In this document: positions 1-64,000 of the stretch, in pieces
Numbering within the stretch: position 1 is the stretch's first letter
How the letters are laid out: every line of letters starts with the position of its first letter
Assembly: GCF_030244015.1 (NCBI RefSeq)
Contig: NZ_JASSYX010000001.1
Span: 930,001 to 994,000, forward strand
Length of the DNA stretch: 64,000 nt
Reading direction: 5' to 3'
Origin: Pedobacter ginsengisoli
Lineage (GTDB): Bacteria; Bacteroidota; Bacteroidia; Sphingobacteriales; Sphingobacteriaceae
Notes under the pieces: generated by a model
What the model was told of the DNA's origin: nothing
What the model saw: only the letters and a program-made list of their open reading frames with translations
Databases searched by the model: none
Position numbers and translations under genes: made by a program

Positions 1-174
1 TTTGGTCTCTTTGTAGATCCCAAAGCATAATGAATTTTCAACGGATCTTTTTACCACCTCAGGGGGAATACCCTTCGCCCAATAAGAATCGTTAGAAAGG
101 TAATGATGTATAGCCGCAACATCCAACAGTCGTTTATCATCAGAAAAGATGAAGCCATTTTCTTCAATCTCCAT
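1..174 (-). CDS. GNAT-family N-acetyltransferase, N-terminal part (cut by window edge)
   Basis: The minus strand reads openly from an ATG at 174 to the window edge, giving 58 residues that begin MEIEENGFIFSDDK and contain HHYLSNDSYWAKGIP and ENSLCFGIY. This pattern is typical of the start of small GNAT acetyltransferases, which transfer an acetyl group from acetyl-CoA to an amine; the acetyl-CoA binding motif lies beyond the edge. The start codon shares one base with the stop of the upstream yajQ gene (TAATG), so the two are probably translationally coupled. The substrate cannot be told. Confidence 0.7.
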   Translation of the reverse strand, partial: MEIEENGFIFSDDKRLLDVAAIHHYLSNDSYWAKGIPPEVVKRSVENSLCFGIYKETK

Positions 175-665
175 TAGCTCCTCATGTTGATGTATTGCAA
201 AGGCTGGCCGAAGTCTTCTTTTCGGCACAATGCGATCACTGCCTGCAGGTCGTCAATATTTTTGCTCTGTACACGTACCTGATCATCCATAATGGAGGCC
301 TGGGCCTTAGATCCGCTGGCTTTTATCTTCGCTACTATTTTCTTGGCCGTTTCTTTATCAATGCCTTCCTTTATAGAGACTTCCTTTCTGATCATATTTC
401 CGGAAGCATATTGCTCCTTTCCAAAGTCCAGGCTGCTGGCGTCCAGGTTCTGTTTGATCATTTTGGAGATAATGGCATCAGTAATGGCTTTCAGGCGCAT
501 ATCATCTTCAGTGACGATCGTGATGACATTGGTCTTCTTGTCATGATCTATCGTACTTTTAGACGAACTGAAGTCATAGCGGTTCAGAATTTCCTTTTTG
601 GCATTATTCATCGCATTGTCAAATGTTTGCGAATCCACCTTACTTACAATATCGAAACTGGGCAT
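174..665 (-). CDS. yajQ: YajQ family nucleotide-binding protein
   Basis: This 163-residue protein opens with MPSFDIVSKVDSQTFDNAMN and carries RYDFSSSKSTI and GKEQYASGNMIRKEVSIKEG, the conserved blocks of the YajQ/UPF0234 family; the length is the usual one. YajQ proteins are small cytoplasmic proteins of two similar alpha/beta domains that bind nucleotides; some Gram-negative members bind cyclic di-GMP and act with a transcription factor. Which ligand this one binds is not visible. It precedes a GNAT gene with a one-base overlap and is divergent from the H1-like gene. Confidence 0.9.
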   Translation of the reverse strand: MPSFDIVSKVDSQTFDNAMNNAKKEILNRYDFSSSKSTIDHDKKTNVITIVTEDDMRLKAITDAIISKMIKQNLDASSLDFGKEQYASGNMIRKEVSIKEGIDKETAKKIVAKIKASGSKAQASIMDDQVRVQSKNIDDLQAVIALCRKEDFGQPLQYINMRS

Positions 666-788
666 GATTATAGCTTTATAGTAAAAAATATATTATTTTT
701 AGGTAAATGTTCATTTTACCTGTACAAAAAAACGAAAATTATGTGAAACCATCACGTGTTTTCAGGTATAAAATAGAAATCAGAGCTT

Positions 789-1391
789 ATGAAAACCAAT
801 AAACCAAAAGTTGAAAAAAAAATTGCGAAGAAAGCAGCAAAAAAAGAACTTGAAAAAAGTCTTACTAAGAAATTCCTGGAGGCAGTTAAACACCTGGGAC
901 ATGATGCTGAACGAATAGGAAAGGATATAGAGATCGCAGGCAAGTTCGTAGCTAAGAAATTGTCAAAGAGATTTAAAAGCGTAAAATCCGCCGTTGAGAA
1001 TAAGATTGAAGAAGTAAACACTACCACCAGAGAAGCCGGCAAAAAGAGCGAAACCGTTAAAAAAAATGCTGTTAAGGGTGCTAAAAATGCAAAAAGAGTA
1101 GTTAAAAAAGCAGCTGCTAAAGCCAAACCAAGTGTACAAAGTGTTAAAGTTGCCGCAATTGCAACAGAAGAAAAGGCTGCCAAGGCGATTGCCAGGCCGG
1201 TAGCGAAAGCAGTTACGGCTGCGAAACCGGTAGCGCAGGCTGCAGTAAAAAAAGGCGCTGAAGTTAAAAGGAATGTAACAGCTGCGGTCAATACAGTGGC
1301 AGCCAAGGCACCGGTTAAAAAACCTGCGGTATCCAAACCTGCGGTATCCAAACCGGCAGCTAAAAAAACACAAGCGGCAAAAAAGAGCTAA
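789..1391 (+). CDS. Lys/Ala-rich histone H1-like protein
   Basis: The 200-residue product is built almost entirely of Lys, Ala, Val and Glu, with no hydrophobic core after an amphipathic stretch near residues 17-60 (ELEKSLTKKFLEAVKHLGHD). The second half is a run of KKAAAKAKP-like segments ending in PAVSKPAVSKPAAKK, encoded in part by a perfect 15-bp tandem repeat at 1320-1349. This is the composition of bacterial H1-like proteins (Hc1, AlgP type), which bind DNA or other polyanions through an unstructured basic tail. It lies 109 bases upstream of ppk1 on the same strand. Reading the other strand gives long hydrophobic frames that are composition artefacts. Confidence 0.75.
   Translation: MKTNKPKVEKKIAKKAAKKELEKSLTKKFLEAVKHLGHDAERIGKDIEIAGKFVAKKLSKRFKSVKSAVENKIEEVNTTTREAGKKSETVKKNAVKGAKNAKRVVKKAAAKAKPSVQSVKVAAIATEEKAAKAIARPVAKAVTAAKPVAQAAVKKGAEVKRNVTAAVNTVAAKAPVKKPAVSKPAVSKPAAKKTQAAKKS
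1320..1349 (+). repeat. 15-bp tandem repeat in the H1-like gene
   Basis: The unit AAACCTGCGGTATCC occurs twice without change at 1320-1334 and 1335-1349, and a third partial copy (AAACCGGCAG) follows. The period of 15 keeps the reading frame and encodes the repeated KPAVS pentapeptide, so slippage here would change tail length without a frameshift. Confidence 0.9.
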
Positions 1392-1500
1392 AAAAGTTAA
1401 AATTAATTTTATCTCTGAGCAATAATTAACAATTATTTAACAATAGAATGCGCAGTTTTGAGCGTTCCCGCCTTAAACGGGGATTCTTTCATCATTATAC

Positions 1501-3558
1501 ATGACAAAAAAAAAAGCACCGTTTCTAAACCGGGAGATCAGTTGGTTATATTTCAACGAGCGGGTCTTGCAGGAAGCTGCAGATGAAACAGTACCGCTTA
1601 TTGAACGTATAAAATTTCTATCTATCTTTTCATCCAATCTCGAAGAATTCTATAGGGTCAGGGTTGCAACTTTGAGCCGCCTGTCCAACCTGAACGATAA
1701 AACAAAAGCGCTTTTAGGCTTCAATCCTAAAAAGATGCTCAATGAGATCAAGAACATCGTAGTCAGGCAGGAACGTAAATTTGAGCTGTTGTTCCAGGCC
1801 ACCCTCATCAATGAACTGGCTCAAAACAGGATTTTTATCCTCAATGAAACCCAGTTGAATGTATCGAGAGGAGAATTTGTGCGGGAACACTTCAGGGACA
1901 GGATCCTATCGACCCTTGTCCCCATTATGCTGGATCTGGACAAACCCTTTCCTGAGCTGAAGGACAGGTACCTGTATTTCTTTGTGCGGCTGTCCAGAAA
2001 ATCAGCTAAGAAGAGCGAAAAATATGCACTGATAGAATTGCCGCCCGAACTTCCGAGGTTCCTGGTACTGCCTGAGACCAATGGATTAAAGTTCATTATC
2101 CTGGCAGAAGACATCATCAAATATTGCCTGGATGACATTTTTTATGTCTTTAATTATGACATCATAGATGCCTATTCCATACAGCTTACACGGGATGCAG
2201 AACTCGATATTGATAAAAACATCAGTGATAAATTTATCGATGAACTGAAAAGCAGCCTGGACAAGCGAAAGAAAGGCAAACCCATGCGTTTACTTTACGA
2301 CACAGAAATGCCTTTTGATATGCTGACTGTATTGGTCTCCAAATTAAAAATAGAAGCAGAAAGCCTGATGCCGGGCAACAGGTATCACAGGTTTGGGGAT
2401 TTTATCAAATTTCCAAATGTAGGAGCTAAAGAACTGGAATACACACCAAACGTACCATTAAAAGTTTCCGGCCTGCACCGCACCGAAAGTATCTTCAACA
2501 AACTGCATGAGCGCGATTACCTCATCAATCTCCCTTATCAATCTTACGACTATATCATCCTCTTTCTTCGCGAGGCCGCCATTGACCCGAAAGTTACGGA
2601 GATCAATATCACACTTTACCGGTTGGCAGAAAATTCCAGGGTCATCAACGCACTGATCAATGCGGCAAAAAACGGGAAAAAAGTAAATTGCCTGGTTGAA
2701 CTAAAAGCCAGATTTGACGAACAGGCGAATATCTTCTGGACCAGCAAACTGGAAGAAGAAGGCGTGCATGTCAATTACGGTCTTACCGACTATAAAGTAC
2801 ATTCCAAGATCTGTCTTGTCAAAAGAATAGAAAAAGGCAGGCCCGTGTATTACGCAAACCTGGCCACCGGTAATTTCAATGAAAAAACGGCCAAACTCTA
2901 CTGCGACCATAGTATTTTTACCGCGAAAAAAGAAATCACACATGACCTTATAAAACTGTTCGCAGCCCTCAACAAGCGGACAGTAGCAAAAGACTTTAAG
3001 CACCTGATCGTTTCTCCTTTAGACTCCAGGAATAAGATCTATGCATTGATCGACAGGGAGATCAAGTTTGCCAAACAAGGCAAACCCGCCTATATGATCC
3101 TCAAAGTAAACAGCCTCGCAGACGAGGGTGTAGTCGAAAAACTATATGAAGCCAGCAATGCAGGCGTAAAGATACGGCTCATTGTGCGTGGCATTTGCAC
3201 CCTGGTGCCGGGTGTGGAAGGCTTTAGTGAGAACATTACAGTGATCAGCATCATAGATAAATACCTTGAACACGCCAGGGTCTTCATTTTTGGTAATAAC
3301 CAGAAGGAAGAGATGTTCCTGTCCTCAGCCGATCTGATGAGCAGAAATTTTGAGCACAGGGTAGAGGTCGGTTTTCCGGTGCTGGACGAAGAAGTGTGTC
3401 ACGAGATCAGGGACATCATCGATTTCCAGCTGCAGGATAATGTAAAAGCCCGTGACATCACCAGGCTCAACAACAACAAATACCATAAGAACAGACTTTC
3501 CACAAAAGTACGCGCTCAGGTGCAAACCTATAATTACCTTAAGAACAAACACCAGTAA
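1501..3558 (+). CDS. ppk1: Polyphosphate kinase 1
   Basis: The 685-residue protein matches PPK1 along its length: an N-terminal domain with NREISWLYFNERVLQEA (residues 10-26), a middle domain, and two phospholipase-D-like C-terminal domains. The autophosphorylated histidine is expected at H434 in YKVHSKICLVKR, the second conserved histidine at H591 in YLEHARVFIFG, and ATGNFNEKTAKLY follows the first. PPK1 polymerises the gamma-phosphate of ATP into inorganic polyphosphate and can run in reverse. Its stop overlaps the start of ppx by one base (TAATG), so a synthetic and a degradative enzyme are made from one message. Confidence 0.97.
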   Translation: MTKKKAPFLNREISWLYFNERVLQEAADETVPLIERIKFLSIFSSNLEEFYRVRVATLSRLSNLNDKTKALLGFNPKKMLNEIKNIVVRQERKFELLFQATLINELAQNRIFILNETQLNVSRGEFVREHFRDRILSTLVPIMLDLDKPFPELKDRYLYFFVRLSRKSAKKSEKYALIELPPELPRFLVLPETNGLKFIILAEDIIKYCLDDIFYVFNYDIIDAYSIQLTRDAELDIDKNISDKFIDELKSSLDKRKKGKPMRLLYDTEMPFDMLTVLVSKLKIEAESLMPGNRYHRFGDFIKFPNVGAKELEYTPNVPLKVSGLHRTESIFNKLHERDYLINLPYQSYDYIILFLREAAIDPKVTEINITLYRLAENSRVINALINAAKNGKKVNCLVELKARFDEQANIFWTSKLEEEGVHVNYGLTDYKVHSKICLVKRIEKGRPVYYANLATGNFNEKTAKLYCDHSIFTAKKEITHDLIKLFAALNKRTVAKDFKHLIVSPLDSRNKIYALIDREIKFAKQGKPAYMILKVNSLADEGVVEKLYEASNAGVKIRLIVRGICTLVPGVEGFSENITVISIIDKYLEHARVFIFGNNQKEEMFLSSADLMSRNFEHRVEVGFPVLDEEVCHEIRDIIDFQLQDNVKARDITRLNNNKYHKNRLSTKVRAQVQTYNYLKNKHQ

Positions 3559-4454
3559 TGCTAAGATACGCCGCAATAGATATAGGTTCAAACGCAGTCA
3601 GGCTGCTCATCGCTGATATATCAGGTACAGAAGATGGTTTCAGCTTCAAAAAAAATACACTCATCCGCGTACCGCTGCGGCTGGGCGACGACGCATTTCT
3701 TGACCACCACATCTCAGACCGGAAGGTCGATGACCTGGTCAAAACCATGACTGCCTTTAAAAATCTCATGGATGTTTACCACGTATCAAAATACCTGGCC
3801 TGCGCAACATCAGCCATGCGGGAATCTGACAATGGCCAGGAAATCATCAGGAAGATAAAACAGGTCACAGATATTGATCTGGAGATCATAGCAGGTCAGC
3901 GGGAAGCCAATATCATTTACTCCAATCATATTGAGGAAAACCTGGACGCCAACAAAAGCTATCTTTATATCGATGTAGGCGGTGGCAGTACCGAACTTTC
4001 TGTATTCGTCAACAAAGTTCCTGTAGCCTCTAAATCATTTGACATCGGAACCATCCGTATCCTCGACAACCAGGACAAAGATGAAACCTGGGAAGACATG
4101 AAGCAATGGGCAAAAAAACATACCAAATCTCTGAAGAATGTAGCAGGGATAGGTACGGGCGGCAACATCAATAAACTCTTCAGGATGTCCGGTGAGAAAG
4201 AAGGGACGCCCTTATCCTTCATCAAACTAAAAGGAATGCACAATGAACTGAACAACCATTCCCTGAAAGAAAGGATCAGCATTTACGGCCTCAATCCCGA
4301 TCGTGCAGATGTAATCGTTCCTGCATGCGAAATCTACATCACGCTGATGAAATGGACCGGTATCAAACAGATCTACGTGCCCAAAGTGGGTATGGTCGAC
4401 GGCATCATCAACCTGCTGATCGAAGAAAACCTAAGCCCTGTATCCTATAAATAA
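3558..4454 (+). CDS. ppx: Exopolyphosphatase, Ppx/GppA family
   Basis: This 298-residue protein has the actin/hsp70-like fold signature: phosphate loop 1 AAIDIGSNAVRLLI near the N-terminus and DVGGGSTELSVF in the middle, then GTGGNINKLF. Ppx enzymes remove terminal phosphate from polyphosphate, and GppA enzymes hydrolyse pppGpp; the short form without a C-terminal HD domain and the fused position behind ppk1 favour polyphosphate. The last 10 bases overlap the end of the convergent phosphopantetheinyl transferase gene, leaving no room for an ordinary intergenic terminator. Confidence 0.92.
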   Translation: MLRYAAIDIGSNAVRLLIADISGTEDGFSFKKNTLIRVPLRLGDDAFLDHHISDRKVDDLVKTMTAFKNLMDVYHVSKYLACATSAMRESDNGQEIIRKIKQVTDIDLEIIAGQREANIIYSNHIEENLDANKSYLYIDVGGGSTELSVFVNKVPVASKSFDIGTIRILDNQDKDETWEDMKQWAKKHTKSLKNVAGIGTGGNINKLFRMSGEKEGTPLSFIKLKGMHNELNNHSLKERISIYGLNPDRADVIVPACEIYITLMKWTGIKQIYVPKVGMVDGIINLLIEENLSPVSYK

Positions 4455-4906
4455 GCAAGCGCGAGATACCTGCCGTGGTGGCTTACAGACTGCGGGTTTG
4501 AGATCCTGTATTCCTTGTGATAATCCATTATTTTGACAGATGCCCTGTCCAGCTCATCTTCCTGATCTGCCGCCAGTGTATGAATATAATCTTCACTGAT
4601 CTGACTTTGAGTGTAGTAGAGCAGCCCGTCACACAGCACATTTCCTGTAGCCTTGTTGTTGTGAATGATCAGGTTCTTGCAGACCAGTTTCACAGGAGCA
4701 AACAAACGCAGCTTCGTCTCTCTTGAATTGATCTTATAAGCCGATTCCTTCATGCTCCACAAGAGCCAGACCATTGTAGGAGGCTGGATGTCTGAAGAGA
4801 TCAGGAACTGCTCCTCCGGGGTAAAAAGCTTATCCAGAAAACCATTTCTTTGCCAGTTGCTGTCTTTGGCGGCCTGCATCAGGTCCACAATATCATTGCC
4901 TATCAT
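4445..4906 (-). CDS. 4'-phosphopantetheinyl transferase superfamily protein
   Basis: The 153-residue product starts MIGNDIVDL and has WSMKESAYK at residues 50-58. These are the two signature blocks of phosphopantetheinyl transferases, with Asp5 and Glu54 as likely magnesium ligands. The enzyme moves phosphopantetheine from CoA to the serine of a carrier protein. Its start overlaps the stop of the upstream acyl carrier protein gene by four bases (ATGA), so a dedicated carrier-activating pair is likely. It is the last gene of the biosynthetic cluster that runs from 10004. Confidence 0.85.
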   Translation of the reverse strand: MIGNDIVDLMQAAKDSNWQRNGFLDKLFTPEEQFLISSDIQPPTMVWLLWSMKESAYKINSRETKLRLFAPVKLVCKNLIIHNNKATGNVLCDGLLYYTQSQISEDYIHTLAADQEDELDRASVKIMDYHKEYRISNPQSVSHHGRYLALAYL

Positions 4907-5157
4907 TGTTGTACCAGTTTAGTTTCTATGATGTCTATCGATGCGCCTACATTAAGCATCTTTTCCATAGAAAGGTTGTCAATGACGATACCAAATTCCT
5001 CTTCCACATCCAAAACGATATCCACCAGATTTGCCGAATTGATCCTGAGGTCCTTTATGAAATCTGTAGCCTCATTCAGATTTTCCAGTTGGTCTTTGTC
5101 TTCCACATAAGTTGATACTATCGGTTTCAGACGTGCTATTATTTCTTCTCTATCCAT
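4903..5157 (-). CDS. Acyl carrier protein of the type III PKS cluster
   Basis: This 84-residue acidic protein has the acyl carrier protein pattern: helix 1, a loop, then LRINSANLVDIVLDVEEEFGI leading helix 2, and IDNLSMEKMLNV for helix 3. The expected phosphopantetheine site is Ser41. The usual Asp-Ser-Leu around it is Asn-Ser-Ala here, which marks it as a specialised carrier and not the housekeeping AcpP. The gene is squeezed between the ketosynthase (stop one base upstream) and the phosphopantetheinyl transferase (4-base overlap). Confidence 0.87.
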   Translation of the reverse strand: MDREEIIARLKPIVSTYVEDKDQLENLNEATDFIKDLRINSANLVDIVLDVEEEFGIVIDNLSMEKMLNVGASIDIIETKLVQQ

Positions 5158-6429
5158 TTAACTGTACTTTTTAAAGATCACACAGGCATTCACATCACCA
5201 AAACCAAAGCTGGCCTTCGCTACAATGTTCAGGTCTGTACTGATCATTTTTTGAGGAATCCTGACCTCATCTACCATTGTCATTATTTCAGCGTTCAAAT
5301 CCTCGCAGTTCACATTCGGAAATATAAATCCATGGTGCAGCTGCAATACAGATGCCACACTTTCTATACTTCCTGCAGCGCTCAGACAGTGCCCTACGGC
5401 AGACTTCAAAGAATTGATATAAGGAAAATCAATGCCGCTTCTTCCCAGAGCTTCACACCAGTTGCGGATCTCCACAGCGTCCTTGCTTGTCGCTGTCAGA
5501 TGGCCATTTATGGCATTTACCTCAGCCGCACTTATCCCCGCATCCGCCAGCGCATTTTTGATACAGCGCTGTACAGCCGAAGGATTTGGCGCAGTCATGG
5601 TCCCGACACCTTTTTGTCCGCCCGAGTTGATGTGCCCGCCCAGCACTTCCGCATAAATTACAGCACCCCGCCGCAAGGCACTTTCCAATGATTCCAGTAT
5701 CAATGCCCCCGCGCCACTTGCCGGTACAAAACCACTCGCCGTCGCACTCATCGGTCTCGAGCCTTTTTCCGGATCAGCATTGTGTTTATAGGTGCAAACT
5801 TTCATGGCGTCAAATCCACCCCATACATAAGGCCCGCCGTCACTTGTACTGCCGCAGAGCATTCTCAGTGCCCTGCCACATTTGATGCGCTCATAAGCCA
5901 TTAAAATGCTTTCAGCGCCGGTCGTACACGCGGATGAGTTTGTAGTCACCTGGTTTCCCAGTCCCAGCTTGCCGCCCAAAAAAGCGCTGATACCGCTTGC
6001 CATCGTCTGGACTACCGCTGTACTGCCCAGCTTGCGGATCTGCAGGTCATCAATTTTATAAACAGACTCCCTGAATTTGTCAATCCCCGAAGTCCCCGCA
6101 CCAAATACGGTACCACTGTCCCAATCGGGTTCTTCACCAGCGGAAACAGGGAGTCCAGCATCCTTCCAGGCGTCCATCCCGGCTATAACTCCATAAAGAA
6201 TGCCCGTGCTGTTCAGGCTTTTAAGCTCCAGTTCAGAAAAATACTGCGCAGCAAGCTCAGCAGAAACCGAAGGCTTTCCTGCGATCTGGCAGGAAAACAG
6301 CAAACGCTCCAGTTCCGGATCATGTTTAATTCCCGAATGTCCGTTTTTCAGGGCTTCAGTAAACAATGGCAAGCCCACCCCATTGGGGGCCACCACACCT
6401 AATCCGGTAATTACGACCCTGTTATGCAT
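5158..6429 (-). CDS. Beta-ketoacyl-ACP synthase (FabF/KAS II type)
   Basis: The 423-residue thiolase-fold condensing enzyme keeps a full Cys-His-His triad: C168 in NSSACTTGAES, H310 in INGHLTATSKDAVE and H347 in KSAVGHCLSAAGS. It condenses malonyl-ACP with an acyl chain. The length and the glycine-rich ending ASFGFGDVNACVIFKKY fit FabF-type enzymes. It overlaps the dehydratase gene upstream by 8 bases and abuts the ACP gene. In this context it probably builds or extends the acyl starter used by the type III polyketide synthase; that role is inferred. Confidence 0.92.
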   Translation of the reverse strand: MHNRVVITGLGVVAPNGVGLPLFTEALKNGHSGIKHDPELERLLFSCQIAGKPSVSAELAAQYFSELELKSLNSTGILYGVIAGMDAWKDAGLPVSAGEEPDWDSGTVFGAGTSGIDKFRESVYKIDDLQIRKLGSTAVVQTMASGISAFLGGKLGLGNQVTTNSSACTTGAESILMAYERIKCGRALRMLCGSTSDGGPYVWGGFDAMKVCTYKHNADPEKGSRPMSATASGFVPASGAGALILESLESALRRGAVIYAEVLGGHINSGGQKGVGTMTAPNPSAVQRCIKNALADAGISAAEVNAINGHLTATSKDAVEIRNWCEALGRSGIDFPYINSLKSAVGHCLSAAGSIESVASVLQLHHGFIFPNVNCEDLNAEIMTMVDEVRIPQKMISTDLNIVAKASFGFGDVNACVIFKKYS

Positions 6430-6868
6430 TCATTTTATTAGTCACCATACCTGCTATTGTGCCTTTGCACACTACATCACCCGCGGCATTGATCATTTGA
6501 ACAGTACAGTTTAATTTCTTGAAACGGAAATATACTTTTTCTGCTTCCACTCTTACCTTTTCACCCGGAAACACCGGTTTCATAAAATCGATAGCCGTAG
6601 AAGTCAGCATGACATGTCCCGGCATTCCGCCTTCAGCACTGCCGGATAAATAGATGCCCAGGCATACCAGGCCGATCTGGGCCATAGTTTCCGTCAGAAT
6701 CACACCCGGAGTCACCGGACTGTCTTTAAAGTGACCTTGATAAAAGTCCAGACCTGCATCAAAAGTATAAGTCCCGATTGCCCTGTTCTCATCAATTTCC
6801 AGCAGTTCATCTACAAACAGAAAAGGCTTTGAATAGGGCAGGTGTGCTAAAATTTCTTCTTTATTCAT
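6422..6868 (-). CDS. 3-hydroxyacyl-ACP dehydratase, FabZ-like hotdog protein
   Basis: The 148-residue protein has the FabZ hotdog layout: LPYSKPFLFVDELLEI at residues 10-25, then YQGHFKDSPVTPGVILTETMAQIGL, with catalytic H46 (GHF) and E60. Such enzymes dehydrate 3-hydroxyacyl-ACP to trans-2-enoyl-ACP. It overlaps the ketosynthase start by 8 bases, so the two are translated together. No ketoreductase or enoyl reductase gene is in the cluster, so those steps would have to come from the housekeeping fatty acid pathway, or this protein may act only as a thioesterase-like hotdog. Confidence 0.85.
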   Translation of the reverse strand: MNKEEILAHLPYSKPFLFVDELLEIDENRAIGTYTFDAGLDFYQGHFKDSPVTPGVILTETMAQIGLVCLGIYLSGSAEGGMPGHVMLTSTAIDFMKPVFPGEKVRVEAEKVYFRFKKLNCTVQMINAAGDVVCKGTIAGMVTNKMNA

Positions 6869-7016
6869 GTTTAAAATTAATGTTCATTTAATATCGGACT
6901 TGCAGCGCACTAAAGTATTTATTTTAATCGTGATTTCACTATCGTCCCTGCCATTGTTGTTCCCGCCACCGTTGCCGCCTTCATGTACCCGTGCCAGTTA
7001 CCGCCGTTGCTACTGT

Positions 7017-7090
7017 CGTCATTGCGAGGAGTTCTTCACGACGAAGCAATCTCAGCTGGTCCGGAGATTGCCCTGTACCTCGCAATGACG
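7017..7090. repeat. REP-like imperfect palindrome
   Basis: The arm CGTCATTGCGAGG (7017-7029) is perfectly inverted as CCTCGCAATGACG (7078-7090). Inside it a second pair, GCAATCTC (7046-7053) and GAGATTGC (7064-7071), is also perfect. The whole can fold as one long two-part hairpin. The CGTCATTGCGAGG core is the same as that of dispersed repetitive extragenic palindromes seen in many bacterial genomes. It sits in the 237-base gap between the polyketide synthase and the dehydratase, where it could limit read-through or protect mRNA ends. Confidence 0.85.
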
Positions 7091-7105
7091 GGAACTATAT
7101 GCCGT

Positions 7106-8158
7106 TCACCACTTCAGCAATATACGCTGCGCGGAAAATCCCGGTCCGAAGCTCAGCATCAAACCGATATCTCCGGCAGCGGATTTTCCTGACATATACC
7201 TTTCCAGCACATACAATACAGTCGCACTCGACATATTGCCATAAAGCCGCAAAACGTCCTTCGTATCATCGATGTTCTTGCCCAGGCTACCAAACAGACC
7301 CTCCACAAGCTGTACAATTTTTTTTCCCCCCGGATGAAAGATCAGGTGGTCTACCTCAGCAATGGTCAATCCATGTTTTGCCAGAAACGGGTGGATGATG
7401 TCCGGAAAATTTGCATCAATAGTTTCGGGAACAGCAACATCCAGTACCATTTGCAGGCCGCTGTTGACCAGTTTAAATCCCATTAACTGTTCCGCATCAT
7501 AAAAATGATACATTTCCTCAGCAATGATTTCCGGCCCCTCATCATCAGCATGTGAGGACAACAGCACACAAGCCGCACCATCACCAAATATGGCCGCACT
7601 GACCACATTCACCATCGAATAGTCATTCAGCTGAAAAGTAGCCGTAGGCGATTCATAAGCAATCACAGCCGCCCGCTTTCCGGGATTAGCCTGCAAGAAA
7701 TTCTTTGCGTAGATCATACCCGATACCCCGGCTGCGCAGCCCATTTCTGTTACCGGCAAACGTACAATGTCCTGGCGCAAACCCAGTATATTGATGAGGT
7801 AGGCATCCAGAGAAGGGATCATAATGCCCGTGCAGCTCACTGTAATGATATAATCAAGATCCGCAGGCGCCCAGCCAGCCTTTTCCAGTGTCTGCCGCAG
7901 GCAGGCACCTGCCAGCTTAATTCCCTCCCTGACATAAATATCATTCCGTTCCTCAAATGAGCTCGGCGCAAACACTTCCTCCGGCGACATGACCGAATAC
8001 CGCTGCTCAACCCCCGCATTTTCAAAGATCTTGATCACCTTTTTGACAAAGCGGTCATCCTGCCCCTCCAGCCAGCCCCTTAAATACGGAATGATCTCCG
8101 CGGTTTTTCTTGAATATTGGGGCAGCAGCTTTGAAACAGTCTTTATCTTAACGCTCAT
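7106..8158 (-). CDS. Type III polyketide synthase
   Basis: The product, 350 residues from the ATG at 8158, is a chalcone/stilbene-synthase-fold enzyme with the full catalytic triad: Cys141 in EMGCAAGVSGM, His275 in FHPGGKKIV and Asn308 in LYGNMSSAT, plus the SFGPGFSAQ loop near the C-terminus. Such enzymes extend an acyl-CoA or acyl-ACP starter with malonyl-CoA and cyclise the chain to pyrones or resorcinols. An in-frame TTG at 8167 directly after the methyltransferase stop would add three residues; the ATG is preferred. It is flanked by a methyltransferase and an FAD oxidoreductase, the same trio of functions as the Streptomyces srsABC phenolic-lipid operon. Confidence 0.93.
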   Translation of the reverse strand: MSVKIKTVSKLLPQYSRKTAEIIPYLRGWLEGQDDRFVKKVIKIFENAGVEQRYSVMSPEEVFAPSSFEERNDIYVREGIKLAGACLRQTLEKAGWAPADLDYIITVSCTGIMIPSLDAYLINILGLRQDIVRLPVTEMGCAAGVSGMIYAKNFLQANPGKRAAVIAYESPTATFQLNDYSMVNVVSAAIFGDGAACVLLSSHADDEGPEIIAEEMYHFYDAEQLMGFKLVNSGLQMVLDVAVPETIDANFPDIIHPFLAKHGLTIAEVDHLIFHPGGKKIVQLVEGLFGSLGKNIDDTKDVLRLYGNMSSATVLYVLERYMSGKSAAGDIGLMLSFGPGFSAQRILLKW

Positions 8159-8167
8159 AGAAAACAA

Positions 8168-8899
8168 TCATCGGGTAAAAATGACCCACTGGTAGCGGAA
8201 TGCCCATTTCCAGCGGATCAGGTATTTTTTTAAATTTAATTGCCGCGAATAACCCAGCAAGTCCTTATGTTTAAAGCCCCTCAAAATAGAGGTAAGCCCA
8301 TCATCTCGCGACATGCTGTTCAAACCAAAGACCAAACAGATCAGTTTGAACAAATAATAAGCAACAGCACTCCTCTGCAGGTCATTCACCACTACGCCCA
8401 ACCTTGCTTTGCCGATAAAACCCTCCATCAGCCCGAGCAGCGCAGCATCCTTAAAATGATGCAGTGTCAGTGTACACAGAATAACATCATAAGCCCTTTC
8501 TTGTTTAATCTCCTCAAAAATATCTGCGCACACATAGCTGATATTCCCGTAAGCTGAGGACAATTTCCTGGCATGGCCGATGGTGAATTCATTGGCATCT
8601 ATGCCGGACAACTGAAACCGCAGGCCCTTTTTATATCCATATTCCGCCAACACCCTCAACATATCACCATTTCCGCAACCCACATCCAGTATCGAAATCT
8701 CCCTGTCCGTTTCAGCATTCAGGAGCCGTTCCACACCTTCCAGTGTCACCGCATTGCCTCCCAGCAGCTTATTGATGCTTGCGATTTTATCCAGCGCGTC
8801 CCTCAGGACTTCCCCTTCCATAGCAAAATCATCCATGAGCTCAGGCGCATCACTTCTTTCTTTAGTATTTACGAATATTTTACCGAACAGGTTGTCCAT
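8168..8899 (-). CDS. SAM-dependent class I methyltransferase
   Basis: From the ATG at 8899 this is a 243-residue protein with the glycine-rich SAM motif ISILDVGCGNGDML near residue 80, an acidic loop (SGIDANEF) and a CADIFEEI/YDVILCTLTLHHF segment typical of the UbiE/class I fold. A TTG at 8914 would extend it by five residues. It overlaps the upstream FAD oxidoreductase gene by 20 bases and ends about 9 bases before the polyketide synthase start, so the three are co-translated. The likely substrate is a hydroxyl or ring carbon of the polyketide-derived phenol; this is inferred from position. Confidence 0.87.
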   Translation of the reverse strand: MDNLFGKIFVNTKERSDAPELMDDFAMEGEVLRDALDKIASINKLLGGNAVTLEGVERLLNAETDREISILDVGCGNGDMLRVLAEYGYKKGLRFQLSGIDANEFTIGHARKLSSAYGNISYVCADIFEEIKQERAYDVILCTLTLHHFKDAALLGLMEGFIGKARLGVVVNDLQRSAVAYYLFKLICLVFGLNSMSRDDGLTSILRGFKHKDLLGYSRQLNLKKYLIRWKWAFRYQWVIFTR

Positions 8900-10004
8900 G
8901 TGTTCTTTTAACAATGAGCGGCAATACAGCCGGAAGTTTAACCAGGAGCTTTAGCAAAGATCCGAATAACCATTTTTTTCTTACTATTGCCGAAAGCATC
9001 CGGCCCGTTGCCATTCTGCCTTTAAAATTCAGCTCCCATGCTTTGCCGTACCTATACTCCAGTTCCGCCCGGGAAAGGGATCCCTCCAGGTATTCCATGC
9101 ACAGTTCCGCGCAAATCTTAGCGCTATGTATCGCCATAGCCATACCGTTTCCACACAGCGGATGGATTACGCCAGCAGTGTCGCCGATCATCAGTACATG
9201 GTCGTAGACCGCTTCTTTCGCTTCAAAAGAAACCTGACTGATGGTCAGCGGCGCATCGAACAGAGGTCTGCTTTGCTCAAATACATTTTTCAGCAAAGGA
9301 TTCTTATAGAGCACCTGACGCTCAAATTCATTCGTATTCTTATACACCTTGAAGTTTTCGTAATCCGTAAGGTAACAAATATTGATCAGCCCATTTTCAA
9401 CTTTTGATACACCGCAATAGCCCCCATCAAAATTATGCAGTCCAACAAGCCCGTCGGGAAATTTTCCTTTATAATGCCCTTTTACCGCAAGCCAGGGTGA
9501 CCGCTGCTGTATAAACGGCCTTGCCAGTTTCTGGTCCGGAACAGCCCTTTTGCCATACGCACCAATGACCAGCCCCGCTTTAAAAGCACCTGAAGCATTC
9601 GTAAAAACCTCAAAGGAATCATCTTTAAACACAATCGAACCTACCGTATCGGTGATCATTTTACAGCCCAGTTCCAATGCTCTTTTATACAGTAAATGGT
9701 CCAGCACATACCTGCTCAGCCCAAAACCTCCCAAAGGCAGCTTGCAGGAGATCTCTTCCCCCTTGGGAGAAGAGAAGTTTAAATGGTTGATGGGCACAGC
9801 ACCAGATTCAAAAGGATCGATGCCAAGAACCGACAGGTAGGGCAGCACCTCATTGGAAACATACTCTCCGCAAACCTTGTGGTGCGGATAAACCGTCCGT
9901 TCTATCAAAATCACCCCTACGCCCGCTTGCAGCAAATGTATGGCGCAGGTCAGACCAGCCAATCCGCCCCCTGCTATAACTACATCATCATCAGTTTCTC
10001 TCAT
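8880..10004 (-). CDS. FAD-dependent oxidoreductase (geranylgeranyl reductase / aromatic hydroxylase type)
   Basis: The 374-residue protein begins with a Rossmann dinucleotide site, VVIAGGGLAGLTCAIHLLQAGVGVILIER, and later has the second FAD block LMIGDTAGVIHPLCGNGMAMAI that defines group A flavin hydroxylases and geranylgeranyl-reductase-like enzymes. It is the first gene of the minus-strand cluster and is 88 bases from the divergent rhamnosidase gene. In the phenolic-lipid context it would hydroxylate the ring to a hydroquinone or quinone, or reduce a double bond. The sequence alone does not decide between these. Confidence 0.85.
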   Translation of the reverse strand: MRETDDDVVIAGGGLAGLTCAIHLLQAGVGVILIERTVYPHHKVCGEYVSNEVLPYLSVLGIDPFESGAVPINHLNFSSPKGEEISCKLPLGGFGLSRYVLDHLLYKRALELGCKMITDTVGSIVFKDDSFEVFTNASGAFKAGLVIGAYGKRAVPDQKLARPFIQQRSPWLAVKGHYKGKFPDGLVGLHNFDGGYCGVSKVENGLINICYLTDYENFKVYKNTNEFERQVLYKNPLLKNVFEQSRPLFDAPLTISQVSFEAKEAVYDHVLMIGDTAGVIHPLCGNGMAMAIHSAKICAELCMEYLEGSLSRAELEYRYGKAWELNFKGRMATGRMLSAIVRKKWLFGSLLKLLVKLPAVLPLIVKRTHGQPVR

Positions 10005-10092
10005 ACACCAATTTGTCCCGGCATGTTTACTTGCTTATTGTGCAGGTTTTAGTAAATTTAGTTTTTTGCACACAAATAAACCATTTATAAAA

Positions 10093-12906
10093 ATGAAGAA
10101 ACTCTATTTTCTTTTTCTTCTGGCATTGACGGGCGCAGGAATACCTGCTGCATTCGCTCAAATCGATCTCAGTTCACTGCGCGATGCCAGTTCATTAACC
10201 CCGCGCGACCTCCGCTGTGAATACCTGGTCAACCCAAAAGGCATCGATGAACCGCATCCAAGACTGAGCTGGACCTTTAAAGCGACAGACACATCGGCCT
10301 CCGGACAAAAACAAACCGCCTACCGCATCACCGTCGCATCTTCACAAAAGCTGCTAGGCAGTAAGCCCGATGTATGGGATTCCCAATGGGTAAACAGCAA
10401 TCAGATGCAGCAAATTGAATATAAAGGCAAAGCTTTACAGTCTGACAGGAGCTATTACTGGCAGGTGACAGTAAAAGATGAACAGGGAAAGATTTCTTCA
10501 AAAAGCATTCCGGCCAGCTGGACTACCGGACTGCTCAGCCCCAAAGACTGGACCGCCAGATGGATCGGCACCGACCAGATCTTTGACCCCTCCAAACCCG
10601 ACTGCAACATCACCGATCCCTGGCTGCGCAAAACATTCAGTCTGACTGCAAAACCTACAAAAGCGACACTTTTTCTGGCCTCTGTTGGTTACCATGAACT
10701 TTATGTCAACGGCAAAAAGATCAGCGAAGACGTCCTTTCACCAGCCGTTTCCGACCATACCAAACGCGCCCGGTACATCGCCTACGACATTGCAGCACAG
10801 CTCAGACCCGGTAAAAATGTCATCGCCATCTGGCTGGGTACCTCCTGGTCCATATTCGGCCCCTATATCGACAAAGACAAACCCAATACACCGATCGTGA
10901 TTGCCCAGGCGGCCATATACAATGGCTCAAAGCCCGTGCTGACCATCAAAACCGACCATACCTGGAAAACACACCTGAGCCCCAACAAACTGCTCGGCAA
11001 ATGGGATTTCGGCCATATGGGCGGAGAATTATATGATGCCAGTCAGGAAATAGACAATTGGAATACCACTGCCTGCAATGAGCAGGGCTGGAACCAGGCC
11101 ATCACCTACAACCCCAAGCTCAAACTTTCCGCTCAAATGGTAGAGCCCAACCGCTTATTTGAGGAGATCAAACCCCTAAGCATCAGTGAAAAAAGAGCCG
11201 ATGGATCTTACCGTGTAGACATGGGCGTAAACTTCGCCGGCTTCACACAGGTAAAACTCAAAGGCAACCCCGGCGATAAAATAGAATTCCTGTATTCAGA
11301 AAGACAGCAGGAAGACATGACCTTCAACCTGCACAGCGCATACATTATAGGCAAGTCCGGTACAGGAACCTTTAGAAACCGTTTTAATTACAGCTCAGGA
11401 CGCTGGATCACCATCCGGGGATTAAAATATAAACCAGCCCCGGACGACATTAAAGGCTGGATGGTGCGTACCAATTTCGAAAATGCAGCCACATTCCAGT
11501 GCGCAGACGAATTGCAAAACTGGATCTATGACCGTGTCAAATGGACTTATCAGAACCTCTCTCTTGGCGGCTATGTGGTGGATTGCCCACAGCGCGAGCG
11601 TCTTGGCTACGGTGGAGACGCCCATGCCACCTGCGAAACCGGAATGTTCAACTATAAAGTGGGTGCATTTTACACCAAATGGATGGAAGACTGGCGGGAC
11701 AACCAGGGCACAGAATCCGTAGTGGGCAACCTTTATGACCCTAAATTTGCCCGGCAGGCCGTACAAAGCGGTCGCATCCTGAACAACGGGATCGTACCCC
11801 ATAGTGCACCCACGTATATGGGCGGAGGTGGCCCCGCATGGGGCGGCATTGTTGTGACCCTTCCCTGGTACATCTATCAGCATGAAGGCGATAAACGTGT
11901 GCTCGAAAAGAACTTTGAACTGGTCAAAGGCTGGCTGTCCTTCCTTGACCTCAACACCAAAGACAACCTGCTGCAGCGCTATGGCGGTTCATGGGACTTC
12001 CTGGGCGATTGGCTCTGGCCAAATGCCACAGCAGAAGGCATGAACAACAATAAGCCTGAAACCGTATGCCTCAACAACAGCTACCGGGTTTTCAACCTGC
12101 TTACCGCAGCAAAGATTGCCAGGACCATCGGCAGGAACACAGAAGCGGAAGCCTGGGAAAAGCAGGCAGAAACTTATAAAGCAGCCATCCATTCCAAATT
12201 CTACAATGCAGCAGACCAAAGTTACGCCGATGGCTCTATGGCCAATCTGGCTGCGGCCTTATTGGCCGGGGTGCCGCCTGCAAACCTGCGTGACGACGTG
12301 ATGAAAAGGCTGGAAAAAGAAATACTGGTCAATAAAAAGGGGCACATCCATGTGGGCATTACCGGCGGTGCCATTCTGTTCAAACTGTTAAGGAATCTGG
12401 GCCGTGACGACCTCATCTACTCCATGACTTCTCAGACCACCTATCCGGGCTGGGGCTATATGAAAGCAAACGATGCCACCACGATCTGGGAGATGTGGGA
12501 AAAAGACCTGCCGGGACATTCATTGCTCCACAGCTCTTACCTGTATCCCGGAGCCTGGTATATAGATGGAATGGCGGGCATCCGTCAGGACCCGCAATCG
12601 CCGGGTTTCCAAAAGTTCATTGTCAGGCTGCCATTGCTTACAGCAGCACAGATGCCATGGGCCAAAGCAACCTATGATTCACCCGCAGGGCTGATCAAAA
12701 CCTCCTGGCAGAGAAAAGACGGGCAGGTAGCCGTGCAGGTCACTGTTCCGCCAAACTGCCGCGCAACCCTTGAACTTTCGGAAAAAGAGGCCACCAACCT
12801 GAGCTATGAAGCTAAAAAAGTAAAGAAAGTAGGCAGTAAAGAAGGTTATGTTACCTTCGAACTGGAACCAGGTAACCACATACTAAAAACGAGCGCTGCC
12901 AAATAG
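10093..12906 (+). CDS. Secreted alpha-L-rhamnosidase, GH78
   Basis: The 937-residue protein starts with a clear signal peptide (MKKLYFLFLLALTGAGIPAAFAQ). An earlier in-frame ATG at 9940 lies inside the divergent flavoprotein gene and would spoil this signal, so it is not used. The N-terminal NPKGIDEPHPRLSWTF and beta-sandwich modules precede an alpha/alpha barrel with VDCPQRERLGYGGDA near residues 496-510, in which Asp497, Glu502 and Asp509 fit the spacing of known GH78 acidic residues. WGYMKANDATTIWEMWE follows late in the barrel. The enzyme removes terminal alpha-L-rhamnose from glycans or glycosides, probably in the periplasm. No SusC/SusD pair is adjacent. Confidence 0.93.
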   Translation: MKKLYFLFLLALTGAGIPAAFAQIDLSSLRDASSLTPRDLRCEYLVNPKGIDEPHPRLSWTFKATDTSASGQKQTAYRITVASSQKLLGSKPDVWDSQWVNSNQMQQIEYKGKALQSDRSYYWQVTVKDEQGKISSKSIPASWTTGLLSPKDWTARWIGTDQIFDPSKPDCNITDPWLRKTFSLTAKPTKATLFLASVGYHELYVNGKKISEDVLSPAVSDHTKRARYIAYDIAAQLRPGKNVIAIWLGTSWSIFGPYIDKDKPNTPIVIAQAAIYNGSKPVLTIKTDHTWKTHLSPNKLLGKWDFGHMGGELYDASQEIDNWNTTACNEQGWNQAITYNPKLKLSAQMVEPNRLFEEIKPLSISEKRADGSYRVDMGVNFAGFTQVKLKGNPGDKIEFLYSERQQEDMTFNLHSAYIIGKSGTGTFRNRFNYSSGRWITIRGLKYKPAPDDIKGWMVRTNFENAATFQCADELQNWIYDRVKWTYQNLSLGGYVVDCPQRERLGYGGDAHATCETGMFNYKVGAFYTKWMEDWRDNQGTESVVGNLYDPKFARQAVQSGRILNNGIVPHSAPTYMGGGGPAWGGIVVTLPWYIYQHEGDKRVLEKNFELVKGWLSFLDLNTKDNLLQRYGGSWDFLGDWLWPNATAEGMNNNKPETVCLNNSYRVFNLLTAAKIARTIGRNTEAEAWEKQAETYKAAIHSKFYNAADQSYADGSMANLAAALLAGVPPANLRDDVMKRLEKEILVNKKGHIHVGITGGAILFKLLRNLGRDDLIYSMTSQTTYPGWGYMKANDATTIWEMWEKDLPGHSLLHSSYLYPGAWYIDGMAGIRQDPQSPGFQKFIVRLPLLTAAQMPWAKATYDSPAGLIKTSWQRKDGQVAVQVTVPPNCRATLELSEKEATNLSYEAKKVKKVGSKEGYVTFELEPGNHILKTSAAK

Positions 12907-12922
12907 GCAAGCGCTCGTTTTC
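12887..12922 (+). terminator. Intrinsic terminator overlapping the rhamnosidase stop codon
   Basis: AAACGAGCGCT (12887-12897) pairs perfectly with AGCGCTCGTTT (12910-12920), with an inner GCC/GGC pair, and TTTTC follows. The TAG stop at 12904-12906 falls inside the apical loop region, so the last codons of the gene double as the terminator stem. Confidence 0.75.
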
Positions 12923-12953
12923 GAAACTAAGAGCTGATGACGACCGATAATAA

Positions 12954-14066
12954 CTATTCCAGCGTAAACGCAGGCAAATCGATCCTTTTACCACCATTCA
13001 TTGCACTCTCATGGGCAAGTATACCCACACAGGTAATATTCGCAGATTGTCTGGCATTCGGGAAAGGTTCCCTGCCTGCAACCAAAGCAGTTAAAAACTC
13101 ATGAACCAAATGCGGGTGTGAACCCCCATGACCAGAACCCTGTATAAATGACAAATGCTGGTTGCTGTCCGCATCATAAACTCCGCCCGTTGTAAAATGC
13201 TGAATTTCCTCTGGCAGCAAATACGCATAGTCCGGAATGGTGACCTTCTCTGGCGTTTCACCGGTATGGATCACCGACTCTTCATGCTCTACCAAAGTCC
13301 ATTCGAAGGTCTTTTTAGAGCCGTAGACGTCAAAACTCTCCCTGTATTGCCTTGCAGTATTAAACAGTGATCTTGTCACCTCAGCAGCCAGATCAGAGTC
13401 CCTGAACTTAATGTGACAGCTTTCCACCGCAAATGGAGAACCATACTTAGAAATTAAATCTGAATCAATAGTTCCCGATCCAAAACAAGACACATATTCC
13501 GCATCAGCTTTGGCCAAAGCCAGAACAGGACCAACGCAATGCGTCGCATAATGCATAGGAGGGAGGCCTTCCCAATATCCCGGCCAGCCCGCCATTTCCT
13601 GCTGGTGCGAAGCACGCAGGAACTGCAGCTTGCCCATTGCGCCGCTTTCATAAAGCTCCTTTACAAACAAAAACTCCCGGCTGTAGATCACCGTTTCCAT
13701 CATCATATAAGTCAGCCCGGTTTCCTTTACCGCTTCCACGATCTGACGGCACTCGTCTTCAGTAGTGGCCATTGGTACTGTACAAGCCACGTGCTTGCCT
13801 GCCCTTAGCGCTTTCAAAGACTGCTCCGCATGGCTTTGGATCGGCGTGTTGATGTGCACCGCATGCACCTCAGGATCTTTCAGCAGCTCGTCGTAATCCG
13901 AATACCTTTTGGAGATCCCAAAAGCATCACCGATCGCGTTCAGTTTCTCTGTGTCACGCTGACAGATCGCATACATGTTCGCATTAGGGTGTTTCTGATA
14001 AATCGGAATAAACTCCGCGCCAAAGCCTAACCCAACTATGGCGATATTGATTTTTTTCTGTTCCAT
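12954..14066 (-). CDS. Gfo/Idh/MocA family oxidoreductase
   Basis: The 370-residue protein has an N-terminal Rossmann fold with IAIVGLGFGAEFIPIY and an ICQRDTEKL second strand, then HVACTVPMATTEDEC where most family members have EKP; the lysine is replaced by valine. The C-terminal alpha/beta domain contains the HQQEMAGWPGYWEG and MHYATHCVGPVL segments. These NAD(P)-dependent enzymes oxidise or reduce sugars and cyclitols. There is no signal peptide, so it is cytoplasmic. It follows the epimerase-like gene after one base and is the last gene of the operon starting at 17937. Confidence 0.9.
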   Translation of the reverse strand: MEQKKINIAIVGLGFGAEFIPIYQKHPNANMYAICQRDTEKLNAIGDAFGISKRYSDYDELLKDPEVHAVHINTPIQSHAEQSLKALRAGKHVACTVPMATTEDECRQIVEAVKETGLTYMMMETVIYSREFLFVKELYESGAMGKLQFLRASHQQEMAGWPGYWEGLPPMHYATHCVGPVLALAKADAEYVSCFGSGTIDSDLISKYGSPFAVESCHIKFRDSDLAAEVTRSLFNTARQYRESFDVYGSKKTFEWTLVEHEESVIHTGETPEKVTIPDYAYLLPEEIQHFTTGGVYDADSNQHLSFIQGSGHGGSHPHLVHEFLTALVAGREPFPNARQSANITCVGILAHESAMNGGKRIDLPAFTLE

Positions 14067-14067
14067 T

Positions 14068-14931
14068 TTATGTATTGAAATATGATTTTAAGAATTTAAG
14101 GCCGTCAGCAGCAAATTCATCCTGGTCATCCGCAAAAGGATACCAGATGCAAACTGCTTCAGCGAGTTCCTTGATCTCAGGTGTAAAGCTCTCTATTGCC
14201 ACAATGCCCTGATAATTTACAGCTTCCAGACCAGCTTTCAGACGGTCCCAGCGGGTTTGACCCGTTCCGGGCGAGCCTCTGTAATTTTCAGAAACCTGCA
14301 CATGGAACAATTTATCGCCGGCCAGTTTGACGGCTGCCTCCAGGTCACGCTCCTCCACACTCATGTGAAAACCGTCCAGCAGGATCCCAGCAGCAGGGTG
14401 GTTAATGTCATTGACCAGCCGTACCGCATCCTTAGCTGTATTCACCAGGTCAGATTCAAAGCGGTTCAGCGGCTCAATGGCCAGTTTCACGCCACGCTGG
14501 GCTGCCATATCGCAGACCACACGCAGATTGGAAACCGCCAGGTTCCATTCTTTTTTTCTTTGCTCAGGCGGCACCATCCTGGCCTTACCGACAGCAGAAT
14601 ACATAGGGCCGGCAAAGATCTTAATGTCCCAAAGAACACAGAAATCAAGGCAGGCCTCAATATATCTAAAGCAGTTCTCATGCACTGAGGTATCTTCATT
14701 GGTCAGGTCACGTGTCGGCCCGAAAGCCCCGCAGATCACCGCTTTCAAACCGTACTTCTCTAGTCCGGCTTTTACCGCTTCCCCATCAATCAGTCCCGGA
14801 TCTTCTACCGCAATTTCTACGGCATCAAAGCCCATTGCTGCTATTTTTGGAAAGAGCTCTTCTATGGAGGAAGTCTGAAAAGGAGAGGTCCACAACCAGG
14901 TGCTTACTCCATAAGTTACATTTAAAGGCAT
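14068..14931 (-). CDS. Sugar phosphate isomerase/epimerase-like TIM-barrel protein
   Basis: The 287-residue protein is an AP endonuclease 2/xylose-isomerase-like TIM barrel. Candidate metal ligands are seen in AIEPLNRFESD (Glu), ILLDGFHMSVEE (Asp/His), HVQVSEN (His) and VAIESFTPE (Glu), an arrangement used by D-tagatose/D-psicose 3-epimerases. The likely reaction is epimerisation or isomerisation of a keto-sugar. It lies 6 bases after the ThuA fusion gene and 1 base before the oxidoreductase, which supports a shared sugar-oxidation pathway. Confidence 0.87.
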   Translation of the reverse strand: MPLNVTYGVSTWLWTSPFQTSSIEELFPKIAAMGFDAVEIAVEDPGLIDGEAVKAGLEKYGLKAVICGAFGPTRDLTNEDTSVHENCFRYIEACLDFCVLWDIKIFAGPMYSAVGKARMVPPEQRKKEWNLAVSNLRVVCDMAAQRGVKLAIEPLNRFESDLVNTAKDAVRLVNDINHPAAGILLDGFHMSVEERDLEAAVKLAGDKLFHVQVSENYRGSPGTGQTRWDRLKAGLEAVNYQGIVAIESFTPEIKELAEAVCIWYPFADDQDEFAADGLKFLKSYFNT

Positions 14932-14937
14932 ATCGGT

Positions 14938-17937
14938 CTATTTGGTTACTTTCATTACCCCGTTCATGATCCTCCAGTGGCCCGGGAAAGAACAGATGAA
15001 CGGATAGTCGCCCGCAACAGCAGGGACTTTAAACCTCAATTTAAACGATTCTTCCGGATTTACCAAAGGTGTGTGAAACAATACCTCCGGCATATTCGGA
15101 ACATATTGTTTTTCAGCTCCTTTAGGATCCTGCGCCATTTTATCTGCCGCTGCTCCCACCTTGTCCATACTTCCTTTTTGAAGGATCAGCACATTGTGCT
15201 GCATGAAGTCAATATTGTCAAATACCAGCTCAACGGTACTTCCCGCTTTCACGGTAAATGATTTCTGCGCAAACTTCATTGCATTTACGATCGGGCTGAT
15301 CTTAATCACCTGGTCCGCCTTTCCGGCAGCATCAGCAGTGCCCTTGGCCTGACCGTCTTTAGCAGGCATTTTGTTGTCGCCAGCAGGCATGACATGGCCC
15401 GCATGCGCATCGGCACCAGCTGTTTTTTCGTGTTTGGCAATGGCCACTTTAAGCGCCACGCTGATCCAGCGGTCTTCGCTGTTCTGACTTAAACCTGCAG
15501 CTGCCTGAAGTTCCTTGGCCGCTTCCGCCGATTCCGGAAGGTCAGCGATCCTGAGTATCGCCGCCAGGCGGGTATTCAGGTTGGCATCATTCAGTAGTCC
15601 CGCCTTTGTTATTGCTGCCAAAGCAGCTGAATTCGCAGGCAATACCTGCAATGCGGCCTTACGCACACCGGCAGAAGGATGACTAAGTCCTTCAACAGCA
15701 ACACCGAACGCTTCAGTATTTGATCCGTCCAGCAGACCCAGACCATGCAAGGTCCATAGCGCGTGGATCGCTCCCGGGTTAATGCCCAGCGCATCCACCG
15801 ATTTATCACGGATCAGTTTGTACAGTTCCGGAACGATCGATTTTTTTCCCGATTCCACGATCAGCCTTTGCGCGGTTGTGCGCCAGAACATATTGTCGCT
15901 TTTCAATCCGCCGATCAGTGACTGGTCATTATTTTTGTCAAGTGATTTTATTTTAGAAGGCACCGCCTTGTTGTAAGTGATCTTGTAAATCCTGCCATGG
16001 GTACGGTCCCTCAGCGGATTGATGTAAGCATTACCTTTTCCATTCTCAAATCCCGGAGGAGTAGGGTTGTGCTGAATGATGAAATTGTACCAGTCCAGTA
16101 CCCAGACCGAGCCGTCAGGTCCTACTTCAGTTGCCACAGGCCCAAACCACTCATCCGCACTGGCAACAAAATTCCAGCCGTCTTTTTCCGCAAAGCCCGA
16201 ACCTTTAGGCTCTATGACCGCCTGGTGCACCACACGTCCAGTAGGCTCATTCACAAAAGCAATGCGGTTCCAGTATTCTTTCGGGAAATTCCTTGCCGTG
16301 TACAAACTGTGACCTGCTGCGGCAGTAAAACCATTAAATACGTCTACCTGACGAAGATTTTTGGTGACCACATGCATCGCATAGTGGCCGTCTATTTTGT
16401 CCACAGCCTTATTAGGTGCTACACCGATCTTAGCCAGATAAGGTGAAGGAATGCCCAAAAAGGCACTGTGTGTGTTGTTGGCAGTAGAAATCAATACATC
16501 ATTGTTCTCAGAAAAGCCCAGACCCCAGGTATTGTTGCTGGTTGCACCCAGGAATTCCAGGTTTTTGCCATCTTTGGTGAAATGGTATACACCCTGTCCG
16601 AACTTTAATTCCTGACCGCCAAAAGTTCCCTTAAAGCCGGAATAGCCCACCGTACCCCAAACCTGGTTGTCCAGTCCATACCTCAGGTTGGAAGGACCAG
16701 CGTGTGTATCAAATGTGCCCCATCCGGTAATCAGTTTTTCACGGACATCCGCCTTATCGTCGCCATCCGTATCTTTCAAAAAGATAAAATCAGGAGCCTG
16801 CGAAATGATGACCCCGCCATTAGCAAAAACGATGCTGGTCGGGATGTTAAACTTATCCGCAAAAATCGTGAACTTGTCCGCTTTGCCGTCACCATTGGTA
16901 TCCTCACAAATCTTGATCCTGTCCTGACCTTCACCTTTCACATCCCTTACCGTATTCGGATAGTCTATGGTCTCTACAATCCATAAACGGCCCCGCTCAT
17001 CCCATGCCATGGCAATGGGTTTCAGGATATCCGGTTCAGAAGCAAACAGTTCCATCTTAAAGTCCGCCGGAACCTGCGTCATCAGCTGCGATGCCTCAGG
17101 GCTCAAAGGCGCCTGCAATTGAAAACCGCCCGGTCTTTTTTCGTAATTCGGAAGCTTGGCATCAGAATATTCAGCCGTTGGTTTAGCCAGTTTGTTCCAA
17201 TCTTTTTTGGCAGCATCATTGACTGCCCAAAGCACACCGTTTTCCAGTAATTTCAGGAAGTCCGGGTTTTTCCAGGTACGTTGATCATGCCCGTATGCAG
17301 TATAAAATACCTTGCCCTTGCCATATTTTTTGACCCAGGTATAAGGCTCATGGTGGTCACCTTCCACACGTTCAGTAATCACATGGATATCTTTGGCGAT
17401 CTTATCGTGAACATAAGTCTCATCCCAGGTGGTAAACGCATTTACACCTTTCATCACCGGATGTTTTTTATCCACAATAGTCGCGGCAAAATCACCTGTT
17501 TTATGGGTTTTAAACTGTCCGCCCACCATATTGATATATTCCGGCGAGTTTTGGAAACAAAAAGAAGCACAGTGTACAGGAATAAAACCTTTACCGCTTT
17601 TTACATAATCCAGCAGTGCCTTTTCCTGCGAAGGTGTAATCTGGTCGTGGTTTGAATAGATCATCAGCCCGTCGTATTTTGAAAGGTTGTCTGCATTCAG
17701 ATCATCAGGATCTGTGGTATAGGAAATGTTGATCCCATTTTTAAAGAATTGCTGCGAAATGATTTCCGCGAATTTCTCTGAAAAATGATGCTCGCTCTTG
17801 TGCCCAAGGAGCAGGATTTCGAGTCTGTGGGACTTCGGGTCCGCTAAACTATTGGATTTTGTATCGTTTATAAACGTGCCCTTGAAATTGATAATGGCCG
17901 CCAGACAGATGACAAAAATAGCAAGGTATTTTTTCAT
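14938..17937 (-). CDS. ThuA - membrane-bound dehydrogenase - HEAT - cupredoxin fusion protein
   Basis: The 999-residue exported protein has a signal peptide (residues 1-20), then a ThuA-like domain at about 38-240 (EILLLGHKSEHHF, FIPVHCASFCF). About 285-650 is a beta-propeller of the putative membrane-bound dehydrogenase type, with two calcium-loop-like stretches (DTNGDGKADKF and DTDGDDKAD). Helical HEAT-like repeats follow at about 660-830. After a Lys/Ala/Gly-rich linker the last 120 residues form a blue-copper domain with likely ligands in MQHNVLILQ (His) and FICSFPGHWRIM (Cys, His, Met). Related proteins often end in a CxxCH cytochrome domain; no CxxCH is present here. It probably oxidises a sugar outside the inner membrane and passes electrons to copper. 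Confidence 0.85.
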   Translation of the reverse strand: MKKYLAIFVICLAAIINFKGTFINDTKSNSLADPKSHRLEILLLGHKSEHHFSEKFAEIISQQFFKNGINISYTTDPDDLNADNLSKYDGLMIYSNHDQITPSQEKALLDYVKSGKGFIPVHCASFCFQNSPEYINMVGGQFKTHKTGDFAATIVDKKHPVMKGVNAFTTWDETYVHDKIAKDIHVITERVEGDHHEPYTWVKKYGKGKVFYTAYGHDQRTWKNPDFLKLLENGVLWAVNDAAKKDWNKLAKPTAEYSDAKLPNYEKRPGGFQLQAPLSPEASQLMTQVPADFKMELFASEPDILKPIAMAWDERGRLWIVETIDYPNTVRDVKGEGQDRIKICEDTNGDGKADKFTIFADKFNIPTSIVFANGGVIISQAPDFIFLKDTDGDDKADVREKLITGWGTFDTHAGPSNLRYGLDNQVWGTVGYSGFKGTFGGQELKFGQGVYHFTKDGKNLEFLGATSNNTWGLGFSENNDVLISTANNTHSAFLGIPSPYLAKIGVAPNKAVDKIDGHYAMHVVTKNLRQVDVFNGFTAAAGHSLYTARNFPKEYWNRIAFVNEPTGRVVHQAVIEPKGSGFAEKDGWNFVASADEWFGPVATEVGPDGSVWVLDWYNFIIQHNPTPPGFENGKGNAYINPLRDRTHGRIYKITYNKAVPSKIKSLDKNNDQSLIGGLKSDNMFWRTTAQRLIVESGKKSIVPELYKLIRDKSVDALGINPGAIHALWTLHGLGLLDGSNTEAFGVAVEGLSHPSAGVRKAALQVLPANSAALAAITKAGLLNDANLNTRLAAILRIADLPESAEAAKELQAAAGLSQNSEDRWISVALKVAIAKHEKTAGADAHAGHVMPAGDNKMPAKDGQAKGTADAAGKADQVIKISPIVNAMKFAQKSFTVKAGSTVELVFDNIDFMQHNVLILQKGSMDKVGAAADKMAQDPKGAEKQYVPNMPEVLFHTPLVNPEESFKLRFKVPAVAGDYPFICSFPGHWRIMNGVMKVTK

Positions 17938-18042
17938 GAATTAAAATGATTTGGTTAGATACTTCTTTACAAAAACTAATCTCCGCAAATAAGGCTGCAA
18001 AACCTTTTTCTTTTTTGTCTGATTCTGACTGTATTATGTCAT

Positions 18043-18050
18043 TATATTTG
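18043..18050 (+). promoter_or_regulatory. Candidate -7 element for the AraC regulator gene
   Basis: TATATTTG matches the Bacteroidota -7 consensus TAnnTTTG and lies 36 bases before the start codon at 18086, in the divergent gap with the ThuA operon. No clear TTTG -33 element is placed at the usual distance, so the call is weak. Confidence 0.35.
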
Positions 18051-18085
18051 CTATTATTGTAATAATATCAGTCAACATAAAGCAG

Positions 18086-18955
18086 ATGAAGGTCGCCATC
18101 CACAAATCCACCATTCCCGAAACACAGATGTTCGTCATCAAAGAACTGGAAGACAAACATTTTGATCCTACCTGGCATTCACATTCCGAATACCAGCTTT
18201 TTGTGGTATTGAAAGGCACCGGCACGCGTTTTATCGGCGACAGCATCAAATCCTTTCGTGATACCGAACTGGTATTCACAGGCGCCGATCTGCCGCACCT
18301 GTGGCGCAGCGACGAAGCCTACTTCAAAAGGGACAACCACCTGGGCATACAGGGCATTGTCATCTACCTGCAGGAAAACTTTCTGGGCGAGCACATGATG
18401 GAAAAAGAGGAGATGCTCCTGCTCAAAAAGCTATTTAAGAAAGCTGCCAGAGGATTGGAATTTTATGGTGAAAAAAGAGATCAGGTGATTGAGCTGATGA
18501 AAGAACTGATCCATATGCGTGGTCTGGAAAGCCTGATCCAGCTGCTGAAGATCCTCGACATCCTGGCGCATTCCAAAGAGTACCACTACATTTCGCATAC
18601 CGAATACAGCGGCCCCTTCAAAGAGAACGAAACCGACAGGATGAATAAAGTTTATGAATATGCGCTGGCTAATTTCCGCAAGAGGATATCCTTGCCGGAA
18701 CTTGCAGAAATGCTGTTTATGACGCCCACATCATTCAGCCGTTATTTTACGATAAAAAACAATAAGCCCTTTTCCAAATTCATTGCCGAACTGCGGATCA
18801 AGCATGCCTGCAAATTGCTGATCGAAACCGACATGCCGGTTTCCACCATTTCCTATGAATGCGGGTTCAACACACTGTCCAATTTCAATAAACAGTTCAA
18901 AGAGGTGATGCTGAAGAAACCATCTGAATATAAGGCAGAGTTTACGGGGCTGTGA
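18086..18955 (+). CDS. AraC family transcriptional regulator
   Basis: The 289-residue protein has an N-terminal cupin-like sensor (HFDPTWHSHSEYQLFVVLKGTGTRF) and a C-terminal double helix-turn-helix of AraC type at about 185-285, with LPELAEMLFMTPTSFSRYF and the signature TISYECGFNTLSNFNKQFKEVM. Such proteins sense small molecules, often sugars. It is divergent from the ThuA/epimerase/oxidoreductase operon with 148 bases between them, so it probably controls that operon; this is inferred from position. Confidence 0.93.
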   Translation: MKVAIHKSTIPETQMFVIKELEDKHFDPTWHSHSEYQLFVVLKGTGTRFIGDSIKSFRDTELVFTGADLPHLWRSDEAYFKRDNHLGIQGIVIYLQENFLGEHMMEKEEMLLLKKLFKKAARGLEFYGEKRDQVIELMKELIHMRGLESLIQLLKILDILAHSKEYHYISHTEYSGPFKENETDRMNKVYEYALANFRKRISLPELAEMLFMTPTSFSRYFTIKNNKPFSKFIAELRIKHACKLLIETDMPVSTISYECGFNTLSNFNKQFKEVMLKKPSEYKAEFTGL

Positions 18956-18965
18956 GCAGTTAAAT

Positions 18966-19844
18966 CTAAGAATGAAGCTTTGCTATCTCTTCAACCGAGA
19001 GTCCTGTGCATTTTGAGATCAGTTCAACGGCGATGCCTTCAGCTATCATTTTAGAGGCGACTTCTATTTTCTCTTCTAATTTTCCTTCCAATCTCCCTTC
19101 ATACTTTCCCTTTTCCTCGCGGAAAGCAAAGGCGGCCTCATTGTCCCACTTACGTTTTAGATTCTGATCATACATCTTTTGTTCCTCCTTGCTCATTTTT
19201 GAATACTCTGCAATGTTATACAACTTCTCAAAAATTGTTTTTTTAAGGTGTGCTGGAAGCTCATCCATTTCGTCCATGTGCTTTAGCGAATAAAGCCACG
19301 TATCCAGTTGGGTACTGCATTCCTGCTCCGTCTTCACAAAGTTACTCAAATCAATATAAGTGTAGCCCAATCCTTCATAAAATATTTCACCAGTGTCTCT
19401 GTAGCAGAGACATACATCATGAAGATAACGGTCGTCGGTTGAATTCTTCTCAATAGGCTTTTCAATAATGGCTACAAAATAGACCTCGGTAATATTGTAC
19501 AGCCAGCTTTTGAGTTTGCCTTTCGGAGCCTGTTCGCTGACTACGCGTGAAGTATAATAAATTCCTCTTTTTTTAAAGTTAATAGGGTCACTGTGTTGTA
19601 CTTCGATAATGAACTTTTCACCCATATTTCCAGTGCAGAGCAGATCAAACACCGCAGTCGCTTCCTCCTTGTTGTCGCCGTGATGTTCGTTTTTATTATA
19701 TATAAGGTCAGTGATCACTTTCCTGCCTTTAAAGATCTCATTCAGAAAAGCGATCAGCAAATCTTTGTTGGGACTAGAACCAAAGATCTTTTTAAAACTA
19801 AAATCTAGTAATGGGCTGATGTATTTACTGGGTTTTTGAGGCAT
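18966..19844 (-). CDS. Rpn family PD-(D/E)XK nuclease (first copy)
   Basis: The 292-residue protein opens with ISPLLDFSFKKIFGSSPNKDLLIAFLN, then has the nuclease core TAVFDLLCTGNMGEKFIIEVQ, with Asp and Glu-x-Gln as the metal-binding residues of the PD-(D/E)XK fold, followed by IYYTSRVVSEQAPKG. The C-terminal part is an alternating charged stretch (GKYEGRLEGKLEEKIE) and ends ELISKCTGLSVEEIAKL. Rpn proteins are DNA endonucleases that promote recombination and are often mislabelled as transposases. A diverged paralogue lies at 25024. No terminal inverted repeats were seen around it. Confidence 0.85.
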   Translation of the reverse strand: MPQKPSKYISPLLDFSFKKIFGSSPNKDLLIAFLNEIFKGRKVITDLIYNKNEHHGDNKEEATAVFDLLCTGNMGEKFIIEVQHSDPINFKKRGIYYTSRVVSEQAPKGKLKSWLYNITEVYFVAIIEKPIEKNSTDDRYLHDVCLCYRDTGEIFYEGLGYTYIDLSNFVKTEQECSTQLDTWLYSLKHMDEMDELPAHLKKTIFEKLYNIAEYSKMSKEEQKMYDQNLKRKWDNEAAFAFREEKGKYEGRLEGKLEEKIEVASKMIAEGIAVELISKCTGLSVEEIAKLHS

Positions 19845-19929
19845 GTCGTTACTTTATGCCGCAAGTATATAAAGTCAGCATTCAACTAGTCGGTGATTAT
19901 CCGGTTAAGTTATCCTTCTGTTTATTTTC

Positions 19930-20877
19930 TTATCTCTTTCCTCTCAGCAAGGTCACATAGCCCTTGTAGACCTCCCATTTATTGCCTCCTGCTTTTACTT
20001 TTAACAAATAATAATAAGTGCCCTCAGCTAAAGAATCCCCTGTCCAGTCATTTTTATAGCCTTTTTTACTGTATACTGTAGCACCCCATCTGTTGATGAT
20101 GGTCAGCTCATTGGCCTCATATTTTTCAAGACCAGGTATCATGAACGTATCGTTCTTGTTGTCGCCATTTGGCGTAAACACGTTCGGAACCATGATGTCT
20201 ACAATGGTCTTTTCATGCGTTGAGCTGTTATTGGAAAGATCCGGATCGACCTCAAACGCAGTCACCGTAGCTGTATTTTTCACCAGCCCCGGACTTGCCG
20301 CCTTCACCCGGATGTTGATCTGTGCCGTTTTTCCGCTGTCCAGGCTCATGATTTCCCAGTTGACCGCCCTCGATCCATTGTCATACCGTGCAGTGCCTGT
20401 AGTTGTCAGGAACTGTTCCAGCGTCACCTCTGGCGGCAGTACATCAGTCACCATGATCTGGGTGGCCTGATCTGCACCCTTATTGGTCACCACGATCTGG
20501 TATTCATAGATATCAGCCACGCCAACAGACCTCAGGTCCGCATCTTTTTTAACCATCATATCTGCTTTCCGCGGATTTACCGGTTCCACAAGGACCACGA
20601 CCGCATCAGAAACATCTGACTCACAGCCTTCTTTATTGTAGGCTACAACTTTATACGTCCCCGCATCTTTCACTTCAATATCGGGAAGCGTCGCATTTTG
20701 TATAGGAATCCCATTCCTTAACCACTGGTAAGTGGTTGCATTAACAGAATTGGCCCGCAATTTTACCGACGACCCTTGCTTGATCGTCACTACCGGCGGA
20801 CCAGTAGATTGCGCAAAGCCTGCCGTTGCACTAAGCAACAGCAGACCAGACGCAAATCTTATCTTTCCGTTAATCAT
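19930..20877 (-). CDS. Secreted Ig-like/DUF11 protein with type IX sorting (CHU_C) domain
   Basis: The 315-residue protein has a signal peptide (to about residue 23, GFAQS), an Ig-like domain (about 25-95), a DUF11-type repeat (about 105-225, [17 protein letters not shown]), and a gliding-motility-associated C-terminal domain: [20 protein letters not shown], then [14 protein letters not shown] and GTYYYLLKV. That ending targets proteins to the cell surface through the type IX secretion system. It is the third gene of an operon of secreted Ig-like proteins and the only one of the three with such a sorting domain. Confidence 0.9.
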
Positions 20878-20890
20878 GATAAACAGGGGT

Positions 20891-20911
20891 AACTAACTCT
20901 TTAAGTTAGTT
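20891..20911 (-). promoter_or_regulatory. Intercistronic hairpin
   Basis: AACTAACT (20891-20898) and AGTTAGTT (20904-20911) form a perfect 8-bp stem with a 5-base loop. The hairpin overlaps the stop codon of the 243-residue protein and lies just before the CHU_C gene. It has no clear T-run, so it may tune mRNA stability or coupling and not terminate transcription. Confidence 0.4.
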
Positions 20912-21637
20912 GGATGCAATTGTAATAACTGGTCTATCAGGAGCAGGAGTTATGGTAATAGTTGGTTTGTTAGACTCTGCTGGAGCACATGCTGGTTTTA
21001 ATTTAAACGTAGCTCTTGCATAAATCTGATACACGCCGTCAGCACTAAATGTTGGAACAGTCAGATTCGCATTGTTGCTATTTGCAATTGCTACTTCAGC
21101 ATCGGTTCCTTTTTTAGAGAACCATTCATAATCTACTGGAAATGTTAAAGTTCCAACTGTATTACTGCCAATAGATGAAGTAAATGCAAACGTCGCAGTA
21201 GTTTCGTTGGTACAAGCGTTAACATCTGATGGAGGTGTAATGGTTAACGTAGCTGCCGGCATTACAAATACTACCTGTTCGAAAATTTCCGAACACTGAG
21301 TTGCTGTGTTTGTTGCTTTTAATTTGTATGTGTAAAAACCTGGTGCAGGGGGGACCTCTGTAAAGCTACCAGTGTTGGCCGTTAGGGGTGTCCCTGTTCC
21401 TAATCCAGTATCGTCATTTGTCCTTGTTTCCCAAACATAAGTGATTCCAGATGTTGGTGGAACACTCAATTGAACCTGCTTTGTTGCGCATATTATTTGT
21501 GTTAGGTCTGTAATTTTAGCGTTGGCTGTGGTAAATTCAGCAAGGCTACTGATTGATGTTTGAGCAATCACACTAGAGAAAACTCCGGTTAACATGATAG
21601 TTAACAATGTTTTGAAGATTAAGTAGTTTGTTTTCAT
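20906..21637 (-). CDS. Secreted Ig-like repeat protein of unknown function
   Basis: The 243-residue protein has a signal peptide (ending FSSVIAQ) followed by Thr/Ser-rich beta-sandwich-like sequence with WETRTN and YEWFSKKG patterns and pairs of cysteines, as in Ig/PKD-type adhesin modules. It ends with RPVITIASN, which resembles the end of its upstream neighbour (HVNISSN). It has no C-terminal sorting domain. It lies 34 bases after the 548-residue protein and 28 bases before the CHU_C protein, so the three are probably one operon and may act together at the surface. Confidence 0.65.
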   Translation of the reverse strand: MKTNYLIFKTLLTIMLTGVFSSVIAQTSISSLAEFTTANAKITDLTQIICATKQVQLSVPPTSGITYVWETRTNDDTGLGTGTPLTANTGSFTEVPPAPGFYTYKLKATNTATQCSEIFEQVVFVMPAATLTITPPSDVNACTNETTATFAFTSSIGSNTVGTLTFPVDYEWFSKKGTDAEVAIANSNNANLTVPTFSADGVYQIYARATFKLKPACAPAESNKPTITITPAPDRPVITIASN

Positions 21638-21671
21638 GATTTTGAATTTTAACTGTTGTTTATAATTTATT

Positions 21672-23318
21672 TTAATTTGAACTGATATTGACGTGAGGGG
21701 AGGGAGGTTTGGGATTTACCGTTATTGTTACAGCCCCCCGAGTTGCACTAGGACAAGTCCCATTTACCCCTTCGACAAAAAATGTAACAGTGCTACTTAA
21801 AGCTCCGGGTGTAGTATAAGTTGTGCCCGTTGCTATCGGAGAACCTCCCGTGGAAGCTGTGTACCAATTGTAAACATACCCAACTACCGGACTTATGATG
21901 CTAAAAACCCCGTAGCTTCCTGTACAAATCGAAGGCGCAGACACACTAGGTGTGGCTGGTATTGTGTTAAAGGTTACAGATGCACTTTGATCGCTATAAC
22001 AACCGTCTTTCGCATATCTAACCCAATAAGTATATGTACCTGCTGATCCAGTTATTGTTGTTGAAGGAAGAGCTGCACCGCCTTGTGTTAAAGACCATAT
22101 GTATGTACCTCCAGATGTTCCAGTCTGGTCTGTTGGATTCAAAGTTGTTAAGTTTATCGATTGACCAACACAGGTTGATTGTGATGTAATGGAAGCTAGT
22201 GAAGGTTGCGGATTTACCGTAACAACTAAATTAAAACTACTACTACAACCGTTTGCAGTAAGATTAAAAACATAGGTGACATTTTTTGGTGACGATGTTG
22301 TGTTTATTAATGTCTCGGAAATTGAGTTCGAGTTGCCTGTTCCACTGGCATTGCTTATTCCGCTAACAACAGCTCTAGTCCAGGAAAATGTGGTGCCTGA
22401 AATACCACCTATAGCGGAGTAAGAAAAGGTACTACCACTGCAAACAGAACTGGTTAAGCTACTTGTAAAAGTTGGTAATGGCTTGACAGTTATTTGGAAA
22501 CTTTTGTCGTCATAACAGGCATCCTTGGTATAGCGAACCCAATACGTAGTAGTTCCTACAGGTGGGGTTACCGTTGTTGAGATTGCGCTTCCTCCTTGCA
22601 TGGTCGACCAAGTGTAACTGCCTCCTGTATAATTATTATTATCAGCCGGATTAATCGATGTTAAATCAAAGGACTGTCCATCACAAATTGACTGCGATGA
22701 AATAGTAGCTAGTGACGGAATCTTAGCTGTTTTATAAGCGAAGTATAACCGAAAAGTTCCCAAATTGGCTGAAAGTAGAGCTGAAGACAATGTAACCCTT
22801 ACTCTATCAAACTTCGCGGTTGGTTTAAAGCGAATTTCGGCTTCGTTCCCCCCCCCAAGCAATGTTAATGTTGCCGAATTAATAGTTATTGCATCATTGT
22901 TTGAAGTACTTCCATTCCACGTCCCAATGGATACACCTGTTAGTAGATTGGCTGTTAATACATTACTAGAATTTCCGATATGGACGACAACCTCATCGCA
23001 CCCTTGTTGTGTATTGACAGAAGGAAATATCAAAGTTTGATAAACAGAAACTGAACCTAACCCTAACGTAACTGTGAAGTCAGAAAAGTCGGTCAAACTG
23101 GAGGTACTTGCTGCCCGATTTGGATTATTTACACCACATAACAAACAGATACCTGAAACTCCATCATCAGATCCAGTAGCATACGTTGGGGTTTGCCCCC
23201 TCGCACTACTTCCCCCAAGTACCATCAACATTACTGTAAATAGTAGGCCCGTTAGAACAATATGTGCACGTCTTCCTTTCAACACCTGAGCGATAGTTTG
23301 ATTTCCCCTTCCTATCAA
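21672..23318 (-). CDS. Large secreted Ig-like repeat protein
   Basis: The 548-residue protein has an atypically long N-terminal signal (about residues 1-42, with a hydrophobic stretch then SSARGQ). An N-terminal domain to about 200 is followed by two near-identical modules (about 205-285 and 375-455), each beginning ATI(S/T)SQS-C-GQS and containing TYWVRY(T/A)KD-CY, separated by another Ig-like module. Such modules are typical of Bacteroidota surface adhesins. No sorting domain is present, and the chain stops abruptly after PHVNISSN. It is the first gene of the operon; a candidate -7 element lies about 48 bases upstream. Confidence 0.7.
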   Translation of the reverse strand: MIGRGNQTIAQVLKGRRAHIVLTGLLFTVMLMVLGGSSARGQTPTYATGSDDGVSGICLLCGVNNPNRAASTSSLTDFSDFTVTLGLGSVSVYQTLIFPSVNTQQGCDEVVVHIGNSSNVLTANLLTGVSIGTWNGSTSNNDAITINSATLTLLGGGNEAEIRFKPTAKFDRVRVTLSSALLSANLGTFRLYFAYKTAKIPSLATISSQSICDGQSFDLTSINPADNNNYTGGSYTWSTMQGGSAISTTVTPPVGTTTYWVRYTKDACYDDKSFQITVKPLPTFTSSLTSSVCSGSTFSYSAIGGISGTTFSWTRAVVSGISNASGTGNSNSISETLINTTSSPKNVTYVFNLTANGCSSSFNLVVTVNPQPSLASITSQSTCVGQSINLTTLNPTDQTGTSGGTYIWSLTQGGAALPSTTITGSAGTYTYWVRYAKDGCYSDQSASVTFNTIPATPSVSAPSICTGSYGVFSIISPVVGYVYNWYTASTGGSPIATGTTYTTPGALSSTVTFFVEGVNGTCPSATRGAVTITVNPKPPSPHVNISSN

Positions 23319-23365
23319 CTCTGCTCAAAATTTAGGATAAAAAATTACAGAATTGTATAGTATAC

Positions 23366-23373
23366 CAAACTTA
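23366..23373 (-). promoter_or_regulatory. Candidate -7 element for the adhesin operon
   Basis: On the minus strand the bases read TAAGTTTG, an exact match to TAnnTTTG, about 48 bases upstream of the ATG at 23318. A -33 element was not recognised at the usual distance. Confidence 0.35.
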
Positions 23374-23808
23374 CAGACACCGGAGTGATTGTTTTATGTT
23401 CATTCCGTTCATTATGACGCAGAAACAGGTAAAGAAAATACCTCAGAGAAAGGATATTCTGTCATTTCTTTTATAATTAATACATTGTATATTAGGTAAT
23501 TAAACTGTAATTAATTGTCATTTGTTCTGTTCACTAAATCATAAACCGATAAAACGAAAATCTAAAACGTGAACAGAAGGACTGATTTTCATCCTGACAG
23601 TACAGCTTTAAGGGTCATTTATTGTGGTTGCAAACAACACTGAATAAGGGGCTGTAATGAAACTCAAGGCAATGGTTCCTGCACTTATTATTCGTATATC
23701 TATACAAGCCAATCTATCAGTCCTGTTTTCACACGTTTAGACAAGCAAATCAATAGCATTTAAATCAGCAATCGGTCAATAGTAAGTGGTGGTTGTGTTC
23801 ACATTTTC

Positions 23809-23863
23809 TTTTGCTATCCTTTTGCTTTTCTTTTGCTATTGTTTTGCTATCCTTTTGCTCAAG
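23809..23863 (+). repeat. Five-unit 11-bp tandem repeat (TTTTGCT core)
   Basis: TTTTGCT starts at 23809, 23820, 23831, 23842 and 23853, exactly 11 bases apart each time. The four-base remainder varies (ATCC, TTTC, ATTG, ATCC, CAAG). The spacing equals about one DNA helical turn, so the T-runs lie on one face. AGCAATA and AAAGCAA follow directly and are complementary to parts of the repeat. It ends 128 bases before the DUF6266 start. Confidence 0.9.
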
Positions 23864-23991
23864 CAATAAAAAAGCAATATTAAAGCAGAATAAAATCATA
23901 AAAAAAGCAAAATTAAATTACTACTGTATGTAGACTTATTGTTAACTTTGTGCTAAGGAATAATGGAGTTCCGCTTAAACCAAAAGTAAGA

Positions 23992-24660
23992 ATGGCGCGT
24001 TTATTAGAAGGGATTTTTGGTCCCATCGTTGGCAAATTGGCCAACACTGTTGGCTACGTCCGCAAAGGCCAGGCGGTGCTCAGGATGTCGCCTGCTAAAC
24101 CTAAAAAGAAAAAGGCAAGGACACCAGCCCAGCAGGCTGTAAATTTAAAATTTAAATTGGTAAAAGCCTTTATTTCCGTCATAAATGGTTTCACAAATGT
24201 CGGCTTTAAACTGGATGTGGAGGGAACTACAAAAATTGCCCAGAACAATGCAGTTTCTTACAATATCAAAGACGCCATTAAAGGCGAATTCCCTGATTTT
24301 GAACTGGATTACAGTAAGATCATCGTGAGTAAAGGCACGCTGATGCCGCCTTTGAATCCGACCGTTGAGCTGGAGGACAATCAGCTCAGGATCAAGTGGG
24401 AGATAAACCCGGGGCTTAGCCGTGAGCGGAGAAGAGACCAGGTGATGATGCTGGCCTATCTGCCGGTCAGCAAAGAGACTTCTTATGTGCTTAGTGGTGC
24501 GAGAAGGACTGCAGGTGAGGATGTTCTGGAGATCGATTATAGAAAAACAGACCATTATAGTCAGAAAAAAGATACTTCAATCGAGGTCTATGTGGCTTTT
24601 ATCGCCGATGACAGGCAAAGCATTTCCGATAGCGTGTATGCCGGAAGAATTGAGCTGTAA
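23992..24660 (+). CDS. DUF6266 family protein
   Basis: The 222-residue protein begins MARLLEGIFGPIVGKLANTVGYVRKGQAVLR, the characteristic opening of DUF6266 proteins of Bacteroidota (MA-x-GxxG-xxGKxGNxVG). It continues with PAKPKKKKARTPAQQAVNLKF and beta-rich sequence. The family's function is unknown. A GTG at 23950 is in frame, but the conserved start favours 23992. It stands alone downstream of the 11-bp repeat array and is followed by an orphan coding fragment in another frame. Confidence 0.8.
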   Translation: MARLLEGIFGPIVGKLANTVGYVRKGQAVLRMSPAKPKKKKARTPAQQAVNLKFKLVKAFISVINGFTNVGFKLDVEGTTKIAQNNAVSYNIKDAIKGEFPDFELDYSKIIVSKGTLMPPLNPTVELEDNQLRIKWEINPGLSRERRRDQVMMLAYLPVSKETSYVLSGARRTAGEDVLEIDYRKTDHYSQKKDTSIEVYVAFIADDRQSISDSVYAGRIEL

Positions 24661-24869
24661 AATCCCTGATCATTGGCATACAAAAATCTGGGATAATAGG
24701 GGAATACCAGCTGAACTACCCCAAACTGGTGTATAACAGGGGGGGCATATCGTCCAGTTCCCTGGTATTCAATCCGGTAAAGGAAAAGGCAATGATTTTG
24801 CAGGCTGCGGTAGATAGGTATGCCCAGGGTGATAGCTTGTATATAGAATTCCCATTCGCATTTCGCTAA
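24654..24869 (+). pseudogene. Orphan C-terminal coding fragment without a start
   Basis: A reading frame of 71 codons is open from just after a TGA at 24651 to a TAA at 24867. It reads as ordinary protein (for example GEYQLNYPKLVYN, LVFNPVKEKAMILQ and GDSLYIEFPFAFR at the end) but has no ATG before codon 47. It looks like the 3' end of a gene whose 5' part was lost or replaced by the DUF6266 gene. I do not recognise the family. Confidence 0.4.
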
Positions 24870-25023
24870 AAAAAGCAACCTATTAAATCCTTTTATGCTT
24901 GTCAAAATATTGTATGAACAACCAATATTTATTGTTTAATCACAATATATTAATTATTAAGAAATAATTGTTTGTTTTAGTTGTTCTTGGTATATTTGGC
25001 TTAACTTATTATTTAGGCGAGTA
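24661..25023. other. Intergenic region, 363 bases
   Basis: The first 200 bases hold the orphan coding fragment that ends at 24869. The remaining 150 bases are very AT-rich and contain a good promoter candidate for the second Rpn gene at 24968-24998. Nothing else was seen. Confidence 0.7.
24968..24998 (+). promoter_or_regulatory. Candidate Bacteroidota promoter for the second Rpn gene
   Basis: TTG at 24968-24970 is followed after 20 bases by TATATTTG at 24991-24998, an exact TAnnTTTG -7 box. The start codon of the Rpn gene is 25 bases downstream, so the leader would be short. Confidence 0.5.
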
Positions 25024-26001
25024 ATGGAAAGAGTCCTGGACAAATTGGAGGAAGAATTATTAGACAATATCATCAGCGAGCCGGGAGCGGAGTATGTTCT
25101 TAGAAATAAGAATGCTGCTATCACCTACATTAACCCTTTTCGGGATAAGTTCTTCAAAAAAATATTCGCTTCTGAAACGAGTAAGGAGGTGCTTAGGTCT
25201 TTTCTTAACGGAGTATTGGAGGGAAAACGGTGTGTTCATACGATTGCCTATGGCAAAAATGAATATCCGGGTGAGATTGATTCTGAACGTAATGCGGCAT
25301 TTGATGTTGTTTGCACAGATATTGATGGAACGACGTTTTTGGTTGAAGTACAGCGTGTAAAACAGATATATTTTAAGGAAAGATCAATATTTTATGCAAG
25401 CAGACTGATCAGCGATCAGGCTCCAAAAGGAGATCCAGATTGGGAATATGACCTTAAAGAGATTTATGTAGTTTGTTTATTGGCAGATTTCAGTCTTCCA
25501 AATAGTAAAGCCGAAAGCTATCTTCATAGTGTTACTTTAAATTATAAAGAAACAGGGGAACGATTCTATGATAAACTAGAGTTTATTTATTTGGAGATTG
25601 AGAAGTTTAAAAAAGAAGGGGATGCACTAAGTAGCATACTGGATCAGTGGATTTATGCGATTAAACATGCTGAAAAAATGAATACGGTGCCACCTTTTTT
25701 AAATGCACCAGAGTTGGATCAATTTTTTTACTTAGCAAAATATTCAAAATTAACAAAGGAGGAACGAGACATGTACAGAACAAAAGAACAAGTGGGCTGG
25801 GACAATAAAAATACAGCCAATTTTGCAGGAGGAAAAAAGGAAGGTCTTGAAGAAGGTCGTAAAGAAGGTCGTGAAGAAGAACGGCTGAAAGCATTGGTTG
25901 AAAAAAAAGCGATTGCCAAAAACTTGAAGATTAAGGGCATCAGCCTTGAAATTATTGCTGGTGCTACAGATCTTTCAATTGAAGAGATTGTTGGTTTGTA
26001 G
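25024..26001 (+). CDS. Rpn family PD-(D/E)XK nuclease (second copy)
   Basis: The 325-residue protein shares its plan with the copy at 18966: INPFRDKFFKKIFASETSKEVL, then AAFDVVCTDIDGTTFLVEVQ with the Asp and Glu-x-Gln nuclease residues, then IFYASRLISDQAPKG. It has about 30 extra N-terminal residues. The C-terminus carries a charged repeat (EGLEEGRKEGREEER) and ends ISLEIIAGATDLSIEEIVGL, a helix motif also seen in the other copy. The two are clearly diverged, so the duplication is not recent. Rpn proteins are recombination-promoting endonucleases; no flanking transposon ends were seen. Confidence 0.85.
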   Translation: MERVLDKLEEELLDNIISEPGAEYVLRNKNAAITYINPFRDKFFKKIFASETSKEVLRSFLNGVLEGKRCVHTIAYGKNEYPGEIDSERNAAFDVVCTDIDGTTFLVEVQRVKQIYFKERSIFYASRLISDQAPKGDPDWEYDLKEIYVVCLLADFSLPNSKAESYLHSVTLNYKETGERFYDKLEFIYLEIEKFKKEGDALSSILDQWIYAIKHAEKMNTVPPFLNAPELDQFFYLAKYSKLTKEERDMYRTKEQVGWDNKNTANFAGGKKEGLEEGRKEGREEERLKALVEKKAIAKNLKIKGISLEIIAGATDLSIEEIVGL

Positions 26002-26124
26002 AAAAGAAATAAATAATCAAAGTGTGAGCATTGAAAATGAGTTTTAGAGATCATGAGTTGATAATTTTTCTCGAAAATTACAGAACCGGGATAATGCGGT
26101 GTATTAAACCGTATAATTTCTGAC

Positions 26125-26132
26125 TATCTTTG
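26125..26132 (+). promoter_or_regulatory. Candidate -7 element for the DUF4833 gene
   Basis: TATCTTTG matches TAnnTTTG and ends 18 bases before the ATG at 26151. If used, the message would have a leader of only about ten bases. No clear -33 element was found. Confidence 0.35.
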
Positions 26133-26150
26133 CCGACTAAATTTTTTTCG

Positions 26151-26720
26151 ATGAATAAGGTAAATGTCTCTTTTGTTGCGGTTTCTGTGGTGCTGCTGTT
26201 GTTTTCTGCGTTTTCTGTGCCGGCGCAATCCGGCGATACGAGCAATCCTTCGCCTCTGAAATTCCCAACTCCAAAAGGGATTGCCAACCAGTTGTTTTAC
26301 CTGCAAAGAGATCCAAACCTCAATACGCTCATTTATGAACTGAATGTAAAAGATGGCGTTGTGGACCGGGAGGAACCGGTCATCGGTTACTGGATCAGGT
26401 ATGGCGAGGGTGGCAAGAAACAGGACATGAGCTATGTACAGAAGAAATTTGCCTATGGCGTGCACGCAAAGGAGCTGGGCAAAGATCATTTTGAACTGAG
26501 ATTTGTATCGCACAAAAAGCTCGCTTTATATTTACAGCGTTCCGAGGCCGACAAGAAATTTCATGTGTATGTGACCGTAAACAATAAGAAACTTTTGCTG
26601 GACCGGATCTTTGTGCGCATCGAGGGCGGTTCATTCTGGCTGCCGAATGTGAGGTATGTAGAGCTGAGAGGTCTGAACCCGGAAAGCAATACTGTCATTA
26701 CTGAACGGATTAAAGTATAG
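26151..26720 (+). CDS. DUF4833 domain-containing secreted protein
   Basis: From the ATG at 26151 the 189-residue product has a signal peptide (MNKVNVSFVAVSVVLLLFSAFSVPAQS cleaved near residue 25). The rest matches DUF4833 proteins: NQLFYLQRDPNLNTLIYELN, GYWIRYGEGGKKQDMSYVQ and FAYGVHAKELGKDHFELRFV. The function is unknown; the fold is probably a periplasmic beta-sandwich. An in-frame TTG at 26130 would add seven residues ahead of the signal peptide and is not preferred. It is convergent with the metallophosphoesterase gene, 34 bases apart. Confidence 0.82.
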   Translation: MNKVNVSFVAVSVVLLLFSAFSVPAQSGDTSNPSPLKFPTPKGIANQLFYLQRDPNLNTLIYELNVKDGVVDREEPVIGYWIRYGEGGKKQDMSYVQKKFAYGVHAKELGKDHFELRFVSHKKLALYLQRSEADKKFHVYVTVNNKKLLLDRIFVRIEGGSFWLPNVRYVELRGLNPESNTVITERIKV

Positions 26721-26754
26721 TATTCCCAGTTAAAAGCAGATCAGCTGCTTCGGA

Positions 26755-28008
26755 TTACCTGTTGATCGTGTATTTTCCTACCTCTGTACCGTCATCTTTA
26801 AGCATGGTCAGGTTCAGTGTCTTTTTGTTTGCAGTGACCTTTGTGAGTGTGCGGCTTCCATCCTTCGGCCCGCCGCCGATGATGATCGGATAGGGATGCT
26901 CTGCGGAGGGTGGCCATACGCCATATTTATGAGTGTGGCCGGAGATGACCATGTCCACTTTATATTTTGCAAATAAGGGCGCATACAGTTCCCGGCAGTG
27001 CATTGGTCCGTGCCAGTCGCCGGAATGGAAGTGGGGAATGTGCATCATGACGACCCGGAATTTTGCCGTTTTAAACGCGGCAGATCTCATGACTTCCTCA
27101 GCCCATTTGGCTTGTTCTCTTCTGTAACCATCAAAATCGACTATTCCCGCATATACCGGGGCGTCGTCAGGTTTGTCTTCACCGGTGTCGAGCACCAGGT
27201 TAAAAACGGGTCCCCACTGGTAAGCGAAGAATCCCTTGTCGTCTTTGCTGGAGAAATAATTTTTCAGTTCGCCCCTGAATTTCCCGCGGGTTTCGTGGTT
27301 CCCGCGTACGTACAGAAATGGCCTGGTGCTGGCAAAGGCCTCGGTTGAAGGGTTGAGCATGTGGTCGATGATCTGTTTTTCATCTGTTTGATAGTCAAAG
27401 ATGTCGCCGTTGTAAAACACATAATCGTAATGGTCTGAACCATTGAGTTTCATGAGGTGCGGAATGGAAAGGGGCCTGTCGTGGATGTCGTTCATGATGA
27501 GCCAGGAAACGGTGTCAGGGTTTTCTTCCGGTGTGGTAAAGGTGTAGGTTTCGCTGCTGATGGTCTCTCCGTATTTCAGGGCATAAGGCTGAAAGTCCAC
27601 GATTTCTTTAGAACAGACTTTGTAGCTGTATTTGGTGCCGGGTTTTAAGCCAGACAGGGTAACCTTGTTGATCCTGTTGTGGGCATCTACGAGCCCTTCT
27701 ATGACATGATGTGCTTTGGTATGGGTATTGTCGCCTTCGCCGTATTCGACCCAACTGTAGCAAAGCTTATTGGTGATCCACCGGATGGTCATGCTGTCGG
27801 GATTGGGAAGCTGCAGGTAGGGTTTGGTGAGGAATACGTGCCCTTCTGCGGGTTCGGCAGTCAGCGACTGGAGTACAGCGGCTGCGGAACTGCCGGGAAC
27901 TGAGGCCCCGAGTGCGGCCAATGTGCCCAATATGCCGGCTTTTGAAATGTTGCCTAAAAAATCACGGCGTGGTATTCCGGTTGTTTCTTTTTCCATTTCT
28001 TTTTTCAT
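26755..28008 (-). CDS. Tat-exported metallophosphoesterase (purple acid phosphatase-like)
   Basis: The 417-residue protein carries a twin-arginine signal (PRRDFLGN at residues 13-20, then a hydrophobic stretch to about 45). A fibronectin-like domain at about 55-150 precedes the calcineurin-like core, whose metal-binding motifs are MNDIHDRP (D-x-H), YNGDIFD (GD), VRGNHETRG (GNHE), MMHIPHF (H) and ISGHTHKYGV (GHTH). Tat export fits a metalloenzyme folded before transport. The substrate is a phosphoester of unknown type. The gene stands alone and is divergent from hflK. Confidence 0.88.
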   Translation of the reverse strand: MKKEMEKETTGIPRRDFLGNISKAGILGTLAALGASVPGSSAAAVLQSLTAEPAEGHVFLTKPYLQLPNPDSMTIRWITNKLCYSWVEYGEGDNTHTKAHHVIEGLVDAHNRINKVTLSGLKPGTKYSYKVCSKEIVDFQPYALKYGETISSETYTFTTPEENPDTVSWLIMNDIHDRPLSIPHLMKLNGSDHYDYVFYNGDIFDYQTDEKQIIDHMLNPSTEAFASTRPFLYVRGNHETRGKFRGELKNYFSSKDDKGFFAYQWGPVFNLVLDTGEDKPDDAPVYAGIVDFDGYRREQAKWAEEVMRSAAFKTAKFRVVMMHIPHFHSGDWHGPMHCRELYAPLFAKYKVDMVISGHTHKYGVWPPSAEHPYPIIIGGGPKDGSRTLTKVTANKKTLNLTMLKDDGTEVGKYTINR

Positions 28009-28212
28009 GGTGTCATCGGGTCGGTTTGTGTGGCAATTTTTTGCTGAGGCAAGCTGGCTTACCCAGCAGTGCCAAGATACGGTCTGGATGATTTTGGTTT
28101 TGTAACTATCTTGTGAATATAATGGTTTGCGTAATCTTGTGGAAGTAAGCGATTTTAAGTACCTTTCTCAGCGGCTTGTGCCGGATTTACAGGATTTTAT
28201 CAGGAAATACAA

Positions 28213-29220
28213 ATGGAATTTAAAGAAAGGGACTATAGCAGTGGCTTTACGCAGTCAACTTTGTGGGCCAGAGTCCAGCAAAATATAAGGTTCATTTTAA
28301 TCGGACTTGCGGTGATCATTATACTTTGGGGTACCATTTTTCAGATTGGTACGGAGGAAGTGGGTGTCATCACCAGGATGGGAAAATTCACCCGTACTGT
28401 GGAGCCGGGCCTGAACCTTAAGATCCCTTTTTTAGAGACGGTTCATAAAGTGCCTGTAGAGCGGCAGCAAAAGCTGGAATTTGGGTTCAGGTCTTCTGCT
28501 GCGGGTGACGTCGAGTCGCCTTCAGAATATTCAAAGGAGGGCTTGCAGGATGAGTCTTTGATGCTTACCGGTGACCTTAACCTGGCCGATGTAGAATGGG
28601 TGGTACAGTACAGGATCAATAATGCGTACAATTATTTGTTTAAGGTACGGAATCCTGAAAGTACGCTGAGGAATATTTCTGAGGCTGCAACCCGGCAAAT
28701 TGTGGGTGACCGGACGGTCAACGAGGTGCTGACCATCGGACGTACGGAAATCACGGTCAAACTGCATCAGCTGATCCAGCAGATCTGCAATGAATACAAT
28801 ATGGGCATCAAGGTGGAGCAGGTGGTGCTGCAGGATGTGAATCCTCCTGATCCGGTAAAAGCTGCGTTCAATGCAGTGAATGAGGCCCAGCAGGAGAAAG
28901 AAACGCTGATCAACCGTGCCAAGTCTGAATACAATAAAGTGATTCCAAAGGCAAGCGGTGAGGCCAAGGCAACTATTCAGAAAGCGGAGGGCTATGCCAT
29001 TGAAAGGGTAAACAATGCCCAGGGTGAGGCGGTCCGGTTCAATGATCTTTACAGCCAGTATGTGAAAGCTCCTGAGGTCACGAAAAAACGGATCTACCTG
29101 GAGAACATGAGCACCATCCTTTCTAAACTTGGAAATGTCATCATTACCGATCAGAACGGCGCTAATGTATTGCCTTTGCTGCAAATGCAGCTGAACAAAG
29201 AAAACACCAAAAAAGACTAA
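28213..29220 (+). CDS. hflK: FtsH protease modulator HflK
   Basis: The 335-residue protein has one N-terminal transmembrane helix (about 26-46) and an SPFH/band 7 domain starting GTEEVGVITRMGKFTRTVEPGLNLKIPF, then the long helical segment with NEAQQEKETLINRAKSEYNKV and EGYAIERVNNAQGEA. HflK and HflC form a large membrane assembly around the FtsH protease. HflC starts two bases after the stop, the usual arrangement. Confidence 0.95.
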   Translation: MEFKERDYSSGFTQSTLWARVQQNIRFILIGLAVIIILWGTIFQIGTEEVGVITRMGKFTRTVEPGLNLKIPFLETVHKVPVERQQKLEFGFRSSAAGDVESPSEYSKEGLQDESLMLTGDLNLADVEWVVQYRINNAYNYLFKVRNPESTLRNISEAATRQIVGDRTVNEVLTIGRTEITVKLHQLIQQICNEYNMGIKVEQVVLQDVNPPDPVKAAFNAVNEAQQEKETLINRAKSEYNKVIPKASGEAKATIQKAEGYAIERVNNAQGEAVRFNDLYSQYVKAPEVTKKRIYLENMSTILSKLGNVIITDQNGANVLPLLQMQLNKENTKKD

Positions 29221-29221
29221 G

Positions 29222-30157
29222 ATGAGAAGACAGATTATAATGGGGGTTGCGGCTTTATTTGTATTGCTGTGCCTGATAACCAGCAGTTTTACGGTAAGAG
29301 AGTATGAGCAGGTGGTGGTTACCCAGTTTGGCAGGCCGATCGGCAGTGCCATTACCACGCCGGGCATAAATTTCAAAATGCCTTTTATACAAACGGCCAA
29401 TGTTTTTGAGAAGCGTTTTATGGAATGGGTGGGTGATCCCAACCAATTGCCTACGAAAGACAAGAAGTTTATTTTTGTGGAAACTTATGCGCGCTGGCAG
29501 ATCACTGATCCTTTGCAGTTTTTTAAACGGCTAACCAATGAGCGCGGGGCGCAGTCCAGACTGGACGATATTCTGGATGGGGAAACCAGGAATGTGGTCG
29601 CTAAGAATAACATTGAAGAGCTGGTGCGCAGCAGCAACCGCAAGCCGGAACTGGATTCGATAGGGGAGGTGCTGGGCGATTCGCTGGCGGTGGTGTCTGT
29701 GGGCCGTGACAGAATGCAGGAGATGATCCTGAAGTCGGCGAATAAGCAGGCGATTGAACTGGGAATTAAGATACTGGATTTCAGGTTCAAACGGATCAAC
29801 TATGTGCAGGAGGTACAGGCGCAGGTGTATGAGCGGATGAAGAGTGAGCGGTTCCGGATTGCCGACAAGTTCAGATCGGAAGGTCAGGGGGAAGCGTCAA
29901 AGATAAACGGGGAGAAAGACCGCGAACTGAAGAATATTCAATCTGCGGCCTTTAAAAGGGCCGAGGAGATTAAAGGAAAGGCTGATGCCAGTGCTGCCGC
30001 GATTTATGCTGCTGCTTATAACCAATCAGGCCAGTCGCAAAGTCTGTACGGCTTTCTGAAATCTATGGAGACCCTTGAAAAGACGTTTAGTGAGAAGACC
30101 TCGGTCGTACTTTCTACCAATAGCGAGATCTATCAATACCTGAAGAAATCTAATTAA
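29222..30157 (+). CDS. hflC: FtsH protease modulator HflC
   Basis: The 311-residue protein has an N-terminal membrane anchor (about residues 5-22) and the band 7 opening TVREYEQVVVTQFGRPIGSAITTPGINFKMPF. The later coiled part contains ERMKSERFRIADKFRSEGQGEASKI, typical of HflC. It acts with HflK to control access of membrane proteins to FtsH. It ends only 6 bases from the convergent lipoprotein gene, so there is no space for a separate terminator. Confidence 0.95.
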   Translation: MRRQIIMGVAALFVLLCLITSSFTVREYEQVVVTQFGRPIGSAITTPGINFKMPFIQTANVFEKRFMEWVGDPNQLPTKDKKFIFVETYARWQITDPLQFFKRLTNERGAQSRLDDILDGETRNVVAKNNIEELVRSSNRKPELDSIGEVLGDSLAVVSVGRDRMQEMILKSANKQAIELGIKILDFRFKRINYVQEVQAQVYERMKSERFRIADKFRSEGQGEASKINGEKDRELKNIQSAAFKRAEEIKGKADASAAAIYAAAYNQSGQSQSLYGFLKSMETLEKTFSEKTSVVLSTNSEIYQYLKKSN

Positions 30158-30163
30158 AAGATG

Positions 30164-30877
30164 CTATTTTTCTTCCCATTTGATGCCTTCAAGGACGAAA
30201 GGCCTTACACGTTCATCAAACTTGAGGGCAACTGAATTGCCTGTCAGACAGCCTTCGGCTTCGTCTTTGGATACATCTTTAAGTTTGATGCGCAATTTTC
30301 CGGGCTCAGTGAGATCGTAGTCAAATCTGGCATTTTTATCGAGGATTTTAAAACAGGCCATTCTGGTCGTATCTTTTAATAAATACTTGCGGTAGTCTCC
30401 TATAATTTCTTTCTCAGGCACAATCGCAGCGCCCATCCGGAATAACTCGTAGGTGGTGAAATATTGCTTGTCTTTGGTTTTTTCTTTAGTCAGTATCACG
30501 TATTGTCCGTCTTTAATGCGGTAGGCGGCCAGCTCAAAAGTTCCCTTAGCACTTTGGGTTTTAATGTAGTCGTTATTGAATTTTGTGATGATGCCGTTTT
30601 CCAGGGTGGTGTCTACGTAATAATTGTGCTGTTGTATACTTTCCCTGAAATCGATCCTGTCCTGTTTGGTCCATTTCCAGTTTGTGGTGATGGAATCGGG
30701 CATGATGGTAAGGATGAGCAGCATGTCCCAGTGCGGCTTGAAATCTATCTTAAGGGTGTCGGATTTAGGGAGTTCAGTCAGGTCAGTTGCATCATCTTTT
30801 GTGTCTTTTGTTCCTTTGCTGTTGCAGGCGGTTAATAATGCGATGCAGGTAATTGTTAAAATAATTAGCTTCTTCAT
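30164..30877 (-). CDS. Putative lipoprotein of unknown function
   Basis: The 237-residue product begins with a lipoprotein signal whose lipobox is LTACN (lipidated Cys at residue 18), then a linker rich in Lys, Thr and Asp. The body has beta-strand-like sequence such as FELAAYRIKDGQYVILTKEKTKDKQ. I do not recognise a family. It is a single gene, convergent with hflC and downstream of the pgl terminator. Confidence 0.7.
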   Translation of the reverse strand: MKKLIILTITCIALLTACNSKGTKDTKDDATDLTELPKSDTLKIDFKPHWDMLLILTIMPDSITTNWKWTKQDRIDFRESIQQHNYYVDTTLENGIITKFNNDYIKTQSAKGTFELAAYRIKDGQYVILTKEKTKDKQYFTTYELFRMGAAIVPEKEIIGDYRKYLLKDTTRMACFKILDKNARFDYDLTEPGKLRIKLKDVSKDEAEGCLTGNSVALKFDERVRPFVLEGIKWEEK

Positions 30878-30947
30878 TTATATTTATAAACTGGTTTTTT
30901 TCTGGTGGTTATTGTGGAGCCGAATATACTATTTTCGACAGGTAATG

Positions 30948-30978
30948 CAAACAGGGCGCTTTTCGGGCGCCCTGTTTG
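30948..30978 (-). terminator. Strong hairpin terminator after pgl
   Basis: CAAACAGGGCGC (30948-30959) pairs perfectly with GCGCCCTGTTTG (30967-30978) around a 7-base loop. It lies 23 bases beyond the pgl stop codon in the direction of transcription. The following T-run is short, but the 12-bp GC-rich stem makes it the probable end of the pentose phosphate operon. Confidence 0.7.
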
Positions 30979-31000
30979 TGTGTATTCTGAAATTTTTATT

Positions 31001-31726
31001 TTAACTGTCAAGTAAAGCAGCAGCGGCTTTGTCCATAAACCAGGTTACGCTGCCGTCTACGGGCTGGATGAGCTGTGCCGGATACAGATTGGTGTTGTGG
31101 TCTGCGGCTTCTACTACCTGTTTCACCGCAACGGCTTTTGACTCTCCAAATACCAGGAATGCAATGTTGCTCGCCTTGTTGATCAGCGGAGCGGTAAAGC
31201 TGATGCGATAAGTGGAAAGTTTTTCGACATACACGGAATCTGCTTCTACTTCTTTGCTGTTCAATATGGAGGTGCCTGGAAACAGGGATGCGGTGTGCGC
31301 GTCATCGCCCATACCCAGCAGGATCAGGTCAAATACGGGATCAGTGTCCTGGAAATGTGCCCTGATGGCTTTTGTGTATTCTATCGCTGCTTTTTCGGGC
31401 GCCAGGGTGGTATCGACATAAAAGATATGGCTGGCTGCTATCTTTAAAGGGTCAAGAATGGCTTTTTTGGCCATCAGGCCATTATAGCTTTCATGATCAG
31501 GCATGACATTGCGTTCGTCACCAAAAAAGAAATATACTTTGCTCCAGTCTATTTTGTCTTTATGGGTAGTAGCCAGCAATTCGTACAGCTTTTTGGGCGA
31601 ATTGCCTCCTGTCAGGACAAAGTTAAAACGTCCGTTTTCGGTTATGGCTTTGTCTGCAATGGCGACGATGTACTCGATCAGGTCTTCAAAAAGTTCTGCC
31701 TGGGTTTTGTAAATGAGTAGGTTCAT
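31001..31726 (-). CDS. pgl: 6-phosphogluconolactonase
   Basis: The 241-residue protein has the DevB/NagB-type motifs FVLTGGNSPKKLYELL, KVYFFFGDERNVMPDHESYNG and LLGMGDDAHTASLFPG. It hydrolyses 6-phosphogluconolactone to 6-phosphogluconate, the second step of the oxidative pentose phosphate pathway. It follows zwf by 16 bases and is the last gene of the operon ppgK-like, gnd, zwf, pgl. Confidence 0.95.
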   Translation of the reverse strand: MNLLIYKTQAELFEDLIEYIVAIADKAITENGRFNFVLTGGNSPKKLYELLATTHKDKIDWSKVYFFFGDERNVMPDHESYNGLMAKKAILDPLKIAASHIFYVDTTLAPEKAAIEYTKAIRAHFQDTDPVFDLILLGMGDDAHTASLFPGTSILNSKEVEADSVYVEKLSTYRISFTAPLINKASNIAFLVFGESKAVAVKQVVEAADHNTNLYPAQLIQPVDGSVTWFMDKAAAALLDS

Positions 31727-31742
31727 TATCTGGATTTACAGT

Positions 31743-33257
31743 TTATTTTTCTTTGTTTAAGGGCAGGGTAAACCAATGAAAGCCGTCTCTGGCGATCAGT
31801 GCTTCTGCATCTTCCGGACCCCAGGAGTCTGCTGAATAGTTGGGGAAGCTCAGGGATTTTTTAGTTTCCCAGGCATTGACAACCGGCATCAGCAATTCCC
31901 AGGCGATTTCTACCTGGTCGGCACGCATAAATTGGGTCTGGTCACCGGTCATGACATCCAGCAGCAGTGTTTCGTAGGCTTCAGGAGACTCGTTGGTGTA
32001 GGTGCCTTTGTAGTCAAATATCATATCGACAGGGTTTAATGTCATGTCGAGGCCCGGTCTTTTGCCTTGTACCTGTAAACGGATACTCATTTCCGGCTGT
32101 ATGCTGATGATGAGCCTGTTTTGCTGCCAGTGTTCAGTTACTGATGCAGGAAAGACCTGGTGCGGTACATCTTTAAACTGGATGGTGATTAAGGAAGAGG
32201 TCTGTGCGAGACGTTTTCCGGTACGTACATAAAATGGTATGCCTTTCCAGCGCCAGTTGTCTACAAAGAACTTGATGGCGGCAAAAGTTTCTGTATTTGA
32301 TTCTTTGTCTACGTCTTTTTCAGAACGGTAGCCGGGTACTTCATCTCCTTTGATCCAGCCTTTGGTGTATTGTCCGCGTACGGTATTGAAACGGATGTCT
32401 TCGGCAGAGAAAGGACGCATGGCTTTCAGTACGTCTACTTTTTTATCCCTGATCTCGTCGGCATCGAAGTTGATCGGGGTCTCCATGCCGATGATGCAGA
32501 GGAGCTGCAGCAAGTGGTTCTGGATCATGTCCCTCAATGCGCCGGAGCCATCGTAATAGCCGCCCCTGTCGCCCACGCCCAATTGTTCTGTCACTGAGAT
32601 TTGTACGTGATCGATGTAGTTTCTGTTCCAGAGGGGTTCCAGAAATGAATTGGCGAAGCGGAAGGCCATGATGTTCTGAACGGTTTCTTTACCCAGGTAA
32701 TGGTCTATCCTGTAGATCTGCTTCTCTGTGAAGCGTTCTTTGAGCAGTTCATTCAGTTCGCGGGCGGTTTCCAGGTCTCTGCCAAATGGTTTTTCGATCA
32801 CGATCCGGCAGTTGTCTTCATTTTCTGCCAGCTTAAATTTGGCCAGGCGTTTTGCTATTGAAGGGAAAAGCTCTGGTGACACGGCGAGGTAATACACAAT
32901 TTGTGTGTCTGCTCCAAAGTCGTCCTTAAATTTATCTATGGTTACTTTAAGTTCATCAAACGAGGCTGAATCTTTAACGTCGATCGGGTTGTAATGGATG
33001 TGCTGAGAAAAGCTTTCCCATTTGTCTTTGTCCACTTTGCCAGTCCGGGAAAAGCTGTTCACACCGTCCATGAGGGTTTCTCTGAACTTGATGTCGGTAA
33101 GCGGCCTTCTGGCAGTACCTATGATGGCGAATTTTTCGGGCATATAGCCCTCAGCGTAAAGGTTATAAAGAGCGGGCGCAAGTTTGCGCAGATTTAAGTC
33201 ACCGGTTCCACCAAAGATTACAATTATGGTTGGATTAACGTTGAGGCTTGTTTTCAT
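31743..33257 (-). CDS. zwf: Glucose-6-phosphate 1-dehydrogenase
   Basis: The 504-residue protein shows the NADP-binding IVIFGGTGDLNLRKLAPALYNL at the N-terminus and the active-site signature RIDHYLGKETVQN in the middle, where the Asp-His pair and Lys act on glucose 6-phosphate. EKPFGRDLETA is also conserved. It makes 6-phosphogluconolactone and NADPH. It sits between gnd (41 bases upstream) and pgl. Confidence 0.97.
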   Translation of the reverse strand: MKTSLNVNPTIIVIFGGTGDLNLRKLAPALYNLYAEGYMPEKFAIIGTARRPLTDIKFRETLMDGVNSFSRTGKVDKDKWESFSQHIHYNPIDVKDSASFDELKVTIDKFKDDFGADTQIVYYLAVSPELFPSIAKRLAKFKLAENEDNCRIVIEKPFGRDLETARELNELLKERFTEKQIYRIDHYLGKETVQNIMAFRFANSFLEPLWNRNYIDHVQISVTEQLGVGDRGGYYDGSGALRDMIQNHLLQLLCIIGMETPINFDADEIRDKKVDVLKAMRPFSAEDIRFNTVRGQYTKGWIKGDEVPGYRSEKDVDKESNTETFAAIKFFVDNWRWKGIPFYVRTGKRLAQTSSLITIQFKDVPHQVFPASVTEHWQQNRLIISIQPEMSIRLQVQGKRPGLDMTLNPVDMIFDYKGTYTNESPEAYETLLLDVMTGDQTQFMRADQVEIAWELLMPVVNAWETKKSLSFPNYSADSWGPEDAEALIARDGFHWFTLPLNKEK

Positions 33258-33298
33258 TAGAATGTTATTATGTTGCGATGATTTGCGGTTGTTATCGG

Positions 33299-34711
33299 TT
33301 AATTGTTTGCGTTCCAGTCGGCGTGAAAAATGCCTTCTTCGTCTGTTCGTTCAAAGGTGTGTGCGCCAAAGAAATCGCGCTGTGCCTGCGTAAGGTTCAA
33401 TGGGGATTTGTCTGTCCTGAGGGAATCGTAATAGGTGAGGGCAGAGGCAAAGCATGGAACGGCTATTCCGTTGTTTATCGCTGTTGTTACTACAGTCCTC
33501 GTGCCCGGGATGATTTCTTTCAGCTGGTTCTGGATGCTTTCGTCTGAATACAGGTGCGGAAGCTCCGGCTGTTTTTTGTAGGCCTGATAGATGTCTTCGA
33601 GCAATACCGCACGAATGATGCATCCGCCGCGCCAGATCTGAGAGATCTCTTTCAGGTTCAGTTCGTATTTGAATTCGGCGGAGGCTTGTTCCAGCAGGTG
33701 GAGGCCCTGTGCGTAAGAGGTGATCATGGCAAAATAAAGTGCCTGTTCTAACTGTGCTTCAAATGCGGCTGTGTTTTCTATTTTAGCTGCCTGATGCGGT
33801 AGAGCTTTGGCCAGTGCCACTCGCAGGGATTTGAATTTGGAAAGGTCCCTTGCGCTTACGGATTCATTGATGGTCGGGATAGGCAGCTGCAGATCCATGG
33901 AAACCTGTGAGGTCCATTTGCCGGTGCCTTTTGATTTCGCTTCGTCTTTGATGAGGTCTACCAGGAATTTTCCGGTTTTATCGTCCTTTACTTTAAATAT
34001 GTCACGGGTTACTTCCAGCAGGAAAGATTTTAACCGGCCGTTGTTCCATTTTTCAAATACTTTGAAGATCTGGTCATTGTCGTAACCGAGTACGTTCTTT
34101 AACAGGTCGTAGGCCTCTGCCAGGATCTGCATCATCGCATATTCGATGCCGTTGTGTACCATTTTGACGAAGTGACCGGAAGCGCCGGGTCCTATATAAG
34201 CGACACAAGGATCACCGTTTACTTTCGCGGATACTGCTTCAAGTATCGGTTTTACTGCATTGTAAGCCGTTTTGTCTCCTCCGGGCATCATGCTCGGTCC
34301 GAAACGGGCGCCTTCTTCTCCGCCGGAGATACCCATTCCGAAGAAATGGATTCCTTTGTCGCCAAGCTCTGCGGCTCTGCGGCTGGTATCGGTAAAGTGT
34401 GAGTTTCCGCTGTCGATGATCATGTCGCCTTTGTCGAGCAATGGCTGCAGTTCTCCGATAACGTTGTCTACAATTTTACCTGCCGGTACCAGAAGCATGA
34501 TTCTTCTTGGCAGTTCGAGGCTTTGAACGAAGTTTTCCAGTGATTCGTACCCGACTAAATTATGGGCTTTGCCATCTTCTTCGAGTTTTTTCAGCATACG
34601 GGTATCTTTATCGTACCCTGTTACCTGAAATCCGTTGTCGGCCATGTTAAGCAATAAATTGCGGCCCATGGTGCCCAGGCCGATCATTCCTAAAGTATAT
34701 TTATTATTCAT
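33299..34711 (-). CDS. gnd: 6-phosphogluconate dehydrogenase (decarboxylating)
   Basis: The 470-residue protein starts with the Rossmann motif IGLGTMGRNLLLNMADNGF and has the substrate-binding blocks GISGGEEGARFGPSMMPGG and VKMVHNGIEYAMMQ (catalytic Lys and Asn) and GTGKWTSQVSMDL. The length is that of the NADP-linked dimeric enzyme. It converts 6-phosphogluconate to ribulose 5-phosphate. Its start overlaps the end of the upstream ROK gene by 8 bases. Confidence 0.97.
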   Translation of the reverse strand: MNNKYTLGMIGLGTMGRNLLLNMADNGFQVTGYDKDTRMLKKLEEDGKAHNLVGYESLENFVQSLELPRRIMLLVPAGKIVDNVIGELQPLLDKGDMIIDSGNSHFTDTSRRAAELGDKGIHFFGMGISGGEEGARFGPSMMPGGDKTAYNAVKPILEAVSAKVNGDPCVAYIGPGASGHFVKMVHNGIEYAMMQILAEAYDLLKNVLGYDNDQIFKVFEKWNNGRLKSFLLEVTRDIFKVKDDKTGKFLVDLIKDEAKSKGTGKWTSQVSMDLQLPIPTINESVSARDLSKFKSLRVALAKALPHQAAKIENTAAFEAQLEQALYFAMITSYAQGLHLLEQASAEFKYELNLKEISQIWRGGCIIRAVLLEDIYQAYKKQPELPHLYSDESIQNQLKEIIPGTRTVVTTAINNGIAVPCFASALTYYDSLRTDKSPLNLTQAQRDFFGAHTFERTDEEGIFHADWNANN

Positions 34712-35477
34712 TGTCTGGTGTTTTGCTGGGATGTGTGGTGTACACGTGGTATTTTTCAGCCACTTCCCAAAGTTTGGCGCCGCCTTTGATGCCGTCTTTA
34801 TTGGTTACGGGTTTGATGTTAGGGGCCAGTTCAAAAGTGATGTGTTTGGAGTTTCCGCCTCCTATATATAAGGTATCATAATTAAATACAGTTTTATAGG
34901 TTTGTATGACCTGCTCCAGGCGTTCATTCCAGTCCTTCTTTCCGATCCTTTCTAGGGCTTTGGTGCCGATGTAGTCATCGTAGTCCTTTGTTTTAGATAC
35001 CGGAAAGTGTGCAAGTTCAAAATGGGGAAGCAGTTCACCGTCGAATACGAGCGCTGTGCCGAATCCGGTGCCTACAGTGAGTACAATCTCAAATCCTTTG
35101 CCGCTGACAATGCCGAGGGCCTGCTGGTCGGCGTCATTAATGAGCCGCACAGGGCAGCCCAGCAGATCGCTGACTTGCCGGGCAAGATCAACTTGTCTCC
35201 ATTTATCTTTGGCCAGGTTAGGGGCGGTGTATACTATCCCGCATTTGACATAGCCGGGAAAGCCTATGGAGACCCTGCCAAATTCCAGGTCCAGCAAGGC
35301 AACCAGTTCGCTGATCACTTTAATGACGGCTTCGGGTTTAGCATTTTTGGGAGTAGGGATCTTTTTGAATTCTGATAACAAATCGCCTTTGGGACTAAGG
35401 ATGCAAGCTTTTATACTTGTGCCGCCAATGTCTATTGATAAGATATTGCTGCTTTCTTTTTTTTGTTTAACTGGCAT
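34704..35477 (-). CDS. ROK-family polyphosphate glucokinase-like protein
   Basis: The 257-residue protein has the phosphate loop LSIDIGGTSIKACIL, FPGYVKCGIVYTAPNL, INDADQQALG and TVGTGFGTALVFDGELLPHFELAHF. The short length and the LLPHFELAHF block resemble polyphosphate--glucose phosphotransferases (PPGK) more than ATP-only ROK glucokinases. Such enzymes make glucose 6-phosphate using polyphosphate, ATP or both. As first gene of an operon with gnd, zwf and pgl it would feed the oxidative pentose phosphate pathway. Preference for polyphosphate is inferred from sequence pattern and not proven. Confidence 0.8.
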   Translation of the reverse strand: MPVKQKKESSNILSIDIGGTSIKACILSPKGDLLSEFKKIPTPKNAKPEAVIKVISELVALLDLEFGRVSIGFPGYVKCGIVYTAPNLAKDKWRQVDLARQVSDLLGCPVRLINDADQQALGIVSGKGFEIVLTVGTGFGTALVFDGELLPHFELAHFPVSKTKDYDDYIGTKALERIGKKDWNERLEQVIQTYKTVFNYDTLYIGGGNSKHITFELAPNIKPVTNKDGIKGGAKLWEVAEKYHVYTTHPSKTPDNE

Positions 35478-35742
35478 GTCTGTTTTCTAATAAAAAAGCC
35501 TGTCTTTTATTGTATTCTTCAAAATAACAAATTTTCATTCACTAATCGGGTTATATTATGGTATTTATATAGTAATAATTACGGATGACTGATAAAGTAT
35601 TGCAGCAATAAAAATACGAATGGGGGAGATTATTTTGGAATAGAAATTACTATATCGTTGTAGCTTAGGATAGTATTGAAATAACATACTATAATACAAG
35701 GTTTTGTAATGTCAATATTTTTAGAAAAAAAACATTAAAAGA

Positions 35743-35773
35743 TTTGGATTGTAATATTTCTTTCGTATTATTG
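35743..35773 (+). promoter_or_regulatory. Candidate Bacteroidota promoter for the double Sus locus
   Basis: TTTG at 35743-35746 and TATTATTG at 35766-35773 are separated by 19 bases, matching the -33/-7 arrangement of the primary sigma factor of Bacteroidota with one mismatch in the -7 box. The start of transcription would lie near 35780, about 65 bases before the small ORF. Confidence 0.45.
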
Positions 35774-35843
35774 TTACAGATAATCGATTTAGCACCATGA
35801 GGGATTATCGGGAAACCAAATACTTACCTAATTAAGCCAAACT

Positions 35844-35978
35844 ATGAACCAAACTTTTACTAAAAATCTATGGGGTAAACATTCTGCTCCGACTTACGAT
35901 TATTTTCTTGAACACCGTCACATCATACTGGGGAGTGTTGCTATGCTTTTTTGCGTAAATACTTGTAAAAAGCTTTAG
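35844..35978 (+). CDS. Possible 44-residue leader ORF upstream of the SusC-like gene
   Basis: An ATG at 35844 opens 44 codons ending in TAG at 35978. The peptide begins MNQTFTKNLWGKHS, has a short hydrophobic segment near residues 27-40 (IILGSVAMLFCVNT) and ends CKKL. It is not a match to a family I know. It could be a leader peptide, a small membrane peptide, or a decayed signal-peptide remnant of an older susC start. The codons look plausible, but the ORF is short enough to arise by chance. Confidence 0.35.
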   Translation: MNQTFTKNLWGKHSAPTYDYFLEHRHIILGSVAMLFCVNTCKKL

Positions 35979-36133
35979 CTAAAACGTTTTAAAATATTTC
36001 AAATTAATTAAAAGTATTGTTCAGACTGCAAATAACCGGCGGAAGGGACATTTTCTTTTATCTAATAATTTAAAATAATCTAATACAATCAATAAATATC
36101 AGTTTTCAATCAGTTAATACTTAATTATCTGTT

Positions 36134-39100
36134 ATGCGCATTATTGCAACTATGACTTTTCTGGGTGTGTTGTGTACAACAACATGCTCTTTCGGCAATA
36201 CGGCTAGGTCAGCCTGTGTTTCGAATAACTTCTCTATGAAGGGAAGCTTTCAGCAACAGACGGATACTTCTAAAAAGGATACTGCTTCAACAGACACTTC
36301 GGCTGTTGGGATTAAACCTATTAAGAAGACTATCACGCACAGACTTGAGTCGAAAGGCAATAGTCTCGATCCTAAGAAACTTTCTATATTTCCTGCTGTT
36401 ACCTTGCAGCAGGCTTTAAAGGGAGAGTCTGCTGGTGTTTATGTTCAGGAGCCAACCGGCGAGCCTGGTACTGCTCAAAACATCTTTATCCACGGAACTT
36501 CGCAGCCATTGTTGACGGCTCGTGAGTTGTTCCAGTCACAGCCGCTGATCATTTTAGATGGTGTGCCGTTGACAAGTGAGCATCCATATGCATTGGATAT
36601 TCAGCAATACAAATTTGAAAGAATTGGCCCGGGAACAAATCCTTTGTCTATTATTAATATGGACAACCTTCAGTCTGTAGAGGTATTGAAAGATCTTTCA
36701 GCCATTGCTGCTTACGGACCTAAAGGTGCTAACGGTGTAATTTTACTGACCACTAAGGCGGCGACCAGCAAAAGGACGATCACTTTTGATTCTTATGTTG
36801 GGATGGCTACTAAAACTGGTGTTACCACCATCAATGGTCAGTTCGAGAATAATTTCAGGAGGCAGTTTTATGATAAGTATACTGGAAACGGAAGTTATAC
36901 AGGGAATGATGTTTATCCATTGTATTTAAGTGATTCACTGAACAATGCTTATTATGGTCCTGCGAACTGGAATGACCTATACTATAAAAATGGTATGGTT
37001 TACGGTGTGAACGCAAGTATTGCAGGTGGAACTGACAGGGCAAACTTCCGCTTTTCTTTGGGATCACTTAAAAATGAAGGTGTAGCTGATGAAACTGGTG
37101 TTGAAAGGTACAACACACGTTTCGTGATCAATATGAAGCCAATTACCTGGCTGAATTTTAGTGCGATGGTAAATGGCAGCATAGTGGACCGTGACCGCAA
37201 CAGAAATGTAAGGGACAGGCTTACCCAGGTGAATTACATACCGGATCTGAGTTCACCGGTTGCTTCAAACAAGGAAAAATACGGACAATATCTTGGGGAG
37301 TTTGAAAAAGGATTTGACAACAACAAAACCAATTCTATTCAGGGTTATCTGAAAATTGGTCTGACCTTTGACAATTTCAACTGGATCACTACAGCTGGAG
37401 CGGATTACAATGAGGGTTATCGCGATATTTTCTTCCCGAGGACTTTATTGCAAACCACCAATTATGCGTCCAATTATTTTAGTACCAGCCAAAGGGCCTT
37501 TGTTGATAACGTAGCGTCGTACGATTGGGAAATAGATGATGACAGCAAATTTAATTTCCAGGCAGGTCTGTCGGCCCAATACGATTCTTATAAATATCAG
37601 TATGCTTATGCTTATAAAGGAGCGAATGACTTTATTAAGCTGAACTTATTGTATTCCGATCCTAATAAGACAAGTGGTTCTGAAGAATATTTGACTCCTA
37701 GTGTATTTAGAAGGGAGCTGGTATTCAAATATTTAGATAAAACAAAAAATAACCTGCTTTCTGCAAACGTAAGAGCTACTTATTCATTTAAAGATAAATA
37801 TACTTTCTCACTGATGCTTCGCGGAGATGGGTCTTCTACCCAGCAGCCTACCAGCCGCTGGTTCTATTCTCCGATCTTTTCGGCAGCATGGGATATGAAG
37901 AAGGAATTCTTTGAAGATGATGCGACAATCTCTACGCTGAATTTGCGCGGAAGCGCCGGCCGTATGGGCAGACATGAGAGCTTTGACAATTACGCGCAAG
38001 GTCCTCAGTATACTGCTTTCGCCGGATTTACAGGAAATTTAATCAGTCCGGGATATAACGGTATTGCAACGATGACCCGTCCTTATTCAACAGGTGGTGT
38101 AGGTTACGACCTCGATTGGGCATATACAGATCAGGCTAATATTGGTCTGGACGCGTCATTATTTAACAATCGGGTGAACGGTTCCCTGGACATTTACATG
38201 AAAGAAGATAAAAACATGCTTCTGGGTGTGCCGTCAGCTTCTGAGTATGGTTATTCAGCCATTATAAAAAATGGTATGGCTATCCGGAATTCAGGTGTTG
38301 ACCTGACTTTAAGCGGTGTAATTCTTCCGGCAGAAAAAACTGTTTCATGGACTTCATCACTGAATATCAATTACAACCGCAATGAGCTGACTGCTTTGCC
38401 AGGCGGCTTGTCGGAGCTTGCAATCGGCGACAGATTATTGAGAGTTGGTGAGGCAGTGGATCGTTACTGGGTACTGAACAACACGGGTATATATAATACT
38501 GATGATGAAGTACCTTCTGTAGGTGGTCAGAAGTTAAGCTATAATGGAATTGACCTGAAAGCGGGTGACCCGATATGGACAGATCTGAATAATGACAACA
38601 TCATCGATAATCATGACAGGGTTTTACAAGGTCATGCGCTTCCTGTTGTATCGGGTGGTTTCAACAATGATTTTAGTTATAAAAAATGGACTCTGGGCTT
38701 GAATTTCTATTATAATCTGGGTCGTCAGCTGATGAACCAGGAAATGGCAAACAGGTTTGACTTCGTAAACCGCGAGGGTCTGAATAACATCAATTCTGTA
38801 AGGGAAATTACATTCTGGGAAAAAAGAGGAGATTATTCGAAATATAATCTGTATAACCCATGGAGCTCTGTGGCACCTTACCAGGTAAATCAGGACATTT
38901 TTGTTGAAGATGCTGCTTTTGTGAAATTGCGCACGCTTTCCCTTGGCTATGATTTAACTGATATCGTAAAGAAAAATTCTCCGAATGTGAAGAGGATTTA
39001 TGTTTATGCGAGCGTAAACAATGTGTTTACATTGACTAAGTATACTGGTCAGGATCCGGAACTGGTAGATTATACCGGTTACGATACTGGTTATGGTATC

Positions 39101-39145
39101 CAGATACCAAGAACTTATTTACTGGGTGTAAAAATGGATTTTTAA
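36134..39145 (+). CDS. SusC/RagA-family TonB-dependent outer membrane transporter (first pair)
   Basis: The 1003-residue protein has a signal-like start (MRIIATMTFLGVLCTTTCSF), a Thr/Asp/Lys-rich linker, and then the plug domain: TLQQALKGESAGVYVQEP, PLIILDGVPLT, and VEVLKDLSAIAAYGPKGANGVILLTTK. The remainder is the 22-strand barrel, ending in YLLGVKMDF. The usual N-terminal carboxypeptidase-regulatory-like domain (about 90 residues) is missing. It imports a large ligand captured by its SusD partner, using TonB energy. The SusD-like gene follows after 50 bases. Confidence 0.93.
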   Translation: MRIIATMTFLGVLCTTTCSFGNTARSACVSNNFSMKGSFQQQTDTSKKDTASTDTSAVGIKPIKKTITHRLESKGNSLDPKKLSIFPAVTLQQALKGESAGVYVQEPTGEPGTAQNIFIHGTSQPLLTARELFQSQPLIILDGVPLTSEHPYALDIQQYKFERIGPGTNPLSIINMDNLQSVEVLKDLSAIAAYGPKGANGVILLTTKAATSKRTITFDSYVGMATKTGVTTINGQFENNFRRQFYDKYTGNGSYTGNDVYPLYLSDSLNNAYYGPANWNDLYYKNGMVYGVNASIAGGTDRANFRFSLGSLKNEGVADETGVERYNTRFVINMKPITWLNFSAMVNGSIVDRDRNRNVRDRLTQVNYIPDLSSPVASNKEKYGQYLGEFEKGFDNNKTNSIQGYLKIGLTFDNFNWITTAGADYNEGYRDIFFPRTLLQTTNYASNYFSTSQRAFVDNVASYDWEIDDDSKFNFQAGLSAQYDSYKYQYAYAYKGANDFIKLNLLYSDPNKTSGSEEYLTPSVFRRELVFKYLDKTKNNLLSANVRATYSFKDKYTFSLMLRGDGSSTQQPTSRWFYSPIFSAAWDMKKEFFEDDATISTLNLRGSAGRMGRHESFDNYAQGPQYTAFAGFTGNLISPGYNGIATMTRPYSTGGVGYDLDWAYTDQANIGLDASLFNNRVNGSLDIYMKEDKNMLLGVPSASEYGYSAIIKNGMAIRNSGVDLTLSGVILPAEKTVSWTSSLNINYNRNELTALPGGLSELAIGDRLLRVGEAVDRYWVLNNTGIYNTDDEVPSVGGQKLSYNGIDLKAGDPIWTDLNNDNIIDNHDRVLQGHALPVVSGGFNNDFSYKKWTLGLNFYYNLGRQLMNQEMANRFDFVNREGLNNINSVREITFWEKRGDYSKYNLYNPWSSVAPYQVNQDIFVEDAAFVKLRTLSLGYDLTDIVKKNSPNVKRIYVYASVNNVFTLTKYTGQDPELVDYTGYDTGYGIQIPRTYLLGVKMDF

Positions 39146-39195
39146 TTCTTAGCCTTAAACAGAATAATATTTAAGTACCAATTAAAATTGAGGAA

Positions 39196-40743
39196 ATGAA
39201 AAAAATAATTTTGCTGAGTCTTATCTTTTTTGCCCTGCTCGCGGGAAGTTGTAAAAAAGCATTGGACGTAAACTCGACCCGTGTGGTAAATGAGGAGAAT
39301 TTCTGGAATACGATTGAGGACGCCAGGGCCGGGATTATGGGTGTTTATGGGTTGACCAGAGCAGCATTGGCTGATAATAACGGCCATTGGATCTACGGAG
39401 ATGTACGGATGGGCAGTTTTGCCAGTCCGATCCGTCAGGATTTAAAAGCGGTCATTAAAAATGACCTGACTGCCCAGTATCCGGTGGTGGACGCGCTTTC
39501 AAACTGGAGAAGGTTTTACGCTATCGTAAATGCGGCCAACATCTTTTTAGAACGTATTCATGAAGTGCGCGACAACGATGCCCGCTATATTCAGAACAAT
39601 ATGGATGTTGATGTGGCCCAGGTCAGGTTCCTGAGGGCTTTCGCTTATTTCTATATGGTCAGGATCTGGGGTGATGTTCCGTTCATTACGTCTTCCCGTG
39701 ATGGTTCTTTTGAAAATATGCCAAAATCTGATGGGCGTGCGATCCTTGAATTTGTTCAGTCGGAAATGGCTGCCGCCGCTGAGGTATTGCCTTATAATTA
39801 TAGTGTTGGTGACATTCAGCAGCCTGGGCAGTATTATAATGAGTCTTCTTCGAGATGGAACGGAGCTCTGGTCAGAAAGATAAGTGCGTACAGCATGCTG
39901 GCTCACGTAGCTGCATGGCAGGGTAAATATGCAGACGTGTCTGTTTATACCAAATTTGTGATGGATAACTATACCAGGGGTAGTATCGGATATTCGGATA
40001 CACAATTCTTAACTCAGCGTAATGGTTTGTTCTACGATAAAAGAAACAGTCAGATCCTTGGATTTGGTTTCATATGGGGACACCAGGATGCTACATTTAC
40101 CGGAAACATTGAATCATTGACACTGGCTGAACCAGTTGTCAATAAAGCTTTACCTGATATTTACCTTACAAAAGATTCGATCATCGGGATTTTTAAAGAA
40201 ACCAATGATGCAAGGTTCAATATTGATACAACTGGTGTGCCTCACTCTGATCGTTACATTACCAATTACCAGGGCAAGTATCCGATCTTCAGTAAGATCA
40301 AAGTAATGCAGGATGGATCTTCAGACCCTACTTTCAGGATATTTTCCAGTACCATCGTTGTTACCAGACTTGAAGACATCACGTTATTGAGAGCTGAAGC
40401 ACTGGCTGTACTTGGTGAAAGAGAAGGGGCAATTGCCGCTTTGAATATCATCAGGCAACTGAGATACAATGTGGACAATGTGGGTAAAGCTACTGAGGGT
40501 AACACTTACCAGGCTTATAATGAGGCAAAGAGCGGAGCTCTGATCGATGCGATCTTCAGGGAACGTCAAAAAGAGCTGATGGGCGAGGGACAACGCTGGT
40601 ATGATCAGGTAAGGTATCAGAGGATCAAACAATCTGATCCGAAGTTTGTGGCTTTGCTCAATAATGGAGGAATTTACTGGCCAATAGCTCAGAGTGTTCT
40701 GGCTCAGAATCCTAAGCTAACTCAAAATTCATACTGGAAATAA
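39196..40743 (+). CDS. SusD/RagB-family surface lipoprotein (first pair)
   Basis: The 515-residue protein has a lipoprotein signal with lipobox LAGSC (Cys19) followed by KKALDVNSTRVVNEENFW, the SusD N-terminal pattern. Tetratricopeptide-like helices follow (VRFLRAFAYFYMVRIWGDVPFI), and the C-terminal RAEALAVLGEREGAIAALNIIR and RQKELMGEGQRWYDQVRY are typical. SusD proteins form a lid over SusC and bind the imported ligand. It ends with the usual aromatic N-S-Y-W-K. Confidence 0.95.
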   Translation: MKKIILLSLIFFALLAGSCKKALDVNSTRVVNEENFWNTIEDARAGIMGVYGLTRAALADNNGHWIYGDVRMGSFASPIRQDLKAVIKNDLTAQYPVVDALSNWRRFYAIVNAANIFLERIHEVRDNDARYIQNNMDVDVAQVRFLRAFAYFYMVRIWGDVPFITSSRDGSFENMPKSDGRAILEFVQSEMAAAAEVLPYNYSVGDIQQPGQYYNESSSRWNGALVRKISAYSMLAHVAAWQGKYADVSVYTKFVMDNYTRGSIGYSDTQFLTQRNGLFYDKRNSQILGFGFIWGHQDATFTGNIESLTLAEPVVNKALPDIYLTKDSIIGIFKETNDARFNIDTTGVPHSDRYITNYQGKYPIFSKIKVMQDGSSDPTFRIFSSTIVVTRLEDITLLRAEALAVLGEREGAIAALNIIRQLRYNVDNVGKATEGNTYQAYNEAKSGALIDAIFRERQKELMGEGQRWYDQVRYQRIKQSDPKFVALLNNGGIYWPIAQSVLAQNPKLTQNSYWK

Positions 40744-40759
40744 CCAAGCATTTATAGAC

Positions 40760-41995
40760 ATGAAAAGATCAAATTTTTACAGTAAATATTTAGTCGCATT
40801 GTTGTTAGGTGCACTGATATTTCAGGTTGGATGTAAGAGAGAGTCCGGCTACTACAAACAGGAAAATATCAATAGCGGTACTGATTTAAATATGTATGAT
40901 TATTTAAAGAGTAAACCGGGAGTATATGATTCGTTATTGTTTCTTATCGACGCATTTAAGATGAAGAGTTATCTTACAGATAGCAATGTGACCTTATTTG
41001 CGCCTTCAAACAGCAGTTTTCAAATTGCCTTGCTTAACTTAAACAATATCCGCAGGGCACAAAATAGAGATGCGGTGTTCTTAAAAGATATAGTTGTTGG
41101 TACCACGTCTGTACTAAGAGACCTCGCAAAGAAGAAAGCAGACAGTATGAACCTGGATACGATGGTATCCCGTTATATCATAAGGGGTCTGTTTAAATCG
41201 AATGATTTCTCGGTGGGTGACGGACGGCCACTGATAGCTGCGCGCAGTGCTTTTCCTATGCATGGAAGACGTGTCTATGCGGATGCACAGGGATGGCAGA
41301 ACGGTGGTTCTGAGGTCATAGAATTTGCAAATACAAAACGAAGTGTGTTTGTGCCTAACTGGTCCACAACTACTACAAGTTCTGTGAACATCCAGGCAAA
41401 GAATGGTGTTGTGCATTTGCTTGAACCTGATCATGTATTCGGATTTGACGAGTTCTCGAGAAGGCTTACATTGATCCCGCCACCGAAAAACCTGATTCTG
41501 GATGATATGGCTGCATGGAAAGCCGCGCTTGTAGCAGATCCGAATACTCCTAAACCTTATAGCGTTAAATTTAACGGAACTTATGAAGATGGTCAGGTAT
41601 CGGGCGGAGAACGGATAGATAAATTGTTCGACAATAATATACTGACCAAATTTATCGCAAGGTTCCTTGAGGGCAATAACAACCCGATCAAAATCACTTA
41701 TAGTTTCTTTGGCGGTCCGAAAGTGGCCAATGTATACACGGTATCCTCTGCAAATGATGCAAAGTTAAGGGATCCTAAGTCATGGGTTCTTGATGGATCA
41801 CTGGACGGAACCAATTGGGTTCAGCTGGATACTCGTCAGGACCAGGATTTTAATTCCCGTTTTGAGACTAAGATCTACGATTTTAAAAATACTGTAGCTT
41901 ATAAATATTACAGGTTAACTGTGGTGAGTAATCTTGGAGATAACTTGTTCCAGATGTCTGAGTGGACGCTGAACTATAGAGAGGTTTTTGAATAA
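40760..41995 (+). CDS. FAS1-domain lipoprotein with C-terminal F5/8 type C-like domain
   Basis: The 411-residue protein has a lipoprotein signal (Cys25 in FQVGCKRESG). A fasciclin (FAS1) domain spans about 35-235, with the motif NVTLFAPSNSSFQIALLNL near its start and NGVVHLLEPDHVF near its end. A discoidin-like (F5/8 type C) domain follows at about 260-411, with DPKSWVLDGSLDGTNWVQLDTRQ and YYRLTVVSN. FAS1 domains mediate protein or glycan adhesion; the second domain usually binds carbohydrate. It lies 16 bases behind the SusD gene, so it is likely a third subunit of that surface complex. Confidence 0.85.
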   Translation: MKRSNFYSKYLVALLLGALIFQVGCKRESGYYKQENINSGTDLNMYDYLKSKPGVYDSLLFLIDAFKMKSYLTDSNVTLFAPSNSSFQIALLNLNNIRRAQNRDAVFLKDIVVGTTSVLRDLAKKKADSMNLDTMVSRYIIRGLFKSNDFSVGDGRPLIAARSAFPMHGRRVYADAQGWQNGGSEVIEFANTKRSVFVPNWSTTTTSSVNIQAKNGVVHLLEPDHVFGFDEFSRRLTLIPPPKNLILDDMAAWKAALVADPNTPKPYSVKFNGTYEDGQVSGGERIDKLFDNNILTKFIARFLEGNNNPIKITYSFFGGPKVANVYTVSSANDAKLRDPKSWVLDGSLDGTNWVQLDTRQDQDFNSRFETKIYDFKNTVAYKYYRLTVVSNLGDNLFQMSEWTLNYREVFE

Positions 41996-42022
41996 TTAGG
42001 GGTATTTAAATTAAAGAATGAT

Positions 42023-43126
42023 ATGCAAAACGCAATAAAATATAATGCACTGATCTTATTGACTGCCGTGGTTACTTTCTCCGGGTGCAGGAAAATATTT
42101 GATGTGCCAGAGGAAAAGGACTATCTGAGTACAAAGTTGGATTACACCACAAAGTCCTTTGACCCTAAAATGGGTAGATTGTACAATTATAGAGGTATAC
42201 TTAATGCAGATAACTCGTCCTTCCCGATGAAGTTCGAACTGATCAATCCGCACTTTGGTGACGGAAGAGACGCAAATGACATCCTTACTAAAAAAGATGT
42301 GCTGGTGTGGCATGCTGAATACAATGGTAAGGAGACCAGTCTTGCTGAAATTGAAGCAAAAAGACATGTGGAGAGCCGTCCTATTGTGGAGATCAGAGAA
42401 TCTGGCGAGCTTATTGTATGGCCGAGTGCTTCAAGAGATCTCTTTACGCCGGCTGATACGGTTGTGTATCCTCAGGACATCAGATATTTTGACGTGAAGG
42501 TGAGCAATTCCGGCGGTTCAAAGGTGATTAAAGATTTGTCTCTTATTTTTAAGGCGAATATACCTTATGAGCCAAGTGACGATCTTAACCAGTACAATGG
42601 ATTGCCAAATACGACGACGCCTTCCGGAAAGGCTTTGAAGCGCCAGTTTGTCCAGTCGGTATCCAATCTGGTTGGTGAGTCTACTAATCAGCCGATGAAC
42701 GACCCTACAAACGCAGCAAAAGGGATTATCTATTTATACATACGTAAAGTTCCGGGGGGTCCTGGAAATACATTGAGATTTAAGTTTTTAGACAAAGATT
42801 CGGCAGCCATTAATCCTGCGAAATTTAATGAGACCAAATGGGATCAGTTGGTTCATGGCTTTAACAAGACGATGACGTCTGAATATGTGCAGTACGATGT
42901 GGCTTATCCGATTCCTGTAGCGCCCGGAATTCCGACCAAATACACGAATGGGGGACCAACGGGTCAAGGTAATGAAGCCCATGTTGAGTTTAGTTATTCA
43001 CGTATCGGTTTTGGTAACATCCGGCAGACGGCTGTTATCGCGCAGAACTTTAGAATATTTGAAAAGGGAGACTGGGAGATTGTATTCCACTTCAAGACTG
43101 TAAACCCTAAGTTCACAAACGACTAG
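42023..43126 (+). CDS. DUF5007 domain-containing lipoprotein
   Basis: The 367-residue protein has a lipobox ending at Cys22 (VTFSGCRKIFD). The body matches DUF5007 proteins found beside SusC/SusD pairs: RLYNYRGILNADNSSFPMKFELINP, VWHAEYNGKETSLAEIEAKR and FEIREs-type segment VEIRESGELIVWPS. Its role is unknown; it is probably displayed on the surface and helps ligand capture. It closes the first Sus set and is 25 bases from the second SusC gene. Confidence 0.75.
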   Translation: MQNAIKYNALILLTAVVTFSGCRKIFDVPEEKDYLSTKLDYTTKSFDPKMGRLYNYRGILNADNSSFPMKFELINPHFGDGRDANDILTKKDVLVWHAEYNGKETSLAEIEAKRHVESRPIVEIRESGELIVWPSASRDLFTPADTVVYPQDIRYFDVKVSNSGGSKVIKDLSLIFKANIPYEPSDDLNQYNGLPNTTTPSGKALKRQFVQSVSNLVGESTNQPMNDPTNAAKGIIYLYIRKVPGGPGNTLRFKFLDKDSAAINPAKFNETKWDQLVHGFNKTMTSEYVQYDVAYPIPVAPGIPTKYTNGGPTGQGNEAHVEFSYSRIGFGNIRQTAVIAQNFRIFEKGDWEIVFHFKTVNPKFTND

Positions 43127-43151
43127 AATCTTAATGATAAAAATTAATACA

Positions 43152-46100
43152 ATGAGAAAACATATTATTTTGCTATCAATTTTTTTCAGCTGCATATTTA
43201 TATGCAAAGATTTGATGGCGCAAACTAAAAAAGTGACTGTTACGATAACCGTATCGGACGCAGCGACCAAGGAGACCTTGCCTGGTGCAGGTGTTTTTGC
43301 AGGGAAGCCACCGAAAGGGCTTGGTCAGACTAACGGAAATGGGGTTTTAACCGTTTCTGTGGATGACGGTGCAATTTTGACAATATCCTATCAGGGATAT
43401 ACCACTAAAGAACAAAAACTAGCCCCGGGACAAACCAGAATTGCTATAAATCTTTCTGAAACTAAAACCACGATGAATGAGGTGGTAATTCGCGGATACC
43501 AGAAAAGGAGCCGTGATCAGACTACCGGATCGTCATTTATAGTAACGGGTAAAGAGGTACAGGATGTACCGGTGGCCAACGTAGAGCAGTTGCTTCAGGG
43601 TAAGGTTGCTGGTTTGAACATTCAGAACAATACGGGTGCGCCGGGTCTGCGTGGATCTGTGAATATTCGTGGTCTGTCTACCATCAGTACTACAGGATCT
43701 GGTAACGAGACTTTCCTGCAGCCGACTTCACCCTTATATGTAATTGATGGGGTGCCGATGGATGCGGATAAAGCTTCTGAGTTCGGTTTCCAGCAGCAAG
43801 GTTCTGGTGTGAGCCCGCTCTCGTTGATTCCTCAGGAAGATATCGCGAGTATTGAGGTTTTGAAGGATGCTACGGCTACTGCTTTGTATGGTTCAAGAGG
43901 TGCCTATGGTGTAATCCTGATCCAGACCATCCGCGGTCAGTCGGAAACGCCAAGGGTACGTTATACTGGTAACTTTTATTTGAGTAAAACGCCTAAACTT
44001 CGTGAGACTTTGGGTGGTGCTTCGGAACGTGCTGTAAAAGTGAAACAAATTGCTGATTACAGAACACTGGATGATTATTATCTGCTGTACAGGACTCCGT
44101 TTTTATCAGACAGTTTGAACGCTTTCTATAACAACTCTACAAACTGGCAGGCTATCTTTTATCAGGATACTTATAACCAGACACACAACGTGACTTTGGA
44201 TGGTGGTGACACCAAATTCAACTATAAAGCCAACGTTGGTTATTATGGAAATAAAGGGATCATCAAAAATACTGGTTTTGACCGTTACAGTTTAAACATG
44301 AACATGGAGTTCAAACCTTCAGACAGGCTGAGCTTTAATGGTGCTATCCTGGCGTCGGTGTCCAGTATAGAAACCGGTAATGGTCTTGGTCTGCTGCAAC
44401 AAGGTGTTGCGAGTAACGGACAAAACTCGTCATTACTTCCCGGCCCGTCATTTTTCGTGGCAACCAGTGATGTGTTATCTGCACTGGAGGTAAGAAACGA
44501 TGCGGGACCTAAATTTTTAAAAGCCAATATGGAGGCGAGATATGAACTGTTTCCGGGACTGACTGCAACCACCAACGGTAGTTATTCCTACAATCAGGAT
44601 CATAAGGATCAGTTTACTCCGGCTGCTGCGAACTCGCAGTTTGCCAAACTGGAGCGTTTCAATTCATTTACTTCTGAGTTGTACAACAGGAACAGTTTAT
44701 CTTATGTTAAATCGATTAATGAAGAGCATAACTTCTTCGTCAACTTGTTCAACGAGTTTTACATCAGGAATGGTAAATCGGCAATGACCCGTCTGCAAAG
44801 GATACCAAACGATCAGTTTGAAGGTCCACTGGGATATGACGGTTACTTCTCAAGGGGTGGCGGTATCTTGAACGGTAGTTTCTTAGATCAAAAACTGGCT
44901 TCATTTGCGGCGGCTTTTACTTATGACTACAAAAAGAAATATGTAATGGATATCACCTATCGTATAGATGGTACATCTGATAGTGGTAGTGATGATCCGT
45001 ATTCTAAAAATCCGTCTATTGGTTTGAAATGGCACTTCTTTAAGGAAGACTGGCTGAAAGAGATGAAATGGTTATCGTATGGTGACTTGAGGTTAACCGC
45101 TGGTAGGAACATCTATCCGGTTGGTAAACTGGTTGATATCTACGGAAGGTATATTCCTAATGGATTTTACAACAACTCGCCGAGAGTGGGTATACATTAT
45201 GAACAGATTCCTAACCCGATCCTGAAGCCTAAGAGTGTAACTCAGTATAACTTTGGATTTGATGTTGGTTTGTTTGACGGAAAATTTGATGTTATTTTTG
45301 ATACTTATTACAAACAAGTTGATAACGAGTTGTTTACAAATTACTTATCTAATACTTTAGGTTTCGAGAAATTTACCAGTAATGATGCTGCTCTTGTCAA
45401 CTATGGTTATGAGCTTTCGGTGAGCAGCCGCCCGTTACCTAAAACCAGCAAAGTTGTATGGACGGTTTCAGTTAACGGTGCCTGGAACACGGACATTCTG
45501 ACTAAACTGCCTGCTGAATACAATGGTCAGTACATTGAGTTTGATGGCATTACCGCTTACCGCCAGCATTTGGCGAAAAGGGTGGGCAGGAACTCACTCG
45601 CCAATTACCTGTTTATCAATCAGGGAGTTTATGCAAATACATCGGATGTGCCAATTGACCCGATCACTGGTCTGAGGTACCGCAATAATAGTCCGGATGA
45701 TTATAAGAATGCTTTTGAAGGAGGCGATGCAAGATTCTATGACGCAAATGGTGATTACGTCTTGGATAACAGAGATTTACAGGTGACAGGAAATACCCAG
45801 CCAGTTTTAACCGGTGGTTTATCCAATACGCTGAGCTATACCTTCCCTTCGACTTCTTCTATTACCCTGAATATCTATTCAACTTTTACTGCTAAACGTT
45901 CTATCCTGAACAATGCCCTGGCAGACAGGCTGAGATTGCTTGCTGATCCGTATGGAATTGACAACCAAGGTAGAATAGGGGGAAATACAAAAGCAGTAGT
46001 TCCGATTGCTGACCTGAATACCTGGACCCAGCCTGGAGACAATGCGAAATTTGGTAATGCTTACAATTATGTCCATAATTCTTATTCGCAACCATTCAGA

Positions 46101-46358
46101 TATGAGCAGACGTTATGGCAGGAAGAGGGAAGTTATTTTAAAATTAATCAGATCACTTTAGCTTACACATTTAATAAGAAGCTGGCTAAACGTCTTGGGG
46201 TAAATTCTATACGTCCATACCTTTCAGCTGCGAACGTGGTTACTTTTTCAGGTTACTCCGGTCCGAATGCGGAAAACGTAACAGCGATCGGACGTGATGG
46301 ATCAGGTGGTTATCCGGTACCGCGTTCTTACACATTTGGTCTGAACGTAGAATTTTAA
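43152..46358 (+). CDS. SusC/RagA-family TonB-dependent outer membrane transporter (second pair)
   Basis: From the ATG at 43152 the 1068-residue protein has a signal peptide (ending DLMAQ), a carboxypeptidase-regulatory-like domain (about 25-110, LPGAGVFAGKPPKGLGQTN), and the box MNEVVIRGYQKRSRDQTTG. The plug domain contains VEQLLQGKVAGLNIQNNTG, LYVIDGVPMD and IEVLKDATATALYGSRGAYGVILI. The barrel ends RSYTFGLNVEF. An ATG 18 bases upstream would add six residues. This is a complete transporter, unlike the first copy. It sits in the same run of genes with only 25 bases before it. Confidence 0.95.
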   Translation: MRKHIILLSIFFSCIFICKDLMAQTKKVTVTITVSDAATKETLPGAGVFAGKPPKGLGQTNGNGVLTVSVDDGAILTISYQGYTTKEQKLAPGQTRIAINLSETKTTMNEVVIRGYQKRSRDQTTGSSFIVTGKEVQDVPVANVEQLLQGKVAGLNIQNNTGAPGLRGSVNIRGLSTISTTGSGNETFLQPTSPLYVIDGVPMDADKASEFGFQQQGSGVSPLSLIPQEDIASIEVLKDATATALYGSRGAYGVILIQTIRGQSETPRVRYTGNFYLSKTPKLRETLGGASERAVKVKQIADYRTLDDYYLLYRTPFLSDSLNAFYNNSTNWQAIFYQDTYNQTHNVTLDGGDTKFNYKANVGYYGNKGIIKNTGFDRYSLNMNMEFKPSDRLSFNGAILASVSSIETGNGLGLLQQGVASNGQNSSLLPGPSFFVATSDVLSALEVRNDAGPKFLKANMEARYELFPGLTATTNGSYSYNQDHKDQFTPAAANSQFAKLERFNSFTSELYNRNSLSYVKSINEEHNFFVNLFNEFYIRNGKSAMTRLQRIPNDQFEGPLGYDGYFSRGGGILNGSFLDQKLASFAAAFTYDYKKKYVMDITYRIDGTSDSGSDDPYSKNPSIGLKWHFFKEDWLKEMKWLSYGDLRLTAGRNIYPVGKLVDIYGRYIPNGFYNNSPRVGIHYEQIPNPILKPKSVTQYNFGFDVGLFDGKFDVIFDTYYKQVDNELFTNYLSNTLGFEKFTSNDAALVNYGYELSVSSRPLPKTSKVVWTVSVNGAWNTDILTKLPAEYNGQYIEFDGITAYRQHLAKRVGRNSLANYLFINQGVYANTSDVPIDPITGLRYRNNSPDDYKNAFEGGDARFYDANGDYVLDNRDLQVTGNTQPVLTGGLSNTLSYTFPSTSSITLNIYSTFTAKRSILNNALADRLRLLADPYGIDNQGRIGGNTKAVVPIADLNTWTQPGDNAKFGNAYNYVHNSYSQPFRYEQTLWQEEGSYFKINQITLAYTFNKKLAKRLGVNSIRPYLSAANVVTFSGYSGPNAENVTAIGRDGSGGYPVPRSYTFGLNVEF

Positions 46359-46381
46359 TTGAAGTCAAAAAAAGATAAGAC

Positions 46382-48004
46382 ATGAAAAAAGTAATTATTT
46401 GCTTATTAATCGTTGTAAGCGCTTCACAATACAGCTGTAAAAAGTTCCTGGATATTACGCCGATTGATAAGCTGACAGGTAACAATTTTTACAAGAGTAC
46501 CGATGATATTGAAGCCAATATCACGGATATGTACGGACAGCTGTTCGATAAATACACCAGAACTGCTTTTGCAGGTGCTACTGGTGAATTCCGTTCAGGA
46601 GAAGTAGTTCCTGCTGTGCAGGGTGGCGAAGGCCGCTATGGGTCTGCGAGGCTTGGTGGGCACACCAGGATAGCGCCGAATCCAAACGGTAATACTGAAA
46701 AGCAATCCATACCGCTTACTTCGGTGAATGACCGTACCTTGCTGGAAGCTGTGCAAAGAGGCCGGCCATGGGAAGGTTACCGTTTCTGGGACCTTACCAT
46801 ATGGAATGAATACTATAAAGTAATCCAGGCAGCTAATATCTTAGTCAGCAAACTGGAGGAAGGGATTCCTGCGCTGAACGAACAGCAGACTAAACGTTAT
46901 ATAGCTGAAGCGAAGTTTATACGCTGCTTTTGTTATTTCACTATGGTTCGTCTTTATGGTGATGTGATCTATTATACCAAAGCTTTCCAGAAAGATCCGC
47001 TTCCGAGAGAAAACATGGTTTCAGTAATCAATAAATGTATTGCTGATTTGAAACCAAATTATAAGGACCTGCCGCTTAATTTTACTGATCCTTCTATGAG
47101 GGGTGTAAGGGCAACGCAGGGTGCTGGTATCGGCCTTTTAATGAACATGAATATGTGGAACGCAGGGTTTGATCTTCCAAACAGAAGTGCATACTGGACT
47201 GAAACGGCAATTTTGGGCGAGGAGATCATGACGAGCGGTGCTTTTCGTTTGCTGCCGCTGACAGAGTGGGCTACTGTAGCCAAAGGTCGTTCTGAAGAGA
47301 GTTTATTTGAATTGTTCAGAACGCTGAACTATAATAATGACTTGAACAATCCTTTTGAACAGGCATATGCGTATTCTCCATTTGGTGATGCGTTTATTCA
47401 CTTCCCTTATAAACAACCGGAGTATACCCACCGCTACAGTTTCAATGTGATGACTGAGGAATACATGAAGAAGCTATATCCCGATGCCAGCGATCAGCGG
47501 TTGACAGTATGGTTTGTTGCTCCTTTTGATCAAAATCCGGAGACTTTTCAACTCAGAAAGTTTGCTTTGAACACGTTTATCGATGCAAATCGTCCTGATC
47601 TGGATTTGAACCCGGACAACACTTATCTGATCATGCGTTATTCTGATGCCATCCTGCTGCGTGCAGAAGCACTTGCCAATTTGGGCGGTGCTAATGAGGA
47701 AGAGGCCATTAGTGCTTTAAACGTCGTCAGGTTAAGAGGCGGAGCATCGTTATACCCGGCCGATGGAGATACAAATCTGAAGGATGCGATCTTCTGGGAA
47801 CGTGCTAAAGAGCTGATGGGAGAAGGAAGCCGTTATTTTGACCTGGTCCGTACCAGAAGGGTGCTGAGCAAACAGTACACTGACAATCCTTTGACTTCGG
47901 ATAAATTTAACAGGGGAGGCTGGACCTGGCCGATTGACCAATCCGCACTTATAAATAATCCGTATATGACATTGAACAATTATTGGATTGGAACTGGTCT
48001 TTAA
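46382..48004 (+). CDS. SusD/RagB-family surface lipoprotein (second pair)
   Basis: The 540-residue protein has a lipoprotein signal (Cys19 in SQYSCKKFLDITPIDKLTG), the helical SusD core with AEAKFIRCFCYFTMVRLYGDVIYY, and the C-terminal RAEALANLGGANEEEAISALNVVR and ERAKELMGEGSRYFDLVRTRR. It pairs with the SusC protein encoded 23 bases upstream. Its sequence differs clearly from the first SusD, so the two pairs probably bind different parts of the ligand or different ligands. Confidence 0.95.
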   Translation: MKKVIICLLIVVSASQYSCKKFLDITPIDKLTGNNFYKSTDDIEANITDMYGQLFDKYTRTAFAGATGEFRSGEVVPAVQGGEGRYGSARLGGHTRIAPNPNGNTEKQSIPLTSVNDRTLLEAVQRGRPWEGYRFWDLTIWNEYYKVIQAANILVSKLEEGIPALNEQQTKRYIAEAKFIRCFCYFTMVRLYGDVIYYTKAFQKDPLPRENMVSVINKCIADLKPNYKDLPLNFTDPSMRGVRATQGAGIGLLMNMNMWNAGFDLPNRSAYWTETAILGEEIMTSGAFRLLPLTEWATVAKGRSEESLFELFRTLNYNNDLNNPFEQAYAYSPFGDAFIHFPYKQPEYTHRYSFNVMTEEYMKKLYPDASDQRLTVWFVAPFDQNPETFQLRKFALNTFIDANRPDLDLNPDNTYLIMRYSDAILLRAEALANLGGANEEEAISALNVVRLRGGASLYPADGDTNLKDAIFWERAKELMGEGSRYFDLVRTRRVLSKQYTDNPLTSDKFNRGGWTWPIDQSALINNPYMTLNNYWIGTGL

Positions 48005-48023
48005 TTAATTTGATATAACGAAC

Positions 48024-48821
48024 ATGAAAAATACGATAAAAAGATATATTAAGCCGGTTGCAATTTGTTCAGTATTGCTGACCATGATGGTGGCATCCTG
48101 CAAGCAAGACGATTATTATCAGGACGGCGGAAAGGCTGATCCAAAATTTAATGGTACAGTATTGCAATACCTGCAGTCCGATCCAAAATTTGATACCATA
48201 GCGCAGATCGTAAAGCTGGCTGGCCTGGAAGAGATGTTTTCCAATGAGGAAATCACTTTCTTTTGCCCGACGGATGAGGTCATCAGACGTACAATAGGAC
48301 GCGTAGGTAGAAGACAAAATTTTCCGGGCGATCCTTATATAGATAAATTAAACCAGGCTTTGTTTGATCTGGGTAAAGATACTATAAGTACGCTTGCTGA
48401 TGTTCCGGGACCTATCTGGAGAAAGTACATGCTAAGGTATGTGTTTAAAGGAAAGAATGTACTGAAAGATTATCCCCAGATTGACTTCAGCCTGAAACAA
48501 TTGTATCCTGGTGGATTCTATTACACCTGGAACAATGACCTGTGTAATATTGGCGTGGTGTATAACCCTGTTAATGGTGTTAAATATACAGGTTACCGCC
48601 AGCTCTGTATTTCATTTGTGCGGGATATTTCAAACCCTGACCAGAGTCTTCTCTATACTGCCGCCGTGGCGACGTCAGATGTTCAGCCTACTAATGGTGC
48701 GGTGCATGTACTGGCAATTGCCGGTAGCCTGGGAACCATTGGCGAAGTTCTGGTGAGTCCGTTAGGGGATATGTTTGGCTTCGGTGATGATTTTTGGGTA
48801 GATGTAGTTTTTAACAGATAA
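48024..48821 (+). CDS. FAS1-domain lipoprotein
   Basis: The 265-residue protein has a lipoprotein signal (Cys26 in VASCKQDDYYQDGG, with acidic residues right after the Cys as in surface-export signals) and a single fasciclin domain with EMFSNEEITFFCPTDEVIRRTIG and TNGAVHVLAIAGSLGTIGEVLV. It is the counterpart of the FAS1 protein in the first Sus set but has no discoidin-like domain. It probably joins the second SusC/SusD complex. Confidence 0.83.
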   Translation: MKNTIKRYIKPVAICSVLLTMMVASCKQDDYYQDGGKADPKFNGTVLQYLQSDPKFDTIAQIVKLAGLEEMFSNEEITFFCPTDEVIRRTIGRVGRRQNFPGDPYIDKLNQALFDLGKDTISTLADVPGPIWRKYMLRYVFKGKNVLKDYPQIDFSLKQLYPGGFYYTWNNDLCNIGVVYNPVNGVKYTGYRQLCISFVRDISNPDQSLLYTAAVATSDVQPTNGAVHVLAIAGSLGTIGEVLVSPLGDMFGFGDDFWVDVVFNR

Positions 48822-48858
48822 GGATAAATGTTTTTTGGAAATAATTTAATTGAACATT

Positions 48859-50469
48859 ATGAAATTTAGATATACCGGATTATTAGTCGTGCTGCTCGCA
48901 GCGATGATCGGCGGTTGTAAGGGTACAGATACAGACGAATTCAATGATCCTTATGAAGGTGGTAAAGCCGGATTGGGAATTGTTGTAAACCAGCAGCAGG
49001 TGCCTGTACCGGCAGAGGGACTTGCTGGTACTGAAGTAAGGATTAAGGCGGCCGGCCTGGAAGCACATCACAAGACGGGTTCGCTGCAGTTTTTGTTTAA
49101 CGGTGAAAAGGCGGAGATTAAAGCAGTTGATGCTGAAGGAATCACGGCGATAGTACCTGGCAGGGCAAGTTCTGGCATCACTTCATTTGTGGTAGGCGGA
49201 CAGGTAGTGTTCGGCCCTGATTTTACCGTACTCGGAAAGGTTAAGAAGGACTTTACTTATAAGGTAGTTAATGGTACGGATAACGTGATATACAGAGCGA
49301 TAGGAGTTGCAAGTGGAAACGTATTGCTTTTGGGTGACTTTACAGATTTTGACAACAAGGGTCTGGTAAGACGGATCAACAGAATAGTAAGGACGTTTCC
49401 AGATGGAACTTATGACCGTTCACTTGCATCCGGATTAGGTGCTAACGGAGCTTTATATGATATGGCTGTGGTAAACAGCAACTGGTTTATTGGCGGCCGT
49501 TTCAGTGGATATGCACAGCGTGACGGGCTCAGCAATATTACTAAGCTGAGCTCTCAGGGACAAATTGATACGGTTGCTGCGGAGACGTATGAACATAAGA
49601 CAAAGTATGTGTCGACGTTTAATGGCGGTACCAACGGAACTATTCTTAATGTGTACCCTTCTAACGGAAAGGTGATCATCGCCGGTAATTTCAGCTATTA
49701 TCTTTCCCGCAGATATGATCAGCCTTCTTATCAATATAAGGACAGTGTGGTAATTGATAGTGTTGATGTGAGGTCTCTGGCAAGGTTGAATGTGGATGGT
49801 TCACTGGACAAGACCTGGAGATTTGATCCGAATGCACCTGGCTACAAAGGCCAGCTGGGAAAAAGTTTGCCTGGGCCAAATGGAAACATTGAGTCGCTGA
49901 TGCATACTGACGGAAAGATCCTGGTATGGGGCCAGTTTACGAAATTTGATGATGCATCGATGGGTTATATCACAAGACTAAATCCGGATGGTTCTATTGA
50001 CCAGTCGTTTAATCCAGGTAAAGCCGGAGCTGACGATTATATCTTTCATGTAAGCTATAATGCAGTTTTAAATAAGTATTTGGCTGTAGGCAGGTTTAAG
50101 AAGTTTAACGGAGAAGCTGCTAATTATATGGTATTGTTAAATTATGATGGTTCGGTAGATAAAAGCTTTACTGCCAAAACATTTGAAGGTGACATTCCTG
50201 TCTATTGTAAACTTTTGAATGATGGCCTTGGTGTAATTTCCGGTGGCTTTAAGTCGTATGACGGCGCTGCCAGAAACGGTTTCCTGATCACAGACCTGAC
50301 AGGTGGTATGGCGCCGGGTTACAATACCATTGGTAATTTAAGCGGTCAGCTGTATGATGTATATGAAACAAAATCTGCAGATGACAAACGTGCGTTATTG
50401 CTGGTTGGTATATTCTATCTGTTTGACAATCAAATCACCAATAACATTGTTAGGGTAACATTAGATTAA
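48859..50469 (+). CDS. DUF5008/IPT-like lipoprotein with delta-60 repeat propeller
   Basis: From the ATG at 48859 the 536-residue protein has a lipoprotein signal (Cys20 in MIGGCKGTDTDEFND), an N-terminal IPT/TIG-like domain of the DUF5008 type (about 35-120), then a series of delta-60 repeats. The latter are seen as SLARLNVDGSLDKTWRFDPNA, ITRLNPDGSIDQSFNPG and MVLLNYDGSVDKSF, which form a beta-propeller. A TTG nine bases upstream is not preferred. The propeller probably binds a surface ligand; no enzymatic residues are evident. Confidence 0.78.
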   Translation: MKFRYTGLLVVLLAAMIGGCKGTDTDEFNDPYEGGKAGLGIVVNQQQVPVPAEGLAGTEVRIKAAGLEAHHKTGSLQFLFNGEKAEIKAVDAEGITAIVPGRASSGITSFVVGGQVVFGPDFTVLGKVKKDFTYKVVNGTDNVIYRAIGVASGNVLLLGDFTDFDNKGLVRRINRIVRTFPDGTYDRSLASGLGANGALYDMAVVNSNWFIGGRFSGYAQRDGLSNITKLSSQGQIDTVAAETYEHKTKYVSTFNGGTNGTILNVYPSNGKVIIAGNFSYYLSRRYDQPSYQYKDSVVIDSVDVRSLARLNVDGSLDKTWRFDPNAPGYKGQLGKSLPGPNGNIESLMHTDGKILVWGQFTKFDDASMGYITRLNPDGSIDQSFNPGKAGADDYIFHVSYNAVLNKYLAVGRFKKFNGEAANYMVLLNYDGSVDKSFTAKTFEGDIPVYCKLLNDGLGVISGGFKSYDGAARNGFLITDLTGGMAPGYNTIGNLSGQLYDVYETKSADDKRALLLVGIFYLFDNQITNNIVRVTLD

Positions 50470-50527
50470 ATGCATGATGATGATATATAGTTTTAGAAAA
50501 AACCGAATGAAAAATAAATTAAGGAAC

Positions 50528-52315
50528 ATGAAAAATTTTAAGGTTCAATCCTATATTGGAGCGGCTGCACTTTTCATGGTTATTCTGGCTTCATCTTGTA
50601 ATAAAGATTTTGACAAGGTGATTCCGGAAGCACCGGAGAATAGTGCCAATGTGGATTTTAAGGTGCCAAAGGTACTTTTTATTATTGCTGATGGTGCCCG
50701 GGGCTCATCTGTAAGGGATGCTGCTACGGATAATATTAAAGGACTGCTGAGTAATGCGATCTACTCCTGGAACTCTCTGGGGGATGTTGCAGAGAATAAT
50801 GCGACAAACTGGGCCGATATGATGACCGGGGTGAAGAAAGAAAAGCACAATGTGCTAACTGAGGATTTCGCCGGCAGTAAGCTTGCTGATTACCCGGTCA
50901 TATTTAAACGCATGAAGGTGATCAATCCAAAGCTTCGCATCGCGTCTTTCGCGACGTCGGCTGGTTTTAAAAATAACCTGACTGAAGGAACAGATGTGTC
51001 TGAGCTGGTGGCTGACGATGAGTCGCTGAAGAGCAGAATGGTGCAGTTCCTCCAAACTGATACGGCATCTATTGTGGTAGGTGAATTTTCGGCGATACAG
51101 AAAGCAGGAATGGCCGTTGGTTTTGACAATAAATTTGCGGATTACAAAGCTGCTATTGTTGATTTTGATAAAAGAGTGGGAGACCTGGTTGCTGCGGTAA
51201 AAGGAAGGCCTACTTATAATAAAGAAAACTGGTTAATTATTGTGACTTCCAATAGGGGCGGTGCTTTTACGCTTCCTCCTGCTGAAGATGACAAGACGCT
51301 TTTCAGCAATACGAATGCCAACACCTTTACTATATTTCATAGCGAGCGGTTCAAGCCGACATTTATAGGTAAACCATTTTTAGGTAATACTTTTACCGGG
51401 AAAGCTATCAGGTTCTTAGGTGATCCTGAGAAAACCCAGGGTTTTGTAACTCAGTCATTGTCCTCGAATTATAACTTTGGTGAGGATGACTTTACAGTTT
51501 CTGTGAAAATCAAGAAAGGATCGCCGAAGGATACTGGTGGTGGTAAATATTGGTACGAGTGGCCATCTATTCTGGGTAAAAGAAATAATGTTGGATGGGG
51601 TGGAAGTTCACCGAACCCAGGATGGGATATCTGCTTGTTTTATAACCGCTGGAGGCTGATGGAGCAGGGAGGAGCGGATAACCAAAATGGTGAAGAGATC
51701 GCCGGCCTTGACTTTTCAGGTGATACCTGGCATGACCTGACTTTTGTTGTAGAGAAAAAGACAGACGGCAAACGTTATGTCCGCTTGTATACTGATGGTG
51801 TGAAAGGCATTACTCCTGCGGGAAGTGGTGAGAACAATAACATCAGCAAGGATGACAGAGCGCTGGCTGGAAAACCGAATTTTGATAATGATGCGCCAAT
51901 GCGGGTAGGATTTCAGCAAGGGGAGATCAACGGAGGTAAAGGTTATATCAATGTTCAGCTTGCTGAGCTAAGAATCTGGAGAAAAGCACTTGCAGAAAAT
52001 GTTATTAAGCAGTATGCGTGTGAGCCGTTTATCGATTCAAGTCATCCGGATTGGAATTTGCTGGTGGGTTACTGGCCTATGAATGAAGGTACTGGTGACA
52101 TTTTAAAAGATCAAAGTGTTATGGCTGCTGATTTTACCTTGCAGGGAACCCGTAACTGGGAGCAGTTCAGCGACTTGATTTGCTCGCCAAGCAACACCAA
52201 TTTGGGAACATTGGTTCCTAAGAATTCAGATATTCCGACTCAAATGCTTAGCTGGTTCAATATTGCGCGCCAGGAAATCTGGGGTCTGGATGGAAGGGTT
52301 TGGATCTCAAATTAA
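50528..52315 (+). CDS. Lipoprotein with degenerate phosphodiesterase domain and LamG domain
   Basis: From the ATG at 50528 the 595-residue protein has a lipoprotein signal (Cys24 in ILASSCNKDF). About 45-290 looks like the alkaline phosphatase/type I phosphodiesterase fold: KVLFIIADGARGSS with the first metal Asp, and NNATNWADMMTG with the nucleophile Thr. But the middle metal site reads SAIQKAGMAVG and the DHG site reads TSNRGG, so several metal ligands are missing. About 300-590 is a LamG/concanavalin-like (DUF4983-type) domain with WHDLTFVVEKKTDGKRYVRL and VGYWPMNEGTGDIL. It probably binds and does not cleave. ATGs at 50474 and 50507 are in frame; the clean signal peptide favours 50528. 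Confidence 0.75.
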   Translation: MKNFKVQSYIGAAALFMVILASSCNKDFDKVIPEAPENSANVDFKVPKVLFIIADGARGSSVRDAATDNIKGLLSNAIYSWNSLGDVAENNATNWADMMTGVKKEKHNVLTEDFAGSKLADYPVIFKRMKVINPKLRIASFATSAGFKNNLTEGTDVSELVADDESLKSRMVQFLQTDTASIVVGEFSAIQKAGMAVGFDNKFADYKAAIVDFDKRVGDLVAAVKGRPTYNKENWLIIVTSNRGGAFTLPPAEDDKTLFSNTNANTFTIFHSERFKPTFIGKPFLGNTFTGKAIRFLGDPEKTQGFVTQSLSSNYNFGEDDFTVSVKIKKGSPKDTGGGKYWYEWPSILGKRNNVGWGGSSPNPGWDICLFYNRWRLMEQGGADNQNGEEIAGLDFSGDTWHDLTFVVEKKTDGKRYVRLYTDGVKGITPAGSGENNNISKDDRALAGKPNFDNDAPMRVGFQQGEINGGKGYINVQLAELRIWRKALAENVIKQYACEPFIDSSHPDWNLLVGYWPMNEGTGDILKDQSVMAADFTLQGTRNWEQFSDLICSPSNTNLGTLVPKNSDIPTQMLSWFNIARQEIWGLDGRVWISN

Positions 52316-52327
52316 AAATTAACATAT

Positions 52328-52353
52328 AAGTGCCTGCAACAGAGCAGGTACTT
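52328..52353 (+). terminator. Hairpin between the LamG and DUF1735 genes (possible attenuator)
   Basis: AAGTGCCTGC (52328-52337) pairs with GCAGGTACTT (52344-52353) with one G-T pair, around the 6-base loop AACAGA. ACATGTTTTT follows. Lying inside a long gene run, it would give partial termination and lower expression of the downstream lipoproteins. Confidence 0.45.
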
Positions 52354-52392
52354 ACATGTTTTTATGAATGGTTATTTAAAAACTACTGCAAA

Positions 52393-53856
52393 ATGAAAAA
52401 AATATTTACTTATTCGTCGTTATGCCTTCTGGCAATGATGACTATATTGACCACATCATGTAAAAGGGAAGACCTGGCTGATGTGATCACCCTTCAGGAT
52501 GGCGATAAGGTCGCTCTTTCCCTGGTGGACAAGATAGAGGTTGCTGGCGGGACAAACAACTATACACTTGACAATAGTGAAATGGTGATCCCGGTAACAA
52601 TAGCCTTTGATGGCGCAAGTACTAAGGCATTTACGGTACAATTGCTCGGTAATACCGATACGGTTGCTACATTGGTAGCTAATGGAGCTTTGCCTCCTGG
52701 TACACTTCCGTTTGTCCCTGGATCTTTTTCTATTCCGCCTACAATTAACATTGCTTATGGCGTTAAAAGCGTTTCTTTTAATTTACAGGTCAACCGTACT
52801 TTTTTAGAGAAAAATTATGGGGCTGACCTGGCTTTTGTTGTGAAAATGGCAGGCGCGGCAAAAGGAAATACTGTGATTACGGGCAAAGCTACAACCATTG
52901 TGGTAGTTAAGACCGGGGCAATCATGACGCCTACGGATGTACACTATATTACTTTTGCATCGCCGAACAGTGTATTAAACTTGCCGATTCCAGGTGATAA
53001 ACCTGGTTTTGTTGTGGGATCTCAGGATTTGAATGTTCCGCTTGATCTGGCGCTTTCAGGAATAGCTGGTGGCCTTTTTACTGTTGATGTCGCTAGAAGT
53101 AATGAAATTGTAGAGGCTGCGATACAGGCTGGAACATTGACCGATGCAGTTCCATTGCGGATAGATCAATATGAGGTTACAAGTGGAAAAGGAGTTTTTG
53201 AAGCAGGAAAAAATTCATCGAGGATTAATCTTGCGATCAAAACAAGTGCAGTAATATTCGCAGCACCGAATAAGAAACTTGCAATGGGACTGGTATTGAA
53301 AGACCCAACAAAGTTTCAGCTGGGTAAATCAAATACCACAATGCTTGTGACCATTGATCCTAATTATTACAAAAGAACGCCTTTTAACGGTACACCTTTT
53401 GTCATCAAAGGAACAGTAGGGGTAGCTTCTGATTTTATCCCGGCTTCAAATTATGACTTTGGTGGTGAGGGTGTGGCTTACCACGACAACGGAGGACGAG
53501 ATGGCGGACAATTCAGAAGACCTGATCAGGTAGATATTGCTGATAATAATATTACTATTGGCTGGACCGGCTCAAATGAATGGTTAAGTTATACTGTTAA
53601 TGTAGAAGAAGATGGGGTGTATGAAATGAACGCTATATTCGGTGCACCTGATCCAAATTTCACATATTCTGTTTTCTCCTGGATCAACAATATAACGGGG
53701 GGAACTTTGGTAGCTGCAAAAACGCCGGGAGGATATGGCGATCAGCAACCGAATTTATCAACAGTTACGTTGAAGAAAGGCCAGCAGGTAATCAAAATGT
53801 ATTTTGACAATGCCAGGTATGATTTCAGAGGTTTCATCTTTACCAGAAAAAATTAA
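52393..53856 (+). CDS. DUF1735-like lipoprotein with C-terminal CBM6-like module
   Basis: From the ATG at 52393 the 487-residue protein has a lipoprotein signal (Cys23 in LTTSCKRED). Two beta-sandwich domains of the DUF1735/BT_3987-N type follow, at about 40-160 and 170-330 (for example TVQLLGNTDTVATLV and GLFTVDVARSNEIV). The last 145 residues resemble a family 6 carbohydrate-binding module: FGGEGVAYHDNGGRDGGQFR, GWTGSNEWLSYTVNVEEDG and VIKMYFDNARYDFRGF. An earlier in-frame start at 52330 lies within the hairpin region and is not used. The C-terminus suggests glycan binding. Confidence 0.8.
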   Translation: MKKIFTYSSLCLLAMMTILTTSCKREDLADVITLQDGDKVALSLVDKIEVAGGTNNYTLDNSEMVIPVTIAFDGASTKAFTVQLLGNTDTVATLVANGALPPGTLPFVPGSFSIPPTINIAYGVKSVSFNLQVNRTFLEKNYGADLAFVVKMAGAAKGNTVITGKATTIVVVKTGAIMTPTDVHYITFASPNSVLNLPIPGDKPGFVVGSQDLNVPLDLALSGIAGGLFTVDVARSNEIVEAAIQAGTLTDAVPLRIDQYEVTSGKGVFEAGKNSSRINLAIKTSAVIFAAPNKKLAMGLVLKDPTKFQLGKSNTTMLVTIDPNYYKRTPFNGTPFVIKGTVGVASDFIPASNYDFGGEGVAYHDNGGRDGGQFRRPDQVDIADNNITIGWTGSNEWLSYTVNVEEDGVYEMNAIFGAPDPNFTYSVFSWINNITGGTLVAAKTPGGYGDQQPNLSTVTLKKGQQVIKMYFDNARYDFRGFIFTRKN

Positions 53857-53887
53857 AAAATAATATAGACAACTAAAAAATAAGGCT

Positions 53888-54919
53888 ATGAACAGATTAA
53901 TTAAGCCAATATCATTCCTAATTGTTGCGCTCACAATAGCATCTTGTTCGAAAAATAAAGGAGGGGTAGAGGTTATTGATGAAGACGGACCGAGACCTTT
54001 TGTTGATTATCAGATAGTAGATGGAGACGACCCGTTCACCTTCGATTTTAAAAACAAATCGACAAATTTTAAGTCATTGCAATGGAGATTTGGAGATGAC
54101 AGCGTTGCAACTGAGGACTCACCTAAGCACGTTTATTTGACGACAGGTGTCTTCGAAGTTAACCTGACGGCTCTGGGAGAGACGGGTACCAGTGCTAAAA
54201 AATTGGTTAAAATCAATATCCGTCCTGACGATGTTGTGGCGATAACTGCTGTGAAGACTGGGGTACCTAATGAGATTAAATTTGTTGCGGAGCCTAAAAA
54301 AGGACTGGTGATCCAATCAATAGAGTGGAGCTTTAACGAGGTTAGCCCTGCTGTTAAATCTACTGAACTGTCGCCAACCAGAACTTATGCTGCAGGATCT
54401 TTTAATAGTTTTTCTGTTAAAGTTACCTCTAGCAAGGGCTCTGTGATCAACTTTTCTAAGTTTGTAACACCTGAGGGAGTTGCGGAAAACATCACCTCCA
54501 GCGCTATCTTTACGCCTTCTTCAAACAACTCAAACACCAATGAGAATGCGGTTAAGATACTTGATGGTAAAGTTGATACCAAAGTTTATCTGGGAGGTGT
54601 TGCGCTTCCGCTTACATTCAAATTTGCCTACCCTTCACCTCAGACGGTTAAAATTTATGCGATAGGTAATGCAAATGATTCTGAATCGAGGGATCCAAAA
54701 GTATGGACTTTGGAAGGCTCGAATGACGAAACAAACTGGACAATTGTAGATTCGCAAAATTTAACTACCAGTCTTTACGCAAGGGCCGGGAATAAATATA
54801 AGCAAATGCATTATTTCGCCGTTGCGAATCCTCAGCCTTTTGCTTTCTACAGGTGGAGAATTACTGCTATGTGGACCAGTACCAATTTCCAGGTGTCAGA
54901 GTTCCAGTTATTCAGATAG
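53888..54919 (+). CDS. PKD-domain lipoprotein with F5/8 type C-like domain (copy 1)
   Basis: The 343-residue protein has a lipoprotein signal (Cys20 in LTIASCSKNKGG) and a PKD domain at about 35-110 whose core is VDGDDPFTFDFKNKSTN and QWRFGDDSVATEDSP. A second, weaker PKD-like domain (about 115-200) and a C-terminal discoidin-like domain (about 205-343) with DPKVWTLEGSNDETNWTIVDSQ follow. It is one of three tandem paralogues (with 55300 and 56536) and the last gene before a strong terminator. Confidence 0.83.
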   Translation: MNRLIKPISFLIVALTIASCSKNKGGVEVIDEDGPRPFVDYQIVDGDDPFTFDFKNKSTNFKSLQWRFGDDSVATEDSPKHVYLTTGVFEVNLTALGETGTSAKKLVKINIRPDDVVAITAVKTGVPNEIKFVAEPKKGLVIQSIEWSFNEVSPAVKSTELSPTRTYAAGSFNSFSVKVTSSKGSVINFSKFVTPEGVAENITSSAIFTPSSNNSNTNENAVKILDGKVDTKVYLGGVALPLTFKFAYPSPQTVKIYAIGNANDSESRDPKVWTLEGSNDETNWTIVDSQNLTTSLYARAGNKYKQMHYFAVANPQPFAFYRWRITAMWTSTNFQVSEFQLFR

Positions 54920-54940
54920 TACTTTTACTTTAATAAACAA

Positions 54941-54976
54941 AAAAAAGATGGCCCCATTAGGGGCCATCTTTTTTTT
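54941..54976. terminator. Strong bidirectional-type intrinsic terminator
   Basis: GATGGCCCC (54947-54955) pairs perfectly with GGGGCCATC (54960-54968) around the loop ATTA. Six A precede and eight T follow the stem. It ends the long transcript that begins with the first susC-like gene. Confidence 0.93.
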
Positions 54977-55094
54977 GTTTTATAACCAAGCGGATCCTGC
55001 GCTTAATTTGAAAAAAAAGGCGCTGCATAGGTTTATAGCCTATGGTCCTAGTCTGTTGAGTAATTTTTGTGATACATATTGGGATAAGAGGTAA

Positions 55095-55131
55095 CATTAA
55101 GCATACAAATTTCAGATAGGAATGCTTAATG
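55095..55131. repeat. 10-bp inverted repeat
   Basis: CATTAAGCAT (55095-55104) is perfectly inverted as ATGCTTAATG (55122-55131) with a 17-base loop. There is no T-run. It could be a protein-binding site or mRNA structure upstream of the PKD gene at 55300. Confidence 0.5.
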
Positions 55132-55299
55132 CCTTACTTTGCAAGGCTCTTAAATCGATTTTGCTGATGTTTCAGAGACGTTTTGAGAGTCACGACAAAT
55201 ATTATTAATAGGGATATTTCACCAAAGCAGGTGATGATATAATATTTGTAGCATAATATGTTTTAATCAATTACAACGCAAATATAAATCAACAAATTA

Positions 55300-56349
55300 A
55301 TGAAAAAATTATTTAGACCGTTACTGTATCTTTTTTTGGCTGCCTCAATGGTTTCCTGCTCCAATTCTGATGATGTGATTGAGGAGCAGATCGTGGATGG
55401 CAAAAGGCCATTGGTAAAATATGAAATTGTACCCGGTGATGATCCCTTTACTTTCAAGTTCGAGAACACTTCAGAGAATTATAAGAAACTGGAATGGAGA
55501 TTCGGAGATGACAGCTTGAGTACGGATGTATCCCCGGAACATGTTTATCTGGCTACTGGAAGGTATGAAGTGAATCTTACTGCCATTTCTGAAACTGGTG
55601 CTACCGCAAGAAAGCTATTGGTTATTGACATTAAACCTGACGATGTAGTGAAAATCAATGCTGTGAAAACTGGCATAGAAAATCAGGTTAAATTTAATTT
55701 AGAGCCTTTGGCCGATATAAGTTCAGTTGAGTGGACATTTGGTCCGGAGAACATTTCTGTTGATCCGTCGCCGCTTATGACCTATGGAGTCGGTACCCTG
55801 AATCCATTTAAGTTAAAAATGACCACTAAAAAAGGATCTGTTGTAGAGCTGGAGAAATTCGGGACAACTGAAGGAATAGTAACCAACGTGACCAATTTAG
55901 TTACTTCTCAGGTGTCAAAGGATAACGGGGGTGGGCCGAATGCCAATGAAGGTTCTTTAAAAATCATTGATAATAATGTCGAAACCAAGCTTTACCTGCC
56001 GGGATGGGGTGGCTCCTGGTGGATGCAGTTTCAGTTCCCTTCAGAAACGACTATCAAATATTACGGCATAGGCAATGGCAACGATTCTCCTGACAGGGAT
56101 CCAAAAAACTGGACACTGGAAGGCTCAAATGATGGAATTAACTGGACCGTAGTTGACACCCGCGCCCAGGCTAAGAACTTTTATGATCAGATGTCTGACC
56201 GGGGTGCGACAAATGACGATGGAAGGTATAAGAAAATGTTTTATTTTGCTGTCACAAATCCTCAGGCTTTTACTTACTACAGGTATAACGTCAGCTCAAA
56301 TTTTGGCAGCGGCGACTTCCAGATTTCAGAATTCAGACTGTACAAGTAA
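55300..56349 (+). CDS. PKD-domain lipoprotein with F5/8 type C-like domain (copy 2)
   Basis: The 349-residue protein is closely similar to its upstream neighbour: lipobox SMVSCSNSDD (Cys20), PKD core VPGDDPFTFKFENTSEN and EWRFGDDSLSTDVSP, a second PKD-like domain, and a C-terminal discoidin-like domain with DPKNWTLEGSNDGINWTVVDTR. The acidic residues after the lipidated Cys resemble surface-export signals. It is separated from copy 1 by a strong terminator, so it has its own promoter. Confidence 0.83.
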   Translation: MKKLFRPLLYLFLAASMVSCSNSDDVIEEQIVDGKRPLVKYEIVPGDDPFTFKFENTSENYKKLEWRFGDDSLSTDVSPEHVYLATGRYEVNLTAISETGATARKLLVIDIKPDDVVKINAVKTGIENQVKFNLEPLADISSVEWTFGPENISVDPSPLMTYGVGTLNPFKLKMTTKKGSVVELEKFGTTEGIVTNVTNLVTSQVSKDNGGGPNANEGSLKIIDNNVETKLYLPGWGGSWWMQFQFPSETTIKYYGIGNGNDSPDRDPKNWTLEGSNDGINWTVVDTRAQAKNFYDQMSDRGATNDDGRYKKMFYFAVTNPQAFTYYRYNVSSNFGSGDFQISEFRLYK

Positions 56350-56398
56350 TATAATTGTTACAGAACAATATGGGACTATTGCTTATATTGTGTTAGTG

Positions 56399-56430
56399 TT
56401 AAACGATGGCATGAAAAAGCCATCGTTTAA
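56399..56430. terminator. 12-bp perfect hairpin between PKD genes
   Basis: TTAAACGATGGC (56399-56410) is perfectly inverted as GCCATCGTTTAA (56419-56430) with loop ATGAAAAA. It lies 50 bases beyond the stop of the second PKD gene. There is no T-run, so it may be a weak terminator or a stability element that lets some transcription reach the third PKD gene. Confidence 0.55.
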
Positions 56431-56535
56431 CATAAGTACAGATTACTTAAACAATAGGGTAAGGATTGCGGGATGGTTTAAATAAGCTGTGCGATTGCTC
56501 TTAAATTAACTAAACCAAATATAAAATTGCCCTTT

Positions 56536-57654
56536 ATGAAAATAGCATTCAGACCATTTCTGGTTTTATTTTGTGCTTGCGGATTTTTAGCGTGCTCAAA
56601 TGATGATGATCTCGTTACAGAACAAGTACAAGATCAGAAAAGACCGACAGTCGATTATGAAATAGTGCCTGGTGAGGATCCGTTTACATTTACATTTCAG
56701 AATAAATCAGCAAATTACAAAACTGTGGAATGGCGTTTTGGAGATGACAGTCTTTCTGTTGAGGAATCTCCGTCGCATGTGTTTTTCAAAGATGGCAAGT
56801 ATGAGGTCACTTTGAAAGCTACTTCTGCCGATGGTTCTACTGCTAAGAAATTGGTTGTGGTGGACATTAAACCGGAGTCGGTGGCTAAAATCCGTGTTGT
56901 TGCCAGTGGTGCTCAGGATGAGCTGAATTTTTCGGCGATTGGAATTAATGGTTCGGAGGTACAATCGGTGATCTGGGATTTCGGCGATGGAACGAATTCA
57001 ACTGCTGTTTCTCCAAATAAAAAATATGCTGTTGGGGAGTTGTTTACAGCAAAGGCGGTCGTAACGACAAAAAAGGGCTCGGTCGCTACAATTGTTAAAG
57101 TTGTGACCAGTAATGGTGTGATCGTTGATGTCACCAACCAGTATTTGCTGAATGTTGGTCCTAAATTCATTGCCTCTGAAAGAGTCGGGAATGGCAGATG
57201 GGGTGTTGTGGCTGACTGGAGGGTAAATGATGCGGTTAAACAACGGGGAAATGGCATGGGCGGATGGGATGAATGGGAAGGTAATAGTATGTCTATGGAA
57301 TCATGGGGTGGCGAACCTGATATTGTTAATGGTAAAATTAGGCAAACTACCTTGCAACCGCTACCTGTAGGGCAGTATTATTATGAGTTGAAGTTTCACG
57401 ATTTTCAAGTTAAAGACCAGCTTTATAATGTGATTTCAAAAGCTGATGATCTTCCTGATGTTGGCAGTGTCACTACTGATCCCGATGTTTTAAGCTACAG
57501 ACAATTAAGCGGGAATGGGCCTTTGCTGAATTACACTGCATTCAAGATTGAGCAGCCTATGAAAGTGACTGTTGGATTTGTGTCTACCTTCCTTCAGTCT
57601 GATCAGAACTTTAAACTGACCACGATAAGAATCTATAAGCAGGTAGTAGAATAG
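56536..57654 (+). CDS. PKD-domain lipoprotein with a different C-terminal domain (copy 3)
   Basis: From the ATG at 56536 the 372-residue protein shares the first part with copies 1 and 2 (lipobox GFLACSNDDD, VPGEDPFTFTFQNKSAN, EWRFGDDSLSVEESP) and has a second PKD domain (VIWDFGDGTNSTAVSP). The last 165 residues are unrelated to the discoidin-like domain of the other two; they contain GGWDEWEGNSMSMESWGGEP and GKIRQTTLQPLPVGQYYYEL, which resembles DUF5013-type domains. A TTG nine bases upstream is not preferred. The gene is followed by a strong terminator. Confidence 0.8.
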   Translation: MKIAFRPFLVLFCACGFLACSNDDDLVTEQVQDQKRPTVDYEIVPGEDPFTFTFQNKSANYKTVEWRFGDDSLSVEESPSHVFFKDGKYEVTLKATSADGSTAKKLVVVDIKPESVAKIRVVASGAQDELNFSAIGINGSEVQSVIWDFGDGTNSTAVSPNKKYAVGELFTAKAVVTTKKGSVATIVKVVTSNGVIVDVTNQYLLNVGPKFIASERVGNGRWGVVADWRVNDAVKQRGNGMGGWDEWEGNSMSMESWGGEPDIVNGKIRQTTLQPLPVGQYYYELKFHDFQVKDQLYNVISKADDLPDVGSVTTDPDVLSYRQLSGNGPLLNYTAFKIEQPMKVTVGFVSTFLQSDQNFKLTTIRIYKQVVE

Positions 57655-57680
57655 TTTTACTATTTTTGAATGACGAATAG

Positions 57681-57710
57681 ACCCAGCTGCCCGAAAGCAG
57701 CTGGGTTTTT
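57681..57710 (+). terminator. Strong intrinsic terminator after the PKD genes
   Basis: ACCCAGCTGC (57681-57690) pairs perfectly with GCAGCTGGGT (57697-57706) around CCGAAA, followed by TTTT. It lies 27 bases after the stop of the third PKD gene and closes the locus. Confidence 0.93.
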
Positions 57711-57743
57711 AATGATCATAAATTTAATCTAACAACCACACAA

Positions 57744-60209
57744 ATGATAAAAAAGCATCTTTTAGTTTTATTGGTTTCCCTGGCTGGTATTAGTGCCTTT
57801 GCCCAGGAGAAAAAAGCCCCCTCATACCCTTTAATCACTCATGACCCTTATTTTAGTATTTGGTCAAATACTGATCAGGTGAATCACTCAGTGACTAAGC
57901 ACTGGACTGGTGCCGAACAGTCTTTATTGGGTGTGATTAAAGTAGACGGCAAATCATATGGTTTCCTGGGTGCGATGGAACAAGTTTTTAAAAATGTGCT
58001 TGCGTCGTCGGATGATCAGGGGTATAATTTTAAATATACCGAATCAGAACCGGCGGGAGAATGGAAGTCTGCTGATTATATTGATACGGACTGGAAATCC
58101 GGAGCTGCGCCGTTTGGTGACACTGAGCACCACGCAAAGACAGAGTGGAAAACTAAAGACCTGTGGGTAAGGCGTTCTTTTGATCTGGCAAGCCTGAACT
58201 TAAAGGACCTGAGTCTGAAAATTAATCATGATGACAATATCCACGTTTACCTCAATGGGACACTAATCTATGAACATAAAGGCTGGACTGATAATAAGTT
58301 TATTTATGTCCCGGTTAAACAGGATGTAATTAAAAGTTTAAAAAAGACTAAGAATGTTTTGGCAATTCACATCGTAAATACGGCTGGCGGTCAGGGTTTA
58401 GATGCGGGATTGGTAACGAAGGCGCCTCTGCTGAATCCAATTCTTGCTGCTCAGCAAAAAAGTGTAAATGTAACTGCGACCCAAACCAGGTATGAGTTTA
58501 AAGCGGGCGGAATAGATCTTTCCCTCACTTTTACTTCTCCGCTGTTGCTGGATGATCTGAACCTGATATCACGCCCGGTTTCTTACATCACCTACAAGGT
58601 AAAATCAAATGATAAAAAGATACACAATGTAGAGGCGCTTTTCAATGCATCAACGAATATTGCTGTAAATATACCGGCACAGGAAGTAAGGGCTGAGAGT
58701 AGTAATTTTGGCCCTTTGTCGATATTAAAAGCGGGAACTACTGAACAGCCGGTGCTGCAAAAGAAGGGCGATAACCTGCGGATTGACTGGGGTTATATGT
58801 ATGTGGCCACACCAATGGCAAATGGCGCTACTCAATATGTAGTTCCATTGCACAATGCGGTTGCAGATTTCAACAGCACTGCAAAAATAAAAAGGCCAAC
58901 CGCACTGACAGGAACAAAACTCTCTTTAAGTACTGTTCTGCGATTTGGCAAGGTTGGTGCGAGCCCTGAACAGCAGTATGTGATGCTTGGTTACGATGAC
59001 CTGGAATCGGTTCAGTTTTTTGGTCAGAACCTGAAAGCTTACTGGAATAGTGAGGGTACGGAATCTTTTAATGGTGAACTGGTAAAAGCCAATACTGATT
59101 ATGCACAACTGATGGCCCGTACAAATACGTTTGATGCTTCCCTGTATAAAACTGCATTGGCCGCAGGGGGAGAAAAATATGCTAAACTTTGTGTGCTTGC
59201 GTACAGACAGGCCATAGCGGCACATAAGCTGGTAAAAAGTCCTCAGGGTGACCTGCTTTTCATGTCTAAAGAAAACTTCAGTAACGGTTCTATTTATACG
59301 GTGGATGTGACTTACCCTTCTGCTCCTTTGTTCCTGGCTTACAACCCTGAACTGGTAAAAGGTTTGTTGAACGGTATATTCTATTACAGCGAAAGCGGGA
59401 AATGGAAGAAGCCTTTTGCTGCGCATGATTTAGGTACTTATCCGCTGGCCAATGGACAAACCTATGGTGAGGATATGCCTGTGGAAGAATCGGGTAATAT
59501 GCTGATCCTGACTGCTGCGATCGCTAAGGCTGAAGGCAATGCAGATTATGCCAGAAAGCACTGGAAAACTTTAGGCATATGGGCTGATTATCTGAGTAAG
59601 GAAGGGTTTGATCCTGGAAACCAGTTGTGTACTGATGATTTTGCTGGTCATTTGGCCAGGAACGCTAATTTATCTGTCAAAGCCATTGTAGCGCTGGGTG
59701 GCTATGGCCAGCTCGCAGCGCAGCTTGGTGAAACTGCTGAAGCGAAGAAATATACGGAAATGGCGAAGGCGATGGCTTTGAAGTGGATGGAAATGGCAAA
59801 GGATGGCGATCATTATGCATTGACGTTTGATAAAAAAGGTACCTGGAGCCAGAAGTATAACCTGGTTTGGGATAAGCTGTTAGGATTGGGGTTGTTTCCT
59901 CAGGAGGTTTACGATACGGAGATTAAATATTATCTGACTAAGCAAAATGAGTTTGGACTGCCTTTGGACAGCCGTAAGACTTATACGAAGTCCGACTGGA
60001 TCGTCTGGACGTCGGTACTTGCGAATAATGACAGTGATTTTCAGGCATTGATCAATCCGGTTTATAAGTATGCTACGGAGACTTCATCGAGGGTTCCACT
60101 GAGCGACTGGCATGAGACCACTACAGGTAAGATGGTGGGTTTTCAGGCGAGGAGTGTGGTCGGAGGGTATTTTATCAAGATGCTGGAATCGACCTGGAAA
60201 AAGAAATAA
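57744..60209 (+). CDS. Glutaminase A-like secreted protein (DUF4964/DUF5127/DUF4965/DUF1793)
   Basis: The 821-residue protein has a signal peptide (ending GISAFAQ) and the N-terminal block PLITHDPYFSIWSNTDQVN and SVTKHWTGAEQSLLGVIKVDGK of DUF4964. An inserted galactose-binding-like domain lies at about 95-215 (DLWVRRSFDL, INHDDNIHVYLNGTLIYEHKG). The DUF5127 and DUF4965/DUF1793 helical part follows, with HDLGTYPLANGQTYGEDMPVEESGNMLI and CTDDFAGHLARNANLSVKAI. Fungal members include glutaminase GtaA, but the activity of bacterial members is not settled. It follows the double Sus locus after a terminator, so it may be regulated separately. Confidence 0.85.
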   Translation: MIKKHLLVLLVSLAGISAFAQEKKAPSYPLITHDPYFSIWSNTDQVNHSVTKHWTGAEQSLLGVIKVDGKSYGFLGAMEQVFKNVLASSDDQGYNFKYTESEPAGEWKSADYIDTDWKSGAAPFGDTEHHAKTEWKTKDLWVRRSFDLASLNLKDLSLKINHDDNIHVYLNGTLIYEHKGWTDNKFIYVPVKQDVIKSLKKTKNVLAIHIVNTAGGQGLDAGLVTKAPLLNPILAAQQKSVNVTATQTRYEFKAGGIDLSLTFTSPLLLDDLNLISRPVSYITYKVKSNDKKIHNVEALFNASTNIAVNIPAQEVRAESSNFGPLSILKAGTTEQPVLQKKGDNLRIDWGYMYVATPMANGATQYVVPLHNAVADFNSTAKIKRPTALTGTKLSLSTVLRFGKVGASPEQQYVMLGYDDLESVQFFGQNLKAYWNSEGTESFNGELVKANTDYAQLMARTNTFDASLYKTALAAGGEKYAKLCVLAYRQAIAAHKLVKSPQGDLLFMSKENFSNGSIYTVDVTYPSAPLFLAYNPELVKGLLNGIFYYSESGKWKKPFAAHDLGTYPLANGQTYGEDMPVEESGNMLILTAAIAKAEGNADYARKHWKTLGIWADYLSKEGFDPGNQLCTDDFAGHLARNANLSVKAIVALGGYGQLAAQLGETAEAKKYTEMAKAMALKWMEMAKDGDHYALTFDKKGTWSQKYNLVWDKLLGLGLFPQEVYDTEIKYYLTKQNEFGLPLDSRKTYTKSDWIVWTSVLANNDSDFQALINPVYKYATETSSRVPLSDWHETTTGKMVGFQARSVVGGYFIKMLESTWKKK

Positions 60210-60223
60210 CGGTCTAAAAGAAG

Positions 60224-60269
60224 AATAAAAGGTGATTTTTATAATCTGATTGTGAAATCACCTTTTATT
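60224..60269. terminator. Long hairpin between convergent genes
   Basis: AATAAAAGGTGATTT (60224-60238) is perfectly inverted as AAATCACCTTTTATT (60255-60269) with a 16-base loop. T-rich sequence follows on both strands. It serves the plus-strand glutaminase-like gene and overlaps the stop codon of the minus-strand receiver-like gene. Confidence 0.8.
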
Positions 60270-60570
60270 TTCTCCCCAAACACTCATAGATCTCCGCAAA
60301 CAGCAAGCCGCTGCCGCCGCCATAATGATGTACTACCGGTATTTTAGATCTCGACCTGGCTACTATATTTTCAAACTCCGTTTCCTCTTCACTAGTTAAA
60401 CCTGCTCCCATCAGTACCATGTCAAATGAAGCGGATTTAAATACCGTGATCGCCTGCTCTAAAGTATTTGCACCCGTACCATTCATGGTCTCATTGGCAT
60501 TAATGAGCCTCACAATGGTATTCAGGATTTCCTGCTGGGTGCAAATCACTAAGATCTCAGTTTGTTTCAT
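60265..60570 (-). CDS. Degenerate response-regulator receiver-like protein
   Basis: The 101-residue protein follows the CheY-like pattern (TEILVICTQQEILNTIVRL, FDMVLMGAGLTSEEE, IPVVHHYGGG) but lacks the key residues. The acidic pair after strand 1 is Thr/Gln, the phosphorylated Asp after strand 3 is Gly or Ala, and the Lys after strand 5 is absent. It therefore cannot be phosphorylated in the normal way. It lies 16 bases behind the pirin gene and is probably cotranscribed. Its stop codon lies in the convergent hairpin. Confidence 0.65.
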   Translation of the reverse strand: MKQTEILVICTQQEILNTIVRLINANETMNGTGANTLEQAITVFKSASFDMVLMGAGLTSEEETEFENIVARSRSKIPVVHHYGGGSGLLFAEIYECLGRK

Positions 60571-60586
60571 AGGGTAATATAAGCAA

Positions 60587-61303
60587 TTAAAAGTTCATAG
60601 GAACTTCCATCAGAAGGACCTGGCTGTCTAGAGCTGCTTCGATGGTTACACTTTCCGTATCCCATATTCCAAAACCATCTCTTTCAGTCAAATCTTGTCC
60701 TTCAACTTTAGCGTCCCCTTTAAGTACAAATACATATAAGCCATTGGCTTTGTTTTTAAACTGATAGTCAACTTTAGTGGCTTTGTCAAATTTGCCGAGA
60801 TTAAACCAGGCATCCTGATAGATCCAAACCCCGTCATCATCTTTGTTTGGAGACAAGATCTGGGTAAACTGGTTGGCTTTCATTAAATTGTCGTACCTCA
60901 GTTGCTGATATCTGGGTGTTACATTGCGCTGGTTGGGAAACAACCAGATCTGCAGGAACTGAACCGGCTGATCTTTGTCTTTGTTGAATTCTTTGTGGTA
61001 GATTCCTGTTCCCGCACTCATCACCTGGATTTCACCTGCTTCGATCACCGCAACATTTTCCATGCTGTCTTCATGTTGCAAAGCACCTTCCAATGGTATA
61101 GATATGATTTCCATATTGTCATGAGGGTGTTCGCCAAAACCTTTTCCGCCACTTACCCAGTCGTCATTTAATACCCTTAGGGCACCGAAATTAATGCGTT
61201 CCGGATTGTAGTGCATACCAAAGCTAAAGGTATGAAAGCTTTTCAACCATCCATGATCAGATTTGTCTCTTGTTGCTGCCTGATGTAATACTGTCTGTGC
61301 CAT
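60587..61303 (-). CDS. Pirin family protein
   Basis: From the ATG at 61303 the 238-residue bicupin protein contains FGMHYNPERINFGALRVLNDD and the metal-site residues of pirin in GEHPHDNMEIISIPLEGALQHEDS and GTGIYHKEF. Bacterial pirins have been described as quercetin dioxygenases or regulators; which applies here is not visible. A start nine codons upstream (61330) would add a Lys/Asn-rich tail and overlap the -7 element. A receiver-like gene follows. Confidence 0.9.
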   Translation of the reverse strand: MAQTVLHQAATRDKSDHGWLKSFHTFSFGMHYNPERINFGALRVLNDDWVSGGKGFGEHPHDNMEIISIPLEGALQHEDSMENVAVIEAGEIQVMSAGTGIYHKEFNKDKDQPVQFLQIWLFPNQRNVTPRYQQLRYDNLMKANQFTQILSPNKDDDGVWIYQDAWFNLGKFDKATKVDYQFKNKANGLYVFVLKGDAKVEGQDLTERDGFGIWDTESVTIEAALDSQVLLMEVPMNF

Positions 61304-61329
61304 TTTCTTTTTGTTTTTATTTAACACCA

Positions 61330-61337
61330 CAAAATTA
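61330..61337 (-). promoter_or_regulatory. Candidate -7 element for the pirin gene
   Basis: The minus strand reads TAATTTTG, an exact TAnnTTTG match, 27 bases upstream of the ATG at 61303. This supports 61303 over the start at 61330. No -33 element was identified. Confidence 0.35.
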
Positions 61338-61407
61338 CAGCTGTGGTTTCTTTAAAATCTTACCATAGATTAAGAAATGATCCATAATATATTCAGATAT
61401 TTAAACT

Positions 61408-63942
61408 ATGCTAAAATATGTCCTCGCTTTTGTACTGCTGCTGTTCAATTTCCTGATTAAAGCCCAGGATTCCATTAGCATTAGGATTTATCCGAAGTAT
61501 GATAGTGTAAGTAAATTTCACCGTTTCCTTTTCGGGGAGAATTATCGCAGGGAGTATGCCAGTGAAACCAGAGTTCCGGTAATCCGGATTTCGGCGTTCA
61601 GGGGCGGGCTGACGCCAACCCAGCGCGGGGGCGGGAACCAGTCACATTCTCTGAGGCTGGTAGATCAAAAGGGGAAAGAATGGGTGTTGCGAAGTGTAGA
61701 AAAGTTTCCGGAAATACTCTTGCCTGAGGTATTCCGGAAAACATTTGCCGGCGCAGCCATAAAAGACAACATGTCTGCCCAAAATCCATTTTCAGCACTG
61801 GTTGTTCCGGAAATAGCAGAGGCCGCCGGGGTTCCGCATACAGATCCTATGATCGGCTGGGTGCTACCTGATGCTAAACTCGGAGAGTTTTCCAATGTTT
61901 TTGCCAATACACTTTGTCTGCTGGAGGAAAGGGAGCCGGTTGGTGATACAGACAATTCATTGAAAATGATGAAGAAGCTGGACGACAATAGTGACAATGG
62001 TTATGACGGGGCACAATTGCTGAAGGCTAAAGCACTTGACGCACTCCTGGGAGACTGGGACCGGCATGAGGACCAGTGGCGCTGGAAGCCGGAGAAAAAT
62101 GCAGACGGGACTACAAAATATCTTGCTATTCCGCGCGACAGGGACCAGGTTTTTTATTTGTCGGAAGGGGTAATACCGAGATACGCGCAGTCTTCATGGC
62201 TGCTGCCTATGATACAGGGCTATGAAAGGAACATTTCTGATATCAACTGGTTTTTTTGGGAAGGACGGTTTATTTATGCCAGATGGTTTGCGCAGTTGGA
62301 TGAAAGGGACTGGACAAGGGTAGTCAATGAATTTTGTGCTGCAGTAACTGACGAGGTATTTGAAAGGGCGCTTAGAAAATTACCGGAACCAGGTTATTCC
62401 CTCCGTCACGACCGGTTGCTGAACCAGTTGAAGGAAAGAAGAAGAAAACTGCCTGATCTGATGTCGCAATACTATCACTTTATAAACCGGATAGTTGATG
62501 TGCAGGCGACCAATAAAAACGAGTTGCTGAATGTAAAAGATGCTCCGGACGGTGGGCTGACCATCACCATAAACAAGCTGACTAAAGAAGGGGAACTGAG
62601 GGAGGTGATCTTTAACCGGACATTCGATCCAAAAGTGACCCGGGAGATCAGGCTGTATGTGAAAGACGGTAATGATAGTCTGGTACTCAACAACAATTCC
62701 TCAGCTATAAAGTTAAAAATCGTGGGCGCAGAAGGTAAGAAGGTTTATCACATAGAAAATGCCTTCCGCAGCGTTAAAATATTTGGTAGGGACGACAATG
62801 TTTCATTTAGTGGGAAAACCGGTCTGGTCGGTAAAAGTCTGGACAATGACACGGCTAATACTCATTTTGTAGCTACGGATCTTTACACACGCCGGATGCT
62901 GCTTTTAAATGCCGGATATAATATTGACGACAGGGTGCTGCTTGGTTTATCTTACAAGATCACCCAGCCTGGCTTCAGGAAGCTACCTTTCGGCAGTACT
63001 CATGCTTTCTCTTTTTTACACTCTTTTGCTACTTCGGGATTCCGGTTCAGTTATAATGGGGAGTTGTTTAAAGTTTTAGGAAAGGCCGACCTCATTTTGA
63101 AGGCGGATGCATTTGCGCCTGAGAATTCCCAGAATTTTTACGGCCTTGGCAATGAGACTACCTTCAATAAAACCGGGGATTTTATCAGGTATTACCGGGC
63201 AAGGTTTAGTTTATATCAGGCAGATGCTGCGCTGCGCTGGCATTTTGGGAGATCGACACTCAGCGCGGGGCCGTCTGTCCAGTATTACAGGTACAGCCGG
63301 GATGACAACTATGGCAGGTTTATCAACAATACTGCAGAGCTCCACTCGCCGGACAGTGCGGTGATCAACAGGGACAAGGTTTATGCGGGTGCTGTGCTGG
63401 ATTTTATCCACGACAACCGGAACAGCAGTATTTTGCCTTCGTCAGGGACATATATTGATGCGAAAATCTCAACCTACAAAGGGCTTAATACTTTTTCGAA
63501 TTCTATTGCACAGTTTACCGGGAGTGTCGCTTTTTATAAAAGCCTGGACAAGAAAGGTCATTTGGTGATCAGTGACAGGGTAGGCGGCGGCGTCACTATT
63601 GGTAAGCAAGCCTTTTATCAGTCACAGTTTCTGGGCGGACAGGGAAATCTTCTTGGTTATCGTGAATTCAGGTTTGGCGGACAGCATAGTTTGTATAATA
63701 ACTTAGAAATGCGGCTTAAGGTGGCCAACTTTGTCAATTATATATTACCTGGTGAATTTGGTGTGATGGGTTTCCATGACATAGGCAGGGTCTGGAGAAA
63801 AAAAGAGCGCTCGGATGTTTGGCATCAGGGCTATGGTGCCGGCATCTATTTTGCTCCCGCATCGTTGGTAGTAATCCGTGCGGTAGCAGGGTATTCCAAT
63901 GAAGGCTGGTATCCTTACGTTGCAATGAAACTGAGGTATTGA
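61408..63942 (+). CDS. Outer-membrane beta-barrel (Omp85-like) protein with N-terminal kinase-like domain
   Basis: The 844-residue protein has a signal peptide (ending FLIKAQ). The C-terminal half (about 490-844) is beta-strand-rich and reads like an Omp85/surface-antigen barrel, with GGQGNLLGYREFRFGGQHSLYNNLEMRLKV, VMGFHDIGRVW and a terminal aromatic LRY. The N-terminal half (about 60-260) has a glycine-rich turn (RGGGNQSH), a KEWVLRSVEK strand, ALLGDWDRHEDQWRW at residues 212-226 and IPRDRDQVF at 241-249. The last two resemble the catalytic loop (D-R-H) and metal-binding Asp of HipA/FAM20-type atypical kinases. Kinase activity is a hypothesis only. It is a single gene at the right end. Confidence 0.7.
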   Translation: MLKYVLAFVLLLFNFLIKAQDSISIRIYPKYDSVSKFHRFLFGENYRREYASETRVPVIRISAFRGGLTPTQRGGGNQSHSLRLVDQKGKEWVLRSVEKFPEILLPEVFRKTFAGAAIKDNMSAQNPFSALVVPEIAEAAGVPHTDPMIGWVLPDAKLGEFSNVFANTLCLLEEREPVGDTDNSLKMMKKLDDNSDNGYDGAQLLKAKALDALLGDWDRHEDQWRWKPEKNADGTTKYLAIPRDRDQVFYLSEGVIPRYAQSSWLLPMIQGYERNISDINWFFWEGRFIYARWFAQLDERDWTRVVNEFCAAVTDEVFERALRKLPEPGYSLRHDRLLNQLKERRRKLPDLMSQYYHFINRIVDVQATNKNELLNVKDAPDGGLTITINKLTKEGELREVIFNRTFDPKVTREIRLYVKDGNDSLVLNNNSSAIKLKIVGAEGKKVYHIENAFRSVKIFGRDDNVSFSGKTGLVGKSLDNDTANTHFVATDLYTRRMLLLNAGYNIDDRVLLGLSYKITQPGFRKLPFGSTHAFSFLHSFATSGFRFSYNGELFKVLGKADLILKADAFAPENSQNFYGLGNETTFNKTGDFIRYYRARFSLYQADAALRWHFGRSTLSAGPSVQYYRYSRDDNYGRFINNTAELHSPDSAVINRDKVYAGAVLDFIHDNRNSSILPSSGTYIDAKISTYKGLNTFSNSIAQFTGSVAFYKSLDKKGHLVISDRVGGGVTIGKQAFYQSQFLGGQGNLLGYREFRFGGQHSLYNNLEMRLKVANFVNYILPGEFGVMGFHDIGRVWRKKERSDVWHQGYGAGIYFAPASLVVIRAVAGYSNEGWYPYVAMKLRY

Positions 63943-64000
63943 TATGGTCATGGTATTTTCATAAGCGCAAAAAACAGATCCTTAATAACACAGAAAAAAA

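Follow-up and report, generated by a model that had tools for sequence, protein, structure and literature searches.

Pedobacter ginsengisoli encodes a seven-gene operon that joins a type III polyketide synthase (PKS) to a dedicated fatty-acid module with its own acyl carrier protein (ACP), which probably builds the tail for the PKS in the synthesis of a resorcinol or quinone lipid. The operon is real, has seven genes and lies at 4445-10004 of the window (the whole 64,000 nucleotide stretch of DNA that was analyzed). It is common to many Pedobacter and Flavobacterium species. With moderate confidence, we predict that it constitutes one pathway to a phenolic lipid: a mini fatty-acid synthase (mini-FAS) makes a chain on the private ACP, the PKS forms an alkylresorcinol-type lipid, and a flavoprotein and a methyltransferase finish it.

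The seven ORFs are contiguous in the ORF list of the window, and all are on the minus strand (Table 1). The DH and KS genes overlap by 8 nt and the ACP and PPTase genes by 4 nt. The only sizeable intergenic gap divides the trio of PKS, methyltransferase and flavoprotein from the KS/DH/ACP/PPTase half. The PKS ORF spans 7106-8167, with the ATG at 8158 as the probable start. The methyltransferase ORF (8168-8914) has an upstream TTG at 8914; the ATG at 8902 was used for the 244 amino acid protein. The sequence-only reading, made before this analysis, had drawn the same seven-gene minus-strand cluster and named its gene functions; the ORFs and family scans bear out the cluster, and the family scans support the functions. 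It had also proposed a search for the same gene order in other genomes. All seven genes keep their order in 74 of the 80 homologous loci, so the arrangement exceeds chance. Its description of the cluster as self-contained goes too far: family scans of the seven genes identified neither a ketoreductase nor a malonyl transacylase in the operon.

Table 1. Features of the operon in the window
Feature	Position	Strand	Details
FAD-dependent oxidoreductase / monooxygenase-like flavoprotein, geranylgeranyl-reductase/UbiH-like	8880..10004	-	374 aa; Pfam FAD_binding_3
SAM-dependent methyltransferase, UbiG/UbiE-like	8168..8902	-	244 aa; Pfam Methyltransf_25
Type III polyketide synthase (PKS)	7106..8158	-	350 aa; Pfam Chal_sti_synt_N + _C
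Gap between PKS and DH	6869..7105	.	slot of FabL-like enoyl-ACP reductase in relatives; inverted repeat here
FabZ-like 3-hydroxyacyl-ACP dehydratase (DH)	6422..6868	-	148 aa; Pfam FabA 51 bits
FabF-like ketosynthase (KS)	5158..6429	-	423 aa; NCBIfam FabF 259 bits; signature GHLTAT + GFGD
Acyl carrier protein (ACP)	4903..5157	-	84 aa; serine 41 in INSANLVD
4'-phosphopantetheinyl transferase (PPTase), ACPS-type	4445..4906	-	153 aa; Pfam ACPS 42 bits

The PKS passes the Pfam cut-offs for PF00195 and PF02797, and residues C141, H275 and N308, which we take to be its Cys-His-Asn catalytic triad, are invariant in 14 aligned sequences. These chalcone/stilbene-synthase domains and residues identify the protein as a type III PKS. 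Its best matches among PDB sequences are PKS11, RppA, and CylI. PKS11, the nearest by sequence, is an alkylpyrone enzyme, so a pyrone is also possible as the operon product. The AlphaFold model (pLDDT 85) has CylI as the top Foldseek match (TM 0.91). This type III PKS of cyanobacterial cylindrocyclophane synthesis was solved with a resorcinol product; it is the nearest in fold but only 26% identical to the window PKS. CylI draws on a carrier-bound chain, and its upstream line is a FAAL and a modular PKS.

The best NCBIfam match of the PKS is DpgA, an identity that we rejected at 170 bits, far under the equivalog cut-off of 425. Together with RppA, which is second among the distinct solved enzymes, this match could indicate a PKS that takes a small starter or malonyl-CoA alone, with the KS/DH/ACP/PPTase cassette acylating the core afterwards. 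We consider this very improbable given the DpgA cut-off; in addition, PKS11, the nearest in sequence, and the leading fold matches, CylI and PKS11, are lipid-chain enzymes, and none of the seven genes was identified as an acyltransferase for this later step. The flavoprotein best matches TIGR02032 (97 bits against a cut-off of 159, among the matches listed, the best 25 of 61), and the methyltransferase matches PRK06202 (139 bits against a cut-off of 243). No named flexirubin families such as FlxB are among the matches listed for the seven proteins (for the flavoprotein, the best 25 of 61).

In the other half, KS residues C168, H310, K342 and H347, DH residues H46 and E60, and ACP residue S41 are invariant in 14 aligned sequences per family; these are presumably the catalytic residues. 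The KS score is well below the FabF equivalog cut-off (259 bits against 493.75), which does not place it with housekeeping FabF, and its motifs HLTAT and GFGD replace HGTST and GFGG of that enzyme. The KS comparison left out one own-genome KS, for which the sequence taken was a wrong fragment. The DH likewise falls below the NCBIfam equivalog cut-off for housekeeping FabZ (71.7 bits against 113), though H46 and E60 are kept. The ACP reaches at most 36 bits with NCBIfam acyl carrier models and has no Pfam match at 0.001. The PPTase is absent or too diverged for detection in 5 of 15 distant operons.

The PKS half and the KS/DH/ACP/PPTase half belong together. The PKS occurs in 113 of the 145 genus genomes and the KS in the same 113, with both on one contig in 111 (gap 431-1262 nt). 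In a phylum sample of 395 genomes, PKS and KS are found in the same 33. The sequence-only reading had the second half working with the PKS, and would have given this up if the halves never co-occurred; the opposite was found, with both present in 113/113 and 33/33 carriers, and the claim is supported. Chance neighbors, or two pathways in tandem, were rejected as the main reading because the halves occupy exactly the same genomes. The seven proteins show correlated pairwise distances across 74 loci (r 0.52-0.85), and both these correlations and the co-occurrence may partly reflect shared descent. We also ran a six-frame search of 20 non-orthologous type III PKS loci, hand-picked (mostly best-scoring second-tier matches) from 241 genomes with a lower-tier match; KS, DH, ACP or PPTase was found within ~7 kb in 0/20.

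A different reading has a single transcription unit serving two pathways: the trio with the PKS would use ordinary acyl-CoA or housekeeping acyl-ACP, and the cassette would make a separate acyl product or top up the supply. Trios without the cassette are present in three of the 20 control loci (from other Bacteroidota; two of them have weak flavoprotein matches, 32-33 bits) and are published for Planctomycetota and Cyanobacteria. Modules of the cassette type occur without a PKS in five of the 395 phylum-sample genomes, and in P. insulae an intact DH-KS-ACP-PPTase set is on a different contig from the flavoprotein, methyltransferase and PKS genes. However, P. insulae keeps both halves, and within the ortholog group neither was found alone, even where they are unlinked. 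We regard two pathways as unlikely. The comparisons show that the type III PKS, flavoprotein and methyltransferase are inherited together with a predicted dissociated mini-FAS, made up of KS, FabZ-like DH, ACP, PPTase and, in relatives, a FabL-like enoyl-ACP reductase as well.

The FabL-like reductase is encoded between the PKS and DH genes in 12 of the 33 phylum-sample carriers and, in the genus sample, in the gap between the halves in 5 of the 113 carriers. The earlier claim that the cluster has no reductase therefore holds for the window and fails for the family. Bacillus FabL (PDB 3oic) is the best PDB match of the relatives' reductase. When aligned to it, Y167 and K174 (invariant in 14 sequences) have the same Y-x6-K spacing, the active-site signature of FabL enoyl-ACP reductase. 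Unlike Bacillus FabL, the relatives' reductase scores below the NCBIfam FabL equivalog cut-off (117-170 bits against 328), although FabL still outscores every other family in all 5 proteins scanned, and the window has no such gene. A ketoreductase function for this putative short-chain reductase (SDR) was set aside because of the FabL matches in NCBIfam and the PDB and the Y-x6-K spacing.

All 15 carriers of the reductase in the PKS tree have it between PKS and DH (the DH is unseen in one because a contig end cuts the locus), and 97 of the 112 scored rows have the operon without it. Its presence and absence require seven changes on this tree, most simply read as repeated loss of the predicted reductase. 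Its absence is lineage-specific, and the window's copy is missing this predicted chain-saturating enzyme. The gap in the window holds an inverted repeat (7017-7029 / 7078-7090). A search of the window genome for a relocated reductase found none (the top profile match scores only 79 bits), and a genome-wide search at 1e-50 gave no ENR match in 21 of the 33 phylum carriers. These absences and the seven inferred changes, with KS and DH present, might mean that copies without the reductase make an unsaturated or polyene tail, its loss having shifted the product from alkyl- to alkenyl- or polyenyl-resorcinol. This is distinctly unlikely in our judgment. Reductase loss may lack a chemical effect: this family of operons in every case takes other FAS steps from elsewhere (neither ketoreductase nor malonyl transacylase was identified in the operon), and thus a housekeeping enoyl reductase can just as well fill in. 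The reductase of relatives sits exactly in the gap between the halves, so the basic plan of the family suggests a saturated chain.

In the single pathway that we favor, the PPTase would convert the ACP to holo-ACP. The KS and DH would build or extend a special acyl chain on this private ACP, with ketoreductase and malonyl transacylase lent by housekeeping fatty-acid synthesis and, in the window's lineage, enoyl reductase too. The PKS would accept the chain from the ACP, add malonyl units and cyclize it, most likely to an alkylresorcinol. The flavoprotein may hydroxylate the ring and the methyltransferase may methylate it, so that the end product would be a methoxylated alkyl-hydroquinone or quinone lipid.

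We tentatively suggest that the mini-FAS could be a portable, dissociated Bacteroidota cassette that supplies special acyl-ACP to various partner enzymes, and that repeated enoyl reductase loss in the PKS branch could be a natural tail-saturation switch. The cassette comprises a FabL-like enoyl reductase, a FabZ-like DH, a KS with HLT[AGS]T/GFGD, a private ACP and often a PPTase. Its partner here would be the type III PKS; elsewhere, the partners would come from loci with a BtrH-type acyltransferase and an ABC transporter, or a glycosyltransferase and a GNAT.

In a large environmental genus, an operon that is near-core (113/145 genomes) couples a type III PKS with a private ACP and a dissociated mini-FAS. 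With small proteins that are separate from each other, it allows the transfer of a chain from ACP to type III PKS to be tested. Comparing operons that have or lack the enoyl reductase offers a natural experiment on tail saturation. The products may be unrecognized membrane or redox lipids of Bacteroidota.

To our knowledge, most descriptions of type III PKSs have them working without carrier proteins. The Streptomyces srsABC genes form a cluster around a type III PKS and lead to alkyl quinones. Actinobacterial polyketide-quinone clusters, in the excerpted text of PMC9927152, also have a type III PKS and give alkyl quinones, some of which are alternative electron carriers. The window operon resembles these and srs as a type III PKS cluster; it differs in its private ACP cassette, in its phylum and in that a quinone product is only predicted.

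The PKS adjoins methyltransferase and FAD oxidoreductase genes, a hid/srs-like gene content that supports the likeness to such trios drawn from the sequence alone. Planctomycetota alkylresorcinol operons and cyanobacterial hierridin hidABC share this content, and the excerpts of the two papers describe no dedicated KS/DH/ACP/PPTase or enoyl reductase there (PMC10896814, PMC8086630). According to the excerpt, expression of the Planctomycetota PKS gave alkylresorcinols, starters were taken as CoA esters, and the authors left the flavoprotein role open (PMC10896814). For hierridin, a C14 acyl-ACP starter is proposed (PMC10896814, PMC8086630).

Use of a carrier protein by type III PKSs is already known from the excerpted account of ArsB/ArsC, which receive acyl chains from the ACP domain of ArsA itself, and of germicidin synthase, which uses acyl-ACP (PMC6274091). 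The operon is like Azotobacter ars in that a dedicated fatty-acid synthase hands carrier-bound chains to type III PKSs there, but ArsA is multidomain and the window operon is an incomplete set of separate proteins (PMC6274091). A multidomain FAS of the ArsA/ArsD type is absent beside the PKS; the operon has single-domain proteins only. Among the papers listed by a literature search limited to open-licence work, none was seen to describe the seven-gene operon. The parts are known, and the arrangement appears to be new.

The operon is real and widespread. The sequence-only reading had described seven minus-strand genes, and we found them as stated, with predicted functions that agree with the family scans: a flavoprotein, a methyltransferase and a type III PKS (the trio), followed by a FabZ-like dehydratase (DH), a FabF-like ketosynthase (KS), an ACP and a PPTase (the cassette). 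The assembly is 4.83 Mb in 7 contigs. Genes for a polyphosphate kinase and a Ppx/GppA phosphatase flank the 3' end of the operon, and both occupy the same place in 18 of 80 relatives. The individual parts are already known; the arrangement is new, within the phenolic-lipid type of operon. Type III PKS clusters make up 9% of the clusters in Flavobacteriaceae surveys, and the portion of the source cited here gives no structure (PMC7440613).

Searching bacterial genomes with the PKS sequence yielded 325 relatives, and the best 80 of these were retained for gene-order comparison. All seven genes occur in identical order and strand in 74 of the 80. Four of the six exceptions are short contigs without part of the gene set (L016, L037, L062, and L071); in L003 the methyltransferase was missed by tblastn yet is present as an ORF, and L069 (P. 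insulae) has only the trio at the locus. The L062 contig is binned as Candidatus Nitrotoga and sits among Flavobacterium rows in the PKS tree, probably a binning error. GIY-YIG and MepB-like ORFs interrupt the operon in two distant genomes (L152, 9441-9818; L160, 8491-9015).

The search for this gene order in other genomes, proposed with the initial reading, finds both halves in all 113 carrier genomes of the genus and all 33 of the phylum sample. A PKS ortholog (E up to 1e-150) was found in 113 of 145 genus genomes and a KS ortholog (E up to 1e-140) in the identical 113; the two are on one contig, 431-1262 nt apart, in 111. The first of the remaining two is a 300-contig assembly (G489) in which the PKS apparently sits on the 4.5-kb contig L016; the second (G432, P. 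insulae) encodes an intact cassette on a different contig from the PKS. Among 395 Bacteroidota genomes, PKS matches reach at least 588 bits in 33 genomes and stay at 245 or less in all others, and the identical 33 encode a KS above 650 bits. Five more have a KS of 506-588 bits away from any type III PKS. Pairwise protein distances correlate across 74 loci (r 0.52-0.85; for each pair, 0 of 200 permutations were as high). Co-occurrence and correlated distances do not tell shared function from shared descent.

As a control, we chose 20 second-tier type III PKS loci from the 241 genomes with a lower-tier match. No KS, DH, ACP or PPTase was found within ~7 kb at any of the 20 in a six-frame search. 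Methyltransferase and flavoprotein matches occur in three (the flavoprotein at only 32-33 bits in two of them) and a weak reductase match in one. By these counts, the trio is more widely spread than the cassette, and the cassette link is peculiar to this PKS group.

The window KS scores 259 bits against NCBIfam FabF (cut-off 494), with HLTAT where FabF has HGTST and GFGD where FabF has GFGG. The KSs of five PKS-unlinked cassettes carry the same changes (HLT, then A, G or S), which are absent from three KS paralogues of the window genome. A profile search found four KS genes, two ACPs, and one FabZ-like gene elsewhere in this genome, so the cassette duplicates housekeeping steps. Contig C2 of the same genome has a further cluster at ~537-541 kb (L084, L170, L177, and L179) with a KS, an ACP, and two short-chain dehydrogenase/reductase (SDR) matches, which may encode a pigment or polyene pathway. 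Among 15 distant operons, 5 gave no PPTase match. The L146 cassette has as neighbors an ABC transporter, a KASIII-like gene, and a BtrH_N/DUF4872 protein; glycosyltransferase-2 and GNAT-like genes adjoin the sets in L148 and L149, the two of L148-L150 that were scanned for them.

Gene sets found away from type III PKS genes
Locus	Position	Content
L146	8.4-17.6 kb	Reductase-DH-KS-ACP-PPTase cassette without type III PKS
L147	8.2-17.8 kb	Reductase-DH-KS-ACP-PPTase cassette without type III PKS; series of ORF lengths matches L146
L148-L150		DH-KS-ACP sets without type III PKS; reductase too in L148

The operon had been read as having no reductase. This holds for the window, where the PKS-DH gap (6869-7105) contains an inverted repeat and no reductase, and the best match in the genome is just 79 bits, but not for the family: a FabL-like enoyl reductase is present in 12 of 33 phylum carriers, always immediately behind the PKS, and in 5 of 113 genus carriers (four confirmed on fetched loci, the fifth a partial copy on L016). 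The remaining 21 phylum carriers have no match at 1e-50 anywhere in the genome. In distant genera the additional gene, of ~265 codons, lies between the PKS and DH. Against NCBIfam, 5 of 5 scanned copies score highest with FabL, an enoyl-ACP reductase (117-170 bits; runner-up 93-135), and we call the gene product FabL-like because these scores are under the cut-off of 328. Among solved structures FabL 3oic is best (144 bits; next 100), and Y-x6-K tyrosine/lysine spacing occurs in 14 of 14 aligned reductases. We built a quick tree from 117 PKS rows, of which 15 have the reductase, 97 lack it, one has no adjoining cassette, and four are outgroups; on it the reductase state switches at least 7 times, 4 or 5 of these forced by well-supported branches. 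Because the slot never varies, we read this as repeated loss.

The inverted repeat (window 7017-7090) is perfect, with a 13-nt arm, CGTCATTGCGAGG, at each end; the arm sequence occurs twice in the whole window, both times as these arms (0.04 expected). About 90 other genomes of the phylum sample encode a remoter reductase homologue (best copy 212-294 bits), perhaps a housekeeping FabL-like enzyme.

Gene presence, order, co-inheritance, and intact active sites can be seen at the sequence level. We propose that an acyl chain would be built on the private ACP, with ketoreductase, malonyl transacylase and, in the window lineage, enoyl reductase borrowed. The chain would then be transferred to the type III PKS and cyclised to an alkylresorcinol, and hydroxylation and methylation would finish the ring. 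Every inferred step has published precedent in other systems: ArsA passes acyl chains to ArsB/ArsC and germicidin synthase can use acyl-ACP (PMC6274091), a C14 acyl-ACP starter is proposed for hierridin (PMC8086630), PKSs from methyltransferase/oxidoreductase/PKS operons yield alkylresorcinols (PMC10896814), and polyketide quinones serve as electron carriers (PMC9927152). The nearest solved folds to the predicted PKS model (pLDDT 85) are CylI, which forms resorcinols, and PKS11, which forms alkylpyrones; since these differ in the ring made, the predicted product may have either a resorcinol or a pyrone ring.
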